A program made the position numbers and the translations under genes. The notes below the pieces were generated by a model, which did not search any database, was not told the DNA's origin, and was given only the letters and a program-made list of their open reading frames with translations. From Steroidobacteraceae bacterium (GTDB lineage: Bacteria; Pseudomonadota; Gammaproteobacteria; Steroidobacterales; Steroidobacteraceae), in contig JADGHX010000013.1 of NCBI GenBank assembly GCA_019683695.1, positions 1 to 46,509 of the forward strand: a stretch of DNA of 46,509 bases, written 5' to 3'. The stretch's first letter is position 1. The number at the start of each line of letters is the position of its first letter. Positions 1 to 46,509 of this stretch are shown here, in pieces.

Positions 1-59
1 CCCCATATCTGAGAAGGTCCCACCTCAGCCCCTCTCAACGGCACCAGAGCGAAGGAAGA

Positions 60-2327
60 ATGACGGCACAGGGTGGGAGCAGCGGCGAGCGACCGGCGCT
101 CTGGGGTTCGTTCGAGCCCTACGTGCAACTGATCCGGTCGCTGCTGCCCCGGGCAACGAGCGTCGCGATTTTCGATGCCCGGGGTGAGATGCAATGGACC
201 AGCGAAACGACCGTCGGTCCGGACCTCGTTCAGCTCATCGAGGAGGTGCTCCCCCTCGCGCGCAACAACACGGAGGGAGCGGGCGAGATGCGCCTCATCG
301 GCGGCAATCAGCCCGTGTACGCGTGCTGGCTTCGCAACGAGGCCGGCGCGCTGCTCGCCGTGCTCACCGTGCTGTGCCGCCCGGTTGGCCCCACCGACAC
401 GGAGGCTCGCAGCTTCTCGATGGTGCACGCGCTCATCCGCCCCGCGCTCGAATGCATGCGGCGCGACCTGCTGGCGCGCGCGGAGATTGCGGACCTCACC
501 ACCACGATCACCAGGCTCGACAAGGACTTCGAGCTGCTGCTCGCCGACGCCACCGGCACGCGCAGCGCCGCAGGCCACGAAAGTGCGGATGACCTGAAGA
601 TCATCGTGCAGCAGGCGCTGGATCACCTGAAGTGCATGACCGCCGCGCTCATCGTGCCCGAGAAGGGCATCGTGCTCCTGCAAACCGCGGGCGATGAACC
701 GCCGGCGGACAACCAACTCGTAGCGCGCATGCATCGGCAGCTGCTGTCGATGGCGCAGATGCGGCGCGAGCCCGTGATCATCAATCAGCTCACGACGGGC
801 GGCGGTACGTCGCCAGTACCGTTTCGAATCCTGTCATGCCCGTTGCAGCAGGGCACGGGAAAGGTGATCGGCATTCTCGCGCTGTTCCGCGAACTCGCAG
901 CGCCGGCGTTCGCGCCCCGTGATGCACGCATTTGCGACCTGCTGGCACGGCGCGCAAATGGCGTCATCGAAAGCAACTATGACGCGATGAGCGGCCTCTA
1001 TACGTGGCCCGCCTTCGAGCAGCGCATGCGCGCCGTCGCCGCCGCGCGCACCAATTCACGCTGGAGCGCGCTCTACATCGATACGGATCAGTTGCACCTG
1101 ATCAATGACAACTTCGGCATGCACGTCGGCGACAACGTGATCGGTCAGCTCGGTGAGCTGATCCGCCGGCGACTGCCGCCAGGGGCGTTTGCCGCGCGCA
1201 TTTCCGGGGATCGCTTCGCCGTGCTGCTGCCGAGCGGCATCGAGGATGCCGAACTCTTTGCCGAGTCCCTGCGCGAAGGCGCATTGCAGATCGGCGCGAT
1301 GCAAGGCGAGGCCCGCCTGCACGTCTCCATCAGCATCGGTGTCGCCGCGCTCGAGCACGGCCTTGGCGAATTCACGCATTCGCTCGCCACAGCGGAAACC
1401 GCGTGCAAAGCGGCGAAGGATCGTGGGCGCAACCGCGTCGAAACGTATCAGGTGGAAGATCAGAGCATCGTCCGCCGGTTCGCGGACATCAACATCGCCG
1501 CACGCCTGCGCATGGCGATTTCCGAGGATCGCCTGCGGCTCGACGCGCAACTCATCACGCCGCTTTCACCGGGCCCGGATACACGGCCGCACTACGAGCT
1601 GCTGCTGCGGATGATCGATGAGGACGGCAAGACCGTCGGACCGGATCGCTTCATCTCCGCAGCGCTGCGCTATCAGCTCATGCCCACTATCGATCGGTGG
1701 GTGATCGAGAAAACCCTCGCGCTCGTGAAGCCACATGCGGCGATGCTCAGCGGGCATCCAGTCCGCTTCGCGATCAACTTCTCCGGGCAGTCACTGAACG
1801 ACGATGATTTCGGTGACTTTCTCTTCTCACGCATCAAGGAGAGCGGACTGGACCCGGCGCTGTTCTGCTTCGAGCTCACGGAGAACGCCACGGTCGCGAA
1901 CATCACGAAGGCCGAGGTGCTGATGCGCAGACTCCGGCGCCTGGGTTGCGCGATTGCGCTCGATGACTTCGGCACGGGGCTCTCATCGCTGTCGTATCTG
2001 CGGCAGCTTCCCGTGACCACACTCAAGATCGACGGCAGCTTCGTGCGCGACATCCTGCGGGACGCGCGCTCGGAATCGATGGTGCATGCCATTGCTCAGC
2101 TTGCACGCAGCATGTCGATGCTTACAGTTGCGGAGTACGTCGAGACGGATGAGATCCGGCAGCGGATCACGGCGCTCGGCGTGGACTATGGCCAGGGCTT
2201 TGCCATGGGTCGTCCCGTGCCTTTCACGGATGTGCTCGCGGAGCTGCCGCTCATTGCAGCGGCCTCCACGGTACACCGCGAGGCAGAGGAAGAACGCATC
2301 GCCCTGCGTGCCGCGAATCTGCATTGA
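60..2327 (+). CDS. GGDEF/EAL c-di-GMP protein, probably a phosphodiesterase with a degenerate GGDEF domain
   Basis: A 755-residue protein with no obvious signal peptide or membrane segment. The first 310 residues or so look like a sensory part, probably GAF-like. A GGDEF-type domain follows (about 320-470) and an EAL domain fills the C-terminus (about 490-735). The GGDEF signature is replaced by SGDRF near residue 382, so cyclase activity is unlikely. The EAL motif reads ELL near residue 513, but the other catalytic motifs look intact: FAINFSGQ, FELTEN, DDFGTG (near 635), LKIDGSF, VAEYVE and the QGF of the last motif. It probably degrades c-di-GMP in the cytosol, with the GGDEF part as a regulatory domain. 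The ATG at 60 has AAGGAAGA just upstream. It is followed by a 234-bp gap and appears monocistronic. The domain calls are firm; the activity is inferred. Confidence 0.9.
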   Translation: MTAQGGSSGERPALWGSFEPYVQLIRSLLPRATSVAIFDARGEMQWTSETTVGPDLVQLIEEVLPLARNNTEGAGEMRLIGGNQPVYACWLRNEAGALLAVLTVLCRPVGPTDTEARSFSMVHALIRPALECMRRDLLARAEIADLTTTITRLDKDFELLLADATGTRSAAGHESADDLKIIVQQALDHLKCMTAALIVPEKGIVLLQTAGDEPPADNQLVARMHRQLLSMAQMRREPVIINQLTTGGGTSPVPFRILSCPLQQGTGKVIGILALFRELAAPAFAPRDARICDLLARRANGVIESNYDAMSGLYTWPAFEQRMRAVAAARTNSRWSALYIDTDQLHLINDNFGMHVGDNVIGQLGELIRRRLPPGAFAARISGDRFAVLLPSGIEDAELFAESLREGALQIGAMQGEARLHVSISIGVAALEHGLGEFTHSLATAETACKAAKDRGRNRVETYQVEDQSIVRRFADINIAARLRMAISEDRLRLDAQLITPLSPGPDTRPHYELLLRMIDEDGKTVGPDRFISAALRYQLMPTIDRWVIEKTLALVKPHAAMLSGHPVRFAINFSGQSLNDDDFGDFLFSRIKESGLDPALFCFELTENATVANITKAEVLMRRLRRLGCAIALDDFGTGLSSLSYLRQLPVTTLKIDGSFVRDILRDARSESMVHAIAQLARSMSMLTVAEYVETDEIRQRITALGVDYGQGFAMGRPVPFTDVLAELPLIAAASTVHREAEEERIALRAANLH

Positions 2328-2500
2328 AGTTCTCTGGAAAGGTCGCGCACCGATCGTTTCCGGAAACTGCGGTTCCCGGCCGGAAGAGGCGCCACGTTCG
2401 AACGCACTCTCACCGCACCGTGATGAGGCATCGCTCGCGGCATATTTCGCCATCTGTCGGGACACGCGTCCCGGACGTCGGAAGCGGGGGCCCGCCACGA

Positions 2501-2527
2501 TTGACCGTTGGCGCGCGCCTGTAGTAT
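2501..2527 (+). promoter_or_regulatory. putative sigma-70 promoter of the S41 protease gene
   Basis: TTGACC at 2501-2506 and TAGTAT at 2522-2527 are separated by 15 bp (16 if the -35 is read one base earlier). A start near 2534 would leave a leader of about 28 nt before the ATG at 2562. Upstream, a short hairpin (CGGGAC-ACGC-GTCCCG, 2458-2473) without a T-run may end the preceding transcript. Nothing else is recognisable in 2328-2500. Confidence 0.4.
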
Positions 2528-2561
2528 TTCCGATCGCGAGTTTCGGGGGTCGATAATCAAC

Positions 2562-3839
2562 ATGCAGTTGCGGTCACGCACGTGGGTCGCTCTCGTCGCA
2601 GGAGCGATCTTTGGTTTCTCGGGGGCGATCGCCGGCGATGTCATGGCCGGGCGTCGCACGGACCCACCGCCAGCGGCTCAGCCTGCGCTTCCGTGGGAAC
2701 AGGCGCGTTTGTTCGCCGAAGTGTACGAGCGCATCAAGCGCGAGTACGTCGACGAGGTGGACGACCAGGCGCTCATGGAAAAGGCGGTGCGCGGCATGGT
2801 CGCCGCGCTCGATCCGCACTCCGCGTTCCTCGACAGTGAGGAATTCGAAGAGATGCGTCTTTCCACGATGGGCTCGTATCCCGGTGTGGGCATCGAGGTC
2901 GTCACCGAGGATTCGGCCGTGAAGGTGCTGCGGCCCATCGAAGGCTCGCCGGCCGATCAGGCCGGCATGCAGTCCGGCGATCTCATCGTGAAGATCGATG
3001 GCACCGATGTCGGCGCGGATCTCGCGGGCGCCATCGCGCGCATGCGCGGCCCGGAGGGCAGCACGGTGCATCTCACGGTTCGCCGGCCCGCAACGGGCGA
3101 GCTGCTCGAGTTCTCGCTCCGCCGCGCAAAGGTGGATGTTCACAGCGTCATGCACACCACGCTCGAGCCCGGGTACGGCTACGTGCGCATCACGAGTTTC
3201 AGTGAGACCACGGCCGAGGAAGTCGGGCGGGCCATCGCGAGCCTCAAAAAAGAGAACCCGGAGGGGCTGCACGGCCTCGTGCTCGATCTGCGGGGCAATC
3301 CGGGCGGTGTGCTCGAAGCCGGTGTCGCGGTCGCGGATGCCTTCCTGAACGAGGGCACCATTGTCTCCGCGGACGGGCGCACCGCCGATGCGCGTTTCCG
3401 TATGGACGCCACGCCCGGCGACTTGCTGGATGGCGCGGAGCTCGTTGTGCTCGTGAACGGCGCGTCCGCGTCCGCCTCGGAAATCGTGGCCGGCGCCCTG
3501 CGCGACCACCATCGCGCTGAGCTCATCGGGCACAAGACCTACGGCAAGGGCTCCGTGCAGACCGTGATGCCGCTGTCCCAGGGCGGTGCCATCAAGCTCA
3601 CCACATCGCGTTACTACACGCCCTCCGGTGAATCGATCCATGGGAAGGGCATCGTTCCGGACATCGTGGCGCCGGACCCCGAAGAGCCACCGGCGGACCT
3701 GCGCGTGGGCGACAAGGATGCGGAGCCGCTCGCCGCGCGCGACAAGGAAGTGCGGCTCGCGCTGGATACGCTCAAGTCGCTCAACGCATTGGCGCCGAGC
3801 CGCGTCGCCGCGGCCGCCAAGTCCCGTGCGGTGAAGTAA
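2562..3839 (+). CDS. ctpA: S41 family C-terminal processing peptidase (CtpA/Prc-like)
   Basis: A 425-residue carboxyl-terminal processing protease. An N-terminal hydrophobic stretch (about residues 8-25) is an export signal or membrane anchor, so it acts in the periplasm. A PDZ domain follows (about 95-180), then the S41 catalytic core. The catalytic Ser lies in the SASASE motif (302-307) and the partner Lys in TYGKGS shortly after, giving the Ser/Lys dyad of CtpA enzymes. The length is normal for the short CtpA type. An in-frame start at 2508 exists, but it would place 18 residues before the signal segment, so ATG 2562 is preferred. In gammaproteobacteria this family is often found near envC and pgm; neither is visible here. 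Substrates cannot be told from sequence. Confidence 0.92.
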   Translation: MQLRSRTWVALVAGAIFGFSGAIAGDVMAGRRTDPPPAAQPALPWEQARLFAEVYERIKREYVDEVDDQALMEKAVRGMVAALDPHSAFLDSEEFEEMRLSTMGSYPGVGIEVVTEDSAVKVLRPIEGSPADQAGMQSGDLIVKIDGTDVGADLAGAIARMRGPEGSTVHLTVRRPATGELLEFSLRRAKVDVHSVMHTTLEPGYGYVRITSFSETTAEEVGRAIASLKKENPEGLHGLVLDLRGNPGGVLEAGVAVADAFLNEGTIVSADGRTADARFRMDATPGDLLDGAELVVLVNGASASASEIVAGALRDHHRAELIGHKTYGKGSVQTVMPLSQGGAIKLTTSRYYTPSGESIHGKGIVPDIVAPDPEEPPADLRVGDKDAEPLAARDKEVRLALDTLKSLNALAPSRVAAAAKSRAVK

Positions 3840-4175
3840 GTCCTTCCAGTCGTGGATTCGGTGCGCGCCGCGCTTTCGCGGCGCGCAACCTCAGCCTCCG
3901 CAAGGGACCGACACGTTTCGCCGGAACAGGCGTTCTGTGATTTCGACCACGAGGGTCCGGCTGCTGGGGCTCGGCCTCTTTGCGGCGATGTCGCCGTGAT
4001 GGGTCAGGCCGGAGTGGAGCGCCCGACTCGCGTGGTCCGTGCTCTGCTTATCGCTCTTCATGAAAACGGATGCGGCAACGGGCCTGTGACGACCCGCCGA
4101 AAGATGAACGCGGGCATTTCCGTCCCGTAACCGGGTAAGCTGCGCCACCCGCATCTGCCGCAAACGAGGTCGCCT
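3840..4175. other. 336-bp gap between ctpA and dedA, with a strong hairpin
   Basis: No convincing gene is seen. Short open frames on both strands here have compositionally biased translations and no ribosome binding site. The clear structure is a perfect 11-bp stem with a CTTT loop at 3862-3887, 22 bases after the ctpA stop. The rest probably holds the dedA promoter, but no boxes are convincing. Confidence 0.5.
3862..3887 (+). terminator. hairpin downstream of ctpA (terminator without T-run)
   Basis: The arms TGCGCGCCGCG and CGCGGCGCGCA are exactly complementary around a 4-nt loop. There is no T-tract, so it would act as a stalling or 3'-end-protecting structure rather than a classical intrinsic terminator. 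Similar T-less GC hairpins end other genes in this window (13630-13659 and 35812-35845). Confidence 0.5.
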
Positions 4176-4844
4176 TTGGAAGCTCTGACCTGGCTCGTAG
4201 GTCTCGCGCACGTCTTCATCGACTTCGTTCTGCACCTGGACCGGCATCTGGTCGAGCTGCTCGAGCAGTTCGGGCCCTGGATCTACGCGATCCTGTTCCT
4301 GATCATCTTCGCCGAGACCGGGCTCGTGGTGACGCCGTTCCTCCCGGGCGACTCATTGCTCTTCGCGGTGGGCGCCCTTGCTGCGGTGGACACGAGCGGC
4401 ACACTGAATGCGCCCGTCGCCTCCGCAGTGCTGGGGGCCGCAGCGATACTGGGCAACACGATGAACTACTCCATCGGCCGGGCGGTCGGCCCGCGCGCAT
4501 TCACCGGACGCGTTCGATTCCTGAAAGTGGAGTACCTGCGCCAGACCGAAGCGTTCTTCGAACGCTACGGCGGCATGACCATCGTCGTCTCGCGATACAT
4601 GCCGATCGTGCGCACGTTCGCCCCTTTCGTGGCCGGCATCGGCCGCATGGCCTATGCGCGCTTTCAGGCCTACAACATCGTCGGCGGGCTCTCGTGGGTG
4701 CTGGTCTTCATCTGGGGCGGCTACCTCTTCGGCAACATCCCCATCATCAAGAACAATTTCGGCATCGTGACGATCGCGATCGTCATCATTTCGATCATGC
4801 CGGGCATCATCGCGATAATTCGCCGGAAGAAGGCGGTCGTCTGA
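4176..4844 (+). CDS. DedA family inner-membrane protein
   Basis: A 222-residue, strongly hydrophobic protein of the DedA/SNARE-associated (VTT domain) family. The family hallmarks are visible: FAETGLVVTPFLPGDSLLF near residues 46-64, and RYMPIVRTFAPFVAGIGRM near 140-160 with the conserved Arg and Pro. DedA proteins sit in the inner membrane and are linked to lipid-carrier flipping, envelope integrity and proton homeostasis. Which of these applies here cannot be told. The start is TTG at 4176, chosen because GAGGT at 4166-4170 is well placed and the family start follows directly. It lies convergent to the diguanylate cyclase gene at 5180. Confidence 0.9.
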   Translation: MEALTWLVGLAHVFIDFVLHLDRHLVELLEQFGPWIYAILFLIIFAETGLVVTPFLPGDSLLFAVGALAAVDTSGTLNAPVASAVLGAAAILGNTMNYSIGRAVGPRAFTGRVRFLKVEYLRQTEAFFERYGGMTIVVSRYMPIVRTFAPFVAGIGRMAYARFQAYNIVGGLSWVLVFIWGGYLFGNIPIIKNNFGIVTIAIVIISIMPGIIAIIRRKKAVV

Positions 4845-4869
4845 CCCACACGACCGCGCGGCGCAGTCA

Positions 4870-5145
4870 TTCATGTAAGGCCCCGGAGCGGGGGCATGAA
4901 CGTCTGGTGCTCGTGCCACGGCGAGGCCTCGATTGAAGAGGAGTTTGGAGGCACCGGCCGGAAGACGCTTCCCTGCGGGCCTGCTGAAAACACGTCCTGT
5001 GTTTTCAGCTGCCTCCAAACCCCTCTTCAACCGAGTCCTCGCCGGGAAAGGCCGTGCCGTTCATGCCGTGAAAGCACACGGCGTGTGTTCGATCGAGTCC
5101 TCGCCTTGGCGCCAGCGCAAAACGTTTCATGCCCTCGGGCAAAGG
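4870..5145. repeat. nested inverted-repeat element between dedA and the diguanylate cyclase gene
   Basis: This gap holds no gene but is full of structure. The main inverted repeat has arms at about 4893-4952 and 5011-5067. The core arms (4933-4952 and 5011-5030) match over 20 bp with one mismatch. The flanking 19 bp (4919-4937 and 5026-5044) match with two mismatches, and the outer ends GGCATGAACG (4893) and CGTTCATGCC (5058) match exactly. Inside lie a perfect 11-bp hairpin (arms 4983-4993 and 4999-5009, loop GTCCT) and a short GGAAG/CTTCC hairpin (4960-4972). A further hairpin (TTCATG...CATGAA with CCCCG-GAG-CGGGG inside) sits at 4870-4900. GAGTCCTCGCC occurs twice (5033 and 5095), and TTCATGCC occurs at 5060 and 5126. 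It could be a MITE or REP-like element, a structured RNA or an elaborate bidirectional terminator. No transposase is near. Confidence 0.7.
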
Positions 5146-5179
5146 CGCGCCGGGAGCACGATGCGATCACCGTGCGAGC

Positions 5180-6133
5180 TCAGTCGGCTGACAAGTCGTG
5201 CCGATTGGCAATCGTGACGCGATTGCGTCCTTCGTTCTTGCTTGTGTACAGGGCGCTGTCCGCGTCCCGCAGAAGCGCGTCGGCGGCGGATTCAATGCTC
5301 TGCGGCACGCGTGAGAGCGCCGCCACGCCGAAGCTGGCCGTCACTTCGATGTGGCCCGTGGACAGGGCCATGGGCGTGCAGGCGCACTGCGCGCGAATGC
5401 GCTCGGCAGCCTCTGCGGCCTGTATCGCATCCGTTTCGGGCAGCACGATCACGAATTCCTCGCCGCCGTAACGTGCGATCCAGTCGCCCGGCCGAATGAG
5501 CGACTTGGCGAGATCGGCGAACTGTCGCAGCACCTCGTCGCCACTTGCATGCCCGCGCTCGTCGTTGATGCGTTTGAAGCGGTCGATGTCCGCCATGATG
5601 GCGGCGAGCGGCCGGTCATGGCGTCGGGCACGCTCGACTTCCTTCAGGATCTGGTCGTTGAGGTAACGCCGATTGAACGTGCCCGCGAGCGAGTCCGTGA
5701 TCGAGAGGAGCTGGATCTTCTCGTTGGCTTCGCGCAGCGATTGCTCCAGCCGCACGATGCGGCTGCCTGCGGTGAGGCGCGCGAGCAGCTCCGATGGGTT
5801 GGCGGGCTTGCGCACATAGTCGTCTGCGCCGGCGCTGAGGCCCGCCACCGCATCGTCCGTCGTGAGATGCCCCGTGAGCAGCAGGATGTATACGTACGTG
5901 CTGAGGTTCGCCTCCCGCACGCGGCGGCAGAGCGTCGGCCCGTCCATGCCGGGCATGTCCCAGTCCGTGAGCAGGATCTGGTAGCGCCCTTCGAGGATCT
6001 TGTTCAGCGCCTCCTGCCCGTTCTCCGCGGTGTCGACCACATATCCCGCGCGCGTGAGCTGGCGCTCCAGCATCAGGCGCTGCGTGGGCTCGTCTTCCAC
6101 GAGCAGGAGACGGAATCGCGTTTCGGTGCTCAT
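5180..6133 (-). CDS. REC-GGDEF response regulator, diguanylate cyclase (PleD/WspR-like)
   Basis: A 317-residue cytosolic protein with a receiver domain (about 8-125) and a GGDEF domain (about 150-305). The receiver has the acidic pocket (VEDEP), the phospho-acceptor Asp in LLTDWDMPGMDG and the later conserved Lys (RKP). The cyclase carries an intact GGEEF signature near residues 222-226. An inhibitory-site RxxD (RPGD) precedes it, so c-di-GMP synthesis with product feedback is expected. Its ATG overlaps the stop of the upstream hybrid kinase (ATGA, 6130-6133), which implies translational coupling. The kinase is therefore the likely phosphodonor, directly or through its Hpt domain. Confidence 0.93.
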   Translation of the reverse strand: MSTETRFRLLLVEDEPTQRLMLERQLTRAGYVVDTAENGQEALNKILEGRYQILLTDWDMPGMDGPTLCRRVREANLSTYVYILLLTGHLTTDDAVAGLSAGADDYVRKPANPSELLARLTAGSRIVRLEQSLREANEKIQLLSITDSLAGTFNRRYLNDQILKEVERARRHDRPLAAIMADIDRFKRINDERGHASGDEVLRQFADLAKSLIRPGDWIARYGGEEFVIVLPETDAIQAAEAAERIRAQCACTPMALSTGHIEVTASFGVAALSRVPQSIESAADALLRDADSALYTSKNEGRNRVTIANRHDLSAD

Positions 6134-8703
6134 GCCGCCATCTGCGAGCTGACGTACCCCGCCGCCTGGTTGAAGGCTTCGCGCAGCGACTGCACGGCGC
6201 GCTCGAGCTCCGCAAAAGGTTTGTCCTTTGCGTCCTTCTCCAGCGCGGCGGCGAGTGCCGCGAGCTCATGTGCGCAGATGCTCGCGCTGCCCCCCTTGAG
6301 CTTGTGCGCCATCGCGCTCAGGACCGCGCGGTCTCCGGCGGCAAGGGCACGCAACAATTCTTCTACGATTCGTGAGCTGCTGGCCACGAATGTTTCACAC
6401 AGCTCGTTCATGAAGTCGCGGTCGTCACCTACGATGGCGCGCAGCTGCTCCAGATCCACAGGCTTCTGCGCAAGTGTCGGCGCATCGGCCTGCGTCGCTC
6501 CCCCCGTGGAGCGCTCCGGCGCGGGCGCGCCCGCGCGGAAACCATAGCGATCGAGAATTTCGCACAGCCGGCTCAGCTCGAGGGGCTTGACGAGCAGACC
6601 GTCCATTCCTGCGGCCGTGCAGCGCTCGACTTCGTCCGTCATGGCGCTCGCGGTGAGCGCCACAATCGGTACACGGCGGCCGTTCAGCTCGCGGGCGCGG
6701 ATCTCGCGCGCGGCGGCGAGGCCATCCATCACGGGCATCTGCACGTCCATCAGCACGAGACCGAACTCGTCGCGGAAATATTCCTCGACGCCGCGCTGCC
6801 CGTTCTCCGCCACGACGACTTCGCATCCGAGGCGCTGAAGGAATCGCCGGGCCACCTGCTGATTGACGACGTTGTCTTCCACCACCAGCACGCGACCCTG
6901 GTACTGCCCGAGTCCCTGATCCGCCGCGAGCGAGCTGCGCGTGACGAGCTCGTGGTGGCGGCCGCTTGCCGCCTCGGCTTCCCGCTCCAGCACGCGTTCG
7001 ATGCAGGCGCGCAGCTCCGCGCCGCGGACCGGCTTGGTCATGTAAGCGGCATAGCCCGCACGGGCGAGCGTGCTGACGTTGCCGTGACGATCCATCGAGG
7101 TGAGCAGGATGAGCGGCGTGTGCGGCACGTTGCCGCCTGCGGCTTTCACGCGCGCCGCGAACCCGACGCCGTCGCTGTCGGGCATTTCGTCGTCTGCGAT
7201 GACGACGTCGAAAGGATGGCCGGCGGCTTCCGCCTCACGCAGCGTCTTCAAGGTTTCCTCGGCCGTGGCGGCCGCGACCACTTCGAAGCCCACGGGCTGC
7301 AGTTGCCCGCAGAGCACGCGGCGGTTCGTCGGGTTGTCGTCCATCACGAGCACGCGCTTGCCGCGCGTGATCACACGAGAGGAGGAGACGGGGTCCGCGG
7401 CATCGTAAATGGCATCGAACGGCAGCGAGAACGTGAAGACGGACCCGCCATTCGGGCGCGAGGACACATCGATCTTGCCGCCCATCAGCGTGACGAGCCG
7501 GCGCACTATCGCGAGCCCGAGGCCCATGCCCCCGTAGTTGCGCGTGCTGGAATCGTCCGCCTGCTCGAAGGGCTCGAAGAGCCGCGCCACCACTTCCGGC
7601 GGCATGCCGATGCCGGTATCGCGCACCTCGAAGCTGAGCAACGCGCGTCCATTCTGCAGGGCGAGCGGGAACACCTCGACCACCACTTCACCGGCGGGTG
7701 TGAACTTCACCGCATTGCTGATGAGGTTCGTGAGGATCTGCCGCAGCCGCGCCGGGTCGCCGAGCACGCGGTCCGGAACGGCGGGGTCCACGTTCACGAT
7801 GAGCTCGATCTCCTTGGCGGCGGCGTGCACGGCCATGGCCATGCCCACTTCTTCCACGACGTCCCGCACATACATCGGCACGCGTTCGATCTCGAGCTTG
7901 CCGGCTTCGATCTTCGAGAAGTCCAGCACGTCGTTGATGATGCCGAGCAGAGTGGTGGCGCTCGTACGAATGGTCTCCGCGAACTCGCGCTGCGCCGGCT
8001 GCAGAGGCGTGTCGAGCAGCAGCTCCGTCATGCCGATGACCCCGTTCATCGGCGTGCGAATTTCGTGGCTCATGTTCGCGAGGAAGTTCGCCTTGGCGCG
8101 AATGGCGGCCGCTTCTGCGTCCTTCGCGGCTATGCGCGCCTCTTCGGCTTCACGCTGCTGCGTGATGTCCTGAAGCGCGCCGGAGAGGCGCGTCACGACA
8201 CCGTTCTTCATTTCCGCCGCGCCCATGAAGCGCACCCACAACCGTTTGCCCGTTTTCGTGATGAAGGGCACGGTGAGGTCGTACGGCGTACCGGACTTGA
8301 GTGCTTCGCCGACCGCCTTCTCCACGAGCGGCCGCGCTTCGGGCGGATAGAAGCTCAGCGTTTCCTCGAAGGTCGGGCGGGTGGAGGGGTCCAGCTCTGC
8401 GATGCGATAGGCCTCGTCCGACCAGATGGGCGTCATCGTGGCGAGGTCCAGCTCCCAGCCCCCGATGCGTGCCATGGCGGCAACGGTGTCGAGCAGGTGC
8501 CGTCCGCGGCGCACCTGAGCCTCGGCCGCTTCACTGCGCAGCAGCGCCGCCTTGAGGGCCGCCTCCGATCGCTCGCGCTCTCGCGCTTCCTGCTCGGCGC
8601 GAATGCGATCACGCTCCGCACGCTTCACACGCAACAGCAGTGCGATGCTCAGAGGAACGAGAACGAGCGCCGCGGCGCCCGAGTAGACGAGCGCGAGGTT
8701 CAA
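6130..8703 (-). CDS. hybrid sensor histidine kinase (TM-PAS-HisKA-HATPase-REC-REC-Hpt)
   Basis: An 857-residue multi-domain kinase. It has one N-terminal membrane segment (about 4-24), a coiled-coil-like charged stretch (27-70) and a PAS domain (about 75-185). The dimerisation/phosphoacceptor domain has His213 in MSHEIRTPMNG. The ATPase domain has NAVKFT, DTGIGM and GLGLAI motifs (about 320-440). Two receiver domains follow (about 455-575 and 610-725), both with the acceptor Asp, and an Hpt domain has His800 in MAHKLKGG. This is the BarA/ArcB-type architecture for an internal phosphorelay. The start is TTG at 8703; a later start would lose the membrane segment. The gene overlaps the downstream REC-GGDEF gene by 4 bp, pointing to a signal-to-c-di-GMP pathway. 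The signal is unknown. Confidence 0.93.
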   Translation of the reverse strand: MNLALVYSGAAALVLVPLSIALLLRVKRAERDRIRAEQEARERERSEAALKAALLRSEAAEAQVRRGRHLLDTVAAMARIGGWELDLATMTPIWSDEAYRIAELDPSTRPTFEETLSFYPPEARPLVEKAVGEALKSGTPYDLTVPFITKTGKRLWVRFMGAAEMKNGVVTRLSGALQDITQQREAEEARIAAKDAEAAAIRAKANFLANMSHEIRTPMNGVIGMTELLLDTPLQPAQREFAETIRTSATTLLGIINDVLDFSKIEAGKLEIERVPMYVRDVVEEVGMAMAVHAAAKEIELIVNVDPAVPDRVLGDPARLRQILTNLISNAVKFTPAGEVVVEVFPLALQNGRALLSFEVRDTGIGMPPEVVARLFEPFEQADDSSTRNYGGMGLGLAIVRRLVTLMGGKIDVSSRPNGGSVFTFSLPFDAIYDAADPVSSSRVITRGKRVLVMDDNPTNRRVLCGQLQPVGFEVVAAATAEETLKTLREAEAAGHPFDVVIADDEMPDSDGVGFAARVKAAGGNVPHTPLILLTSMDRHGNVSTLARAGYAAYMTKPVRGAELRACIERVLEREAEAASGRHHELVTRSSLAADQGLGQYQGRVLVVEDNVVNQQVARRFLQRLGCEVVVAENGQRGVEEYFRDEFGLVLMDVQMPVMDGLAAAREIRARELNGRRVPIVALTASAMTDEVERCTAAGMDGLLVKPLELSRLCEILDRYGFRAGAPAPERSTGGATQADAPTLAQKPVDLEQLRAIVGDDRDFMNELCETFVASSSRIVEELLRALAAGDRAVLSAMAHKLKGGSASICAHELAALAAALEKDAKDKPFAELERAVQSLREAFNQAAGYVSSQMAA

Positions 8704-8938
8704 CGGGTCAACCTGTATGCAGGACGAACGCGCGACACGGTGCTCCGCCTAAAAAAAGCAAACCATTGGCGGGAGAAGCTGGGGCGGCGGAAGAATAAAC
8801 GAGCGCACCCCACGCGCGCACGGCAGTCCGCGCGACCGGCTTCACACGTTCAGCAACTACTTACATGAAGAGCGCGCGTGTGGTTGCAGGTTGCGACGCT
8901 TGGCACGTGCGCAATCCGCGGTGGCAGAATCGCGCCCC

Positions 8939-9385
8939 ATGGCAGACAGGGTCAGGGGATACGCCCATCGAGTGGATATTGCACGGGACGTGCAAGCCGT
9001 GTGGCGCGCGTTCACGGAAGTGACGCACCTTGCGAAGTGGTGCGCACCGGATGCGCAGATCCGCGCGCGCCCGGGCGGCTTGTTCCGCGCAAGTGTGGAC
9101 CGCGTCACAGAGACCGAGGCACACATCGACGTGTTCGACCCTGGCAGACGCCTGCGACTCATCTATCTGCCCACGCCTGCACTGCCCGAGGCCGAGACGG
9201 CCGTCGTGGCGGACTTCATCATGGAAGCGGCGCACCCGGGCACGATCGTGCGCGTGCTCGGCTCCGGTGTGCCGGACGACCCCGAATGGGACGTGCCCTA
9301 TCGCCGCATCCGCACGGGCTGGGAGCGCGCGATGGCGCGCCTCAAGGTGTACGTGGAAAAGCAGATGGAGGTCGAGGCCCCATGA
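8939..9385 (+). CDS. SRPBCC (AHSA1/START-like) domain protein
   Basis: A 148-residue protein with the pattern of the polyketide-cyclase/AHSA1 branch of the SRPBCC fold. It opens with a VDIARDVQAVWRAFTEV strand-helix, followed by W-C/T-P and PGG(L)FR motifs and the closing GWERAMARLK helix. Such proteins bind hydrophobic ligands or Hsp90-like clients; no specific function can be assigned. ATG 8939 is preferred over an in-frame start at 8891, because the family fold begins shortly after MADRVRGYAH. It is divergent from the hybrid kinase. Its stop overlaps the next start (ATGA at 9382), so the two are co-translated. Confidence 0.75.
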   Translation: MADRVRGYAHRVDIARDVQAVWRAFTEVTHLAKWCAPDAQIRARPGGLFRASVDRVTETEAHIDVFDPGRRLRLIYLPTPALPEAETAVVADFIMEAAHPGTIVRVLGSGVPDDPEWDVPYRRIRTGWERAMARLKVYVEKQMEVEAP

Positions 9386-9757
9386 GCGGATTCGTCTTCC
9401 GTGCGGTGATTGCGGCGCTGGGACTGTGGCTGGCCACGGAGTGGGTTTCCGGCATCCGCATCGACAGCGCGACCACGCTCGTGCTGGCCGGCCTGCTGCT
9501 CGGGGTGGTGAATGCAGTCGTGCGGCCGATTGCGATCGTGCTCACGTTTCCCATCACGATCCTCACGCTCGGGCTGTTCCTCCTCGTGGTGAACGCCGGC
9601 ATGCTGGGGCTCGTGGCCCTGCTGCTGCCGGGCTTTCACATCGACGGATTCTGGGCGGCGTTTCTCGCGTCCCTGCTCGTGGGCATCACGGGCTTTGCGG
9701 GCTCGCTGCTCATCGGCAACCGAGCCCCTCGAGTACTACGGCCGCAAAGGCGGCTGA
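9382..9757 (+). CDS. small four-helix membrane protein, phage-holin-4_2 (YvlD-like) family, apparent frameshift near its end
   Basis: About 115 residues in the frame of ATG 9382 form four hydrophobic segments with the family's short polar turns, for example VVNAVVRPIAIVLTFPITILTL. After about 9720 that frame becomes arginine-rich and would run 270 bp into the opposite-strand OPT gene, ending at 10005. Shifting by one base in 9715-9728 gives the ending EPLEYYGRKGG and a stop at 9755-9757. That leaves only a short convergent overlap and a length normal for the family. I therefore place the end at 9757 and suspect a real frameshift or a base error. The start overlaps the SRPBCC stop. Function unknown. 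Confidence 0.65.
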
Positions 9758-11718
9758 GCCGTCTCCGCCGCCTGCGGGGCACCGCCCCGCGTGCCGATAC
9801 GGAACATGGTCGCCGCGAGCAGGGCCAGCAGGATCAGGCCCAGCCAGCTGCCGAAACGCAGCGACTCGGGCAAGGCAAACACATCATCCCGGCCGCTCGC
9901 CACGATGGGGATGGCGATGAGCACGCCAAGCAGCGCTTCGCCTGTGATGAGCCCCGCAGCGAACAGCATCCCACGCCGCGTGAGCCGCTCGATGTCTTCC
10001 GGTGAAGGCTTGAGCAGCCCGATGCCCGCGGTCAGACGGCGCTCGGCGAACCACGCGAGCAAACCGCCGAGAAAGATCGGCACTTCCAGCTCGAGCGGCA
10101 GATACATACCCACCGCAGCCGCAAGCACCGGGGCGCGCACGCCGGTGTTGCGCGCCTTCAGGATCTGGTCGACCACGATGATCGCGGCGCCGACCGCCAT
10201 GCCCGAGAGGATCATGTCCCACGGCAGCTGGCCACCGAACATGCCGCGCGCGACGGACTCCATGAGACCAGCCTGAGGCGCCTGCAGCGATTGAGGATGC
10301 TCCGGTGTCGCGGGGCCCATGCCGTACGCTTTCAGGAGCAGGTTCAGCACGGGCGCGAGAATGAGCGCGCTCGCCACCGCGCCGATGCCGAGCATCACCT
10401 GCTGACGCCAGGGCGATGCGCCGATCATGTAGCCGGCCTTCAGGTCCTGGAGATTGTCGCCCGCAATGGACGCGGCACAGCACACCACGGCGCCGATCAG
10501 GATGGTGGCGACCGGCCCCGCCGCCGCGCTCTTGCCCATCAGCAACGTGAGAACGAGCGCCGCGAACAGGATCGTGCAGATGGTGATGCCGGAGACCGGG
10601 CTGTTCGAGGAGCCGACGAGCCCCGCCATGTACGCCGAGACCGAGCAGAATATGAAGCCCGCGAGGATCATGATGACCGTCATGGCGAGCGCGGTGCCCA
10701 GGGTGCCCACCACGGCGTAGTAGAGCGCGGCAAGTGGCAGCGTGAAGGCCACAATGCCGAGCAGCACCCAGTTCATCGGCAGGTCCCGCTCGGTGTGCGA
10801 TACCACGACGCCTACGTTGGCACGTGCCGCCGCAAGCCCGCTGCGCACGCCGGAGAGAATGGATTTGCGGATGGAGAAGAGCGTCCACAGGCCGCCGATC
10901 AGCATCGCGCCCACGCCCATGTAGCGAATCTCAGCCGCGCGGATGATGTTGGCCGCGTCCGCCGCGGAAGCGCCCTGCACGGCGGCGGCGAGATCCGGGT
11001 TCCCGTCGAGGAAGTACACGGCGTAGATGGGAATGGCGATGTTCCACGCGATGACGCCGCCCGCGAGCATCACCGCGCCCACGTTCGCGCCCACGATGTA
11101 GCCCACGCCGAGCAGCGCGGGCGAGAGATTCGTGCCCGCGTAGAAGATGCCCTTGCCCACCCACGTGGCATAGGCCGCCGTATCAGGAATGAGCCGCAGC
11201 CCGCTCGCCGCGGCAAACTTCATGAGCCCGCCCCCGAGCGCCGCGCCGCCGAGAATCTTCACACCCTGCGCCGGGTTCTCCCCGGTGCGCAGCACTTCGG
11301 CCGCGGCCTGCCCTTCGGGAAAGCTCATCTTCTGCTCGATGATGAGCGAGCGCCGCAGCGGCACCGAGAACAGCACGCCGAGCAGCCCGCCGAGCCCGCC
11401 GATCGCGAACACCCACCAGTACTCGAACTCCTGCCACACGCCGAGAAAGATGAGCGCCGGAATCGTGAAGATGACCCCGGAGGCGATCGAGCAACCGGCG
11501 GAGGCGCCGGTGGCCACGATGTTGTTCTCGAGGATGCCGCCGCCGCCCAGCACGCGAAGCACCGCCATCGACACGACCGCGGCCGGAATGGCCGAGGCGA
11601 TCGTGAGGCCCGCGAAGAGGCCCAGATAGGTGTTCGCGGCGGCGAGGATCACGGCGAGGACGACCGCAAGAATGACGGCGCGCACGCTCATCTGCGGTGG
11701 CATCTGATTCTGACTCAT
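9736..11718 (-). CDS. OPT family oligopeptide transporter
   Basis: A 660-residue polytopic inner-membrane protein with roughly 14-16 hydrophobic segments. It begins with a helix ending in the OPT-family pattern ANTYLGLFAGLTIASAIPAA, and has a later NNIVATGASAGCSIASGVIFT segment. Bacterial OPT proteins of this branch import small peptides or metal chelates by proton symport. The substrate is not predictable. ATG 11718 (MSQNQMPP) is preferred over an in-frame ATG at 11739 because the protein is complete from there. It stands alone between the convergent small membrane protein and the HemD-like gene. The window also holds a POT peptide carrier and three peptidases, which suggests a peptide-using lifestyle. 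Confidence 0.88.
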   Translation of the reverse strand: MSQNQMPPQMSVRAVILAVVLAVILAAANTYLGLFAGLTIASAIPAAVVSMAVLRVLGGGGILENNIVATGASAGCSIASGVIFTIPALIFLGVWQEFEYWWVFAIGGLGGLLGVLFSVPLRRSLIIEQKMSFPEGQAAAEVLRTGENPAQGVKILGGAALGGGLMKFAAASGLRLIPDTAAYATWVGKGIFYAGTNLSPALLGVGYIVGANVGAVMLAGGVIAWNIAIPIYAVYFLDGNPDLAAAVQGASAADAANIIRAAEIRYMGVGAMLIGGLWTLFSIRKSILSGVRSGLAAARANVGVVVSHTERDLPMNWVLLGIVAFTLPLAALYYAVVGTLGTALAMTVIMILAGFIFCSVSAYMAGLVGSSNSPVSGITICTILFAALVLTLLMGKSAAAGPVATILIGAVVCCAASIAGDNLQDLKAGYMIGASPWRQQVMLGIGAVASALILAPVLNLLLKAYGMGPATPEHPQSLQAPQAGLMESVARGMFGGQLPWDMILSGMAVGAAIIVVDQILKARNTGVRAPVLAAAVGMYLPLELEVPIFLGGLLAWFAERRLTAGIGLLKPSPEDIERLTRRGMLFAAGLITGEALLGVLIAIPIVASGRDDVFALPESLRFGSWLGLILLALLAATMFRIGTRGGAPQAAETAQPPLRP

Positions 11719-11806
11719 GGGCGCTCCATTGCGCGGCATGCAAAATGGCGCCTACTGTACCGCCGGGCCGCCCGGTTTACGAACACGAGGACTCGTTATC
11801 AATCCA

Positions 11807-12646
11807 TCAATTCGCCGTGGCGCCCGCGAAGAGCTTCTCGAGCGCGCTCGTGAGAGGCTTCAGGAAGAAGGATTCCTGAGGAACGAGCGCCACGGCGATG
11901 CCATGCCGCTCCAGCGTGCCCGCAACCACGGGCCCCACAGCGGCAACGCGGGTGCCCGCGAGCGCGGCTTTCACTTCATCCTCGGGCGCGAGCGCGAAAA
12001 GGCGCTCCACCTGCGGAGTGCTCGTGAACGCGATGGCGTCGATGCGTCCGCTCCGCAGTCGGCCCAGCAGGTCGAGCACCGCCTGATCGGCGGCTTGATC
12101 TGCGTACACGTACGGCGCCACCGTGAAGACGCGTGCTCCGGCGCTTTCGAGAAAGCCGATCAGCGGCCGGTTCGGCTCGGTGCCGTAAAGCTGGACGCCA
12201 ATGCGCCGGCCCGCGAGCGGGTGCGCGCGAAGGCTGTCGATGACACCTTCCGTTGTCGGACGTTCCGGGCTGATGTCGGGCCTGAAGCCCAGCTCACGCA
12301 AGACGCGCGCGGGCTTAGGGCCGCGAGTGATCTTGCGCACGCGCGCCAGCGCGCCGAGGAACGCATCACGCAGCGCCGGCTCGTGACGCTCGATGCACGC
12401 GAGCAGCCGCCGCAGCCCTTCCCCCGTGAGCAGGATCAGATCGTCGCATCCGCCACCGGCGAAGTGTCTGCACCACGCCAGCACCGGTGCGGGATCCGGC
12501 GCGTCCAGGATCGCCACGAGCGGGCAGCGGATGACCTGTGCGCCGCGCCGCTCGAGCATGCTCGCGAACACTTCCAGCTCGCGCGTTTCGGGAATGGCGA
12601 TGGTGCGCCCGGCGAGCGGGCTGTTGAGAGCGGGTTCGGAGCTCAT
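11807..12646 (-). CDS. hemD: uroporphyrinogen-III synthase (HemD-like)
   Basis: A 279-residue cytosolic protein with two alpha/beta lobes. It has the HemD features: an N-terminal LAGRTIAIPETRE strand, a central linker, and a C-terminal DAIAFTSTPQVERLFALA / VAAVGPVVAGTLERHGI block. HemD closes and inverts ring D of hydroxymethylbilane to give uroporphyrinogen III, the last common precursor of heme, siroheme and B12. Stand-alone HemD genes often accompany nitrate-assimilation clusters, since NirB needs siroheme, and the nas genes begin 1.5 kb away. That link is inference. No hemC, cysG or cobA is present in the window. It is divergent from the TfoX-like gene. Confidence 0.8.
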   Translation of the reverse strand: MSSEPALNSPLAGRTIAIPETRELEVFASMLERRGAQVIRCPLVAILDAPDPAPVLAWCRHFAGGGCDDLILLTGEGLRRLLACIERHEPALRDAFLGALARVRKITRGPKPARVLRELGFRPDISPERPTTEGVIDSLRAHPLAGRRIGVQLYGTEPNRPLIGFLESAGARVFTVAPYVYADQAADQAVLDLLGRLRSGRIDAIAFTSTPQVERLFALAPEDEVKAALAGTRVAAVGPVVAGTLERHGIAVALVPQESFFLKPLTSALEKLFAGATAN

Positions 12647-12744
12647 GGCAATCGGGTGAAGGTGTGGCCTATCGTGTGCGGGCGGGCCTTCGCACGCAAG
12701 GCGGGCGGAAACGGCGCTGCATGAAGGAGCCTCGGGGCGCGCGC

Positions 12745-13110
12745 ATGGCGGTGAGCAACGAATTCCTGCAGTACGTGCTGGAGCAACTCTCCGGAGTGCC
12801 CGCGCTGCGCGCCCGGCGCATGTTCGGCGGCATCGGGCTCTACAGCAAGGATGTGTTCTTCGGGCTCATCGCCGAGGACACGGTGTACTTCAAGGTGGAC
12901 GACGGTAACCGCGCCGATTACATCCAGCGCGGCATGCAGCCGTTCCGCCCGTATCGGGATCGGCCGGAGCTGAGCATGACCTACTTCGCGGTGCCGGCAG
13001 ACACCCTCGAGGATGCCGAGGAGCTGGCCGGCTGGGCAGGGCGATCCCTCGAAGCGGCCAAACGGGCGCGCGAGCCCCGCCGCACGGGTACGCGCCGGGC
13101 GAAGCGTTGA
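12745..13110 (+). CDS. TfoX/Sxy N-terminal domain protein
   Basis: A 121-residue protein made essentially of one TfoX-N domain. The family pattern is clear: LEQLSGVPALRARRMFGGIGLY, FFGLIAEDTVYFKVDD and a LSMTYFAVPADTLED region. The tail is basic. Full-length Sxy/TfoX activates competence genes with CRP. Single-domain versions like this are widespread and uncharacterised, so no competence role is claimed. ATG 12745 is chosen because the domain starts at once; an ATG at 12721 is also in frame. AAGGAG at 12724-12729 is somewhat far upstream of 12745. Confidence 0.8.
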   Translation: MAVSNEFLQYVLEQLSGVPALRARRMFGGIGLYSKDVFFGLIAEDTVYFKVDDGNRADYIQRGMQPFRPYRDRPELSMTYFAVPADTLEDAEELAGWAGRSLEAAKRAREPRRTGTRRAKR

Positions 13111-13209
13111 CGTTGCGCTGCCAGACTGCGCGCACGGGCGTGTCGGAATCCGGCGCGTTCGATCGTCCTTCGGGGACCCCGACAGCGGCTTCAGCGAGAG
13201 GAGCAATCG

Positions 13210-13617
13210 ATGAGCACGAAGATCTTCGTCAACCTGCCCGTGAAGGACCTGAAGCGCTCCGTGGAGTTCTTCACCAGCCTCGGCTACACGTTCAACCCGC
13301 ATTTCACGGACGAAAAGGCCACCTGCATGATCGTTGGCGAGGACATCTTCGTGATGCTGCTCGTCGAGCCCTTCTTCAAGACGTTCACGCCCAAGCCGAT
13401 TGCGGACGCCGCGCGCAGCACCGAGGTGCTCATCGCCCTCTCTGCCGAGAGCCGCGAAAAGGTGGATGAGCTCGTTGCCAAGGCCGTCGCAGCCGGAGGC
13501 ACCACGCCGATGCCCGCACAGGATCACGGCTTCATGTACCAGCATGGCTACCAGGACCTGGATGGCCACATGTGGGAGCTGGTGTGGATGGACCCGAAAG
13601 CCATCCCGCCGCAGTGA
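13210..13617 (+). CDS. VOC family (glyoxalase/bleomycin-resistance-like) protein
   Basis: A 135-residue protein with paired VOC beta-alpha-beta modules. FVNLPVKDLKRSVEFFTSLGY opens the first and the closing DLDGHMWELVWMD is typical of the lactoylglutathione-lyase-like group. VOC proteins bind a metal and act on small electrophiles or antibiotics; this subgroup is uncharacterised. A strong ribosome site (GAGAGGAGC) lies just before ATG 13210. A perfect GC hairpin at 13630-13659 follows the gene. Confidence 0.85.
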   Translation: MSTKIFVNLPVKDLKRSVEFFTSLGYTFNPHFTDEKATCMIVGEDIFVMLLVEPFFKTFTPKPIADAARSTEVLIALSAESREKVDELVAKAVAAGGTTPMPAQDHGFMYQHGYQDLDGHMWELVWMDPKAIPPQ

Positions 13618-13629
13618 GGCACGGGCGGA

Positions 13630-13659
13630 TGCGGGCCGGCTTGCGCAGGCCGGCCCGCA
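13630..13659 (+). terminator. GC hairpin after the VOC gene
   Basis: The arms TGCGGGCCGGC and GCCGGCCCGCA pair perfectly over 11 bp around an 8-nt loop, 12 bases after the VOC stop. No T-run follows, so it may work with Rho or as a 3'-end stabiliser. Confidence 0.5.
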
Positions 13660-13734
13660 CTCGGCGCGTGCAAATTTCCAGCCATGCTGTACCATCGCGC
13701 GCCCCTCGTGCGCGGCACGCGCTGGAGAGCAGGC

Positions 13735-14124
13735 ATGACGGACGATGAGCTGATCACGGCGGTCGAGTCCCTTTCGCTGCCTCTTCAGGCGTTCACCCAT
13801 TCAGAGCACGTGCATCTGGCCTGGGCGTGCCTGCGGCGCTGGCCGCTGCTCGACGCCCTGCGCGAGTTCCGGCGCCTGCTCGTCGCGTTCGCGACCCACC
13901 ACGGCAAGCCCGGTCTCTATCACGAGACAGTCACGTTCGCGTATCTGCTGCTCGTGTTCGAGCGCATGGCGCGCACACCGGCCCTCACGGACTGGAACAC
14001 CTTTTCACGCGAGCATGCAGACCTGCTGTCATGGCGCGACGGCCCTTTCTTCAGCTACTACGACGCCGGCATCCTCGGCGACCCGAGGGCGCGTGCGGCG
14101 TTCATTCTGCCCGAGCCGCGCTAA
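13735..14124 (+). CDS. conserved hypothetical protein with an H-x-EHVHLAW motif
   Basis: A 129-residue cytosolic, mostly helical protein. It carries FTHSEHVHLAWACLRR near residues 20-35, a helical FRRLLVAFATHHGKPGLYHETVTFAY block and a C-terminal WRDGPFFSYYDAGIL. The conserved His/Glu residues look like a metal or active site. I have seen this layout in uncharacterised proteobacterial proteins but know no assigned function. ATG 13735 follows GGAGAGCAGGC; an in-frame ATG at 13684 would add 17 residues and has no ribosome site. It is convergent with the porin gene. Confidence 0.65.
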   Translation: MTDDELITAVESLSLPLQAFTHSEHVHLAWACLRRWPLLDALREFRRLLVAFATHHGKPGLYHETVTFAYLLLVFERMARTPALTDWNTFSREHADLLSWRDGPFFSYYDAGILGDPRARAAFILPEPR

Positions 14125-14173
14125 AGTCCGCGCGAGAACAGCCGCACGCGAGCAAGCGTGCCGCGCAGCACCT

Positions 14174-15385
14174 TCACCACACGTAATTCACTTCCGCCCA
14201 GTACTTGCTCGTGTCCGTTGCGAACGCGTCTGCATCGTAGTCCGCGTACTTCAGGAGCACGTTGAAGCGGCGCCACTTGGCCTGGAGCTGAAGATCGATT
14301 TCGGAGCCATAGTCGAGGCCCAGACGGTCGGACCCGAACTCGTTGTAGACCGCGCTCGCGGAGAACGCGTCCAGCCCGACGAAGGCCTTGCGGGCGTAGC
14401 CCAGCGTCACGTACCGCGTTTCGAGACCGTTCGGCGGTGTCGTGAGGAACTTGTCCGCCCAACCGGAAAACCTGTGAAGCGTCGCGAGTGGCGTTGCGAA
14501 GCCTCTCACGCCATCGCCCTCCATCATCTCCACGCCTGCGCCGAGGGTGTAGTGCCGAAACGTGCCAGTCAGTTCAGCGGTGTAGTAGTTCGCCTCGTAA
14601 TTGAGCGGGCAATTTCCGCGATCCGACTGGCGCGCGAATGAGAGCACCCACGCCATCGTCAGGCGGCTCACGGGCCGCTCGCCCGTGAAGCGCAGGCCGA
14701 CGGTCCCGGAGGAATCCGCAGGGGATTCGTCGAAGTCGAGCAGATACGCAAATCCTGTGAGCTTTCCCACGGGCGACGCATACGCCACGTTCGCAAGCCA
14801 CGTGGAGCCCGTGTATCGGCCAGCCGGCGACTCCTTGCCGAACACCCGGTTGACCTGGTCGATGTAAGACAGGTCCACGGTCACGTGAGGGATCGACGTG
14901 TTCACGACGCGCACCGCATCGAACGTCTGCTCGTTCTGGCGCCATCCGACATTTCCCACGAAACGATGGTCGTCCAGCGTGATGCGCTGCCGGCCGATGG
15001 TCAGCGTCGTGCCCGCGATGCTCGTGTTCGTGAGCTGCAGCCGGTTGATCTCGTACGTTTCCGGATCGGGCACCACGGGATACGCGGTCTTGCCGTTCAC
15101 GGTGCTGTTGTAGCTCGAATCGAACGGCCAGAGCAGATCGCCCTCAACGAGCAGCGACGTGCTCAACGCCTTGCCGGTTTCGAAACCAATACGTCCGCGC
15201 AGCGTGACGGCATGTGCCTTCTCCGCGAGGCCGGTCTGATCCACGGACTCCGAGCGCAGTCGCAGATCGATGATCGGCTTTGTGCTCCGGACGGCCGTGA
15301 GGGCGGAAGACATTTCCTGCCCCTGCGCGGCAACCGAGGTTCCCATCGCCGCGAGCGCGGCGAGTCCCAGAGTCCTGTGCTTCAT
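14174..15385 (-). CDS. alginate-export-type outer membrane porin, probably for nitrate/nitrite uptake
   Basis: A 403-residue protein with a signal peptide (hydrophobic residues 6-19, likely cleavage near AAQGQ). It is rich in alternating beta-strands and ends in an aromatic residue (NYVW), as outer-membrane barrels do. Motifs such as ITLDDHRFVGNVGWRQNEQT are typical of the alginate-export/OprD-like porin family. It starts 34 bp after the nrtC/D stop on the same strand with GGGAGAAG before the ATG, and looks like the last gene of the nitrate transport operon. I infer that it lets nitrate or nitrite cross the outer membrane; the family name does not imply alginate here. No internal terminator is seen. 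Confidence 0.8.
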   Translation of the reverse strand: MKHRTLGLAALAAMGTSVAAQGQEMSSALTAVRSTKPIIDLRLRSESVDQTGLAEKAHAVTLRGRIGFETGKALSTSLLVEGDLLWPFDSSYNSTVNGKTAYPVVPDPETYEINRLQLTNTSIAGTTLTIGRQRITLDDHRFVGNVGWRQNEQTFDAVRVVNTSIPHVTVDLSYIDQVNRVFGKESPAGRYTGSTWLANVAYASPVGKLTGFAYLLDFDESPADSSGTVGLRFTGERPVSRLTMAWVLSFARQSDRGNCPLNYEANYYTAELTGTFRHYTLGAGVEMMEGDGVRGFATPLATLHRFSGWADKFLTTPPNGLETRYVTLGYARKAFVGLDAFSASAVYNEFGSDRLGLDYGSEIDLQLQAKWRRFNVLLKYADYDADAFATDTSKYWAEVNYVW

Positions 15386-15419
15386 TCAGTCTTCTCCCGG
15401 ATTCTGCTCGCCAGGCCGG

Positions 15420-17102
15420 CTAGGCCGCCTGGGCCGAACGGTGTTCGTGTTCTTCGAGGAACGTCATCAGTTCTTCACGATAGGTGTAGTAATCGGGGTG
15501 CTCGAGCAGTGCCTTGCGCGTGCGCGGTCGTGGCAGGTCCACATTCATCACCTTGCCGATTCGCGCGCGCGGACCATTGGTCATCATCACCACGCGATCG
15601 GCCAGCAGAATCGCCTCATCGACGTCGTGCGTGACGCAGATGGCGGTGACCCGCGTGCGTTGCCAGATCTCCATCAGCACTTCCTGAAGCTCCCAGCGCG
15701 TGAGCGCGTCCAGCATTCCGAATGGCTCGTCGAGCAGCAGCAGCTTGGGGGAGAGAGCGAACGCGCGCGCGAGCCCCACGCGTTGTTTCATTCCGTTCGA
15801 AAGCTCGTGCGCGCGCTTGTCCAGCGCGCCGGAGAGCCCGACACGCGCGAGGTAGTACTCCGTGATGTCCCGCCGTTCCTCCGGCGATGCATGTGGATAC
15901 ACGCGGTCCACGCCCACTGCGACGTTCTCCCGCGCCGTGAGCCGTGGCAGAAGGTTGGGCGCCTGGAAAACGACGCCGCGATCCGGCCCGGCCGCGACGA
16001 CCTCGCGCCCGTCGAGCGTGATGCCCCCGTCACTCACTTCCGTGAGGCCGGCGATCATCGACAGCACAGTGGACTTGCCACAGCCGGAATGACCGATGAG
16101 CGAGATGAACTCCCCTTTGCGGATGTCGAGTGTGAATCGGTCAACCACGGTGAGTGGGCCCTGCGGCGTCGGGTACCGTTTCGTCACTTCGTAGAATTCC
16201 GCGAACTTGTCCACGTTGGCGGCGACCTTCGTGCGATTCACGGCGCGCACGGCCTTCGGCACGAAGTCGCTCGAGGTGATCGGAATCACGTCCGGCAGCC
16301 GTACGCGAGCGTCGTGCACCTGATGACGACGGGTGCCCGTCTCCATGAGGTATTGCGTGATCTCCGCGCGCAGCCGGCGGTATGCGGGGTCATGATTCAC
16401 GGTATGCCGGTTACGCGGCCGTGCAAGGTTCACGCGGAACTCGCGGCCGAGCGTTGCACGCGGCGCGGGCGTGAGCGGAATGATGCGATCCGCAAGCAGA
16501 AGGGCTTCGTCCACGTCATTCGTCACGAGCACGACAGTCTTCCGCTCGGTGCGCCACAGCGCTTCGATCTCATCCTGAAGGCGTGCTCGCGTGAACGCAT
16601 CCAGCGCGCTCAGCGGCTCATCCATGAGAAGAATCTCCGGATTCATCGCGAGCGCGCGTGCAACCGCCACCCGCTGACGCATGCCGCCTGAGAGCTGGGC
16701 CGGCCGGCGCTTTGCGGCGTGGGACAGACCCACTCGCTCGATGTTGCGTGCAACGTGCTCCCGCCGTTGCTGCCGCGTCCACTTTGGAAAGACGGCATCC
16801 ACCGCGAGCTGAATGTTCGCCTCCACGGTGAGCCACGGCATGAGGGAGTAGTTCTGGAAGACCACGCCGCGCTCGGGCCCAGCGCCCGTGACAGGCTTGC
16901 CGCGCAACCGGATCTCGCCGGCATCCGGTGTGAGCAGGCCGGCGATGGCAGAGATGAGCGTGGTCTTGCCACTCCCGGAGAAGCCGACGATCGCGACGAA
17001 CTCGCCGGCGTCGATCGAGAGATTCACGTCGTGCAGGACCTCGGTGCGGGAGGCGCCTTCGCCGTAGGCTTTCGCGAGACCTTCGATTTCGAGCAGGGCC
17101 AT
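15420..17102 (-). CDS. nrtD: nitrate/nitrite ABC transporter double ATP-binding protein (NrtC/NrtD-like)
   Basis: A 560-residue protein with two complete ABC ATPase modules joined by a linker of about 70 residues. Module 1 has Walker A GFSGSGKTT, signature LSGGMRQRV and Walker B ILLMDEP, but its H-loop reads VTND, with Asn in place of His. Module 2 has GHSGCGKST, LSNGMKQRV, LLLLDEP and an intact VTHD. Cyanobacterial NrtC pairs one ATPase with a nitrate-sensing domain and NrtD is a single ATPase. Here two ATPase halves form one chain, and one probably has reduced hydrolysis. ATG 17102 follows AGGGGAAG. An upstream in-frame stretch is antisense-like and is left out. It lies 13 bp after the permease stop. 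Confidence 0.9.
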   Translation of the reverse strand: MALLEIEGLAKAYGEGASRTEVLHDVNLSIDAGEFVAIVGFSGSGKTTLISAIAGLLTPDAGEIRLRGKPVTGAGPERGVVFQNYSLMPWLTVEANIQLAVDAVFPKWTRQQRREHVARNIERVGLSHAAKRRPAQLSGGMRQRVAVARALAMNPEILLMDEPLSALDAFTRARLQDEIEALWRTERKTVVLVTNDVDEALLLADRIIPLTPAPRATLGREFRVNLARPRNRHTVNHDPAYRRLRAEITQYLMETGTRRHQVHDARVRLPDVIPITSSDFVPKAVRAVNRTKVAANVDKFAEFYEVTKRYPTPQGPLTVVDRFTLDIRKGEFISLIGHSGCGKSTVLSMIAGLTEVSDGGITLDGREVVAAGPDRGVVFQAPNLLPRLTARENVAVGVDRVYPHASPEERRDITEYYLARVGLSGALDKRAHELSNGMKQRVGLARAFALSPKLLLLDEPFGMLDALTRWELQEVLMEIWQRTRVTAICVTHDVDEAILLADRVVMMTNGPRARIGKVMNVDLPRPRTRKALLEHPDYYTYREELMTFLEEHEHRSAQAA

Positions 17103-17115
17103 CGTGCTTCCCCTT

Positions 17116-18156
17116 TCAGCGCCGCGCGCCGAAGGAGAACAGGCTCTGCAGGCCGTACATCGCCCGGTCGAGCAGAAAACCCACGAACCCGATCGTGAAC
17201 ACGGCCACCATGATGCGCGCCAGCGAGCTCGCGCTGCCGTTCTGGAACTCATCCCAGATGAACTTTCCGAGGCCGGGGTTCTGCGCGAGCATCTCGGCGG
17301 CGATCAGCACCATCCAGCCCACGCCGAGCGACAGCCGCAGGCCCGTGAAGATGAGTGGCAGCGAGGCCGGCAGCACGAGTTTGAACAAGCGCGTGCCAAC
17401 GCCGAGTTGGAGCACACGCGCGACGTTCATGAGGTCCTTGTCGATGCAGGCGACGCCCAGTGCCGTGTTGATGACGGTGGGCCACAGCGCGCACAGCGTG
17501 ACCGTGATCGCCGAGTTCACGAAGGACTTCTCGAACATCGGGTCGCTCGTCACGTACACCGCGCTGACGATCATCGTGACGATAGGAAGCCACGCGAGGG
17601 GCGACACCGGCTTGAAGAGCTGAATGAACGGATTGAGCGCGCGATTGACCGTCTTCGAAAGACCGCACACCACCCCGACGGGCACGGCAATGAGCGTGGC
17701 GAGCAGAAAGCCGGCGAAGACGGTCTTCAGGCTCGTGAAGATCTGGTCGATGTACGTCGGCTTGCCCGTGTACTTGCGAACGGTGACCTCTGCGTTGGGG
17801 TCTGCGGCGAGACGGGCCTCGTTGCGTGCCTTCTGCCGCTCGTAAAACGCATCCGCCTTGGCACGCTCGGCAAGATGATCGGCCCAGAGCGCCCGCGCCT
17901 GCTCCCACACCGCAGAAGGCCCGGGGATCTGTCCCAGGCTCGTCTCGATGCCAGCGGAAATGCGGCTCCAGAAGAAGATAAAGAGGCCGATGGCCACAAG
18001 CGGTATCCCCACTGTCTGCCACAGCCTGCGAACGAGAACGGGCCCGGCCGGCCAGCGCCGCATGGGCGCGGGCTGCGCAACGTCGGGCGCCGGCGAAGCC
18101 TCCTCCACTTCGACTGAAACACGCTTGCGCAAAGCCGCAGCCTTCACGGATGACAT
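17116..18156 (-). CDS. nrtB: nitrate/nitrite ABC transporter permease (NrtB/NasE)
   Basis: A 346-residue BPD-type permease with a cytoplasmic N-terminal tail, one hydrophobic segment near residues 50-65, a charged loop of about 60 residues and then about six membrane helices. The coupling EAA-type loop (MNVARVLQLGVGTRLFKLVLPASLPLIFTGL region) is clear. It is longer than cyanobacterial NrtB because of the N-terminal tail and charged loop, as is usual in proteobacterial versions. ATG 18156 has GGGAGGAACC just upstream. It lies 14 bp from nrtA and 13 bp from the ATPase gene. Together the three genes encode a periplasmic-binding-protein-dependent nitrate importer. Confidence 0.92.
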   Translation of the reverse strand: MSSVKAAALRKRVSVEVEEASPAPDVAQPAPMRRWPAGPVLVRRLWQTVGIPLVAIGLFIFFWSRISAGIETSLGQIPGPSAVWEQARALWADHLAERAKADAFYERQKARNEARLAADPNAEVTVRKYTGKPTYIDQIFTSLKTVFAGFLLATLIAVPVGVVCGLSKTVNRALNPFIQLFKPVSPLAWLPIVTMIVSAVYVTSDPMFEKSFVNSAITVTLCALWPTVINTALGVACIDKDLMNVARVLQLGVGTRLFKLVLPASLPLIFTGLRLSLGVGWMVLIAAEMLAQNPGLGKFIWDEFQNGSASSLARIMVAVFTIGFVGFLLDRAMYGLQSLFSFGARR

Positions 18157-18170
18157 CGGTGGTTCCTCCC

Positions 18171-19556
18171 TCACTCGCCGACGACCTTGCCGCCCGCAAT
18201 GCGCTGATCGCCCTTGAGCCCGATCGCGAACTTCGCGAGATATGCGTTCGGCTTGCGTCCGTCGTATTCCACGCCGTCGATGAAATCCTTCGTCGGCGGA
18301 CGATAGCCGTCGCTCTCCCACGGGAAGTCCGCCTTCTGCGCCTTGCCCTCGGCGACGAGGCGTCTCGCCGCCTCGAGATAGATGTCCGGGCGGTACACGG
18401 ATCGGGCGACCTGGTGATACCACTCGTCCGGCTTGCCTTCCGGAATCTGGCCCCAGCGCCGCATCTGCGTGAGGTACCACACCGCATCGCTGTAGTACGG
18501 GTAGGTGGCAAAGTGCCGGAAGAACACATTGAAGTCCGGCACGGGCCGCTTCTCGCCCGGCGTGTATTCGAATGTGCCGGTCATGCTGTTCGCGATCACT
18601 CGGTAGTCGGCACCCACGTACTCCGGCTGCGAGAGAATCCGGGCCGCCTCCTTGCGGTTCGCGCCGTTGTTCGCGTCGAGCCACATGCAGGCGCGGATCA
18701 GCGCCTTGATGAGTGCGAGATGCGTGTTCGGGTGCTTCGCCGCCCACGCTCGTGTCACGCCGAACACCTTCTCCGGATTGTTCTTCCAGATCTCGTAGTC
18801 CGTGATGAACGGCACGCCCACGCCCTTCGCGATGGCCTGCTGGTTCCAGGGCTCGCCTACGAAGTAACCGTGGATGGTTCCCGCTTCCAGCGTCGCTGGC
18901 ATCTGCGGAGGTGGCGTGACGGAGAGCAGCACCTCGGCCTGAATCTGACCGGATACATCGTTCGGTGCGTAGAACCCTGGATGGATGCCGCCCGCCGCCA
19001 GCCAATAGCGCAACTCGAAGTTGTGCGTGGAAACGGGAAACACCATCGCCATGCGGAACGGCCGCCCTTCCGCGCGAAACTTCTGCAGCACCGGCTTCAA
19101 TGCATCCGCGCGGATCGGGCGCTGCGGCCTGCCCTGTGCATCCGTCGGCACGCCGCCTTTCATCAGCGCCCACACTTCGTTGGAGACGGTGCCGGCGTTG
19201 CCGTTGAGGTCCATGCTGAACGCGGTAATCACGTCCGCCTTCGTGCCGAACCCGATCGTCGCGCCGAGCGGCTGGCCCGCGAGCATGTGCGCGCCATCCA
19301 GCTCGCCCGTGATCAACCGGTCCAGAACCACCTTCCAGTTGGCTTGCGGTTCGAGCGTGACGTAGAGGCCTTCGTCTTCGAAGTACCCCTTCTCGTACGC
19401 GATGGCGAGCGGCGCCATGTCGGTGAGCTTGATGAAGCCGAGTTTGACCTCATCCTTTTCGAGCTTCACCGACGCGGCATGCGCGGCTGCGCCAATGAGA
19501 GCACTCGCGGCGAGTGCGATGAATGATGCGAACCGGATGCATCGTCCCGTAGCCAT
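18171..19556 (-). CDS. nrtA: nitrate/nitrite ABC transporter substrate-binding protein (NrtA/NasF)
   Basis: A 461-residue periplasmic protein of the CmpA/NrtA family. A signal peptide occupies about the first 30 residues (hydrophobic [15 protein letters not shown], cleavage after AHA). The mature part opens with [21 protein letters not shown] and contains [26 protein letters not shown] and GYFVGEPWN, all family hallmarks of oxyanion binding. ATG 19556 is preferred; an upstream start at 19664 would lie inside the leader terminator and would read through it. It is the first gene of nrtA-nrtB-nrtC/D-porin. The operon is preceded by a sigma-54 promoter and an attenuator leader. Confidence 0.95.
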
Positions 19557-19608
19557 GCGTCTCACGTCGACTCCGTTTTGCCGGTGAACCCGCGCGCACC
19601 TTCCGGAC

Positions 19609-19662
19609 AAAAAAAGCCGCCGGCCCCGCATGCGCGCGAAGCGGCGCATGGGAGTCGGCGGC
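19609..19662 (-). terminator. intrinsic terminator (attenuator) in the nrtA leader
   Basis: The transcript forms a long hairpin: a GCCGCCG/CGGCGGC base (19656-19662 with 19616-19622), then CTCC/GGGG and CATGCGC/GCGCATG around a short loop. It is followed at once by seven U (19615-19609). It lies 53 bases before the nrtA start codon, so the default outcome is termination before nrtA. The 5' arm is shared with the candidate second antiterminator hairpin (19657-19668), so both cannot form together. Confidence 0.85.
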
Positions 19663-19697
19663 ATTGCCCGGAAAGGCCCGCTGCTGGGCCTTGTTCA
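19657..19697 (-). promoter_or_regulatory. NasT (ANTAR) target region in the nrtA leader RNA
   Basis: The predicted transcript starts near 19697. Six nucleotides in it forms a perfect hairpin with arms AAGGCCC and GGGCCTT (19692-19673) and hexaloop AGCAGC. Four nucleotides later GGC-AATGCC-GCC (19668-19657) can form a second small hexaloop hairpin, with A at loop position 1 and G at position 4, that takes up the terminator's 5' arm. Two tandem hexaloop hairpins, the second excluding a terminator, is the known ANTAR antiterminator layout. The first loop has A at position 4 rather than G. The nirB leader repeats the arrangement. Confidence 0.7.
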
Positions 19698-19707
19698 CCT
19701 GCCATGC

Positions 19708-19723
19708 TGCAACCGTCATGCCA
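19708..19723 (-). promoter_or_regulatory. sigma-54 promoter of the nrtA operon
   Basis: On the minus strand TGGCATGACGGTTGCA matches the sigma-54 consensus TGGCACG-N4-TTGCW with one mismatch, and the GG and GC doublets are the required 12 bp apart. It predicts a start near 19697, about 141 nt before nrtA and just ahead of the leader hairpins. Confidence 0.8.
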
Positions 19724-19840
19724 AGACGCATGTCGTCATCGGGTTCGAATTGCAGCAAGCACTTACCGACGCGCGGCCCCGTCGCGCTCACGTGAAAACC
19801 TTGTGAGTCTGTTCCGGCATCGAGCAGAGCAACGCGCTGG

Positions 19841-19857
19841 CGCACGCTTGTCGTGCA
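19841..19857 (-). promoter_or_regulatory. putative NtrC site upstream of the nrtA promoter
   Basis: On the minus strand this reads TGCACGACAAGCGTGCG, one base off the NtrC dyad TGCAC-N7-GTGCA. It lies about 118 bp upstream of the -24 element, a normal enhancer distance. It overlaps a plain GCACG/CGTGC inverted repeat, so chance is possible, but the nirB side has an exact match. Confidence 0.55.
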
Positions 19858-19894
19858 CGCGCGTGGGTTATCGCTGAAGGCGACGGTTCTTGAA

Positions 19895-21046
19895 TCAGGA
19901 CAGCGGCCGGGCCGGATCGAACACCGCTTCGTCGAAGAAGCGCTCGGGCTTCACGTCCTCAGCAGGCAACGCGACCCCCAGTGAACGCAAGGCGCGCCGA
20001 TAAATATCGGGACGATACGTCCCCGCGACTGATGAGAGATGAGTCTGCTGCGGCTCGACCTGGCGCCACCGAACCATTTGCGCATAGAACCACAGCGCAT
20101 GACTCACCCACGGAAACGTTGCGTGATGGCTCGCAAGTACATAGAAGTTCTCGAGCGCAACGGGTGCCGCGCCTTTGCGCAGGGACAAGCGATTCGCAAT
20201 AGCGTCGAGCAGCAGCTCGGCGGGTGCATCCACGTATCGCGGTGCTGCCAGCAAGTGCGCAAGCTCCACATGATTGCCTGGGTCCTGACACCACACGGAC
20301 GCGTGATGAAGCGCGCGAATCAACGCGTCCATACGCGCGCCGTTTGCGTCCGCCCACGATGCCCGGCAGCCCAGCACCTTCTCGGGGCTCAATGGCCAGA
20401 TCGCGGTCGTGGGTGTGACGATCGTTCCGATGCCCGCCTGCACCGCCACGCTGTTCCACGGCTCGCCGACACAGAACCCGTCGAGCTGACCTGCGCGCAT
20501 CGAATCCGCGAGATACGGCGGAGGAATGACAACGAGGCGCACGTCGCGATCCGGGTCCACGCCGACAGCGGCAAGCCAGTAGCGCAGCTCGTAGTGATGG
20601 CAGGAAAACGGATACACCATGCCGAACGTGAGCGGTGGTGCGCCGGCGCTCGCCCGCTCGGCGACGACGCGCGCGAGCGCCTGCCCCTGCACACGTGGAT
20701 TCCCGCCCGGCGTCGCGCCGCATCGGGCCATTTGTTCCCACAGCGACGCGGACACGGTGATTGCATTCCCGCCGAGCCCCAGCGCAATGGGCGCGACGAT
20801 GGGTACCTGCAAGTGGCCCGCACCCAGCGTTGTTGCCACCGCCATCGGCCCGAGCAGATGGGCGGCGTCGAAGTGGCCCACGATGAGCCGGTCGCGGATG
20901 TTGGCCCACGATGTTTCCCGCACGAGGATGAGATCGATGCCTTCCCGCGCGGCAAAGCCCTGTTCGAGCGCGACGACAATCGGCGCGCAGTCGAGCAGGG
21001 GAATGAAGCCGATGGTGATCTTCGGGCGAGTGACGATTCTGTTCAT
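19895..21046 (-). CDS. nasS: NasS, nitrate-sensing partner of the antiterminator NasT
   Basis: A 383-residue protein related to NrtA but without a signal peptide, so it is cytosolic. It keeps the binding-fold hallmarks: [45 protein letters not shown] and GFCVGEPWNSVAV. In Azotobacter, Paracoccus and Pseudomonas, NasS binds NasT and inhibits it; nitrate or nitrite binding to NasS frees NasT to antiterminate nas transcripts. The gene overlaps nasT by 4 bp (21043-21046), which fits two proteins made for a complex. Its end lies about 200 bp from the nrtA promoter. Confidence 0.92.
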   Translation of the reverse strand: MNRIVTRPKITIGFIPLLDCAPIVVALEQGFAAREGIDLILVRETSWANIRDRLIVGHFDAAHLLGPMAVATTLGAGHLQVPIVAPIALGLGGNAITVSASLWEQMARCGATPGGNPRVQGQALARVVAERASAGAPPLTFGMVYPFSCHHYELRYWLAAVGVDPDRDVRLVVIPPPYLADSMRAGQLDGFCVGEPWNSVAVQAGIGTIVTPTTAIWPLSPEKVLGCRASWADANGARMDALIRALHHASVWCQDPGNHVELAHLLAAPRYVDAPAELLLDAIANRLSLRKGAAPVALENFYVLASHHATFPWVSHALWFYAQMVRWRQVEPQQTHLSSVAGTYRPDIYRRALRSLGVALPAEDVKPERFFDEAVFDPARPLS

Positions 21047-21630
21047 TTGAGCAGCCGCACGAGGGAAACGATGCTGCGCGCCACGTCCGCCACGCGCCGG
21101 TTGTCGTTCATCGCGGCGGTGCGCAGCAGGCCGTACGCCTCCTCCTCGGACAGGCCACGCTCCTTCATGAGAAGGCCCTTGGCCCGCTCGATGATCTTGC
21201 GTTCTTCGAGCTGCTGGTTCGCGCGCTCCAGCTCGTCGCGCAGACGGTTGAACGCGTTGAAGTGACTCACGGCCGTGTCGAGGATGGTCTTGACGCGCGC
21301 CTTCTGCAGCCCGTCCACCACATACGCACCCACACCGGATTCGACGGCGGCGCGAATCGTCTCGGTATCCGCCTGATCCACGAACATGGCGATCGGGCGG
21401 CGCACGCTGCGCGAGACCTGGAACATCTGCTCCAGCACGTCGCGGTTGGGGTTCTCCAGATCGATGAAGATCACATCCGGATCCAGATCCACGATCCGGC
21501 GCAGCAGGCCGTGCATCTCGCGCACGACGGTAATGTCGTTGAGTCCGGCTTCACGCAGCCCTTCTTCCAGAATGGCGGCGCGGGCCGCGTTCTGGTCGAC
21601 CAGCAGAATCCGAAGCGAAGGCTCACCCAT
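21043..21630 (-). CDS. nasT: NasT, ANTAR-domain transcription antiterminator
   Basis: A 195-residue protein with a receiver-like domain (about 7-122), a coiled-coil linker (about 128-145) and an ANTAR RNA-binding domain (about 145-190). The ANTAR signature is clear: ERAKGLLMKERGLSEEEAY, followed by LRTAAMNDNRRVADVARSIV. The receiver keeps an Asp in VIFIDLENP, but the acidic pocket reads VDQN, so control is expected through NasS rather than phosphorylation. The likely targets are the two hexaloop leaders in this window. The predicted transcript from its sigma-54 promoter begins only about 7 nt before the ATG, and no Shine-Dalgarno sequence is seen. Confidence 0.94.
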   Translation of the reverse strand: MGEPSLRILLVDQNAARAAILEEGLREAGLNDITVVREMHGLLRRIVDLDPDVIFIDLENPNRDVLEQMFQVSRSVRRPIAMFVDQADTETIRAAVESGVGAYVVDGLQKARVKTILDTAVSHFNAFNRLRDELERANQQLEERKIIERAKGLLMKERGLSEEEAYGLLRTAAMNDNRRVADVARSIVSLVRLLK

Positions 21631-21647
21631 ACAGGACTCAGCCTGTG

Positions 21648-21663
21648 TGCAACCCGTATGCCA
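21648..21663 (-). promoter_or_regulatory. sigma-54 promoter of nasT-nasS
   Basis: On the minus strand TGGCATACGGGTTGCA has correctly spaced GG and GC doublets and differs from the nirB promoter in only one position. A start 12 bases after the GC would be near 21637, giving a very short leader before the nasT ATG at 21630. Confidence 0.7.
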
Positions 21664-21711
21664 TGAGCCGGCGGCAAGCGGCCGCTCTCATGCGGTTTCC
21701 GCGCACGCCGC

Positions 21712-21728
21712 TGCACGATGTTCGTGCA
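21712..21728. promoter_or_regulatory. NtrC binding site between nasT and nirB
   Basis: TGCACGATGTTCGTGCA is a perfect dyad and an exact match to the NtrC pattern TGCAC-N7-GTGCA. It lies 107 bp upstream of the nirB -24 element and 49 bp from the nasT one, so one activator site could serve both divergent sigma-54 promoters. The ntrBC genes are not in the window. Confidence 0.7.
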
Positions 21729-21834
21729 CGCGCGCCGCAGCGTGCTCCGAATCGGATCAGCCGCCGAAAGGTAGCGTGCTACCCAAATGCCCTAAGTCGT
21801 TGCGCGGACTCGATTCGTTCCCGCCCACCGCGCA

Positions 21835-21850
21835 TGGCATGCGGGTTGCA
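21835..21850 (+). promoter_or_regulatory. sigma-54 promoter of the nirB operon
   Basis: TGGCATGCGGGTTGCA matches TGGCACG-N4-TTGCW with one mismatch and has correct -24/-12 spacing. It predicts a start near 21861 and a leader of about 112 nt that begins just before the antiterminator hairpin. Confidence 0.8.
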
Positions 21851-21860
21851 CCCCGACTGC

Positions 21861-21903
21861 CGAAAGGCCGTTCCGAGCATTCGGGACGGCGGGCAACGCC
21901 GCC
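21861..21903 (+). promoter_or_regulatory. NasT (ANTAR) target region in the nirB leader RNA
   Basis: Six nucleotides after the predicted start a 9-bp hairpin forms, with arms GCCGTTCCG (21867-21875) and CGGGACGGC (21882-21890) and hexaloop AGCATT. One base later GGC-AACGCC-GCC (21892-21903) can form a second hexaloop hairpin that uses the terminator's 5' arm. The first loop shares AGCA with the nrtA loop. Both leaders share the block GGGCAAYGCCGCC. Confidence 0.7.
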
Positions 21904-21957
21904 ACTCGCGCCTGCACGCTCCCCGCGCTGCAAGCGACGACTGGCGGCGTTTTCGTT
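21895..21957 (+). terminator. intrinsic terminator (attenuator) in the nirB leader
   Basis: The arms AACGCCGCC (21895-21903) and GGCGGCGTT (21943-21951) are perfectly complementary and enclose a further TGCA-centred stem. The 3' arm runs into TTTTCGTTT, a moderate U-tract. It ends about 15 bases before the nirB start codon and competes with the hairpin at 21892-21903. Confidence 0.75.
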
Positions 21958-21972
21958 TGGGCGGAGCTGAAG

Positions 21973-24504
21973 ATGGATGCGCAATCGAAACTGATCGTCA
22001 TCGGCAACGGCATGGTGGGTCAGCGCTTCCTCGAGCACCTCGTGGAGAAGACGCACGGCCATTCGATCACCGTGCTCGGCGAAGAGCCCCGCGCCGCATA
22101 CGATCGCGTTCAGCTCTCCGCATTCTTTTCCGGCAAATCGGCGGATGAGCTGAGCGTGGTACCGCCTGGCTTCATGGAGCGGCACGGCATCTGCCTCCGG
22201 CTCGGTGAACGCGCGGCTGCCATCGACCGGGACCGCCGGATCGTGCGCACGTCCACCGGCGACGAGCTGCCCTATGACGTGCTCGTTCTGGCGACGGGTT
22301 CGTACCCCTTCGTGCCACCCGTGCCGGGTCGCGATCGCGCAGGCTGCTTTGTTTATCGCACCATCGAGGATCTCGAGGGCATTCGCACCGCCGCGGCCGA
22401 AAGCCGCATCGGCACGGTGATCGGCGGCGGTCTCCTGGGGCTCGAGGCGGCGAAGGCGCTCCGCGATCTGGGCCTCGAAACGCATGTGGTGGAATTCGCT
22501 CCGCGCCTGATGGCCGTGCAAGTGGATGCCGCGGGCGGAGCGCTTCTGCGCGCCAAGATCGAAGCGCTCGGCGTGCACGTGCACACGAGCGCGAATACAA
22601 AGCGCATCGGGCCTGGCGAAACGGCGCGTCATCGCCTCGAATTCGCAGACGGCGGCGTGCTGGAGACGGACGTGGTCGTGTTCTCTGCGGGCATTCGCCC
22701 GCGGGACGATCTGGCGCGCGCAGCGGGTCTTGCCGTGGGCGAGCGCGGCGGCATCGTGGTCGATGATGCCTGCCGCACATCCGATCCGGCCATCTACGCC
22801 ATCGGCGAATGCGCGCTCTGGAACGGGAAGATCTTCGGCCTCGTGGCGCCGGGCTACCAGATGGCAAGAGTGGCGGCGCAACAGCTTGCAGGACAGGCCG
22901 ACGCCGCGTTCCGCGGTGCCGACATGAGCACCAAGCTGAAGCTGCTGGGCGTGGATGTCGCCTCCCTCGGGGATGCGCACGCTTCCACGCCGGGCGCAAC
23001 GACGTATTCGTTCAGCGACGAGCGCCGGCAGATCTACAAGAAGCTCGTCGTCGATGCCGAAGGCAAGCGCCTGCTCGGCGGCATTCTCGTGGGAGATGCG
23101 TCCGATTACGGCATGTGGCTCCAGCTCATGCTCAATGGGCTCGTGCTTCCGGAGTTCCCGGAAGAGCTGCTCGTGCCGAGAGCCTCGGGTGCATCGCCGT
23201 CACTCGCGCGCGCAGAGCTTCCCGCCACAGCGCAGATCTGCCAATGCAACAACGTGACGAAAGGGACGATCTGTGCCGCCATCGACGAAGGGTGCACGAC
23301 GCTCGGGGCACTGAAGACGCGCACGAAGGCGGCGACGAGTTGCGGTGGGTGTGCGCCTTTGGTCACGCAGGTGCTGAAAGCAGAACTCGCCCGCAAGGGT
23401 GTCGCAGTCGACAACCACCTCTGCGAGCACTTTCCGTATTCGCGGCAGCAGCTGTTCCATTTCGTGCGCATCGGTGAGCTGCGCTCGTTCGAGGCCGTTC
23501 TGCGCAAACACGGTCGCGGCCGCGGATGTGACATCTGCAAGCCCGCTGTGGCGTCCATCCTGGCCTCGTGCTGGAACGAGTTTGTGCTGTCGCGGGCGCG
23601 TCAGCCTCTGCAGGATACGAACGACTACTTTCTGGCGAACATGCAGAAGGATGGCACCTACTCGGTGGTGCCGCGGATTCCGGGCGGCGAGATCACGCCC
23701 GACAAGCTCATCGCCATCGGCGAGATCGCGAAGAAGTACGGTCTGTACACGAAGATCACTGGCGGGCAGCGCATCGATCTCTTTGGCGCCCGCGTGCACG
23801 AGCTGCCGCTCATCTGGAAGGAACTGATCGCGGCAGGGTTCGAGTCCGGCCATGCGTACGGCAAGGCGATGCGCACGGTGAAGTCGTGCGTGGGATCGAC
23901 GTGGTGCCGCTATGGCGTGCAGGACAGCGTGGGTCTCGCGATTCAGCTCGAGAACCGTTATCGCGGGCTGCGTGCGCCACACAAGATCAAGCTCGCCGTC
24001 TCGGGCTGCACGCGCGAATGCGCGGAGGCGCAGGGCAAGGATGTCGGCGTCATCGCCACCGAGCGTGGCTGGAATCTCTACGTGTGCGGCAATGGCGGCA
24101 TGAAGCCGCGGCACGCCGATCTGCTCGCCACGGACCTGGATACCGAAACGCTCATCCGCTACATCGATCGCTTTCTCATGTTCTACATACGCACGGCGGA
24201 TCGTCTGCAACGCACCTCGACGTGGCGCGACAACCTCGAAGGCGGCCTCGATTACCTGAAGAAAGTCATCTGTGAGGACAGCCTCGGCATCGGCGCGGAG
24301 CTGGAAGCGGACATGGCGCGCGTGATTGCCACGTACGAGTGCGAGTGGAAGCGCGCGGTAGAGGACCCTGAAACGCTCCGGCGCTTCCGTCACTTCGTGA
24401 ACAGCGACGCACCCGACCCGGATGTGCGGTTCGTGGGCGAGCGCGGGCAGAAGCGCCCTGCCACGCGCGCCGAGCGCAAGGAACTGGTGGAGGAGGTCGG
24501 ATGA
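21973..24504 (+). CDS. nirB: NADH-dependent assimilatory nitrite reductase, large subunit
   Basis: An 843-residue cytosolic enzyme that reduces nitrite to ammonium using NADH. The N-terminal FAD/NAD domains (about 1-400) show VIGNGMVGQRFLEHL, a GGGLLGLEAAK nucleotide loop and a YAIGECALW motif. A BFD-like [2Fe-2S] domain (about 417-475) has CQC and CGGC. Siroheme/[4Fe-4S] nitrite reductase domains fill the C-terminal half, with cluster ligands in SCVGSTWC (C-x5-C) and GCTREC (C-x3-C). The length matches typical NirB. ATG 21973 follows GGAGCTGAAG. The stop overlaps the next gene (ATGA). It depends on siroheme; hemD is 9 kb to the left, but no siroheme synthase is in the window. Confidence 0.96.
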   Translation: MDAQSKLIVIGNGMVGQRFLEHLVEKTHGHSITVLGEEPRAAYDRVQLSAFFSGKSADELSVVPPGFMERHGICLRLGERAAAIDRDRRIVRTSTGDELPYDVLVLATGSYPFVPPVPGRDRAGCFVYRTIEDLEGIRTAAAESRIGTVIGGGLLGLEAAKALRDLGLETHVVEFAPRLMAVQVDAAGGALLRAKIEALGVHVHTSANTKRIGPGETARHRLEFADGGVLETDVVVFSAGIRPRDDLARAAGLAVGERGGIVVDDACRTSDPAIYAIGECALWNGKIFGLVAPGYQMARVAAQQLAGQADAAFRGADMSTKLKLLGVDVASLGDAHASTPGATTYSFSDERRQIYKKLVVDAEGKRLLGGILVGDASDYGMWLQLMLNGLVLPEFPEELLVPRASGASPSLARAELPATAQICQCNNVTKGTICAAIDEGCTTLGALKTRTKAATSCGGCAPLVTQVLKAELARKGVAVDNHLCEHFPYSRQQLFHFVRIGELRSFEAVLRKHGRGRGCDICKPAVASILASCWNEFVLSRARQPLQDTNDYFLANMQKDGTYSVVPRIPGGEITPDKLIAIGEIAKKYGLYTKITGGQRIDLFGARVHELPLIWKELIAAGFESGHAYGKAMRTVKSCVGSTWCRYGVQDSVGLAIQLENRYRGLRAPHKIKLAVSGCTRECAEAQGKDVGVIATERGWNLYVCGNGGMKPRHADLLATDLDTETLIRYIDRFLMFYIRTADRLQRTSTWRDNLEGGLDYLKKVICEDSLGIGAELEADMARVIATYECEWKRAVEDPETLRRFRHFVNSDAPDPDVRFVGERGQKRPATRAERKELVEEVG

Positions 24505-26075
24505 AGCGGTTGAACGTGAGTGAGGCATGGACGCGCGTCTGCGAGCTGGATGACATCCTCCCGGACGCGGGTGTCTGTGCTCTCGTGGCGGGCCGGCAGA
24601 TCGCGTTGTTCCGAGTGGACGATGCGGTCTACGCAATCGACAACGGGGATCCGGCGAGCGGCGCGAATGTGTTGTCGCGAGGTATCGTCGGGGACATCAA
24701 GGGTGAGCTGGTCGTCGCCTCGCCCCTCTACAAGCATCATTACGTGCTCCGGACGGGCCGCTGCCTGGAGGATTCCGAGAAGTCCGTGAACGTCTACCCC
24801 GTGCGTGTGGAAGCCGGGCAGGTGTGGGTGGACGCGAGCGCGCTGCAGCCGGCGCGCACGCCCGCGAAGCGCCGACGCTTGGTCGTGATCGGCAACGGCA
24901 TGGCCGGTATGCGCACAGTTGAAGAGCTGCTGGCGCTCGCGCCGGACGCCTACGACATCGTGGTGTTTGGCGCGGAACCGCACGGGAACTACAACCGCAT
25001 TCTGCTCTCGCCTGTGCTCGCCGGTGAGAAGCGCCCGGAAGAGATCGTGCTGCATCCACCCGAGTGGTACTCGGAACACGGCGTCACGCTGCATGCGGGT
25101 GATCCCGTGGTGCACGTCGATCGGCGCCGTCGTACGGTGAAGTCCAGCAAAGGCGTCGAGGTGAGTTACGACCGGCTGCTGTTCGCCACCGGCTCGCGCC
25201 CCGTCGTGCTGCCGATCCCCGGCACGGAGCTACGCAACGTGATCACGTTTCGAGACCTCGCGGATGTCGAAGCGATGCTCGCTGCGGCGAAGCCCGGCCG
25301 AAAGGCCGTCGTGATCGGCGGTGGTCTGCTCGGCCTGGAAGCGGCCAACGGCCTGCTGTCTCGTGGCATGAGCGTCACCGTCGTGCACAATTGCGAGACG
25401 CTGATGAACCGTCAGCTCGATGCCGCGGCCGCAGGGTTGCTGCGCGCCTCGCTCGCCAGTCGGGGCATCGAATTCCACATGCCTGCGGAAACGACGGCAC
25501 TGCTCGGCGAAGGTGCCGTCAGCGCGGTGCGCTTCGCCGATGGCGCGGAGTTGCCTGCCGATCTCGTCGTGATGGCGGTCGGCGTGCGCCCCAATATCGA
25601 TCTGGCGCGAGCGGCCGGCATTCGATGCGACCGTGGCATCCTCGTGAACGACACGCTGCAGACCTGGGATCCCGGCATCTACGCCGTTGGCGAATGCGTG
25701 CAGCACCGGAATGTGACGTTCGGGCTCGTCGCGCCCCTGTGGGAGCAGGCGCGAGTTTGCGCGATCCATCTGGCCGAGCTCGGCATGTCCCGTTACCGGG
25801 GCACCCTGCCGGCGGCGCAACTGAAGGTCACCGGCATCGAGCTGTACTCCGCCGGGGACTTCCGCGACACCGGAGACGGTGAAGACATCGTGCTGCGCGA
25901 TCCGGCGCGGCAGATCTACAAGCGCCTCGTCATTCGGGACAACAAGCTGCGTGGGGCGGTGCTCTTCGGGGATGCGAGCGCGGGGCCGTGGTACCTCGAG
26001 CTGATGACAGGTGGCCGGGACGTGACGGGCATTCGTGACGCGCTGCTCTTCGGGCCCACCTCTCCGGAATCATGA
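24501..26075 (+). CDS. nirD: NirD fused to a NirB/NasC-like FAD-NAD(P)H reductase
   Basis: A 524-residue two-part protein. Residues 1-113 are an E. coli-type NirD domain (Rieske fold without cluster ligands; ELDDILPDAGVCAL and VLSRGI blocks). After a short basic linker, residues 125-524 form a pyridine-nucleotide-disulfide-type oxidoreductase with VIGNGMAGMRTVEEL, NYNRILLSPVLAGE, VIGGGLLGLEAANGL and YAVGECVQHR. This half resembles the N-terminus of NirB and the electron-transfer subunit of Klebsiella-type nitrate reductase (NasC; NasB in Bacillus), but lacks its own BFD cluster. NasA downstream carries a BFD domain. I infer that the FAD half passes NADH electrons to NasA while the NirD half supports NirB. 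It overlaps both neighbours by 4 bp. Confidence 0.9.
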   Translation: MKRLNVSEAWTRVCELDDILPDAGVCALVAGRQIALFRVDDAVYAIDNGDPASGANVLSRGIVGDIKGELVVASPLYKHHYVLRTGRCLEDSEKSVNVYPVRVEAGQVWVDASALQPARTPAKRRRLVVIGNGMAGMRTVEELLALAPDAYDIVVFGAEPHGNYNRILLSPVLAGEKRPEEIVLHPPEWYSEHGVTLHAGDPVVHVDRRRRTVKSSKGVEVSYDRLLFATGSRPVVLPIPGTELRNVITFRDLADVEAMLAAAKPGRKAVVIGGGLLGLEAANGLLSRGMSVTVVHNCETLMNRQLDAAAAGLLRASLASRGIEFHMPAETTALLGEGAVSAVRFADGAELPADLVVMAVGVRPNIDLARAAGIRCDRGILVNDTLQTWDPGIYAVGECVQHRNVTFGLVAPLWEQARVCAIHLAELGMSRYRGTLPAAQLKVTGIELYSAGDFRDTGDGEDIVLRDPARQIYKRLVIRDNKLRGAVLFGDASAGPWYLELMTGGRDVTGIRDALLFGPTSPES

Positions 26076-28741
26076 CGCCGGCCGTCCGGACGACCTGCCC
26101 ATACTGCGGGGTCGGATGCGGCGTGCTCGCCCGGGTGCGCGAGGGCACCATCGAGATCACAGGCGATCCCTTACACCCGGCGAATGCGGGACGCTTGTGC
26201 TCCAAAGGCGCAGCGCTCGCCGAAACACTGAACACGGGTGAGCGCCTGCTGCATCCGGTCATCCGCGATCGGCGCGTGTGCTGGGACGAGGCGCTCACGG
26301 CCGTGGCGAAGGGTTTCGACCGAATCATCCGCGAGCACGGGCCCGACGCGGTGGCGTTCTACGTTTCCGGTCAGCTGCTCACCGAGGATTACTACGTTGC
26401 GAACAAGCTGATGAAAGGCTTCATCGGCTCCGCGAACATCGACACCAACTCGCGACTGTGCATGGCCTCGGCGGTCGCAGGGCACAAGCGTGCCTTCGGG
26501 GCCGACGTGGTGCCGGGTTGCTACGAAGACTTCGAACTGGCGGATCTCATCGTTCTCGTCGGCTCGAACACCGCGTGGTGTCATCCCGTGCTCTATCAGC
26601 GCATCGTCCGCGCGCGCGAGCGCCGGCCGGATATCAAGGTGGTGGTCATCGACCCACGCCGCACGCCCACGTGTGATATCGCGGATCTGCATCTTCCGGT
26701 CCGGTCCGGCACGGACGTGTGGTTGTTCTCGGGGCTGCTTGCCCATCTGTATCGCGATGGGCGAATGGATGCGCGTTTCGTCGCCGAGCACACGGTGGAT
26801 CACGAACGAGCCATTGCCGCAGCTGCGGAGTGCACCGGTGACGTCGCTGCCGTGGCGAAAGCGTGTGGTGTGGATGCCGCGCGCATCAGCGCGTTCTACT
26901 CGCTGTTCGCGCGCACGGAGCGTGTGGTCACGGCCTTTTCGCAAGGCGTGAACCAGTCGTCCGCCGGCACGGACAAGGTGAACAGCATTCTCAACTGTCA
27001 CTTGCTCACCGGCCGCGTGGGGCGCCCCGGCATGGGGCCGTTCTCCATCACCGGGCAGCCGAACGCCATGGGCGGCCGCGAGGTCGGGGGCATGGCCAAC
27101 ATGCTCGCCGCGCACATGGAGCTCGAAAACGAGCGCCACCGAGGCATCGTGCAGACGTTCTGGTCGAGTCCGCGCGTCGCGTCGCGTGCAGGCCTGAAAG
27201 CCGTGGATCTCTTCGAGGCCGTGCACGACGGCCGCATCAAGGCGGTATGGATCATTGCCACCAACCCGGTAGTCAGCCTTCCCAACGCAGATCGCGTACG
27301 CGAGGCCCTTGCTCGCTGCGAGTTTGTGGTGGTCTCCGACTGCGTCGCACGCACTGACACAATCGCCTGTGCACACGTGCGCCTTCCCGCGGCCGCCTGG
27401 AGCGAAAAGGATGGCACTGTCACCAACTCCGAGCGCCGCATTTCGCGCCAGCGCGCGTTTCTCGCGCCGCCAGGGGAGGCGCGGCCGGACTGGTGGATCA
27501 TCTGTGAAGTCGCCAAGCGAATGGGATTCGGCGATCACTTCCAGCACGAGAGCGCGCACGACATCTTCATCGAGCACGCCGCTCTGTCAGGGGTCGAGTA
27601 TGGGGGCACGCGTGCATTCGATATCAGCGGTCTCGCCGACCTCACGCGTGAGGAGTACGACTCGCTCGAGCCCGTGCAGTGGCCCATTCCTGCGGGCGGG
27701 CGCCGGGGAACCGCGCGCATCGGCGGCGACGGTCGATTCTTCTATTCGGATGGCCGCGCCCGTTTCATAGCGGTGCACCCACGTGCGCCGGTGAACCAGG
27801 CGACCGAAGACTTTCCGTTCGTGCTGAACACCGGACGCATCCGTGACCAGTGGCACACGATGACTCGCACGGGTCTCGCGCCGCGGCTCGCGGAGCACCT
27901 GCCTGAGCCCTTCGTGGACATGCACGCGCAGGACGCACTGCTCGCCGGAATCCGTGACGGCGAGATAGTGCGCGTGATCACACCATGGGGCTCGGTAGCG
28001 CTTCGCCTGCGGACCAGCGGCGAGATTGCCCGCGGCACGCTGTTCGTGCCCATTCACTGGAGTGCCACGAACGCATCGGACGCGCGTGTGGGCGCCCTTG
28101 TGAATCCTGTTGTGGACCCGATTTCCGGCGAGCCGGAGTTCAAGCACACCCCTGCACGCGTGGAGCCGTTCCGCGTCGATTGGTATGGCGTGCTCATCAC
28201 GCGTGATGCCGACATCGAGCCGGGTACAACCTGGTGGACACGCGTGCAGGGTCAGGGCTTTCACCGATACGAGCTCGCCGGGCGCGAGAACAAGGCGGGG
28301 ATGCACGCGAGGCTGCAAGCGTGGGCGCGTGAAATGCTGCGTGCCGAGCAGGCGGGCGTGGAGTATCTCGACTACGACGATGCCGCCGCCGGCATCTATC
28401 GCGCGGCCGTTGTGTCGGGAGGTCGGCTCCGCGCCTTCCTCAGCATCGCGCCCTCACCGAAACTGCCCTCGCGCGCGTGGCTCGCCAGCCTTTTCCTGAA
28501 AGACTCACTCGCCGACATCGACCGGCGCGGAATCCTGGCCGGCCGCCCGCTCGTCGCCGCAGCCGATACAGGGGCGCTGGTGTGCAGCTGCTTCCGCGTC
28601 GGCCGCATCACGATCGCGGACGCGATCGCACACCATCGCCTGAAGACACCTGCCGAAGTGGGGGCGCAACTCAAGGCCGGCACGAACTGCGGCTCGTGCG
28701 TGCCGGAGATTCGTCAGCTCCTCGCCGCCGCCGGCGCATAG
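26072..28741 (+). CDS. nasA: assimilatory nitrate reductase catalytic subunit
   Basis: An 889-residue cytosolic molybdoenzyme reducing nitrate to nitrite. The N-terminal [4Fe-4S] ligands are visible in CPYCGVGCGVL and RLCSKG. Central bis-MGD domains follow, with DTNSRLCMASAVAGHKRAFG, GSNTAWCHPVLYQR and ITGQPNAMGGREVGGMAN; the molybdopterin dinucleotide-binding domain lies after about 575. A C-terminal BFD-like [2Fe-2S] domain (about 835-885) has CSC and CGSC. This C-terminal cluster is the likely entry point for electrons from the NirD-FAD fusion. The ATG overlaps the upstream stop (26072-26075). No molybdenum-cofactor genes are in the window. The product supplies NirB's substrate in the same operon. 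Confidence 0.96.
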   Translation: MTPAVRTTCPYCGVGCGVLARVREGTIEITGDPLHPANAGRLCSKGAALAETLNTGERLLHPVIRDRRVCWDEALTAVAKGFDRIIREHGPDAVAFYVSGQLLTEDYYVANKLMKGFIGSANIDTNSRLCMASAVAGHKRAFGADVVPGCYEDFELADLIVLVGSNTAWCHPVLYQRIVRARERRPDIKVVVIDPRRTPTCDIADLHLPVRSGTDVWLFSGLLAHLYRDGRMDARFVAEHTVDHERAIAAAAECTGDVAAVAKACGVDAARISAFYSLFARTERVVTAFSQGVNQSSAGTDKVNSILNCHLLTGRVGRPGMGPFSITGQPNAMGGREVGGMANMLAAHMELENERHRGIVQTFWSSPRVASRAGLKAVDLFEAVHDGRIKAVWIIATNPVVSLPNADRVREALARCEFVVVSDCVARTDTIACAHVRLPAAAWSEKDGTVTNSERRISRQRAFLAPPGEARPDWWIICEVAKRMGFGDHFQHESAHDIFIEHAALSGVEYGGTRAFDISGLADLTREEYDSLEPVQWPIPAGGRRGTARIGGDGRFFYSDGRARFIAVHPRAPVNQATEDFPFVLNTGRIRDQWHTMTRTGLAPRLAEHLPEPFVDMHAQDALLAGIRDGEIVRVITPWGSVALRLRTSGEIARGTLFVPIHWSATNASDARVGALVNPVVDPISGEPEFKHTPARVEPFRVDWYGVLITRDADIEPGTTWWTRVQGQGFHRYELAGRENKAGMHARLQAWAREMLRAEQAGVEYLDYDDAAAGIYRAAVVSGGRLRAFLSIAPSPKLPSRAWLASLFLKDSLADIDRRGILAGRPLVAAADTGALVCSCFRVGRITIADAIAHHRLKTPAEVGAQLKAGTNCGSCVPEIRQLLAAAGA

Positions 28742-28919
28742 CGAATGGCGACCGGCACGAAGTCGCCGGCGGGAACGGATGCGGCGGCAGCCGTATGCAA
28801 TCTCGCGATCGAAGGGCACGGGAGCGCGTCTGTGGCGCTCGTGGCCGTCAACCCGCTGTGATTCGCGCGCCGGCAGGGGCGTGCCAACACGCGCTGCGGT
28901 TCAGAGCCGCGGTGCGCGT

Positions 28920-28951
28920 CCGGCCGCGGCGACCCTGCCGCTCGCGGCCGG
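28920..28951. terminator. hairpin between convergent nasA and the M2 peptidase gene
   Basis: The arms CCGGCCGCG and CGCGGCCGG pair over 9 bp with a 14-nt loop in the 253-bp gap, and could serve both strands. No T-run. The rest of the gap has no convincing gene. Confidence 0.35.
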
Positions 28952-28994
28952 CACATGCGGCGTTAATCCGCGTGAGACGTTCTGCGCGATGCGG

Positions 28995-30884
28995 CTATTC
29001 CCACCCGCACTGCCGACCCTTGTTCTGCTCCTTGAGCCAGGCCATCAGCGGCTGGAAGTACTCGATGATGGCGCTGGCATCCATCTCGCGCCTGCCGGTG
29101 AGCTTTTCGAGCGTGTCCTGCCACGGCTGGCTTGCGCCGAGCGCGAGCATCTCGGAAAAGCGCCTGCCCGCATCCTTGTTCCCGAAAACGGAGCACTCGT
29201 GCAGCGGACCCTTGTAGCCGGCCGCATCGCACAGTGCCTTGTGGAACTGGAACTGCAGGATGTAGGACAGGAAATACCGCGTGTAGGGCGTGTTGTCCGG
29301 AATGTGATACTTGGCGCCCGGATCGAAATCCGCTTCCGTGCGGGGCACAGGCGGTGCGACGCCCTGATAGCGCTTGCGAAGCTCCCACCACGCCGCGTTG
29401 TAGTGCTCCGGCGTGATCTCGCCGGAGAACACACGCCAGCGCCACTGATCGATGAGCCGCCCGAACGGCAGGAACGCGATCTTGTCCAGCGCGAGCTTCA
29501 TCTGCTGGTTGATCACGGCTTCCTTGCTCGGCTTCACCGGAGAGATGAGGCCGATCTGCGCGAGGTACCCCGGCGTGACGGAGAGGTTCACCGTGTCCCC
29601 GATGGCCTCGTGGAACCCATCGTGCGCGCCATCGCGGAACATGCGCGGCAGATCGCTGTAGTGCAGGTAGTAATACACGTGCCCCAGCTCGTGGTAGACG
29701 GTGAACAGGTCTTCCTCCGTGGGGTTCATGCACATCTTGATGCGCACGTCGTGCCGGCTCGGGTCCATGTCCCACGCGCTCGCGTGGCACACGACCTCAC
29801 GATCGCGCGGCCGCACCAACATCGAGAGTCGCCAGAACGACTCCGGCAGCTGCGGAAAACCGATGGACGTGTAGAAACTCTCGGCCGAGCGCGTCATGCG
29901 CACGGCATCCCACTTCTGTGCCTTCAGCGCCCGGTTCGCGCTCTCGATGCTCGCGTTCGGGTAGGGCTTCAGCAGGTCGTCGTAAATGTTGTTCCACTGC
30001 TGCGCCCACATGTTGCCGAGCAGGTGAGCGGGGATCGGCTTGCCGGCGGGCACCTTGTCCTCACCGTACTTCTTCGCGAGCTGCGCGCGCGTGTGGCAGT
30101 GCAGCTCGTCGTAAAGCGGCTTCACCTGTTGCCACAGCTTTTCGGCCACGGCGTCGAATTCTTCGGGCGACATGTCATACCGCGCGCGCCACATCACGCC
30201 CAGGTCCTTGAACCCGAGCTCGCGAGCGCCTTCGTTCGCCAGCTCCGCGAACCGGCGATAGGGCTCGCGCATCTGCGCGCCGACGTCGTGCCAGCCCTTC
30301 CAGGCTTCCACGAGCGTGTCGTAGTCGCGGCTCTCCGCGAGGGTCTTCGAGAGCTGGTCGAGGTTCTGGCACGCCTCCGGACCCTTGCCCGGCGGGCAAT
30401 ACTTGCCTTCGCCGTACATCGCGCTGAGGCGCGCCATCAGCTGCGTCATCTCCGCGCGCTTTGCAGGGTCACTCGGCGCGGGGGCCGACACATTGACGCG
30501 CAGGAGCTGAATGGCACGCGCGGTTTCGGGCGACAGCTGCTGCCCGTCGTAGCGCTTCGACTCCTCGGCGGCGCGGCTCAGATAGGCGAGGTAGCGATCG
30601 TTCGCCTTGGCACGGAGCATCTCCGTATCGGGAGTGATATAGGTGTTCTGCACCCACTCAGCCGCGTTGCCTTCCAGGTCCAGCGCCGTGAGATCGCGGT
30701 TGATCCGCGCGACGAACTCGTCTGCGGTTTCCGTGGATTGCGGGCCGGAGCTGGCGCCCGCCGGTGGTCCGCTGCAAGCGCTCAGCCCGACGGACAGCGT
30801 GGCGAGCGCTCCGGCGAGCCACGCGTGCTCGAGCGCTACGCCTGCGCACAGCCGGCGGATCACAGTGCTCACCTTCGACGTCAT
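28995..30884 (-). CDS. M2 family peptidyl-dipeptidase A (ACE-like), lipoprotein
   Basis: A 629-residue zinc metallopeptidase of the angiotensin-converting-enzyme family. The N-terminus has a hydrophobic segment ending in LSVGLSAC, a lipobox, so it is probably a lipid-anchored periplasmic or outer-membrane protein. The zinc site HELGH is at about 398-402 and the third ligand Glu lies in HEAIGD about 25 residues later. The FGRLIDQWRWRVFSGEI block is typical of M2. The enzyme releases dipeptides from peptide C-termini. ATG 30884 follows GGGAGGCGTGAA and overlaps the stop of the POT transporter gene by 4 bp, so the dipeptides made outside would be imported by the co-translated carrier. Confidence 0.93.
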   Translation of the reverse strand: MTSKVSTVIRRLCAGVALEHAWLAGALATLSVGLSACSGPPAGASSGPQSTETADEFVARINRDLTALDLEGNAAEWVQNTYITPDTEMLRAKANDRYLAYLSRAAEESKRYDGQQLSPETARAIQLLRVNVSAPAPSDPAKRAEMTQLMARLSAMYGEGKYCPPGKGPEACQNLDQLSKTLAESRDYDTLVEAWKGWHDVGAQMREPYRRFAELANEGARELGFKDLGVMWRARYDMSPEEFDAVAEKLWQQVKPLYDELHCHTRAQLAKKYGEDKVPAGKPIPAHLLGNMWAQQWNNIYDDLLKPYPNASIESANRALKAQKWDAVRMTRSAESFYTSIGFPQLPESFWRLSMLVRPRDREVVCHASAWDMDPSRHDVRIKMCMNPTEEDLFTVYHELGHVYYYLHYSDLPRMFRDGAHDGFHEAIGDTVNLSVTPGYLAQIGLISPVKPSKEAVINQQMKLALDKIAFLPFGRLIDQWRWRVFSGEITPEHYNAAWWELRKRYQGVAPPVPRTEADFDPGAKYHIPDNTPYTRYFLSYILQFQFHKALCDAAGYKGPLHECSVFGNKDAGRRFSEMLALGASQPWQDTLEKLTGRREMDASAIIEYFQPLMAWLKEQNKGRQCGWE

Positions 30885-32395
30885 TTCACGCCTCCCATCA
30901 GCCTCTTCGCCATCGGCGTGATGGCGAACATCACGGCACCGCCAATCAGGCCCCACCAGAAGATGGCGAGATACTGGCCCGGCATGGCCGCAACGTTGCT
31001 GCCATCGAACTCGCCCGCGATCTGACCCGCGAGGTTGTTGCCGATTGCCGTGGCCAGGAACCAGACGCCAAGCGCCTGCCCCACGAAACGCGCGGGCGCA
31101 AGCTTCGACATGGAGCTCAGGCCCACAGGCGAGAGGCACAGCTCGCCCCAGGTGTGGAACATGAACGTGAGCACGAGCCACGTCGGCAGCACCTTTTCGC
31201 CGGCGACGACGTACCGGGAAGCGAAGTACATCACCACGAAGCCCAGGCCCATGAGGATGAGCCCGAGCGCGAACTTGGCGGGCGCGGACGGATCCATGTT
31301 GCGCCGGCCGAGATGCACCCACAGCGCGGCGAACAGCGGCGCGAACACAATGATGAAGAACGGATTCACGTTCTGGAGCACACCGGCGGGCATCTCCCAG
31401 CCGAAGATGTTCCGGTCGGTGTAGCGGTCCGCGAAGAGATTCAGCGAGGCGCCCGTCTGCTCGAAGCCGGCCCAGAACATGGCGCAGGCGATGAAGAGGG
31501 CGATCATCACCAGCACGCGTTTGCGCTCCACGCCGTCCAGGCCCGCAAAGAACAGCAGGTACACGAAGTACCCGGCGGCGAACACCACCATGGCCCAGAA
31601 GGAGCTCTCGAGCAGCTCCACGGGATCGATGTGCATATGGCCTGTGATCGCCGCCACACACAGTGCGACCAGCACTGCAGTGATGGCGATGACCGCGATC
31701 CACGCGTTGCGCGTGCCGGCCGGGTGCGCGTTCGCTGTTTCCGGCGCGAGCCCCGCAAGACCGAGATATTGCCTGGTGAGCTGGAACTGGATGAGGCCGA
31801 TCAGCATGCCGACCGCCGGCGCCGCGAAGCCAAAGCGCCACCCGTACTGTGCGGCGACGATCGGCACGATGGTGGAGCCGAGAAACGCGCCGAGATTGAT
31901 GCCCATGTAGAAGATGGAGAAGCCCGCATCCCGCCGCGACCCGCCTTCCGGGTAGATCTGCGCAACAATGGCGCTGACGTTCGGCTTCAGCAAACCCACG
32001 CCGAACACGATGACGACGAGCCCCAGATAGAACATCGCGGTGGAGCCCACCGCGAGCAAGCCGTTGCCGATGGTGATGAGAATGCCGCCCCACCACACGG
32101 CCCGTTGCGCACCGGTGAGGCGGTCCGCAATCCAGCCGCCGAATAGCGAAAGCAGATACGTGGCGGATATGTAGAGCCCGTAGATGGCGTTGGCCGTGCG
32201 GTCGTCGATGCCGAGACCGCCGCCCTCGACGGCGCCCACCAGGAACAGCACGAGAATGGCCCTCATGCCGTAGTAGGTGAAGCGTTCCCACATCTCGGTG
32301 AAGAAGAGCGTGGCGAGCCCACGCGGGTGGCCGAAGATCTGGCGCTCGGAGACCGGAGCGACAGCAGCGGCCGTGGAAGCAGTTGCGTCTGTCAT
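30881..32395 (-). CDS. POT/PTR family proton-dependent di/tripeptide transporter
   Basis: A 504-residue inner-membrane carrier with 12-14 hydrophobic segments. The POT signatures are present: FFTEMWERFTYYGMRAILVLFL (the ExxER-type proton-coupling motif) near residues 31-52, and FSIFYMGINLGAFLGSTIVP near 155. It imports di- and tripeptides with protons. It is followed without a gap by the M2 peptidyl-dipeptidase gene, so the pair forms a peptide-scavenging operon. The 417-bp region upstream separates it from tatC. Confidence 0.93.
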   Translation of the reverse strand: MTDATASTAAAVAPVSERQIFGHPRGLATLFFTEMWERFTYYGMRAILVLFLVGAVEGGGLGIDDRTANAIYGLYISATYLLSLFGGWIADRLTGAQRAVWWGGILITIGNGLLAVGSTAMFYLGLVVIVFGVGLLKPNVSAIVAQIYPEGGSRRDAGFSIFYMGINLGAFLGSTIVPIVAAQYGWRFGFAAPAVGMLIGLIQFQLTRQYLGLAGLAPETANAHPAGTRNAWIAVIAITAVLVALCVAAITGHMHIDPVELLESSFWAMVVFAAGYFVYLLFFAGLDGVERKRVLVMIALFIACAMFWAGFEQTGASLNLFADRYTDRNIFGWEMPAGVLQNVNPFFIIVFAPLFAALWVHLGRRNMDPSAPAKFALGLILMGLGFVVMYFASRYVVAGEKVLPTWLVLTFMFHTWGELCLSPVGLSSMSKLAPARFVGQALGVWFLATAIGNNLAGQIAGEFDGSNVAAMPGQYLAIFWWGLIGGAVMFAITPMAKRLMGGVK

Positions 32396-32812
32396 GCGCG
32401 ATGCCTGTTATGGACGCGAAGGCGCCGAGTGTGACGGAACGTTTACGGGCCGGGCAAGTTCGGGTGATCGCATGGTGGGCACGTCCGGGCGGCTGCGCAC
32501 AAAAGTACAAACCCGCGTCGTCACGATGTGAACCGACGCGGCGCGCGAGCCACAGCACGAAACCGCGAAGTTCTCAGGCCGCGTGCTGCGGGGGCGTTCC
32601 TGAACGGAGCGTCTGACCGGCGAACAACGTGCTGTCCACAAGGCACGAGAAAAGATGAGCGTTAGGACGACTACACAGCGAGCAACACTCAGCGGCGAAA
32701 ACGCTCGGAGGATCTCTGTCCGAGTCTCATCCGCGAGCTCGCGCTGGCACGTTCATGCGCGCAGTGCACGCCCTGCTACCCGTGAGGAGCGCATCTGCGC
32801 GCGTGCGGGCGT
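32396..32812. other. 417-bp gap between the POT transporter gene and tatC
   Basis: No gene is convincing on either strand; the translations are short or biased. It must hold the promoter of the POT-M2 operon and the end of the tat operon, both on the minus strand. A hairpin at 32513-32541 is the only clear structure. Base composition is slightly less GC-rich than in the neighbouring genes. Confidence 0.5.
32513..32541 (-). terminator. hairpin downstream of the tat operon
   Basis: The arms CCGCGTCG and CGACGCGG pair perfectly, with an inner TCAC/GTGA stem. On the minus strand the sequence after it is T-rich (GTTTGTACTTTTG), so it may end tatABC transcripts, although it lies 270 bp beyond tatC. 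Confidence 0.4.
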
Positions 32813-33592
32813 TCAGCTGCCGCTGGAGGCGTTGGCTTCTTCGCGTTCCTGCGCTTCGCGTCGCATGCGGGAGAGAATGCGCGCCATCGCAATGCCGCCT
32901 TCGTACAGCAGGTACATCGGAATGGCCATGGCGGACTGTGTGACCGCGTCCGGCGGCGTGAGGAATGCGGCGATCACGAAGATGGCGATGAGCACGTACC
33001 CGCGCGAGCGCTTGAGCGCATCGAGGCTCACGATGCCCGTGACCACGAGCAGCACGACGGCGACCGGCACCTCGAAGGCCACGCCGAACGCGAAGAACAT
33101 CGTGAGCGCGAAGCTCATGTACTCCGAAATGTCCGTCATCATCGCGACGCCTTCCGGCACGGTGCTCACGAAGAATTGGAAGATCATCGGAAACACGAAC
33201 TTGTACGCGAACCCCACGCCAACGTAGAAGAGCACGATGGACGAGACCAGCAGCGGCAGCGCGAAGCGCTTCTCGTGCCGGTACAGCCCGGGGGCGACGA
33301 ATGCCCAGGCCTGATAGAGCACGTAAGGCATCGCCGCGAAGAGCGCCGCGAAGAAGGCCGTCTTGAACGGCGTGGAGAAGGGCGACACGACGCTCGTCGC
33401 GATGAGCTGGGTGCCCTCCGGCAACTGCTTGCGCAGCGGGTTGGCGATGAACGTGAAGATGTCGTTCGCGAAGTACGCGGCAGGTATGAACATGACCGCA
33501 ATCGCAATGAGCGAGCGGATCAGGCGATCGCGCAGCTCGAGCAGATGCGATACGAGCGTGCCTTCGGCGAGCTTCTCAGATTCCCCGCTCAT
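32813..33592 (-). CDS. tatC: Sec-independent translocase TatC
   Basis: A 259-residue inner-membrane protein with six membrane segments. It begins with LVSHLLELRDRLIRSLIAIA, the TatC N-terminal signature, and has the conserved F-x-x-P-L and SPFSTPFK motifs. TatC recognises twin-arginine signal peptides of folded proteins. It overlaps tatB by 17 bp and is the last gene of tatA-tatB-tatC. Confidence 0.96.
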   Translation of the reverse strand: MSGESEKLAEGTLVSHLLELRDRLIRSLIAIAVMFIPAAYFANDIFTFIANPLRKQLPEGTQLIATSVVSPFSTPFKTAFFAALFAAMPYVLYQAWAFVAPGLYRHEKRFALPLLVSSIVLFYVGVGFAYKFVFPMIFQFFVSTVPEGVAMMTDISEYMSFALTMFFAFGVAFEVPVAVVLLVVTGIVSLDALKRSRGYVLIAIFVIAAFLTPPDAVTQSAMAIPMYLLYEGGIAMARILSRMRREAQEREEANASSGS

Positions 33593-34106
33593 GTGTATGC
33601 GTCATCACGTCCCCGGGGCGTGCGGGTCGCTCGTCCGGCGGGGTCAGGGGGTCGGTCGGGGCGCCGGGCGCGTTCGAAGTCTCCGCGGCGCTGGCCGGGG
33701 GAGCTTCCGGAGTGCTGGCACCGAAAAACGGCGGCTCGTAGGCCGGCGCTTCCGGCTCGGGCGCTGGCCCGGCGTAGTGCGCGTCGCCGGCTGTGGTGCT
33801 GTCAGATGTGCCGGGTGCGGCGGCGGAATGCTGCGCTTCGGACGTTCCGGCACCCGCCATGCCATCGGGCGCCGAGGCGCTGGAGCTGGCGGACGGCTGC
33901 TGCGTATCGGAAGCCGGTTTCCACTTCTGCGTCTCGGCGACGTTCACCTCTTCCTCGAGCTGCTCGCGGAACTGGCGGGCCATGGAGCGCGCGCGGCCGA
34001 TCCAGCGGCCGATCTGCGACGCCACGCGCGGCAGCCGTTCCGGGCCGAGCACGATGAGGCCCAGCACGAAAATGAGCAGCAGCTCGGTGAAACCGACTTC
34101 GAACAT
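33576..34106 (-). CDS. tatB: Sec-independent translocase TatB
   Basis: A 176-residue protein. One N-terminal membrane helix (MFEVGFTELLLIFVLGLIVLG) carries the TatB-specific Glu and ends at the LGPERLP hinge. An amphipathic helix follows (about 25-60), then a long Pro/Ala/Glu-rich tail of low complexity that varies in this family. It partners TatC in substrate binding. Twelve bases separate it from tatA. Confidence 0.94.
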   Translation of the reverse strand: MFEVGFTELLLIFVLGLIVLGPERLPRVASQIGRWIGRARSMARQFREQLEEEVNVAETQKWKPASDTQQPSASSSASAPDGMAGAGTSEAQHSAAAPGTSDSTTAGDAHYAGPAPEPEAPAYEPPFFGASTPEAPPASAAETSNAPGAPTDPLTPPDERPARPGDVMTHTHERGI

Positions 34107-34118
34107 GCCGGTGCGCGA

Positions 34119-34388
34119 TCAGGCGACGCGGTCCTTCTTGTCCGCCGCGCTTCCCTTGGCGCTTTCGGCGAACTCGGCGTCCGGCCGGTCGTCCTTGCGG
34201 ATCTGCCGGGTGCCCTCGTCATCGAGGTCCGCCATCTTGCGGACTTCGTCCTCACCCTCGCTCATCGACTTCTTGAAGCCCCTCACGGCGGCTCCGAGAT
34301 CCGAGCCGATGGTCCGGAGCTTCTTGGCGCCGAACACCAGCAGCACGACGAGCAGGATGATCAGAAGCTCTCTCATCCCGATACCCAT
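34119..34388 (-). CDS. tatA: Sec-independent translocase TatA
   Basis: An 89-residue protein with the TatA layout: a short N-terminal membrane helix ([20 protein letters not shown]), an FGxKKL hinge, an amphipathic helix with [12 protein letters not shown], and a charged tail. It forms the translocation pore. ATG 34388 has AGGAG nine bases upstream; a TTG at 34397 would add only three residues. Confidence 0.95.
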
Positions 34389-34526
34389 AGCCCTCAACTC
34401 CTGCAGCGAAACAGATCACCGATCATAGGCCAAACAATCGCGCCGGACTCACAAAGTTCGGAGTGCCGGCTCCATGACCGGCTGCCGGCGCACCATCGAC
34501 GTTGGGTGGAGACAGGCCATCTTGTG

Positions 34527-34976
34527 TCAGGCCGTTGCGCCCGCCTCGAGCCAGAACGTCACAGGACCATCATTCGTCAGCGTGACCTGCATGTCGGCGC
34601 CGAACTCGCCTGCAGCCACGGGGCTGTGCGCGTCCCTCGCGCGGACGAGCAGGTAATCGAAGAGGCGCCGCGCCTCCTCCGGCGCTGCGGCGGTGCTGAA
34701 CCCGGCACGCGTGCCCTTGCGCGTATCCGCCGCGAGCGTGAACTGGGAAACCAGCAGCAGCCCGCCGCCGATATCGCGCAGGCTCAGATTCATGCGGCCT
34801 TTCGCGTCCGGAAAGATCCGGTAGCTCAGGACCTTTTCGAGCAGGCGGTCCGCGGCCCGCTCGTCATCCCCGCGGCGCACGCCGACCAGGCCCAGGATGC
34901 CGCGGTCGATGGCCCCCACGACGTTGCCGGCCACGCGCACCTCCGCGTGGGTGACTCTCTGGATCAGGGCGATCAT
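34527..34976 (-). CDS. dtd: D-aminoacyl-tRNA deacylase
   Basis: A 149-residue cytosolic enzyme that removes D-amino acids from mischarged tRNA. Both Dtd signatures are visible: [18 protein letters not shown] near residues 77-94 and the [10 protein letters not shown] ending near 135-145, which holds the Gly-Pro chirality filter. The length is normal. It lies 138 bp upstream of tatA on the same strand, a common neighbourhood in gammaproteobacteria. It is divergent from the cytochrome gene. Confidence 0.95.
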
Positions 34977-35165
34977 GCGGATTCGTGGACGTCTCTTGCG
35001 GCTCTTGCGGGCGGGCGCGGGCGCTGGCGCACCCTTGGATCAATCTACTGCCGTCCGGTTCACAATGTTGCGTAGGGTAACCTCACCGCGCGTCGTCCGG
35101 GTTGGCTTTTGGCAAACCGAATCCGTAAGATTCGGGGCCATTTTTGGGTCGGTCGGAGCGTTGAG

Positions 35166-35807
35166 ATGCGGTTTCGGGTCCGTTCGGGCTTTGTTGTGGC
35201 AGTCATGGCGGTTACGGCGATTGCGAGCACCGCAACCCGGGCCCAGGAAGAGGGGAATCCCGAACGCGGCGAGCACCTCGCCAACACCTGCCTCGGGTGC
35301 CACGGCGTTCCGAACTACAAGAACGCCTTCCCCAACTACAGCGTGCCGAAGCTCGAAGGGCAGCATCGGGAGTACATCGTGCTCGCGCTGCAGGCCTATC
35401 GCTCGGGCGAGCGCTCGCACATCACCATGCACTCGCAGGCCTCCTCCCTCTCGGATCAGGACATGCGGGACATCGCCGCATTCTTCTCCCGTGAGCCCCT
35501 GAAGCCGGACGCTCAGCCGGTGGGCCAGGCGCCGGAGGCGGCCCAGGTGTGCGTGGCGTGCCACGGCCAGAACGGTGTCGGCATCACGCCGCAGTACCCG
35601 ACGCTCGCCGGGCAGCACGCGGACTATCTCGAGCGCGCCCTGCATGACTACAAGAAGGGTGGCCGGAAGAACGCGATCATGGGCACCTTCGCGAGCCAGC
35701 TCAAAGACTCGGATATCCGGGTTCTCGCGGAGTACTACTCGCGGCAGCGCCCCGCGCTCCAGACGGAGAACCGCCCGAGCACGATCCTCACGGCGGATAA
35801 CGACTGA
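35166..35807 (+). CDS. cytochrome c4-type di-heme c protein
   Basis: A 213-residue periplasmic electron carrier. A signal peptide (about 1-26, ending ATRAQ) precedes two similar c-type domains, each with a heme site: CLGCH at 42-46 and CVACH at 129-133. Each half ends in a Met-containing segment that gives the sixth heme ligand (ITMHSQ and AIMGTF). Cytochrome c4 feeds terminal oxidases. ATG 35166 gives a good signal peptide; an in-frame ATG at 35109 would bury it. A perfect hairpin follows the gene. Confidence 0.92.
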   Translation: MRFRVRSGFVVAVMAVTAIASTATRAQEEGNPERGEHLANTCLGCHGVPNYKNAFPNYSVPKLEGQHREYIVLALQAYRSGERSHITMHSQASSLSDQDMRDIAAFFSREPLKPDAQPVGQAPEAAQVCVACHGQNGVGITPQYPTLAGQHADYLERALHDYKKGGRKNAIMGTFASQLKDSDIRVLAEYYSRQRPALQTENRPSTILTADND

Positions 35808-35811
35808 CGAT

Positions 35812-35845
35812 TGCGCAGGCCGCGCGCGTGCGCGCGGCCTGCGCA
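35812..35845. terminator. perfect hairpin between cytochrome c4 and the S9 peptidase gene
   Basis: The arms GCGCAGGCCGCGCGC (35813-35827) and GCGCGCGGCCTGCGC (35830-35844) are exactly complementary, with an extra T-A pair outside and only GT between. It lies in the 77-bp gap of two convergent genes, so it probably ends both transcripts. There is no T-run on either side. Confidence 0.6.
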
Positions 35846-35884
35846 CCTGGCAGGCGCGGCGGTTCGGCACGCGCCTCCACTCCT

Positions 35885-37894
35885 TCACTTCTTCGCGAGC
35901 CGCTCCAGGAACATCGCGACCGTCTCGAGATAGAAGTCGCGGTTGGACTTCTTGCGGAAGCCGTGGCCCTCGTCCTTCGCGGCCAGGTACCACGCCTCGC
36001 CTCCGTTGGCGCGCACACGCGCCACCATCTGCTCCGATTCCGAGGCGGGGACGCGCGGGTCGTTCAGGCCCTGCACGACGAGCAGCGGCCGACGGATCGC
36101 TTTGGCGTTGTTGAACGGGGAGATGCGGTTGAAGTACGCGCGCATCTTCGGGTCCCGCTCGTCGCCGTACTCCTGGCGGCGCAGGTCCTGCCGATAGGCG
36201 GAGGTGTTACTGAGGAACGTGTTGAAGTTGCTGATGCCCACCACGTCCACCCCGCCGCGCAGGCTGTCGCTGTACGCCACGAGTGACGCGAGCGCCATGT
36301 AGCCGCCGTACGATCCGCCCATCACCACCACGCGCTCACGGTCGAGCGCCGGCGTGAGGCCGATCCACACGAGCAGCGCGCCGATGTCCTTCACGGCATC
36401 TTCGCGGAGCATGCCGTTGTCGAGCTCGAGGAAGCTCTTGCCATAGCCGGAGGAGCCGCGCACGTTCGGCGCCACCACCGCGTAGCCCAGCTCGTTCACC
36501 AGGAACTGGAAGAACGCCTCGTACCCGGGCCGGAACTGCGACTCCGGGCCGCCATGGATGTGAATAAGCACCGGATGTGGCCCAGGTGTCTTCGGCAGGT
36601 ACACATAGGCGGACAACGTGCGCAGGCGGCCGCCGACGCGATCCCAGGTGGGGTAGTGCACGAGCTCCGGCACCACGAATGACTTCGTATCAACCGGCCC
36701 GGCTTCGCTGTGCGTCCAGCGCTCGAGCGTATTCTTTTCGAGGTCGTAGACGTACACGTCGCGCGGCGAATGGGCGGAGACGGCCGAGAACGCGAGCCGC
36801 TTGCCCGTGCGATCGAACTTCACCTCGGAGATCGGCCCTTCGGGAACGCCCGGCGGCGCCAGCTCGAGCTTCATCTGGTTATCGAGCACGGTGAGCCGGC
36901 TGCGGCCATCCTCGTTGATCACCCACGCGATGTAGCGACCGTCCACGCTCACATCGAACGCTTCGACATCCCACTGCACTTCGGGCGAGACGAGCCGCCT
37001 TTCCCCGGTGACCGGATCGATGTACCGCAGCTGCGAGAACTCACTCTTCTCATCGGAGATCACGTACACACCGCGACCATCCGGCGCGAACCGGGCGGCG
37101 GTGATGCCGACCTTGCCGTTCGAGCGGCGCCCCCGCCGATTGCGGCTCTGACCCGCATCGCCGTCGAGTGGCGTCACCGTGCCGGTCGCCACATCGGCGA
37201 TGAGCAGATGGCTCTCATTGATGGAAACGTAATGCTGGATGAGGAGCTTCGAATCATCCGGCGACCAGTCGAGCGGATACCAGGTCTGCTTCGGGGAGGC
37301 GACGACGAGGCGCGGCTCCGTGTTCGCGCCGATGTCCACGACATAGATGTCGTAGCTCACGCCATCGCGCGCGTTGCTGTAGAACGCGACGCGCTTGCCG
37401 TCGCGGGACCAGACGGGACTGCCATTCTTCGACTTGCCGTCCGTCAGCAGGCGCACGGACCGGTCCGACATGCGGTAATAGAGGAGTTGCGAGTTCTCGT
37501 CGCCCCCGCGGTCCCTGAGGAACACGAAGCCGTCGGAATTCACCGTCGGCGCGCGGGCTTCGGTGATCGGCTCCGGGTAGAACGTGAGCTGCTCCCGGGT
37601 GCCGAGCGGCTGCGTGACGCGATGGACCTGATCCGCTTCCCCGAAGCGCGTGGCCACGAGCAGCGAGCCGTCCGCCATCCAGTCGAGGAATGTCGCCTGC
37701 CGGCTGTTCAGATAGCGCGCGAGGCGCTCCGACATCGCAGGATCGCGCTCGGGCACACCTTCGAGAATGAGATTGCCGTTCTCCCGCCGCAGCGTTACAG
37801 GCGTGGGTTGCTGGGCGTGCGCGAGGCTTGCGAAAAGAAGGAGTGTGCAGAGCGTGCCGAACAGGAAGACGCGGGACGGAGACTGGGTTCGCAT
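35885..37894 (-). CDS. S9 family prolyl oligopeptidase-type serine peptidase
   Basis: A 669-residue secreted peptidase. A signal peptide (about 1-27, ending AHAQQ) is followed by a beta-propeller (about 60-400) with TolB/PD40-like blades such as SPVWSRDGKRVAFYSNARDG, then an alpha/beta-hydrolase domain. The catalytic Ser is in GGSYGGYM (about residue 528), the Asp in GLNDPRVP and the His in DEGHGF. It resembles dipeptidyl aminopeptidase/acylaminoacyl-peptidase proteins and probably acts on short peptides in the periplasm. ATG 37894 gives a clean signal peptide; an upstream in-frame start at 37966 would overlap the divergent gene. Confidence 0.93.
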   Translation of the reverse strand: MRTQSPSRVFLFGTLCTLLLFASLAHAQQPTPVTLRRENGNLILEGVPERDPAMSERLARYLNSRQATFLDWMADGSLLVATRFGEADQVHRVTQPLGTREQLTFYPEPITEARAPTVNSDGFVFLRDRGGDENSQLLYYRMSDRSVRLLTDGKSKNGSPVWSRDGKRVAFYSNARDGVSYDIYVVDIGANTEPRLVVASPKQTWYPLDWSPDDSKLLIQHYVSINESHLLIADVATGTVTPLDGDAGQSRNRRGRRSNGKVGITAARFAPDGRGVYVISDEKSEFSQLRYIDPVTGERRLVSPEVQWDVEAFDVSVDGRYIAWVINEDGRSRLTVLDNQMKLELAPPGVPEGPISEVKFDRTGKRLAFSAVSAHSPRDVYVYDLEKNTLERWTHSEAGPVDTKSFVVPELVHYPTWDRVGGRLRTLSAYVYLPKTPGPHPVLIHIHGGPESQFRPGYEAFFQFLVNELGYAVVAPNVRGSSGYGKSFLELDNGMLREDAVKDIGALLVWIGLTPALDRERVVVMGGSYGGYMALASLVAYSDSLRGGVDVVGISNFNTFLSNTSAYRQDLRRQEYGDERDPKMRAYFNRISPFNNAKAIRRPLLVVQGLNDPRVPASESEQMVARVRANGGEAWYLAAKDEGHGFRKKSNRDFYLETVAMFLERLAKK

Positions 37895-37964
37895 GCGGCG
37901 CGGATCGAAAGGCCGTGGAGGTTTTGCTATGGTGCCCGAAACGCGCCAGCGGACGAAAGCTCTC

Positions 37965-38921
37965 ATGCCTCAACCCAGAATCACGCGCCATCCGCACGGC
38001 ATCACCGCTGTTGATACGGAATACCTGCGCCCCGGCCTCGCGGCGGCACATGTCATCGAGGCGGGCGGGCGCGCCGCATTCGTCGATGTGGGCACCACGC
38101 ATTCCGTGCCTTACCTGCTCGCGGCATTGAACAAGCTCGGCATCGAACGAGAGACAGTGGATTACGTGCTGCTCACGCACGTTCATCTGGACCACGCGGG
38201 TGGGGCGGGCGAACTGATGCGCCATCTTCCGAACGCCCGAGCGGTGCTGCATCCTCGAGGCGCGCCGCATCTGATTCAGCCTGAGAAGCTCATCGCGGCG
38301 TCGCGCGTCGTCTATGGCGACGAGCAATATCAGCGGCTGTACGGGGACATCGTTCCCATCCCGGCGGACCGCGTCATCACCACGCAGGATGGTCAGCGCA
38401 TCAGCCTCGCGGGCCGCGAGCTCGAGCTGATTCACACGCCGGGCCACGCCCTGCACCATCAGTGCATCATCGATCTGGGGCACTCGGGGGCGTTCACGGG
38501 TGACACGTTCGGCCTCTCGTACCGCGAACTGGATACGGCGAAGGGCGCGTTCATCGTGCCGACCACCACGCCAACGCAGTTCGATCCAGACCAGCTCGTC
38601 GCCTCCATCGAGCGTCTTCTCAGCTACCGGCTCGACTCGGTGTATCTCATGCACTACAGCCGCGTCACCAACGTGCCTCGCCTGGGCGCGGACCTGAAGG
38701 CGCAGGTTCGCGAGCTGGCGGACCTCGCGCAGCGGAACGCCCACGCGCCGGATCTGAAATCTTTTCTGGTGCAGGAGATGCGCGCGCTCTGGCTCCGTCG
38801 CGCACGCGAGCACGGCTGCACGCTGAGCGATGCCCGCATCGACGAGCTGCTCGGCCCCGATATCGAGCTCAATGCTCAGGGGCTCGTCGCCTGGATGGAA
38901 CGGCAGCGGCGCGCCGCGTGA
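37965..38921 (+). CDS. MBL-fold metallo-hydrolase
   Basis: A 318-residue metallo-beta-lactamase-fold enzyme. The metal site THVHLDHAGG (near residues 71-80) is intact. The later His (HTPGHALHH) and Asp (FTGDTFGL) ligands are in the expected order. A helical C-terminal extension (about 230-318) follows. It looks like the glyoxalase-II/oxidoreductase-like group, and the substrate is unknown. ATG 37965 is favoured by the family start (ITRHPHGITAVDTEY); ATG 37929 is also in frame. The stop lies 11 bp before the AcuI-like start, so the two are likely co-transcribed. Confidence 0.85.
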   Translation: MPQPRITRHPHGITAVDTEYLRPGLAAAHVIEAGGRAAFVDVGTTHSVPYLLAALNKLGIERETVDYVLLTHVHLDHAGGAGELMRHLPNARAVLHPRGAPHLIQPEKLIAASRVVYGDEQYQRLYGDIVPIPADRVITTQDGQRISLAGRELELIHTPGHALHHQCIIDLGHSGAFTGDTFGLSYRELDTAKGAFIVPTTTPTQFDPDQLVASIERLLSYRLDSVYLMHYSRVTNVPRLGADLKAQVRELADLAQRNAHAPDLKSFLVQEMRALWLRRAREHGCTLSDARIDELLGPDIELNAQGLVAWMERQRRAA

Positions 38922-38932
38922 GGCACACGCCC

Positions 38933-39919
38933 ATGCGGTTCAAGGCCTTCCGCATCCACGATGACAACGGCCAGATTGCCGGCCGTTTCGAGGACCTCAC
39001 GCTCGATGACCTCGCGGCGGGAGACGTCGTCGTGCGCGTCACCTACTCCGGTATCAACTACAAGGACGCGCTCGCCGCCACCGGCGCCGGGAAGATCCTG
39101 CGCAAGTACCCGCTCGTGGGTGGGATCGATCTGGCCGGCATCGTCGAATCCTCCGCGGACGCGCGGTACCGCGCAGGCGATCATGTGCTCGTCACCGGCT
39201 GCGAGCTTTCGGAGACCCACGACGGCGGCTACGCGCAGTACGCGCGCGTGAAAGGCGACTGGGTCATCCCGCTTCCTGCGGGTCTCGACGATCGCTCTGC
39301 GATGGCGATCGGAACAGCGGGGTTTACTGCCGCGCTTGCGATTCATCGCATGGAAGAGAACGGGCAGCGGCCGGCCAACGGGCCCGTGGTCGTTACGGGC
39401 GCAACCGGCGGTGTCGGCAGTTTCGCCATCGACATGCTGGCGGCGCGCGGCTACGAAGTCGTCGCCGTGAGCGGCAAGCCCGGCGCGGTGGACTATCTGA
39501 AGACACTTGGCGCCGCCCACGTTCTGATGCGCCAGAGCATCGACTACGGCACGCGCCCGCTGGAAAAGGCACAGTTCGCCGGCGCAATCGACAACGTCGG
39601 CGGTGACATGCTCGCGTGGCTCACGCGAACCGTGGGTTACGGCGGCAGCATCGCCAGCGTGGGGCTGGCCGGCGGCGCCACGCTGAACACGACCGTCATG
39701 CCCTTCATCCTGCGTGCCGTGAATCTGCTCGGCATCAACAGCTCCGCTACCCCCCGCGCCCTGCGCCTCCTCGTGTGGCAGCGGATTGCGACAGACCTCG
39801 CGCCCGCTCACCTCGACGCCATTGCCGCCCGGGAAATCCCGTTCGACGCCTTGCCCGGCGCGTTCGCCCCCTACCTCAAAGGAGAGATCACGGGCCGGAC
39901 GATCGTCCGCATCGCCTGA
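38933..39919 (+). CDS. acuI: YhdH/AcuI-type acrylyl-CoA reductase (MDR family)
   Basis: A 328-residue zinc-free medium-chain reductase. It has FKAFRIHDDNGQ at the start, the VTYSGINYKDALAATGAGKI block of YhdH/AcuI, the nucleotide loop VTGATGGVGSFA near residues 156-167, and the NSSATPR block of this subgroup. AcuI reduces acryloyl-CoA to propionyl-CoA with NADPH. The methylcitrate genes that consume propionyl-CoA begin 72 bp downstream, which supports this assignment. ATG 38933 is chosen; a GTG at 38918 overlapping the previous stop is an alternative. Confidence 0.85.
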   Translation: MRFKAFRIHDDNGQIAGRFEDLTLDDLAAGDVVVRVTYSGINYKDALAATGAGKILRKYPLVGGIDLAGIVESSADARYRAGDHVLVTGCELSETHDGGYAQYARVKGDWVIPLPAGLDDRSAMAIGTAGFTAALAIHRMEENGQRPANGPVVVTGATGGVGSFAIDMLAARGYEVVAVSGKPGAVDYLKTLGAAHVLMRQSIDYGTRPLEKAQFAGAIDNVGGDMLAWLTRTVGYGGSIASVGLAGGATLNTTVMPFILRAVNLLGINSSATPRALRLLVWQRIATDLAPAHLDAIAAREIPFDALPGAFAPYLKGEITGRTIVRIA

Positions 39920-39934
39920 GCGCGCGACAGCTTC

Positions 39935-39948
39935 TTACCCGCGGGTAA
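39935..39948. promoter_or_regulatory. 14-bp palindrome upstream of prpB, probable operator
   Basis: TTACCCGCGGGTAA is a perfect palindrome that ends 43 bp before the prpB start. It sits where a -35 region would fall if TAAACT (about 39961) is the -10, so a bound repressor would block transcription. TTAC...GTAA palindromes of this length are typical of TetR/GntR-type acyl-CoA-responsive repressors. No regulator gene is adjacent, so the binding protein is unknown. Confidence 0.55.
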
Positions 39949-39991
39949 CATTCCGGGTGATAAACTTGCGGCCCTTCACCAGGATTCGACC

Positions 39992-40894
39992 ATGGCGTCC
40001 ACAGCTTCCGCGGGGGCGCGCCTGCGCACCGCTCTAGATACCGAACGTCCTCTCCAGGTCGTCGGCGCCGTGAATGCGTATGCGGCGCTGCTTGCCGAGC
40101 GCAGCGGGTTTCGCGCGCTGTATCTCTCCGGAGCAGGGGTTGCGAACGCATCGTTCGGTCTGCCCGATCTCGGCATGACGTCCCTCAACGACGTGTGCGA
40201 AGACGTGCGGCGCATCACCTCTGCCACGCAGCTGCCGCTGCTCGTGGATGCGGACACAGGCTGGGGCGGAGCCTTCAACATCGCCCGCACGTGCAGCCAG
40301 CTCATCAAGGCGGGTGCCGCCGGCATGCACATCGAGGACCAGGTGTTCGCGAAGCGCTGCGGCCACCGGCCCGGCAAGGAGCTTGTGTCTGCCGCGGAAA
40401 TGGTCGACCGCATCAAGGCCGCCGTGGACGGGCGTACCGACGACAGCTTCGTTGTGATGGCGCGTACGGATGCGCATGCGGTGGAGGGCCAGCAAGCCGC
40501 GCTCGACCGTGCGTGCGCTTACGTCGAAGCCGGCGCGGACATGATTTTTGCCGAAGCCCTCACCACGCTGGACGAATACCGCCAGTTCACCTCAACGGTG
40601 CGCGTGCCCGTTCTCGCGAACATCACCGAGTTCGGCAAGACGCCGCTTTTTACCGTGCAGGAGCTGGGGTCGGTCGGTGTGCGGCTCGTGCTCTATCCGC
40701 TTTCAGCGTTCCGTGCGATGAGCAAGGCGGCGCTCGCCGTGTACGGCGCCTTGCGCCGCGAAGGCACGCAGCGGAACGTGATCGATCTGATGCAGACCCG
40801 GGCCGAGCTCTACGAGACGCTCGGCTACCTCGAATATGAAAGGAAGCTCGATGCGCTCTTCGGCGCGTCGGGCGATGAACCTCGCGGAAAGTGA
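39992..40894 (+). CDS. prpB: 2-methylisocitrate lyase
   Basis: A 300-residue TIM-barrel enzyme of the isocitrate-lyase/PEP-mutase superfamily. The active-site loop KRCGHRPGK (near residues 122-130) and the metal-binding [10 protein letters not shown] are intact, and MHIEDQ is present. It cleaves 2-methylisocitrate to pyruvate and succinate, the last step of the methylcitrate cycle for propionyl-CoA. It is the first gene of prpB-prpC-prpD-HAD; only 3 bp separate it from prpC. Confidence 0.95.
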
Positions 40895-40897
40895 GTC

Positions 40898-42064
40898 ATG
40901 AACCCGAACGCAGCGCCCTCGAACCTCAGCGGTCCCAAACCCAAGAAATCCGTCGCGCTCTCTGGCGTGCTCGCCGGCAACACCGCGCTGTGCACGGTCG
41001 GGCGCACGGGCAACGATCTCCACTATCGCGGTTACGACATTCTCGAAATCGCCGACACGTGCGAGTTCGAGGAGATCGCGTACCTGCTCATTCACGGCAA
41101 GTTGCCGAATCGCGCTGAGCTCACCGCATACAAGGCCAAGTTGAAGAGTCTGCGCGGTCTTCCCGCAGTGGTTCGCACCGCGCTGGAAGCGCTGCCCGCC
41201 GCGTCACACCCGATGGATGTGATGCGAACCGGTGTTTCGGCGCTCGGGTGCACACTCCCGGAGAAGGACGATCACAACGCCGCCGGTGCACGGGATATCG
41301 CGGATCGGCTGATCGCCTCACTCGGGTCGATGCTGACGTATTGGTATCACTTCAGCCATTCCGGCCAGCGCATCATGGTGGAAACGGAGGACGACTCCGT
41401 CGGCGGGCACTTCCTGCATCTGCTGCATCGGCGCCCGCCGCCCGCGTCATGGGTGCGCGCGATGCACACGTCGCTCATTCTGTATGCGGAACACGAGTTC
41501 AATGCGTCCACGTTCACGGCGCGCGTCATTGCGGGCACGGGCTCGGACATGTACTCGTGCATCACCGGGGCCATCGGCGCGCTGCGTGGGCCGAAGCACG
41601 GCGGTGCGAACGAGGTGGCCTTTGAAATCCAGAGCCGGTATCAGACGCCGGATGAGGCCGCGGCCGACATTCGCGCACGCGTCGCCAACAAGGAAGTGAT
41701 CATCGGGTTCGGGCATCCGGTGTACACGGTGTCGGATCCGCGCAATCAGGTCATCAAGGAAGTCGCCAGGCGGCTCGCGCAGGAAGCCGGCGACATGAAG
41801 GCCTTCGCCATCGCCGAGCGCATCGAGAGCGAGATGGCGTCGCTCAAGAAGCTGTTCCCGAATCTCGACTGGTTCTCCGCCGTTTCGTATCACCTCATGG
41901 GCGTGCCCACGGCGATGTTCACTCCCCTGTTCGTCATTGCGCGCACCACGGGCTGGGCCGCGCACGTCATCGAGCAGCGGGCGGACGGCAAGATCATCCG
42001 CCCGGCCGCGAACTACGTCGGGCCGGAAAACGTCCCGTTCGTGCCGATCGATCAGCGCGGTTGA
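40898..42064 (+). CDS. prpC: 2-methylcitrate synthase
   Basis: A 388-residue citrate-synthase-fold enzyme. It shows LHYRGYDI near residues 44-51, the catalytic His regions ([23 protein letters not shown]) and the Asp/His block [14 protein letters not shown]. The short length and the [22 protein letters not shown] ending fit PrpC rather than the hexameric citrate synthase. It condenses propionyl-CoA with oxaloacetate. Its N-terminus has about 18 extra polar residues. Confidence 0.94.
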
Positions 42065-42076
42065 GCGAGCGCAGCC

Positions 42077-43543
42077 ATGTCGAGCCACGACTACAAGTCC
42101 GCGAAACGTCCGGATCCGGATTCCGTTCTCGTCGCCATTGCGGATTACGCGCATGGCGCGAAGATCACCAGCACCGCCGCGTACGACACCGCTCGCTACT
42201 GCCTCATGGATACGCTCGCGTGCGGCTTCCAGGCACTGAAGTATCCGGCGTGTACCAAGCTGCTGGGGCCCGTGGTGCCGGGTGCCGTGATGCCGGGTGG
42301 CGCCCGGGTGCCAGGCACCTCCTTCGAGCTGGATCCGGTGCAGGCCGCGTTCTGCATCGGCGCGATGATCCGGTGGCTCGATTTCAACGACACGTGGCTC
42401 GCCGCGGAATGGGGGCATCCGTCGGACAATCTCGGCGGCATTCTCGCCGTGGCGGACTACCTTGCACGCAAGAGCGTGATGGAAGGAGAAACGCCGCTCA
42501 CCGTGCGCGACGTGCTCACCGCCATGATCAAGGCGCACGAGATCCAGGGTGTGCTCGCGCTGGAGAACAGCTTCAATCGCGTGGGGCTGGATCACGTGAT
42601 CCTCGTTCGGGTCGCCACGACAGCGGTCGTCACCACCATGCTGGGCGGCACGCGCGAACAGGTGATCAACGCCGTGTCGAATGCATGGATCGACGGCGGC
42701 GCCCTGCGCACCTACCGGCATGCGCCGAACACGGGCTCGCGCAAGAGCTGGGCGGCTGGCGATGCCACCTCTCGCGGCGTGCGGCACGCATTGATCGCCC
42801 TCACGGGTGAAATGGGATACCCCTCCGCGCTCTCCGCGAAGACCTGGGGTTTCTACGACGTGCTGTTCAAGGGCAACTCGTTCTCCCTGCCGCAGCCCTT
42901 CGGCAGCTACGTGATGGAGAACGTGCTGTTCAAGATTTCGTACCCGGCGGAGTTTCATGCGCAGACGGCGGTCGAGTGCGCCATGCAGCTGCACCCCCTC
43001 GTGCGGGACCGGCTGAGCGAGATCGATCATGTGGTGATCGAAACGCAGGAGCCCGGCGTGCGCATCATCGACAAGACAGGCCCGCTTGCGAATCCGGCGG
43101 ATCGCGACCACTGCATTCAATATATGGTGGCGGTCCCGCTCATCTTCGGTCGTCTGACGGCGCAGGACTACGAAGACGCCGTGGCGAGCGACCCGCGCAT
43201 CGATGCGCTGCGCGAGAAGATGCAGGTGCGAGAGAACGTCACGTTCACGCAGGACTACTGCGACCCGCAGAAGCGCTACATCGGCAACGCGGTGCAGGTA
43301 TTCTTCCGCGATGGCAGCTCCACGCCGCGCGTGCAGGTGGATTTCCCTATCGGCCACCGCAAGCGGCGCGAGGAGGGCATGCCGGTTCTCGTGCAGAAGT
43401 TCGAAGCCTCGGTGGATGCGCATTTTTCGGCGAGGCAGGCCGCGCTCATCAAGGCCACGTTCGCCAACGCCCGGAAGCTGGAGGCCATGCCCGTGAACGA
43501 GCTCATGGCCACTCTGGTGACGAACGGCGCTGCGCCCGCATGA
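42077..43543 (+). CDS. prpD: 2-methylcitrate dehydratase
   Basis: A 488-residue MmgE/PrpD-family enzyme. Family blocks include [49 protein letters not shown] and [21 protein letters not shown]. It dehydrates 2-methylcitrate to cis-2-methylaconitate; hydration would then need an aconitase encoded elsewhere. AcnD and PrpF, the alternative pair, are absent here, which agrees with the PrpD-type pathway. It lies 12 bp after prpC and 20 bp before the HAD gene. Confidence 0.95.
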
Positions 43544-43563
43544 ATTGAAAGGGCGCCGGGGGC

Positions 43564-44199
43564 ATGGAGAAACTGCTCGATTACATCCACGACAAGGATC
43601 ACGTCATCTGGGACTGGAACGGCACGCTGCTGAACGACGTGGCGCACGCCGTGGCCACGATGAACGGGTTTCTGTCGGCGCGCGGGCTGCCCCCCATGGA
43701 CGTGGAGCGCTATCGCCGCACGTTCGGCTTTCCGATCCGCAAGTACTACGAGTTGCTCGGGTTCGATCTCAACTCGGAGTCGTTTTCGGATCTGTGCGAC
43801 CAGTACGTCGAGGCCTTCATGCAGAAGGTGTTCGAGTGTGCGCTCGTGCCGGGCTCGCGCGAATTTCTGCGCTCCGTGCGCAGTGCCGGCAAGACACAGT
43901 CCGTGCTTTCCGCAACCCACCAGCCACAGCTGAATCGCATGGTGACCGCGTTCGAGCTGGAGTCGTGCTTCGATTTCGTCTACGGCATCGAGGACACGCT
44001 GGCCTTCAGCAAGGTGCACCGCGGGCACGAGCTGCTGCGCGTGAGCGGCATCCCGGCCTCACGCACCGTGCTCATCGGCGACACGGACCACGACCTCGAA
44101 GTCGGCCAGGCGCTGGGGATCGACGTGGTGCTGGTCACGCACGGCCACCAATGCGCCGAGCGTCTGCGCGCGCTGCATCGGCACGTGGTGGATCTCTAA
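43564..44199 (+). CDS. HAD family hydrolase (phosphoglycolate-phosphatase-like)
   Basis: A 211-residue HAD enzyme with a helical cap. Motif I reads DWNGTLLND near residues 17-25, with Asn at the usual second Asp. Motif II is LSATH and motif IV is IGDTDHD. The Asn variant occurs in a known subgroup annotated as phosphoglycolate phosphatase-like. Activity is possible, because the nucleophile Asp is kept, but unproven. It lies 20 bp after prpD and is probably co-transcribed; a methylcitrate-cycle role is not known. It is the last gene before the anomalous right end. Confidence 0.85.
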   Translation: MEKLLDYIHDKDHVIWDWNGTLLNDVAHAVATMNGFLSARGLPPMDVERYRRTFGFPIRKYYELLGFDLNSESFSDLCDQYVEAFMQKVFECALVPGSREFLRSVRSAGKTQSVLSATHQPQLNRMVTAFELESCFDFVYGIEDTLAFSKVHRGHELLRVSGIPASRTVLIGDTDHDLEVGQALGIDVVLVTHGHQCAERLRALHRHVVDL

Positions 44200-44301
44200 A
44201 CGCCTTTTCGACCTGACTTCAAGTTCAAATGCTTGTACAGCGAACTGCGCTCACCGTGCGAAGTATGCGTTTCCTTGGACTTACGCTCCGAACGCACATC
44301 G

Positions 44302-44492
44302 GGCCGGGTTGCGATGTACACGCGCAAGAGCGACGGGACAAAGAGCACGTACTACTTCACTAAGGATCACCTCGGAAGCACGGACTCCATCACCGACGCC
44401 TTGGCACCGTGCAGGTGCGCCTGTCATATCACGCCTTTGGCGAGCGGCGAAAGGGATCCCGCCCTCCCGCTGTTGCCAAGTTGGGGATTTGA
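44302..44492 (+). pseudogene. fragment of an RHS/YD-repeat protein, frameshifted
   Basis: One frame (44302-44400) encodes YTRKSDGTKSTYYF and KDHLGSTDSITDA, the classic end of an RHS core repeat. The continuation GTVQVRLSYHAFGERRKGS is found in the next frame (44403-44459), so a small insertion or deletion at about 44401 has broken it. That frame stops at 44490-44492. There is no start codon with a ribosome site and no toxin tip. It is a relic of an RHS toxin-delivery or surface protein. Confidence 0.75.
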
Positions 44493-44521
44493 CCCGGCCA
44501 CTCGTGGGATTTGAAGTGGCC
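44482..44521. repeat. two tandem imperfect repeats resembling the end of an IS21-type element
   Basis: TGGGGATTTGACCCGGCC (44482-44499) and GTGGGATTTGAAGTGGCC (44504-44521) are about 80% identical and 22 bp apart. Multiple short internal repeats of this kind occur at IS21-family ends. No istA or istB reading frame is nearby, so this would be a solitary end. The family link is from memory of pattern only. Confidence 0.35.
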
Positions 44522-44952
44522 GCCCGGACACCGGCAGCGACCCGCGTGTCTGCGAGCTCCTTCATCGAAAGCGGATACGGTTCTTACAGCGGTGCGCTCC
44601 GCGGGGCGACCGGTCTTGAAGAGCGTGTCACGGATGAATGGACTCTCGCCACAACCTACGGCATCTTCAGCAGTGGGCCGACGATGAACGTGCCTGGCTT
44701 CGCGCACGAACAAGAGCAGAAAAAGCTCTCAAGGACGGGGCACACGGGATGAGAGTTCCGCGCCCGATTCCCGCGCGACCTTGACGAACACAGAGAGACA
44801 TCATTGGATATCGGGGTCGTCGTAATCGAGAAGTGAGGTTGCCAATAGCCGCTGGCTGCCGCAGTCGCACTACAGGACATATACGGCGTCCAGCGGAGGG
44901 GTGTACGAGCAATCTCGTGAATGAGACCGGCGGCTCCCGGCGGCGAGAAGGC
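44522..44952. other. gene-poor stretch before cas1
   Basis: About 430 bp with no supported gene. Short open frames exist on both strands, but none has a recognisable product or a ribosome site. No CRISPR-like repeat, tRNA or intrinsic terminator was found. It probably carries degraded insertion DNA and the promoter of the cas operon. Base composition is less GC-rich than the left 44 kb. Confidence 0.5.
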
Positions 44953-45930
44953 ATGAAAGAGCTGGCTCCATCAGATCTCAAGGCGATTCTCCATTCGAAG
45001 CGAGCAAACATCTATTACCTCGAGCACTGCCGTGTGCTGGTTAACGGCGGTCGAGTGGAGTACGTCACTGAAGAGGGTGAGAGGTCGCTGTACTGGAACA
45101 TTCCGATCGCGAATACGACAACAATCTTGCTGGGAACGGGAACCTCGATCACTCAAGCAGCGATGCGAGAGCTCGCCAAGGCGGGCGTGCTCGTCGGGTT
45201 CTGCGGAGGGGGCGGAACTCCTCTGTTCAGCGCAAACGAAGTGGATATCGAAGTTGCGTGGTTCTCGCCGCAGAGTGAGTACCGCCCAACGGAATTTCTC
45301 CAGCTATGGGTCCGGTTCTGGTTCGATGATAACCGACGGCTCGAAGCCGCGAGAATGATTCAGCGGGCACGACTTGCCCGTATCCGGCATGAGTGGCTCG
45401 AGGGCCGATTACTGAGAGACAGCGGATTTGCGATCGATCGCGGGCTGCTTGAAAGCGCTCTCGAGCAAAGCGCTCGGAACATCGACCTCGTTCCCAGTGT
45501 CACACACCTCCTCACGGAGGAGGCACGCCTGACGAAGAAGCTGTTCAAGATGGCGGCCCAGGCAACCGACTACGGAGAGTTCGTCCGCAGTGAACGCGGT
45601 CAGGCAAGCGACCCCGCAAACCAGTTTCTGGATCACGGCAACTATCTCGCCTACGGCCTGGGTGCAACAGCAGCCTGGGTACTTGGGCTGCCTCATGGAC
45701 TTGCCGTGCTCCATGGGAAAACGCGCCGTGGGGGTTTGGTTTTCGACATTGCTGACTTGGTGAAGGACTCAGTGGTTCTGCCGCAGGCCTTCATCTCCGC
45801 TGTCAGGGGCGATGAGGAGCAGCAGTTTCGACGCGCCTGCATCGAGGCGCTGACGCGGACGGAATCGCTTGACTTCATGATCGACACCGTCAAGGAAATC
45901 GCAGGATGCCTCGGTCGAGCTGAGCCGTGA
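44953..45930 (+). CDS. cas1: type I-F CRISPR-associated endonuclease Cas1
   Basis: A 325-residue Cas1 closely resembling the Pseudomonas aeruginosa I-F protein in overall layout: LHSKRANIYYLEHCRVLVNGG near the start, IPIANTTTILLGTGTSITQAAM, and GFCGGGGTPLFSANEVD. The metal ligands Glu (LLTEEARL), His (LDHGNYLAYG) and Asp (VFDIADLVKD) are all present. Cas1 integrates new spacers, in type I-F together with the Cas2-3 fusion. ATG 44953 has GAGAAGG upstream. The stop overlaps the GTG of the next gene (45927-45930), the normal I-F order. GC content is lower than the left flank, suggesting transfer. Confidence 0.97.
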   Translation: MKELAPSDLKAILHSKRANIYYLEHCRVLVNGGRVEYVTEEGERSLYWNIPIANTTTILLGTGTSITQAAMRELAKAGVLVGFCGGGGTPLFSANEVDIEVAWFSPQSEYRPTEFLQLWVRFWFDDNRRLEAARMIQRARLARIRHEWLEGRLLRDSGFAIDRGLLESALEQSARNIDLVPSVTHLLTEEARLTKKLFKMAAQATDYGEFVRSERGQASDPANQFLDHGNYLAYGLGATAAWVLGLPHGLAVLHGKTRRGGLVFDIADLVKDSVVLPQAFISAVRGDEEQQFRRACIEALTRTESLDFMIDTVKEIAGCLGRAEP

Positions 45931-46509
45931 ACGTCCTATTTGTTTCCCAATGTTCGAAGAACGCGCTCAAGGAGACGCGCAGGATTCTGGATCAGTTTGC
46001 CGAACGGCGTGGAGAAAGGACGTGGCAGACGCCCATCACACAGGAAGGGCTGGATACTGTTCGACGCCTATTGAGAAAGACCGCTCGCAAGAATACTGCT
46101 GTTGCATGCCACTGGATCAGAGGACGCGATCACAGTGAGATCTTGTGGATTGTGGGCGATGCCAAGCAGTTCAATCCTGATGGAGCAGTTCCGACGAACA
46201 CAACGGTTCGCGATGTGCTGCGAAATCGTGATGAAAATGACTGGCGAAGTGCGACGGACATACAGCTGCTCGCTGTCATGGCGGCGCTATTTCACGACAT
46301 CGGGAAAGCAAGCCGGGCATTTCAGCGGAAACTGCGCGACTGGAAGGCCCGAGACGGATATCGACACGAGTGGATCTCGCTCAGGATTTTTGAGGCATTT
46401 GTAGGTGATGACGATGATGCCATCTGGTTAGGACGACTGGCGAAGCTTTCTAAAGCTCGCGACACGGCGTGGCTCGACCGCATCGTGCGCGATGATATGG
46501 CGGCGAATC
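45927..46509 (+). CDS. cas3: type I-F Cas2-3 fusion (cas3f), 5' part, runs off the window
   Basis: An open frame of 194 codons starts at GTG 45927 and is unbroken to the window edge. Residues 1 to about 90 form a Cas2-like domain (MNVLFVSQCSKNALKETR). An HD nuclease domain follows, with the signature LFHDIGKASRAFQRKL near residues 119-134 and a further His in RHEWISLRIFE. This is the N-terminus of the I-F Cas2-3 fusion, which degrades targets and joins Cas1 in spacer acquisition. Helicase motifs and cas8f-cas5f-cas7f-cas6f would lie to the right. The start codon overlaps the cas1 stop by 4 bp. Confidence 0.93.
   Translation, partial: MNVLFVSQCSKNALKETRRILDQFAERRGERTWQTPITQEGLDTVRRLLRKTARKNTAVACHWIRGRDHSEILWIVGDAKQFNPDGAVPTNTTVRDVLRNRDENDWRSATDIQLLAVMAALFHDIGKASRAFQRKLRDWKARDGYRHEWISLRIFEAFVGDDDDAIWLGRLAKLSKARDTAWLDRIVRDDMAAN

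Follow-up and report, generated by a model that had tools for sequence, protein, structure and literature searches.

How is transcription into nrtA, the gene for the substrate-binding protein of a nitrate ABC transporter, controlled in a member of the Steroidobacteraceae, and what is to be made of a leader hairpin whose loop breaks the A1/G4 rule of ANTAR-type RNA recognition? We analysed a stretch of 46,509 nucleotides (contig JADGHX010000013.1), referred to as the window. A preliminary description of its letters had proposed an attenuator in the nrtA leader as a target of NasT, perhaps of a variant recognition class. Comparison of sequences indicates that the leader is very probably a transcription attenuator of the NasS/NasT (ANTAR) type, in which the second hairpin (P2) would be a strict half-site with A at loop position 1 and G at position 4 (A1, G4), and the first (P1) a relaxed one with A4 or G4. 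The genes and sites around it are these.

18171-19565, minus strand: nrtA, nitrate ABC transporter substrate-binding protein, start codon uncertain (Pfam NMT1_2, 2.6e-94, on the longer frame 18171-19664)
19895-21046, minus strand: nasS, nitrate sensor related to NrtA (Pfam NMT1_2, 5.6e-77)
21043-21630, minus strand: nasT, receiver-like plus ANTAR domain (Pfam ANTAR, 5.8e-21)
21648-21663, minus strand: sigma54 promoter of nasT, TGGCATACGGGTTGCA (pattern match)
21712-21728, no strand assigned: perfect palindrome TGCAC-N7-GTGCA between nasT and nirB (sole exact pattern match in the window)
21973-24504, plus strand: nirB, assimilatory nitrite reductase large subunit (TIGR02374, 1116.7 bits)

The locus holds a NasS/NasT system, a receiver-like plus ANTAR protein adjoining an NrtA-like sensor. 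nasT ends 1.35 kb upstream of the nrtA leader on the same strand, with nasS between, in line with the 1.3 kb first given. A genome search found NasT as the sole ANTAR protein in the 97.65%-complete genome. Because of this, and because NasS adjoins it, a NasS/NasT attenuator is the best reading of the leader. The sigma54 pattern matches three times in the window against 0.04 expected; the site before nasT leaves too little room ahead of the start codon to fit a P1-P2 leader. The palindrome, which we take to resemble an NtrC site, occurs no more often than by chance when two mismatches are allowed. Under nitrogen shortage transcription would begin, and nitrate would allow the polymerase past the terminator, an AND logic. 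Ntr control combined with nitrate antitermination is described for Klebsiella and Paracoccus (PMC5424462). Directly 3' of nirB, positions 24501-26075 encode a fusion of a NirD-like Rieske domain with a second NirB-like FAD/NAD(P) reductase half, and a gene at 26072-28741 after it looks nitrate reductase-like by eye.

The nrtA leader is built from the following elements.

19708-19723, minus strand: sigma54 (-24/-12) promoter of nrtA, TGGCATGACGGTTGCA (exact pattern match)
19673-19692, minus strand: P1 hairpin, 7 bp, loop AGCAGC (A1, A4) (fold; covariation in relatives)
19657-19668, minus strand: P2 mini-hairpin GGC-AATGCC-GCC (A1, G4) (sequence; stem invariant in 12 aligned leaders)
19616-19662, minus strand: intrinsic terminator stem-loop, 5' arm shared with P2 (fold)
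19609-19615, minus strand: U7 tract of the terminator, seven T (sequence)

The predicted start near 19697 lies 12 nt downstream of the last C of the sigma54 site, so that the start originally proposed fits a -24/-12 element at 19723-19708. Read on the minus strand, P1 consists of AAGGCCC (19692-19686), AGCAGC (19685-19680) and GGGCCTT (19679-19673). A 4-nt linker, TCCG, leads to P2, with GGC (19668-19666), the loop AATGCC (19665-19660) and GCC (19659-19657). The terminator pairs GCCGCCG (19662-19656) with CGGCGGC (19622-19616). Its 5' arm includes the last three bases of loop 2 and the 3' arm of P2, and P2 and the terminator are therefore mutually exclusive. The two hairpins, the terminator with seven U and the sharing of bases, all put forward in the preliminary description, are borne out by sequence and fold. 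The folding energy of the leader has z = -3.44, and an equally good fold arose in 1 of 200 shuffles.

A second leader, 2.2 kb away and absent from the preliminary description, precedes the divergent nirB (21835-21958, plus strand).

21835-21850, plus strand: sigma54 promoter of nirB, TGGCATGCGGGTTGCA; predicted start near 21861 (pattern match)
21867-21890, plus strand: P1 of the nirB leader, 9 bp, loop AGCATT (A1, A4) (sequence, scan, fold)
21892-21903, plus strand: P2 of the nirB leader, GGC-AACGCC-GCC (sequence, strict scan)
21895-21958, plus strand: terminator of the nirB leader, AACGCCGCCA...TGGCGGCGTT, tail TTTTCGTTT (sequence; whole-leader fold z = -6.48)

The terminator begins inside loop 2, the same layout as in the nrtA leader, and in both leaders P2 overlaps an intrinsic terminator as in ANTAR attenuators. 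The nrtA leader has the dual hairpin of an ANTAR-target RNA, two neighbouring stems of at least 3 bp with hexanucleotide loops. Against published linkers of 2-25 nt (PMC8164766), that of nrtA measures 4 nt and that of nirB 1 nt unless the foot of the P1 stem opens. A1 is present in both loops of both leaders (AGCAGC/AATGCC in nrtA, AGCATT/AACGCC in nirB). G4 is present in P2, but both P1 loops have A4. RNAfold pairs A1 with U6 in the nirB P1, leaving a loop of 4 nt. P1 begins 5-6 nt downstream of the predicted start in each case, and the position of the sigma54 sites excludes a hidden ordinary P1 farther upstream in both window leaders. Some Alphaproteobacteria do have such a farther-up P1, for example AACGAA about 30 nt before P2.

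A strict scan, requiring P1 of at least 5 bp with a 6-nt loop, an A1/G4 P2 and an overlapping terminator, matched only these two leaders in the window and nothing in 851,218 bases of mononucleotide shuffles (window plus 35 loci, both strands counted). A looser scan (P1 of at least 4 bp, only G4 required in loop 2) gave three additional window matches at two places and 22 matches in 1,046,662 shuffled bases; it is thus unselective, and only the strict form is informative. The preliminary description had looked to the ANTAR model of Rfam. At the gathering threshold Rfam has no match in the window; what it shows around the leader stays below threshold. Tried on two Steroidobacteraceae loci and three loci with canonical leaders, it likewise returned no ANTAR match, only an unrelated cspA match. 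The absence of a match thus stands, but it is uninformative, since canonical leaders are missed as well, and we therefore made our own model, R1, from 12 Steroidobacteraceae leaders. Over the genome of the window (G000), R1 gave six matches at E <= 1. Two were strong (nrtA 7.1e-7, nirB 2.5e-5), the next two, at 0.018 and 0.053, are also leaders on inspection, and the remaining two have no U tract. Elsewhere in G000, at C26:8163-8204 on the minus strand (L184/L188), a sigma54 site, a P1 with the A1/G4 loop AGCGAC and a terminator lie upstream of a formate/nitrite transporter gene (FNT, PF01226). C161:19076-19121 (L185/L189) combines a sigma54 site with a P1 whose loop has 7 nt, a P2 and a terminator. 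No nitrogen gene lies close downstream of the latter; a peptidase-like gene (M16 by eye) starts a few hundred bases on. EutX and Rli55 titrate EutV, and the C161 unit could be an orphan leader or a small RNA able to titrate NasT.

Among 217 Steroidobacteraceae genomes, nasT was found in 19. The sigma54 pattern occurs within 140 nt upstream of P2 in all 22 leaders of the family that were curated near the nasT genes. We aligned 12 leaders with a hexaloop P1 from 10 genomes. Five of the seven P1 pairs show changes on both sides, so a lack of stem covariance, which had been named as grounds for giving up the idea, does not apply. In this alignment 98.3% of P1 and P2 cells pair, a value reached by none of 500 shuffles and by no slid version of six. 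The P2 stem is invariant in all 12. Most leaders were collected by an A1/G4 P2, so the constancy of those two bases is partly built in. At E <= 1e-3, R1 matched 10 of the 19 genomes with nasT and 2 of the 198 without; all ten had supplied sequences to the model, which leaves the low rate in the 198 as the informative figure. Outside the family, one of 397 other genomes of a phylum sample matched at E <= 0.01 (G982), without a U tract; with its Steroidobacteraceae training set and strict filters, R1 cannot serve to show that other lineages lack A4 leaders. Taken together, the sigma54 promoter, P1 covariation, overlapping terminator, nirB twin, single ANTAR protein and adjoining NasS lend the proposed NasT-target attenuator good comparative support.

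The relatives vary around this layout. G144 and G021 carry leaders and the search found no intact NasT in either; G021 keeps a nasT fragment. In G021 (L164, L196), a leader with P1 loop GACAGC lies beside the fragment, with a HemD-like gene (PF02602) downstream. Three genomes of genus g4 (L092, L095, L096) retain a sigma54 site and a CC-AATGAY-GG hexaloop upstream of nirB; no terminator was seen there, and control of nirB may act otherwise in this genus. Genomes of this genus carry a second NasT as well, with about 40% identity. In G087 (L100 5768, L182, L197), one leader of the NasT type precedes nasT itself, and another precedes an MFS transporter gene followed by nasS, a possible autoregulation. 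G122, G114 and G073 have a similar P1-P2 pair (loop AACGAC) before an FNT gene, without a clear U tract.

The departure of the P1 loop from A1/G4, pointed out in the preliminary description, is real and recurrent in Steroidobacteraceae. A first tally used automatic lists with some overlapping or false calls, and a filter removed two nirB leaders, that of the window and that of G799. In it, 1 of 25 family calls had a hexaloop hairpin of the A1/G4 type in the 60 nt upstream of P2 (1.06 expected from shuffles), as did 12 of 20 class-level calls and 15 of 22 alphaproteobacterial ones. A second tally set 25 hand-curated family leaders against 38 automatic control calls, with the P1 loop at most 18 nt from P2. 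Position 4 was A in 13 family leaders and G in 4, with no such loop in 8; in the controls it was A in none, G in 14 and T in 2, with none in 22. Two of the 13 (G058, G025) are 4-bp registers not chosen by the fold, and their removal takes the family from 13/17 to 11/15 A4 among well-formed proximal P1 hexaloops, against 0/16 in other Gamma- and Alphaproteobacteria (Fisher test 5e-5, a description rather than a probability, as the sequences are related and a hand-curated list is set against an automatic one). Adding four FNT leaders with G4 makes 11 A4 and 8 G4 in the family (p = 5e-4). Both control T4 loops sit in hairpins between P2 and an A1/G4 hairpin farther up, and many of the 22 controls without a proximal P1 have an A1/G4 hairpin farther upstream. 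With the limit widened to 50 nt, the family counts are A 12, G 5, T 3, C 3 and none 2, and the controls G 27, A 2, T 1 and none 8; both control A4 loops lie in Labrys loci whose proximal hairpin has G4.

A usable P1 hexaloop is missing in 9 of 30 Steroidobacteraceae leaders, and 8 of these 9 keep a hairpin close before P2. Eight of the 30 have P1 loops of other size, and the nirB leader of G042 has T4 on a bulged stem. The A1/A4 hexaloop of G799_x (AACAGA) stands a long way upstream of P2, and in G046 the predicted start lies at P2, with no room for P1. The FNT gene of G120 is preceded by a 31st leader, in which the loop measures 4 nt and no sigma54 site matches on the same strand. Well-formed P1 hexaloops number 19 (14 distinct), a set that omits G042 nirB, the eight other-sized loops, G799_x and G046; all have a purine at position 1, a pyrimidine at 3 and a purine at 4. 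In five of them the first and last bases can pair and are closed by the fold (AGCATT, AGCAGT, GCTAGC, and GACAGC twice).

The A1/G4 rule, cited in the preliminary description, is right for EutV, where it has been tested (PMC3369931). According to that report, substitutions were made at each of the four loop positions, among them G4 to A in loop 1, and every one lowered induction; changes at those positions lowered binding, and both hairpins are required. In vitro selection with NasR favours A1/G4 loops, as PMC7496416 reports. In the EutV-RNA structure (PMC8934654), G4 is the sole base-specific contact, and P1 is described without the R142, K143 and K147 contacts present at P2, with the authors noting averaged occupancy of both hairpins. 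Binding of NasT to the nasA leader is reported for Paracoccus (PMC3795266). If NasT reads P1 as EutV and NasR do, A4 should weaken binding, given the EutV change and the NasR selection. Residues equivalent to EutV R142, K149, E160, Y164 and M172 are kept in all 19 Steroidobacteraceae NasT proteins, and the protein comparison revealed no NasT determinant of A4. One candidate was an A two residues before the Met plug, a position occupied by T in many alphaproteobacterial proteins; 17 of 19 in the family have the A, yet so do L027 and L034, which keep G4.

Several other explanations have to be weighed. Were the structure a plain intrinsic terminator of the nasTS operon with coincidental hairpins upstream, its place 0.2 kb downstream of nasS on the same strand would suit it. 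A sigma54 promoter, however, separates nasS from P1, P1 covaries, and the same layout recurs before nirB, whose terminator cannot end that operon because nirB is divergent and nasT, nasS and nrtA all lie on the other strand. We consider this the least probable account. The irregular loop 1 could instead point to an attenuator answering to an RNA-binding factor other than NasT, but P2 obeys the rule, nitrate assimilation genes make up both the targets and the neighbourhood, and an ordinary A1/G4 P1 occupies the same place in relatives (nirB of G087 and G144; FNT leaders), which makes such a factor very improbable.

Two further readings keep NasT and differ over loop 1. NasT may read P2 only, with P1 a placeholder hairpin near the 5' end, serving spacing, folding or RNA stability, its loop unread. 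The leaders that lack a usable hexaloop and mostly retain a hairpin near P2 argue for this, as does the P2 stem, identical in 12/12 aligned leaders; the A1/G4 of P2 says less, being a collecting criterion. An unread loop, though, would not be expected to keep its purine 1, pyrimidine 3 and purine 4 through 19 hexaloops, even related ones, and EutV requires both hairpins (PMC3369931), so that we regard a P2-only reading as possible yet doubtful. Alternatively, the NasT of this lineage would prefer A4 in P1 by a dedicated variant code, A4 leaders (nitrate uptake, nitrite reduction) differing in strength or timing from G4 leaders (nitrite transporter). The excess of A4 over the controls, in related sequences, favours such a code, and so does the split by target: A4 before nrtA and nirB and G4 before FNT in G000, and nrtA A4 and FNT G4 in G122 and G114. 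Against it, G190 pairs an A4 loop before nirB with a G4 loop in its other leader, G4 also stands before nirB in G087, G193 and G144, the G4-contacting residues of NasT are unchanged, and in genus g4 the second NasT may serve the FNT leaders. A code switched to A4 is unlikely, and less probable than an unread P1, because the single NasT found in this genome has to serve A4 and G4 leaders alike. As first worded, the variant recognition class does not hold up: the same genome has a P1 with AGCGAC, P1 in relatives carries G4 or is no hexaloop, and the residues that contact G4 in EutV are preserved in NasT. The evidence agrees better with a P1 that is read loosely than with a switched code.

The simplest account would thus be that P1 is a relaxed half-site, with a purine at position 4, and P2 the strict one. 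A more detailed version is speculative and less likely than not: P2 strictly G4, P1 any purine with A4 favoured, one NasT dimer whose chains bind unequally, and P1 position 4 setting target strength, with nrtA and nirB (A4) responding unlike FNT (G4). For the NasS/NasT attenuator itself, RNA polymerase with sigma54 would start near 19697. When nitrate is lacking, NasS would hold NasT, the terminator would form and transcription would stop at the U7 tract. Release of NasT from NasS is known from other organisms. With nitrate or nitrite, free NasT would bind P1 and P2; the bound P2 would hold the 5' arm of the terminator, and the polymerase could read on into nrtA. The divergent nirB leader would work likewise, switching uptake and nitrite reduction together.

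NasT-dependent attenuators before nas genes are already known, and so are deviating loops in Actinobacteria (PMC8164766). Among the open-access matches listed, no title or abstract treats A4 in P1 or Steroidobacteraceae NasT leaders. In Steroidobacteraceae G4 is often lost from P1 while P2 of the targets retains it and the pocket residues stay the same, and A4 and G4 leaders coexist in one genome, a natural test of whether the two half-sites differ in role. Search models that demand A1/G4 of both loops, like that of the published survey, could overlook A4 leaders.

Compared with known systems, the actinobacterial ANTAR-target RNAs also have deviating loops, with over 50% A1/G4 conservation and one point variation allowed in the search; few lie upstream of a terminator, and in the passages of PMC8164766 consulted no recurrent A4 confined to P1 appears. 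The eutP leader of Enterococcus faecalis, read by EutV, likewise has the P1-P2 motif with P2 overlapping the terminator, but there G4 is needed in both loops by published test, the targets are eut genes and control is by phosphorylation. Klebsiella oxytoca nasF is a nitrate-assimilation hairpin attenuator read by an ANTAR protein too; NasR differs in sensing nitrate itself, and its loops obey A1/G4 as given in PMC3369931. The NasT-dependent leaders of other bacteria (Paracoccus denitrificans nasA, Bradyrhizobium nosR and the canonical leaders collected here) resemble the nrtA leader in NasS/NasT, leader hairpins and terminator; in the canonical ones collected here the hairpins also stand in tandem and P2 lies within the terminator. 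Many alphaproteobacterial leaders share a P2 of the form GGC-AACGCC-GCC, whereas most class-level leaders have GAC-AAMGGC-GTC, unlike nrtA. What sets the nrtA leader apart from other NasT leaders is A4 in loop 1 and a long GC-rich P1 right behind the start.
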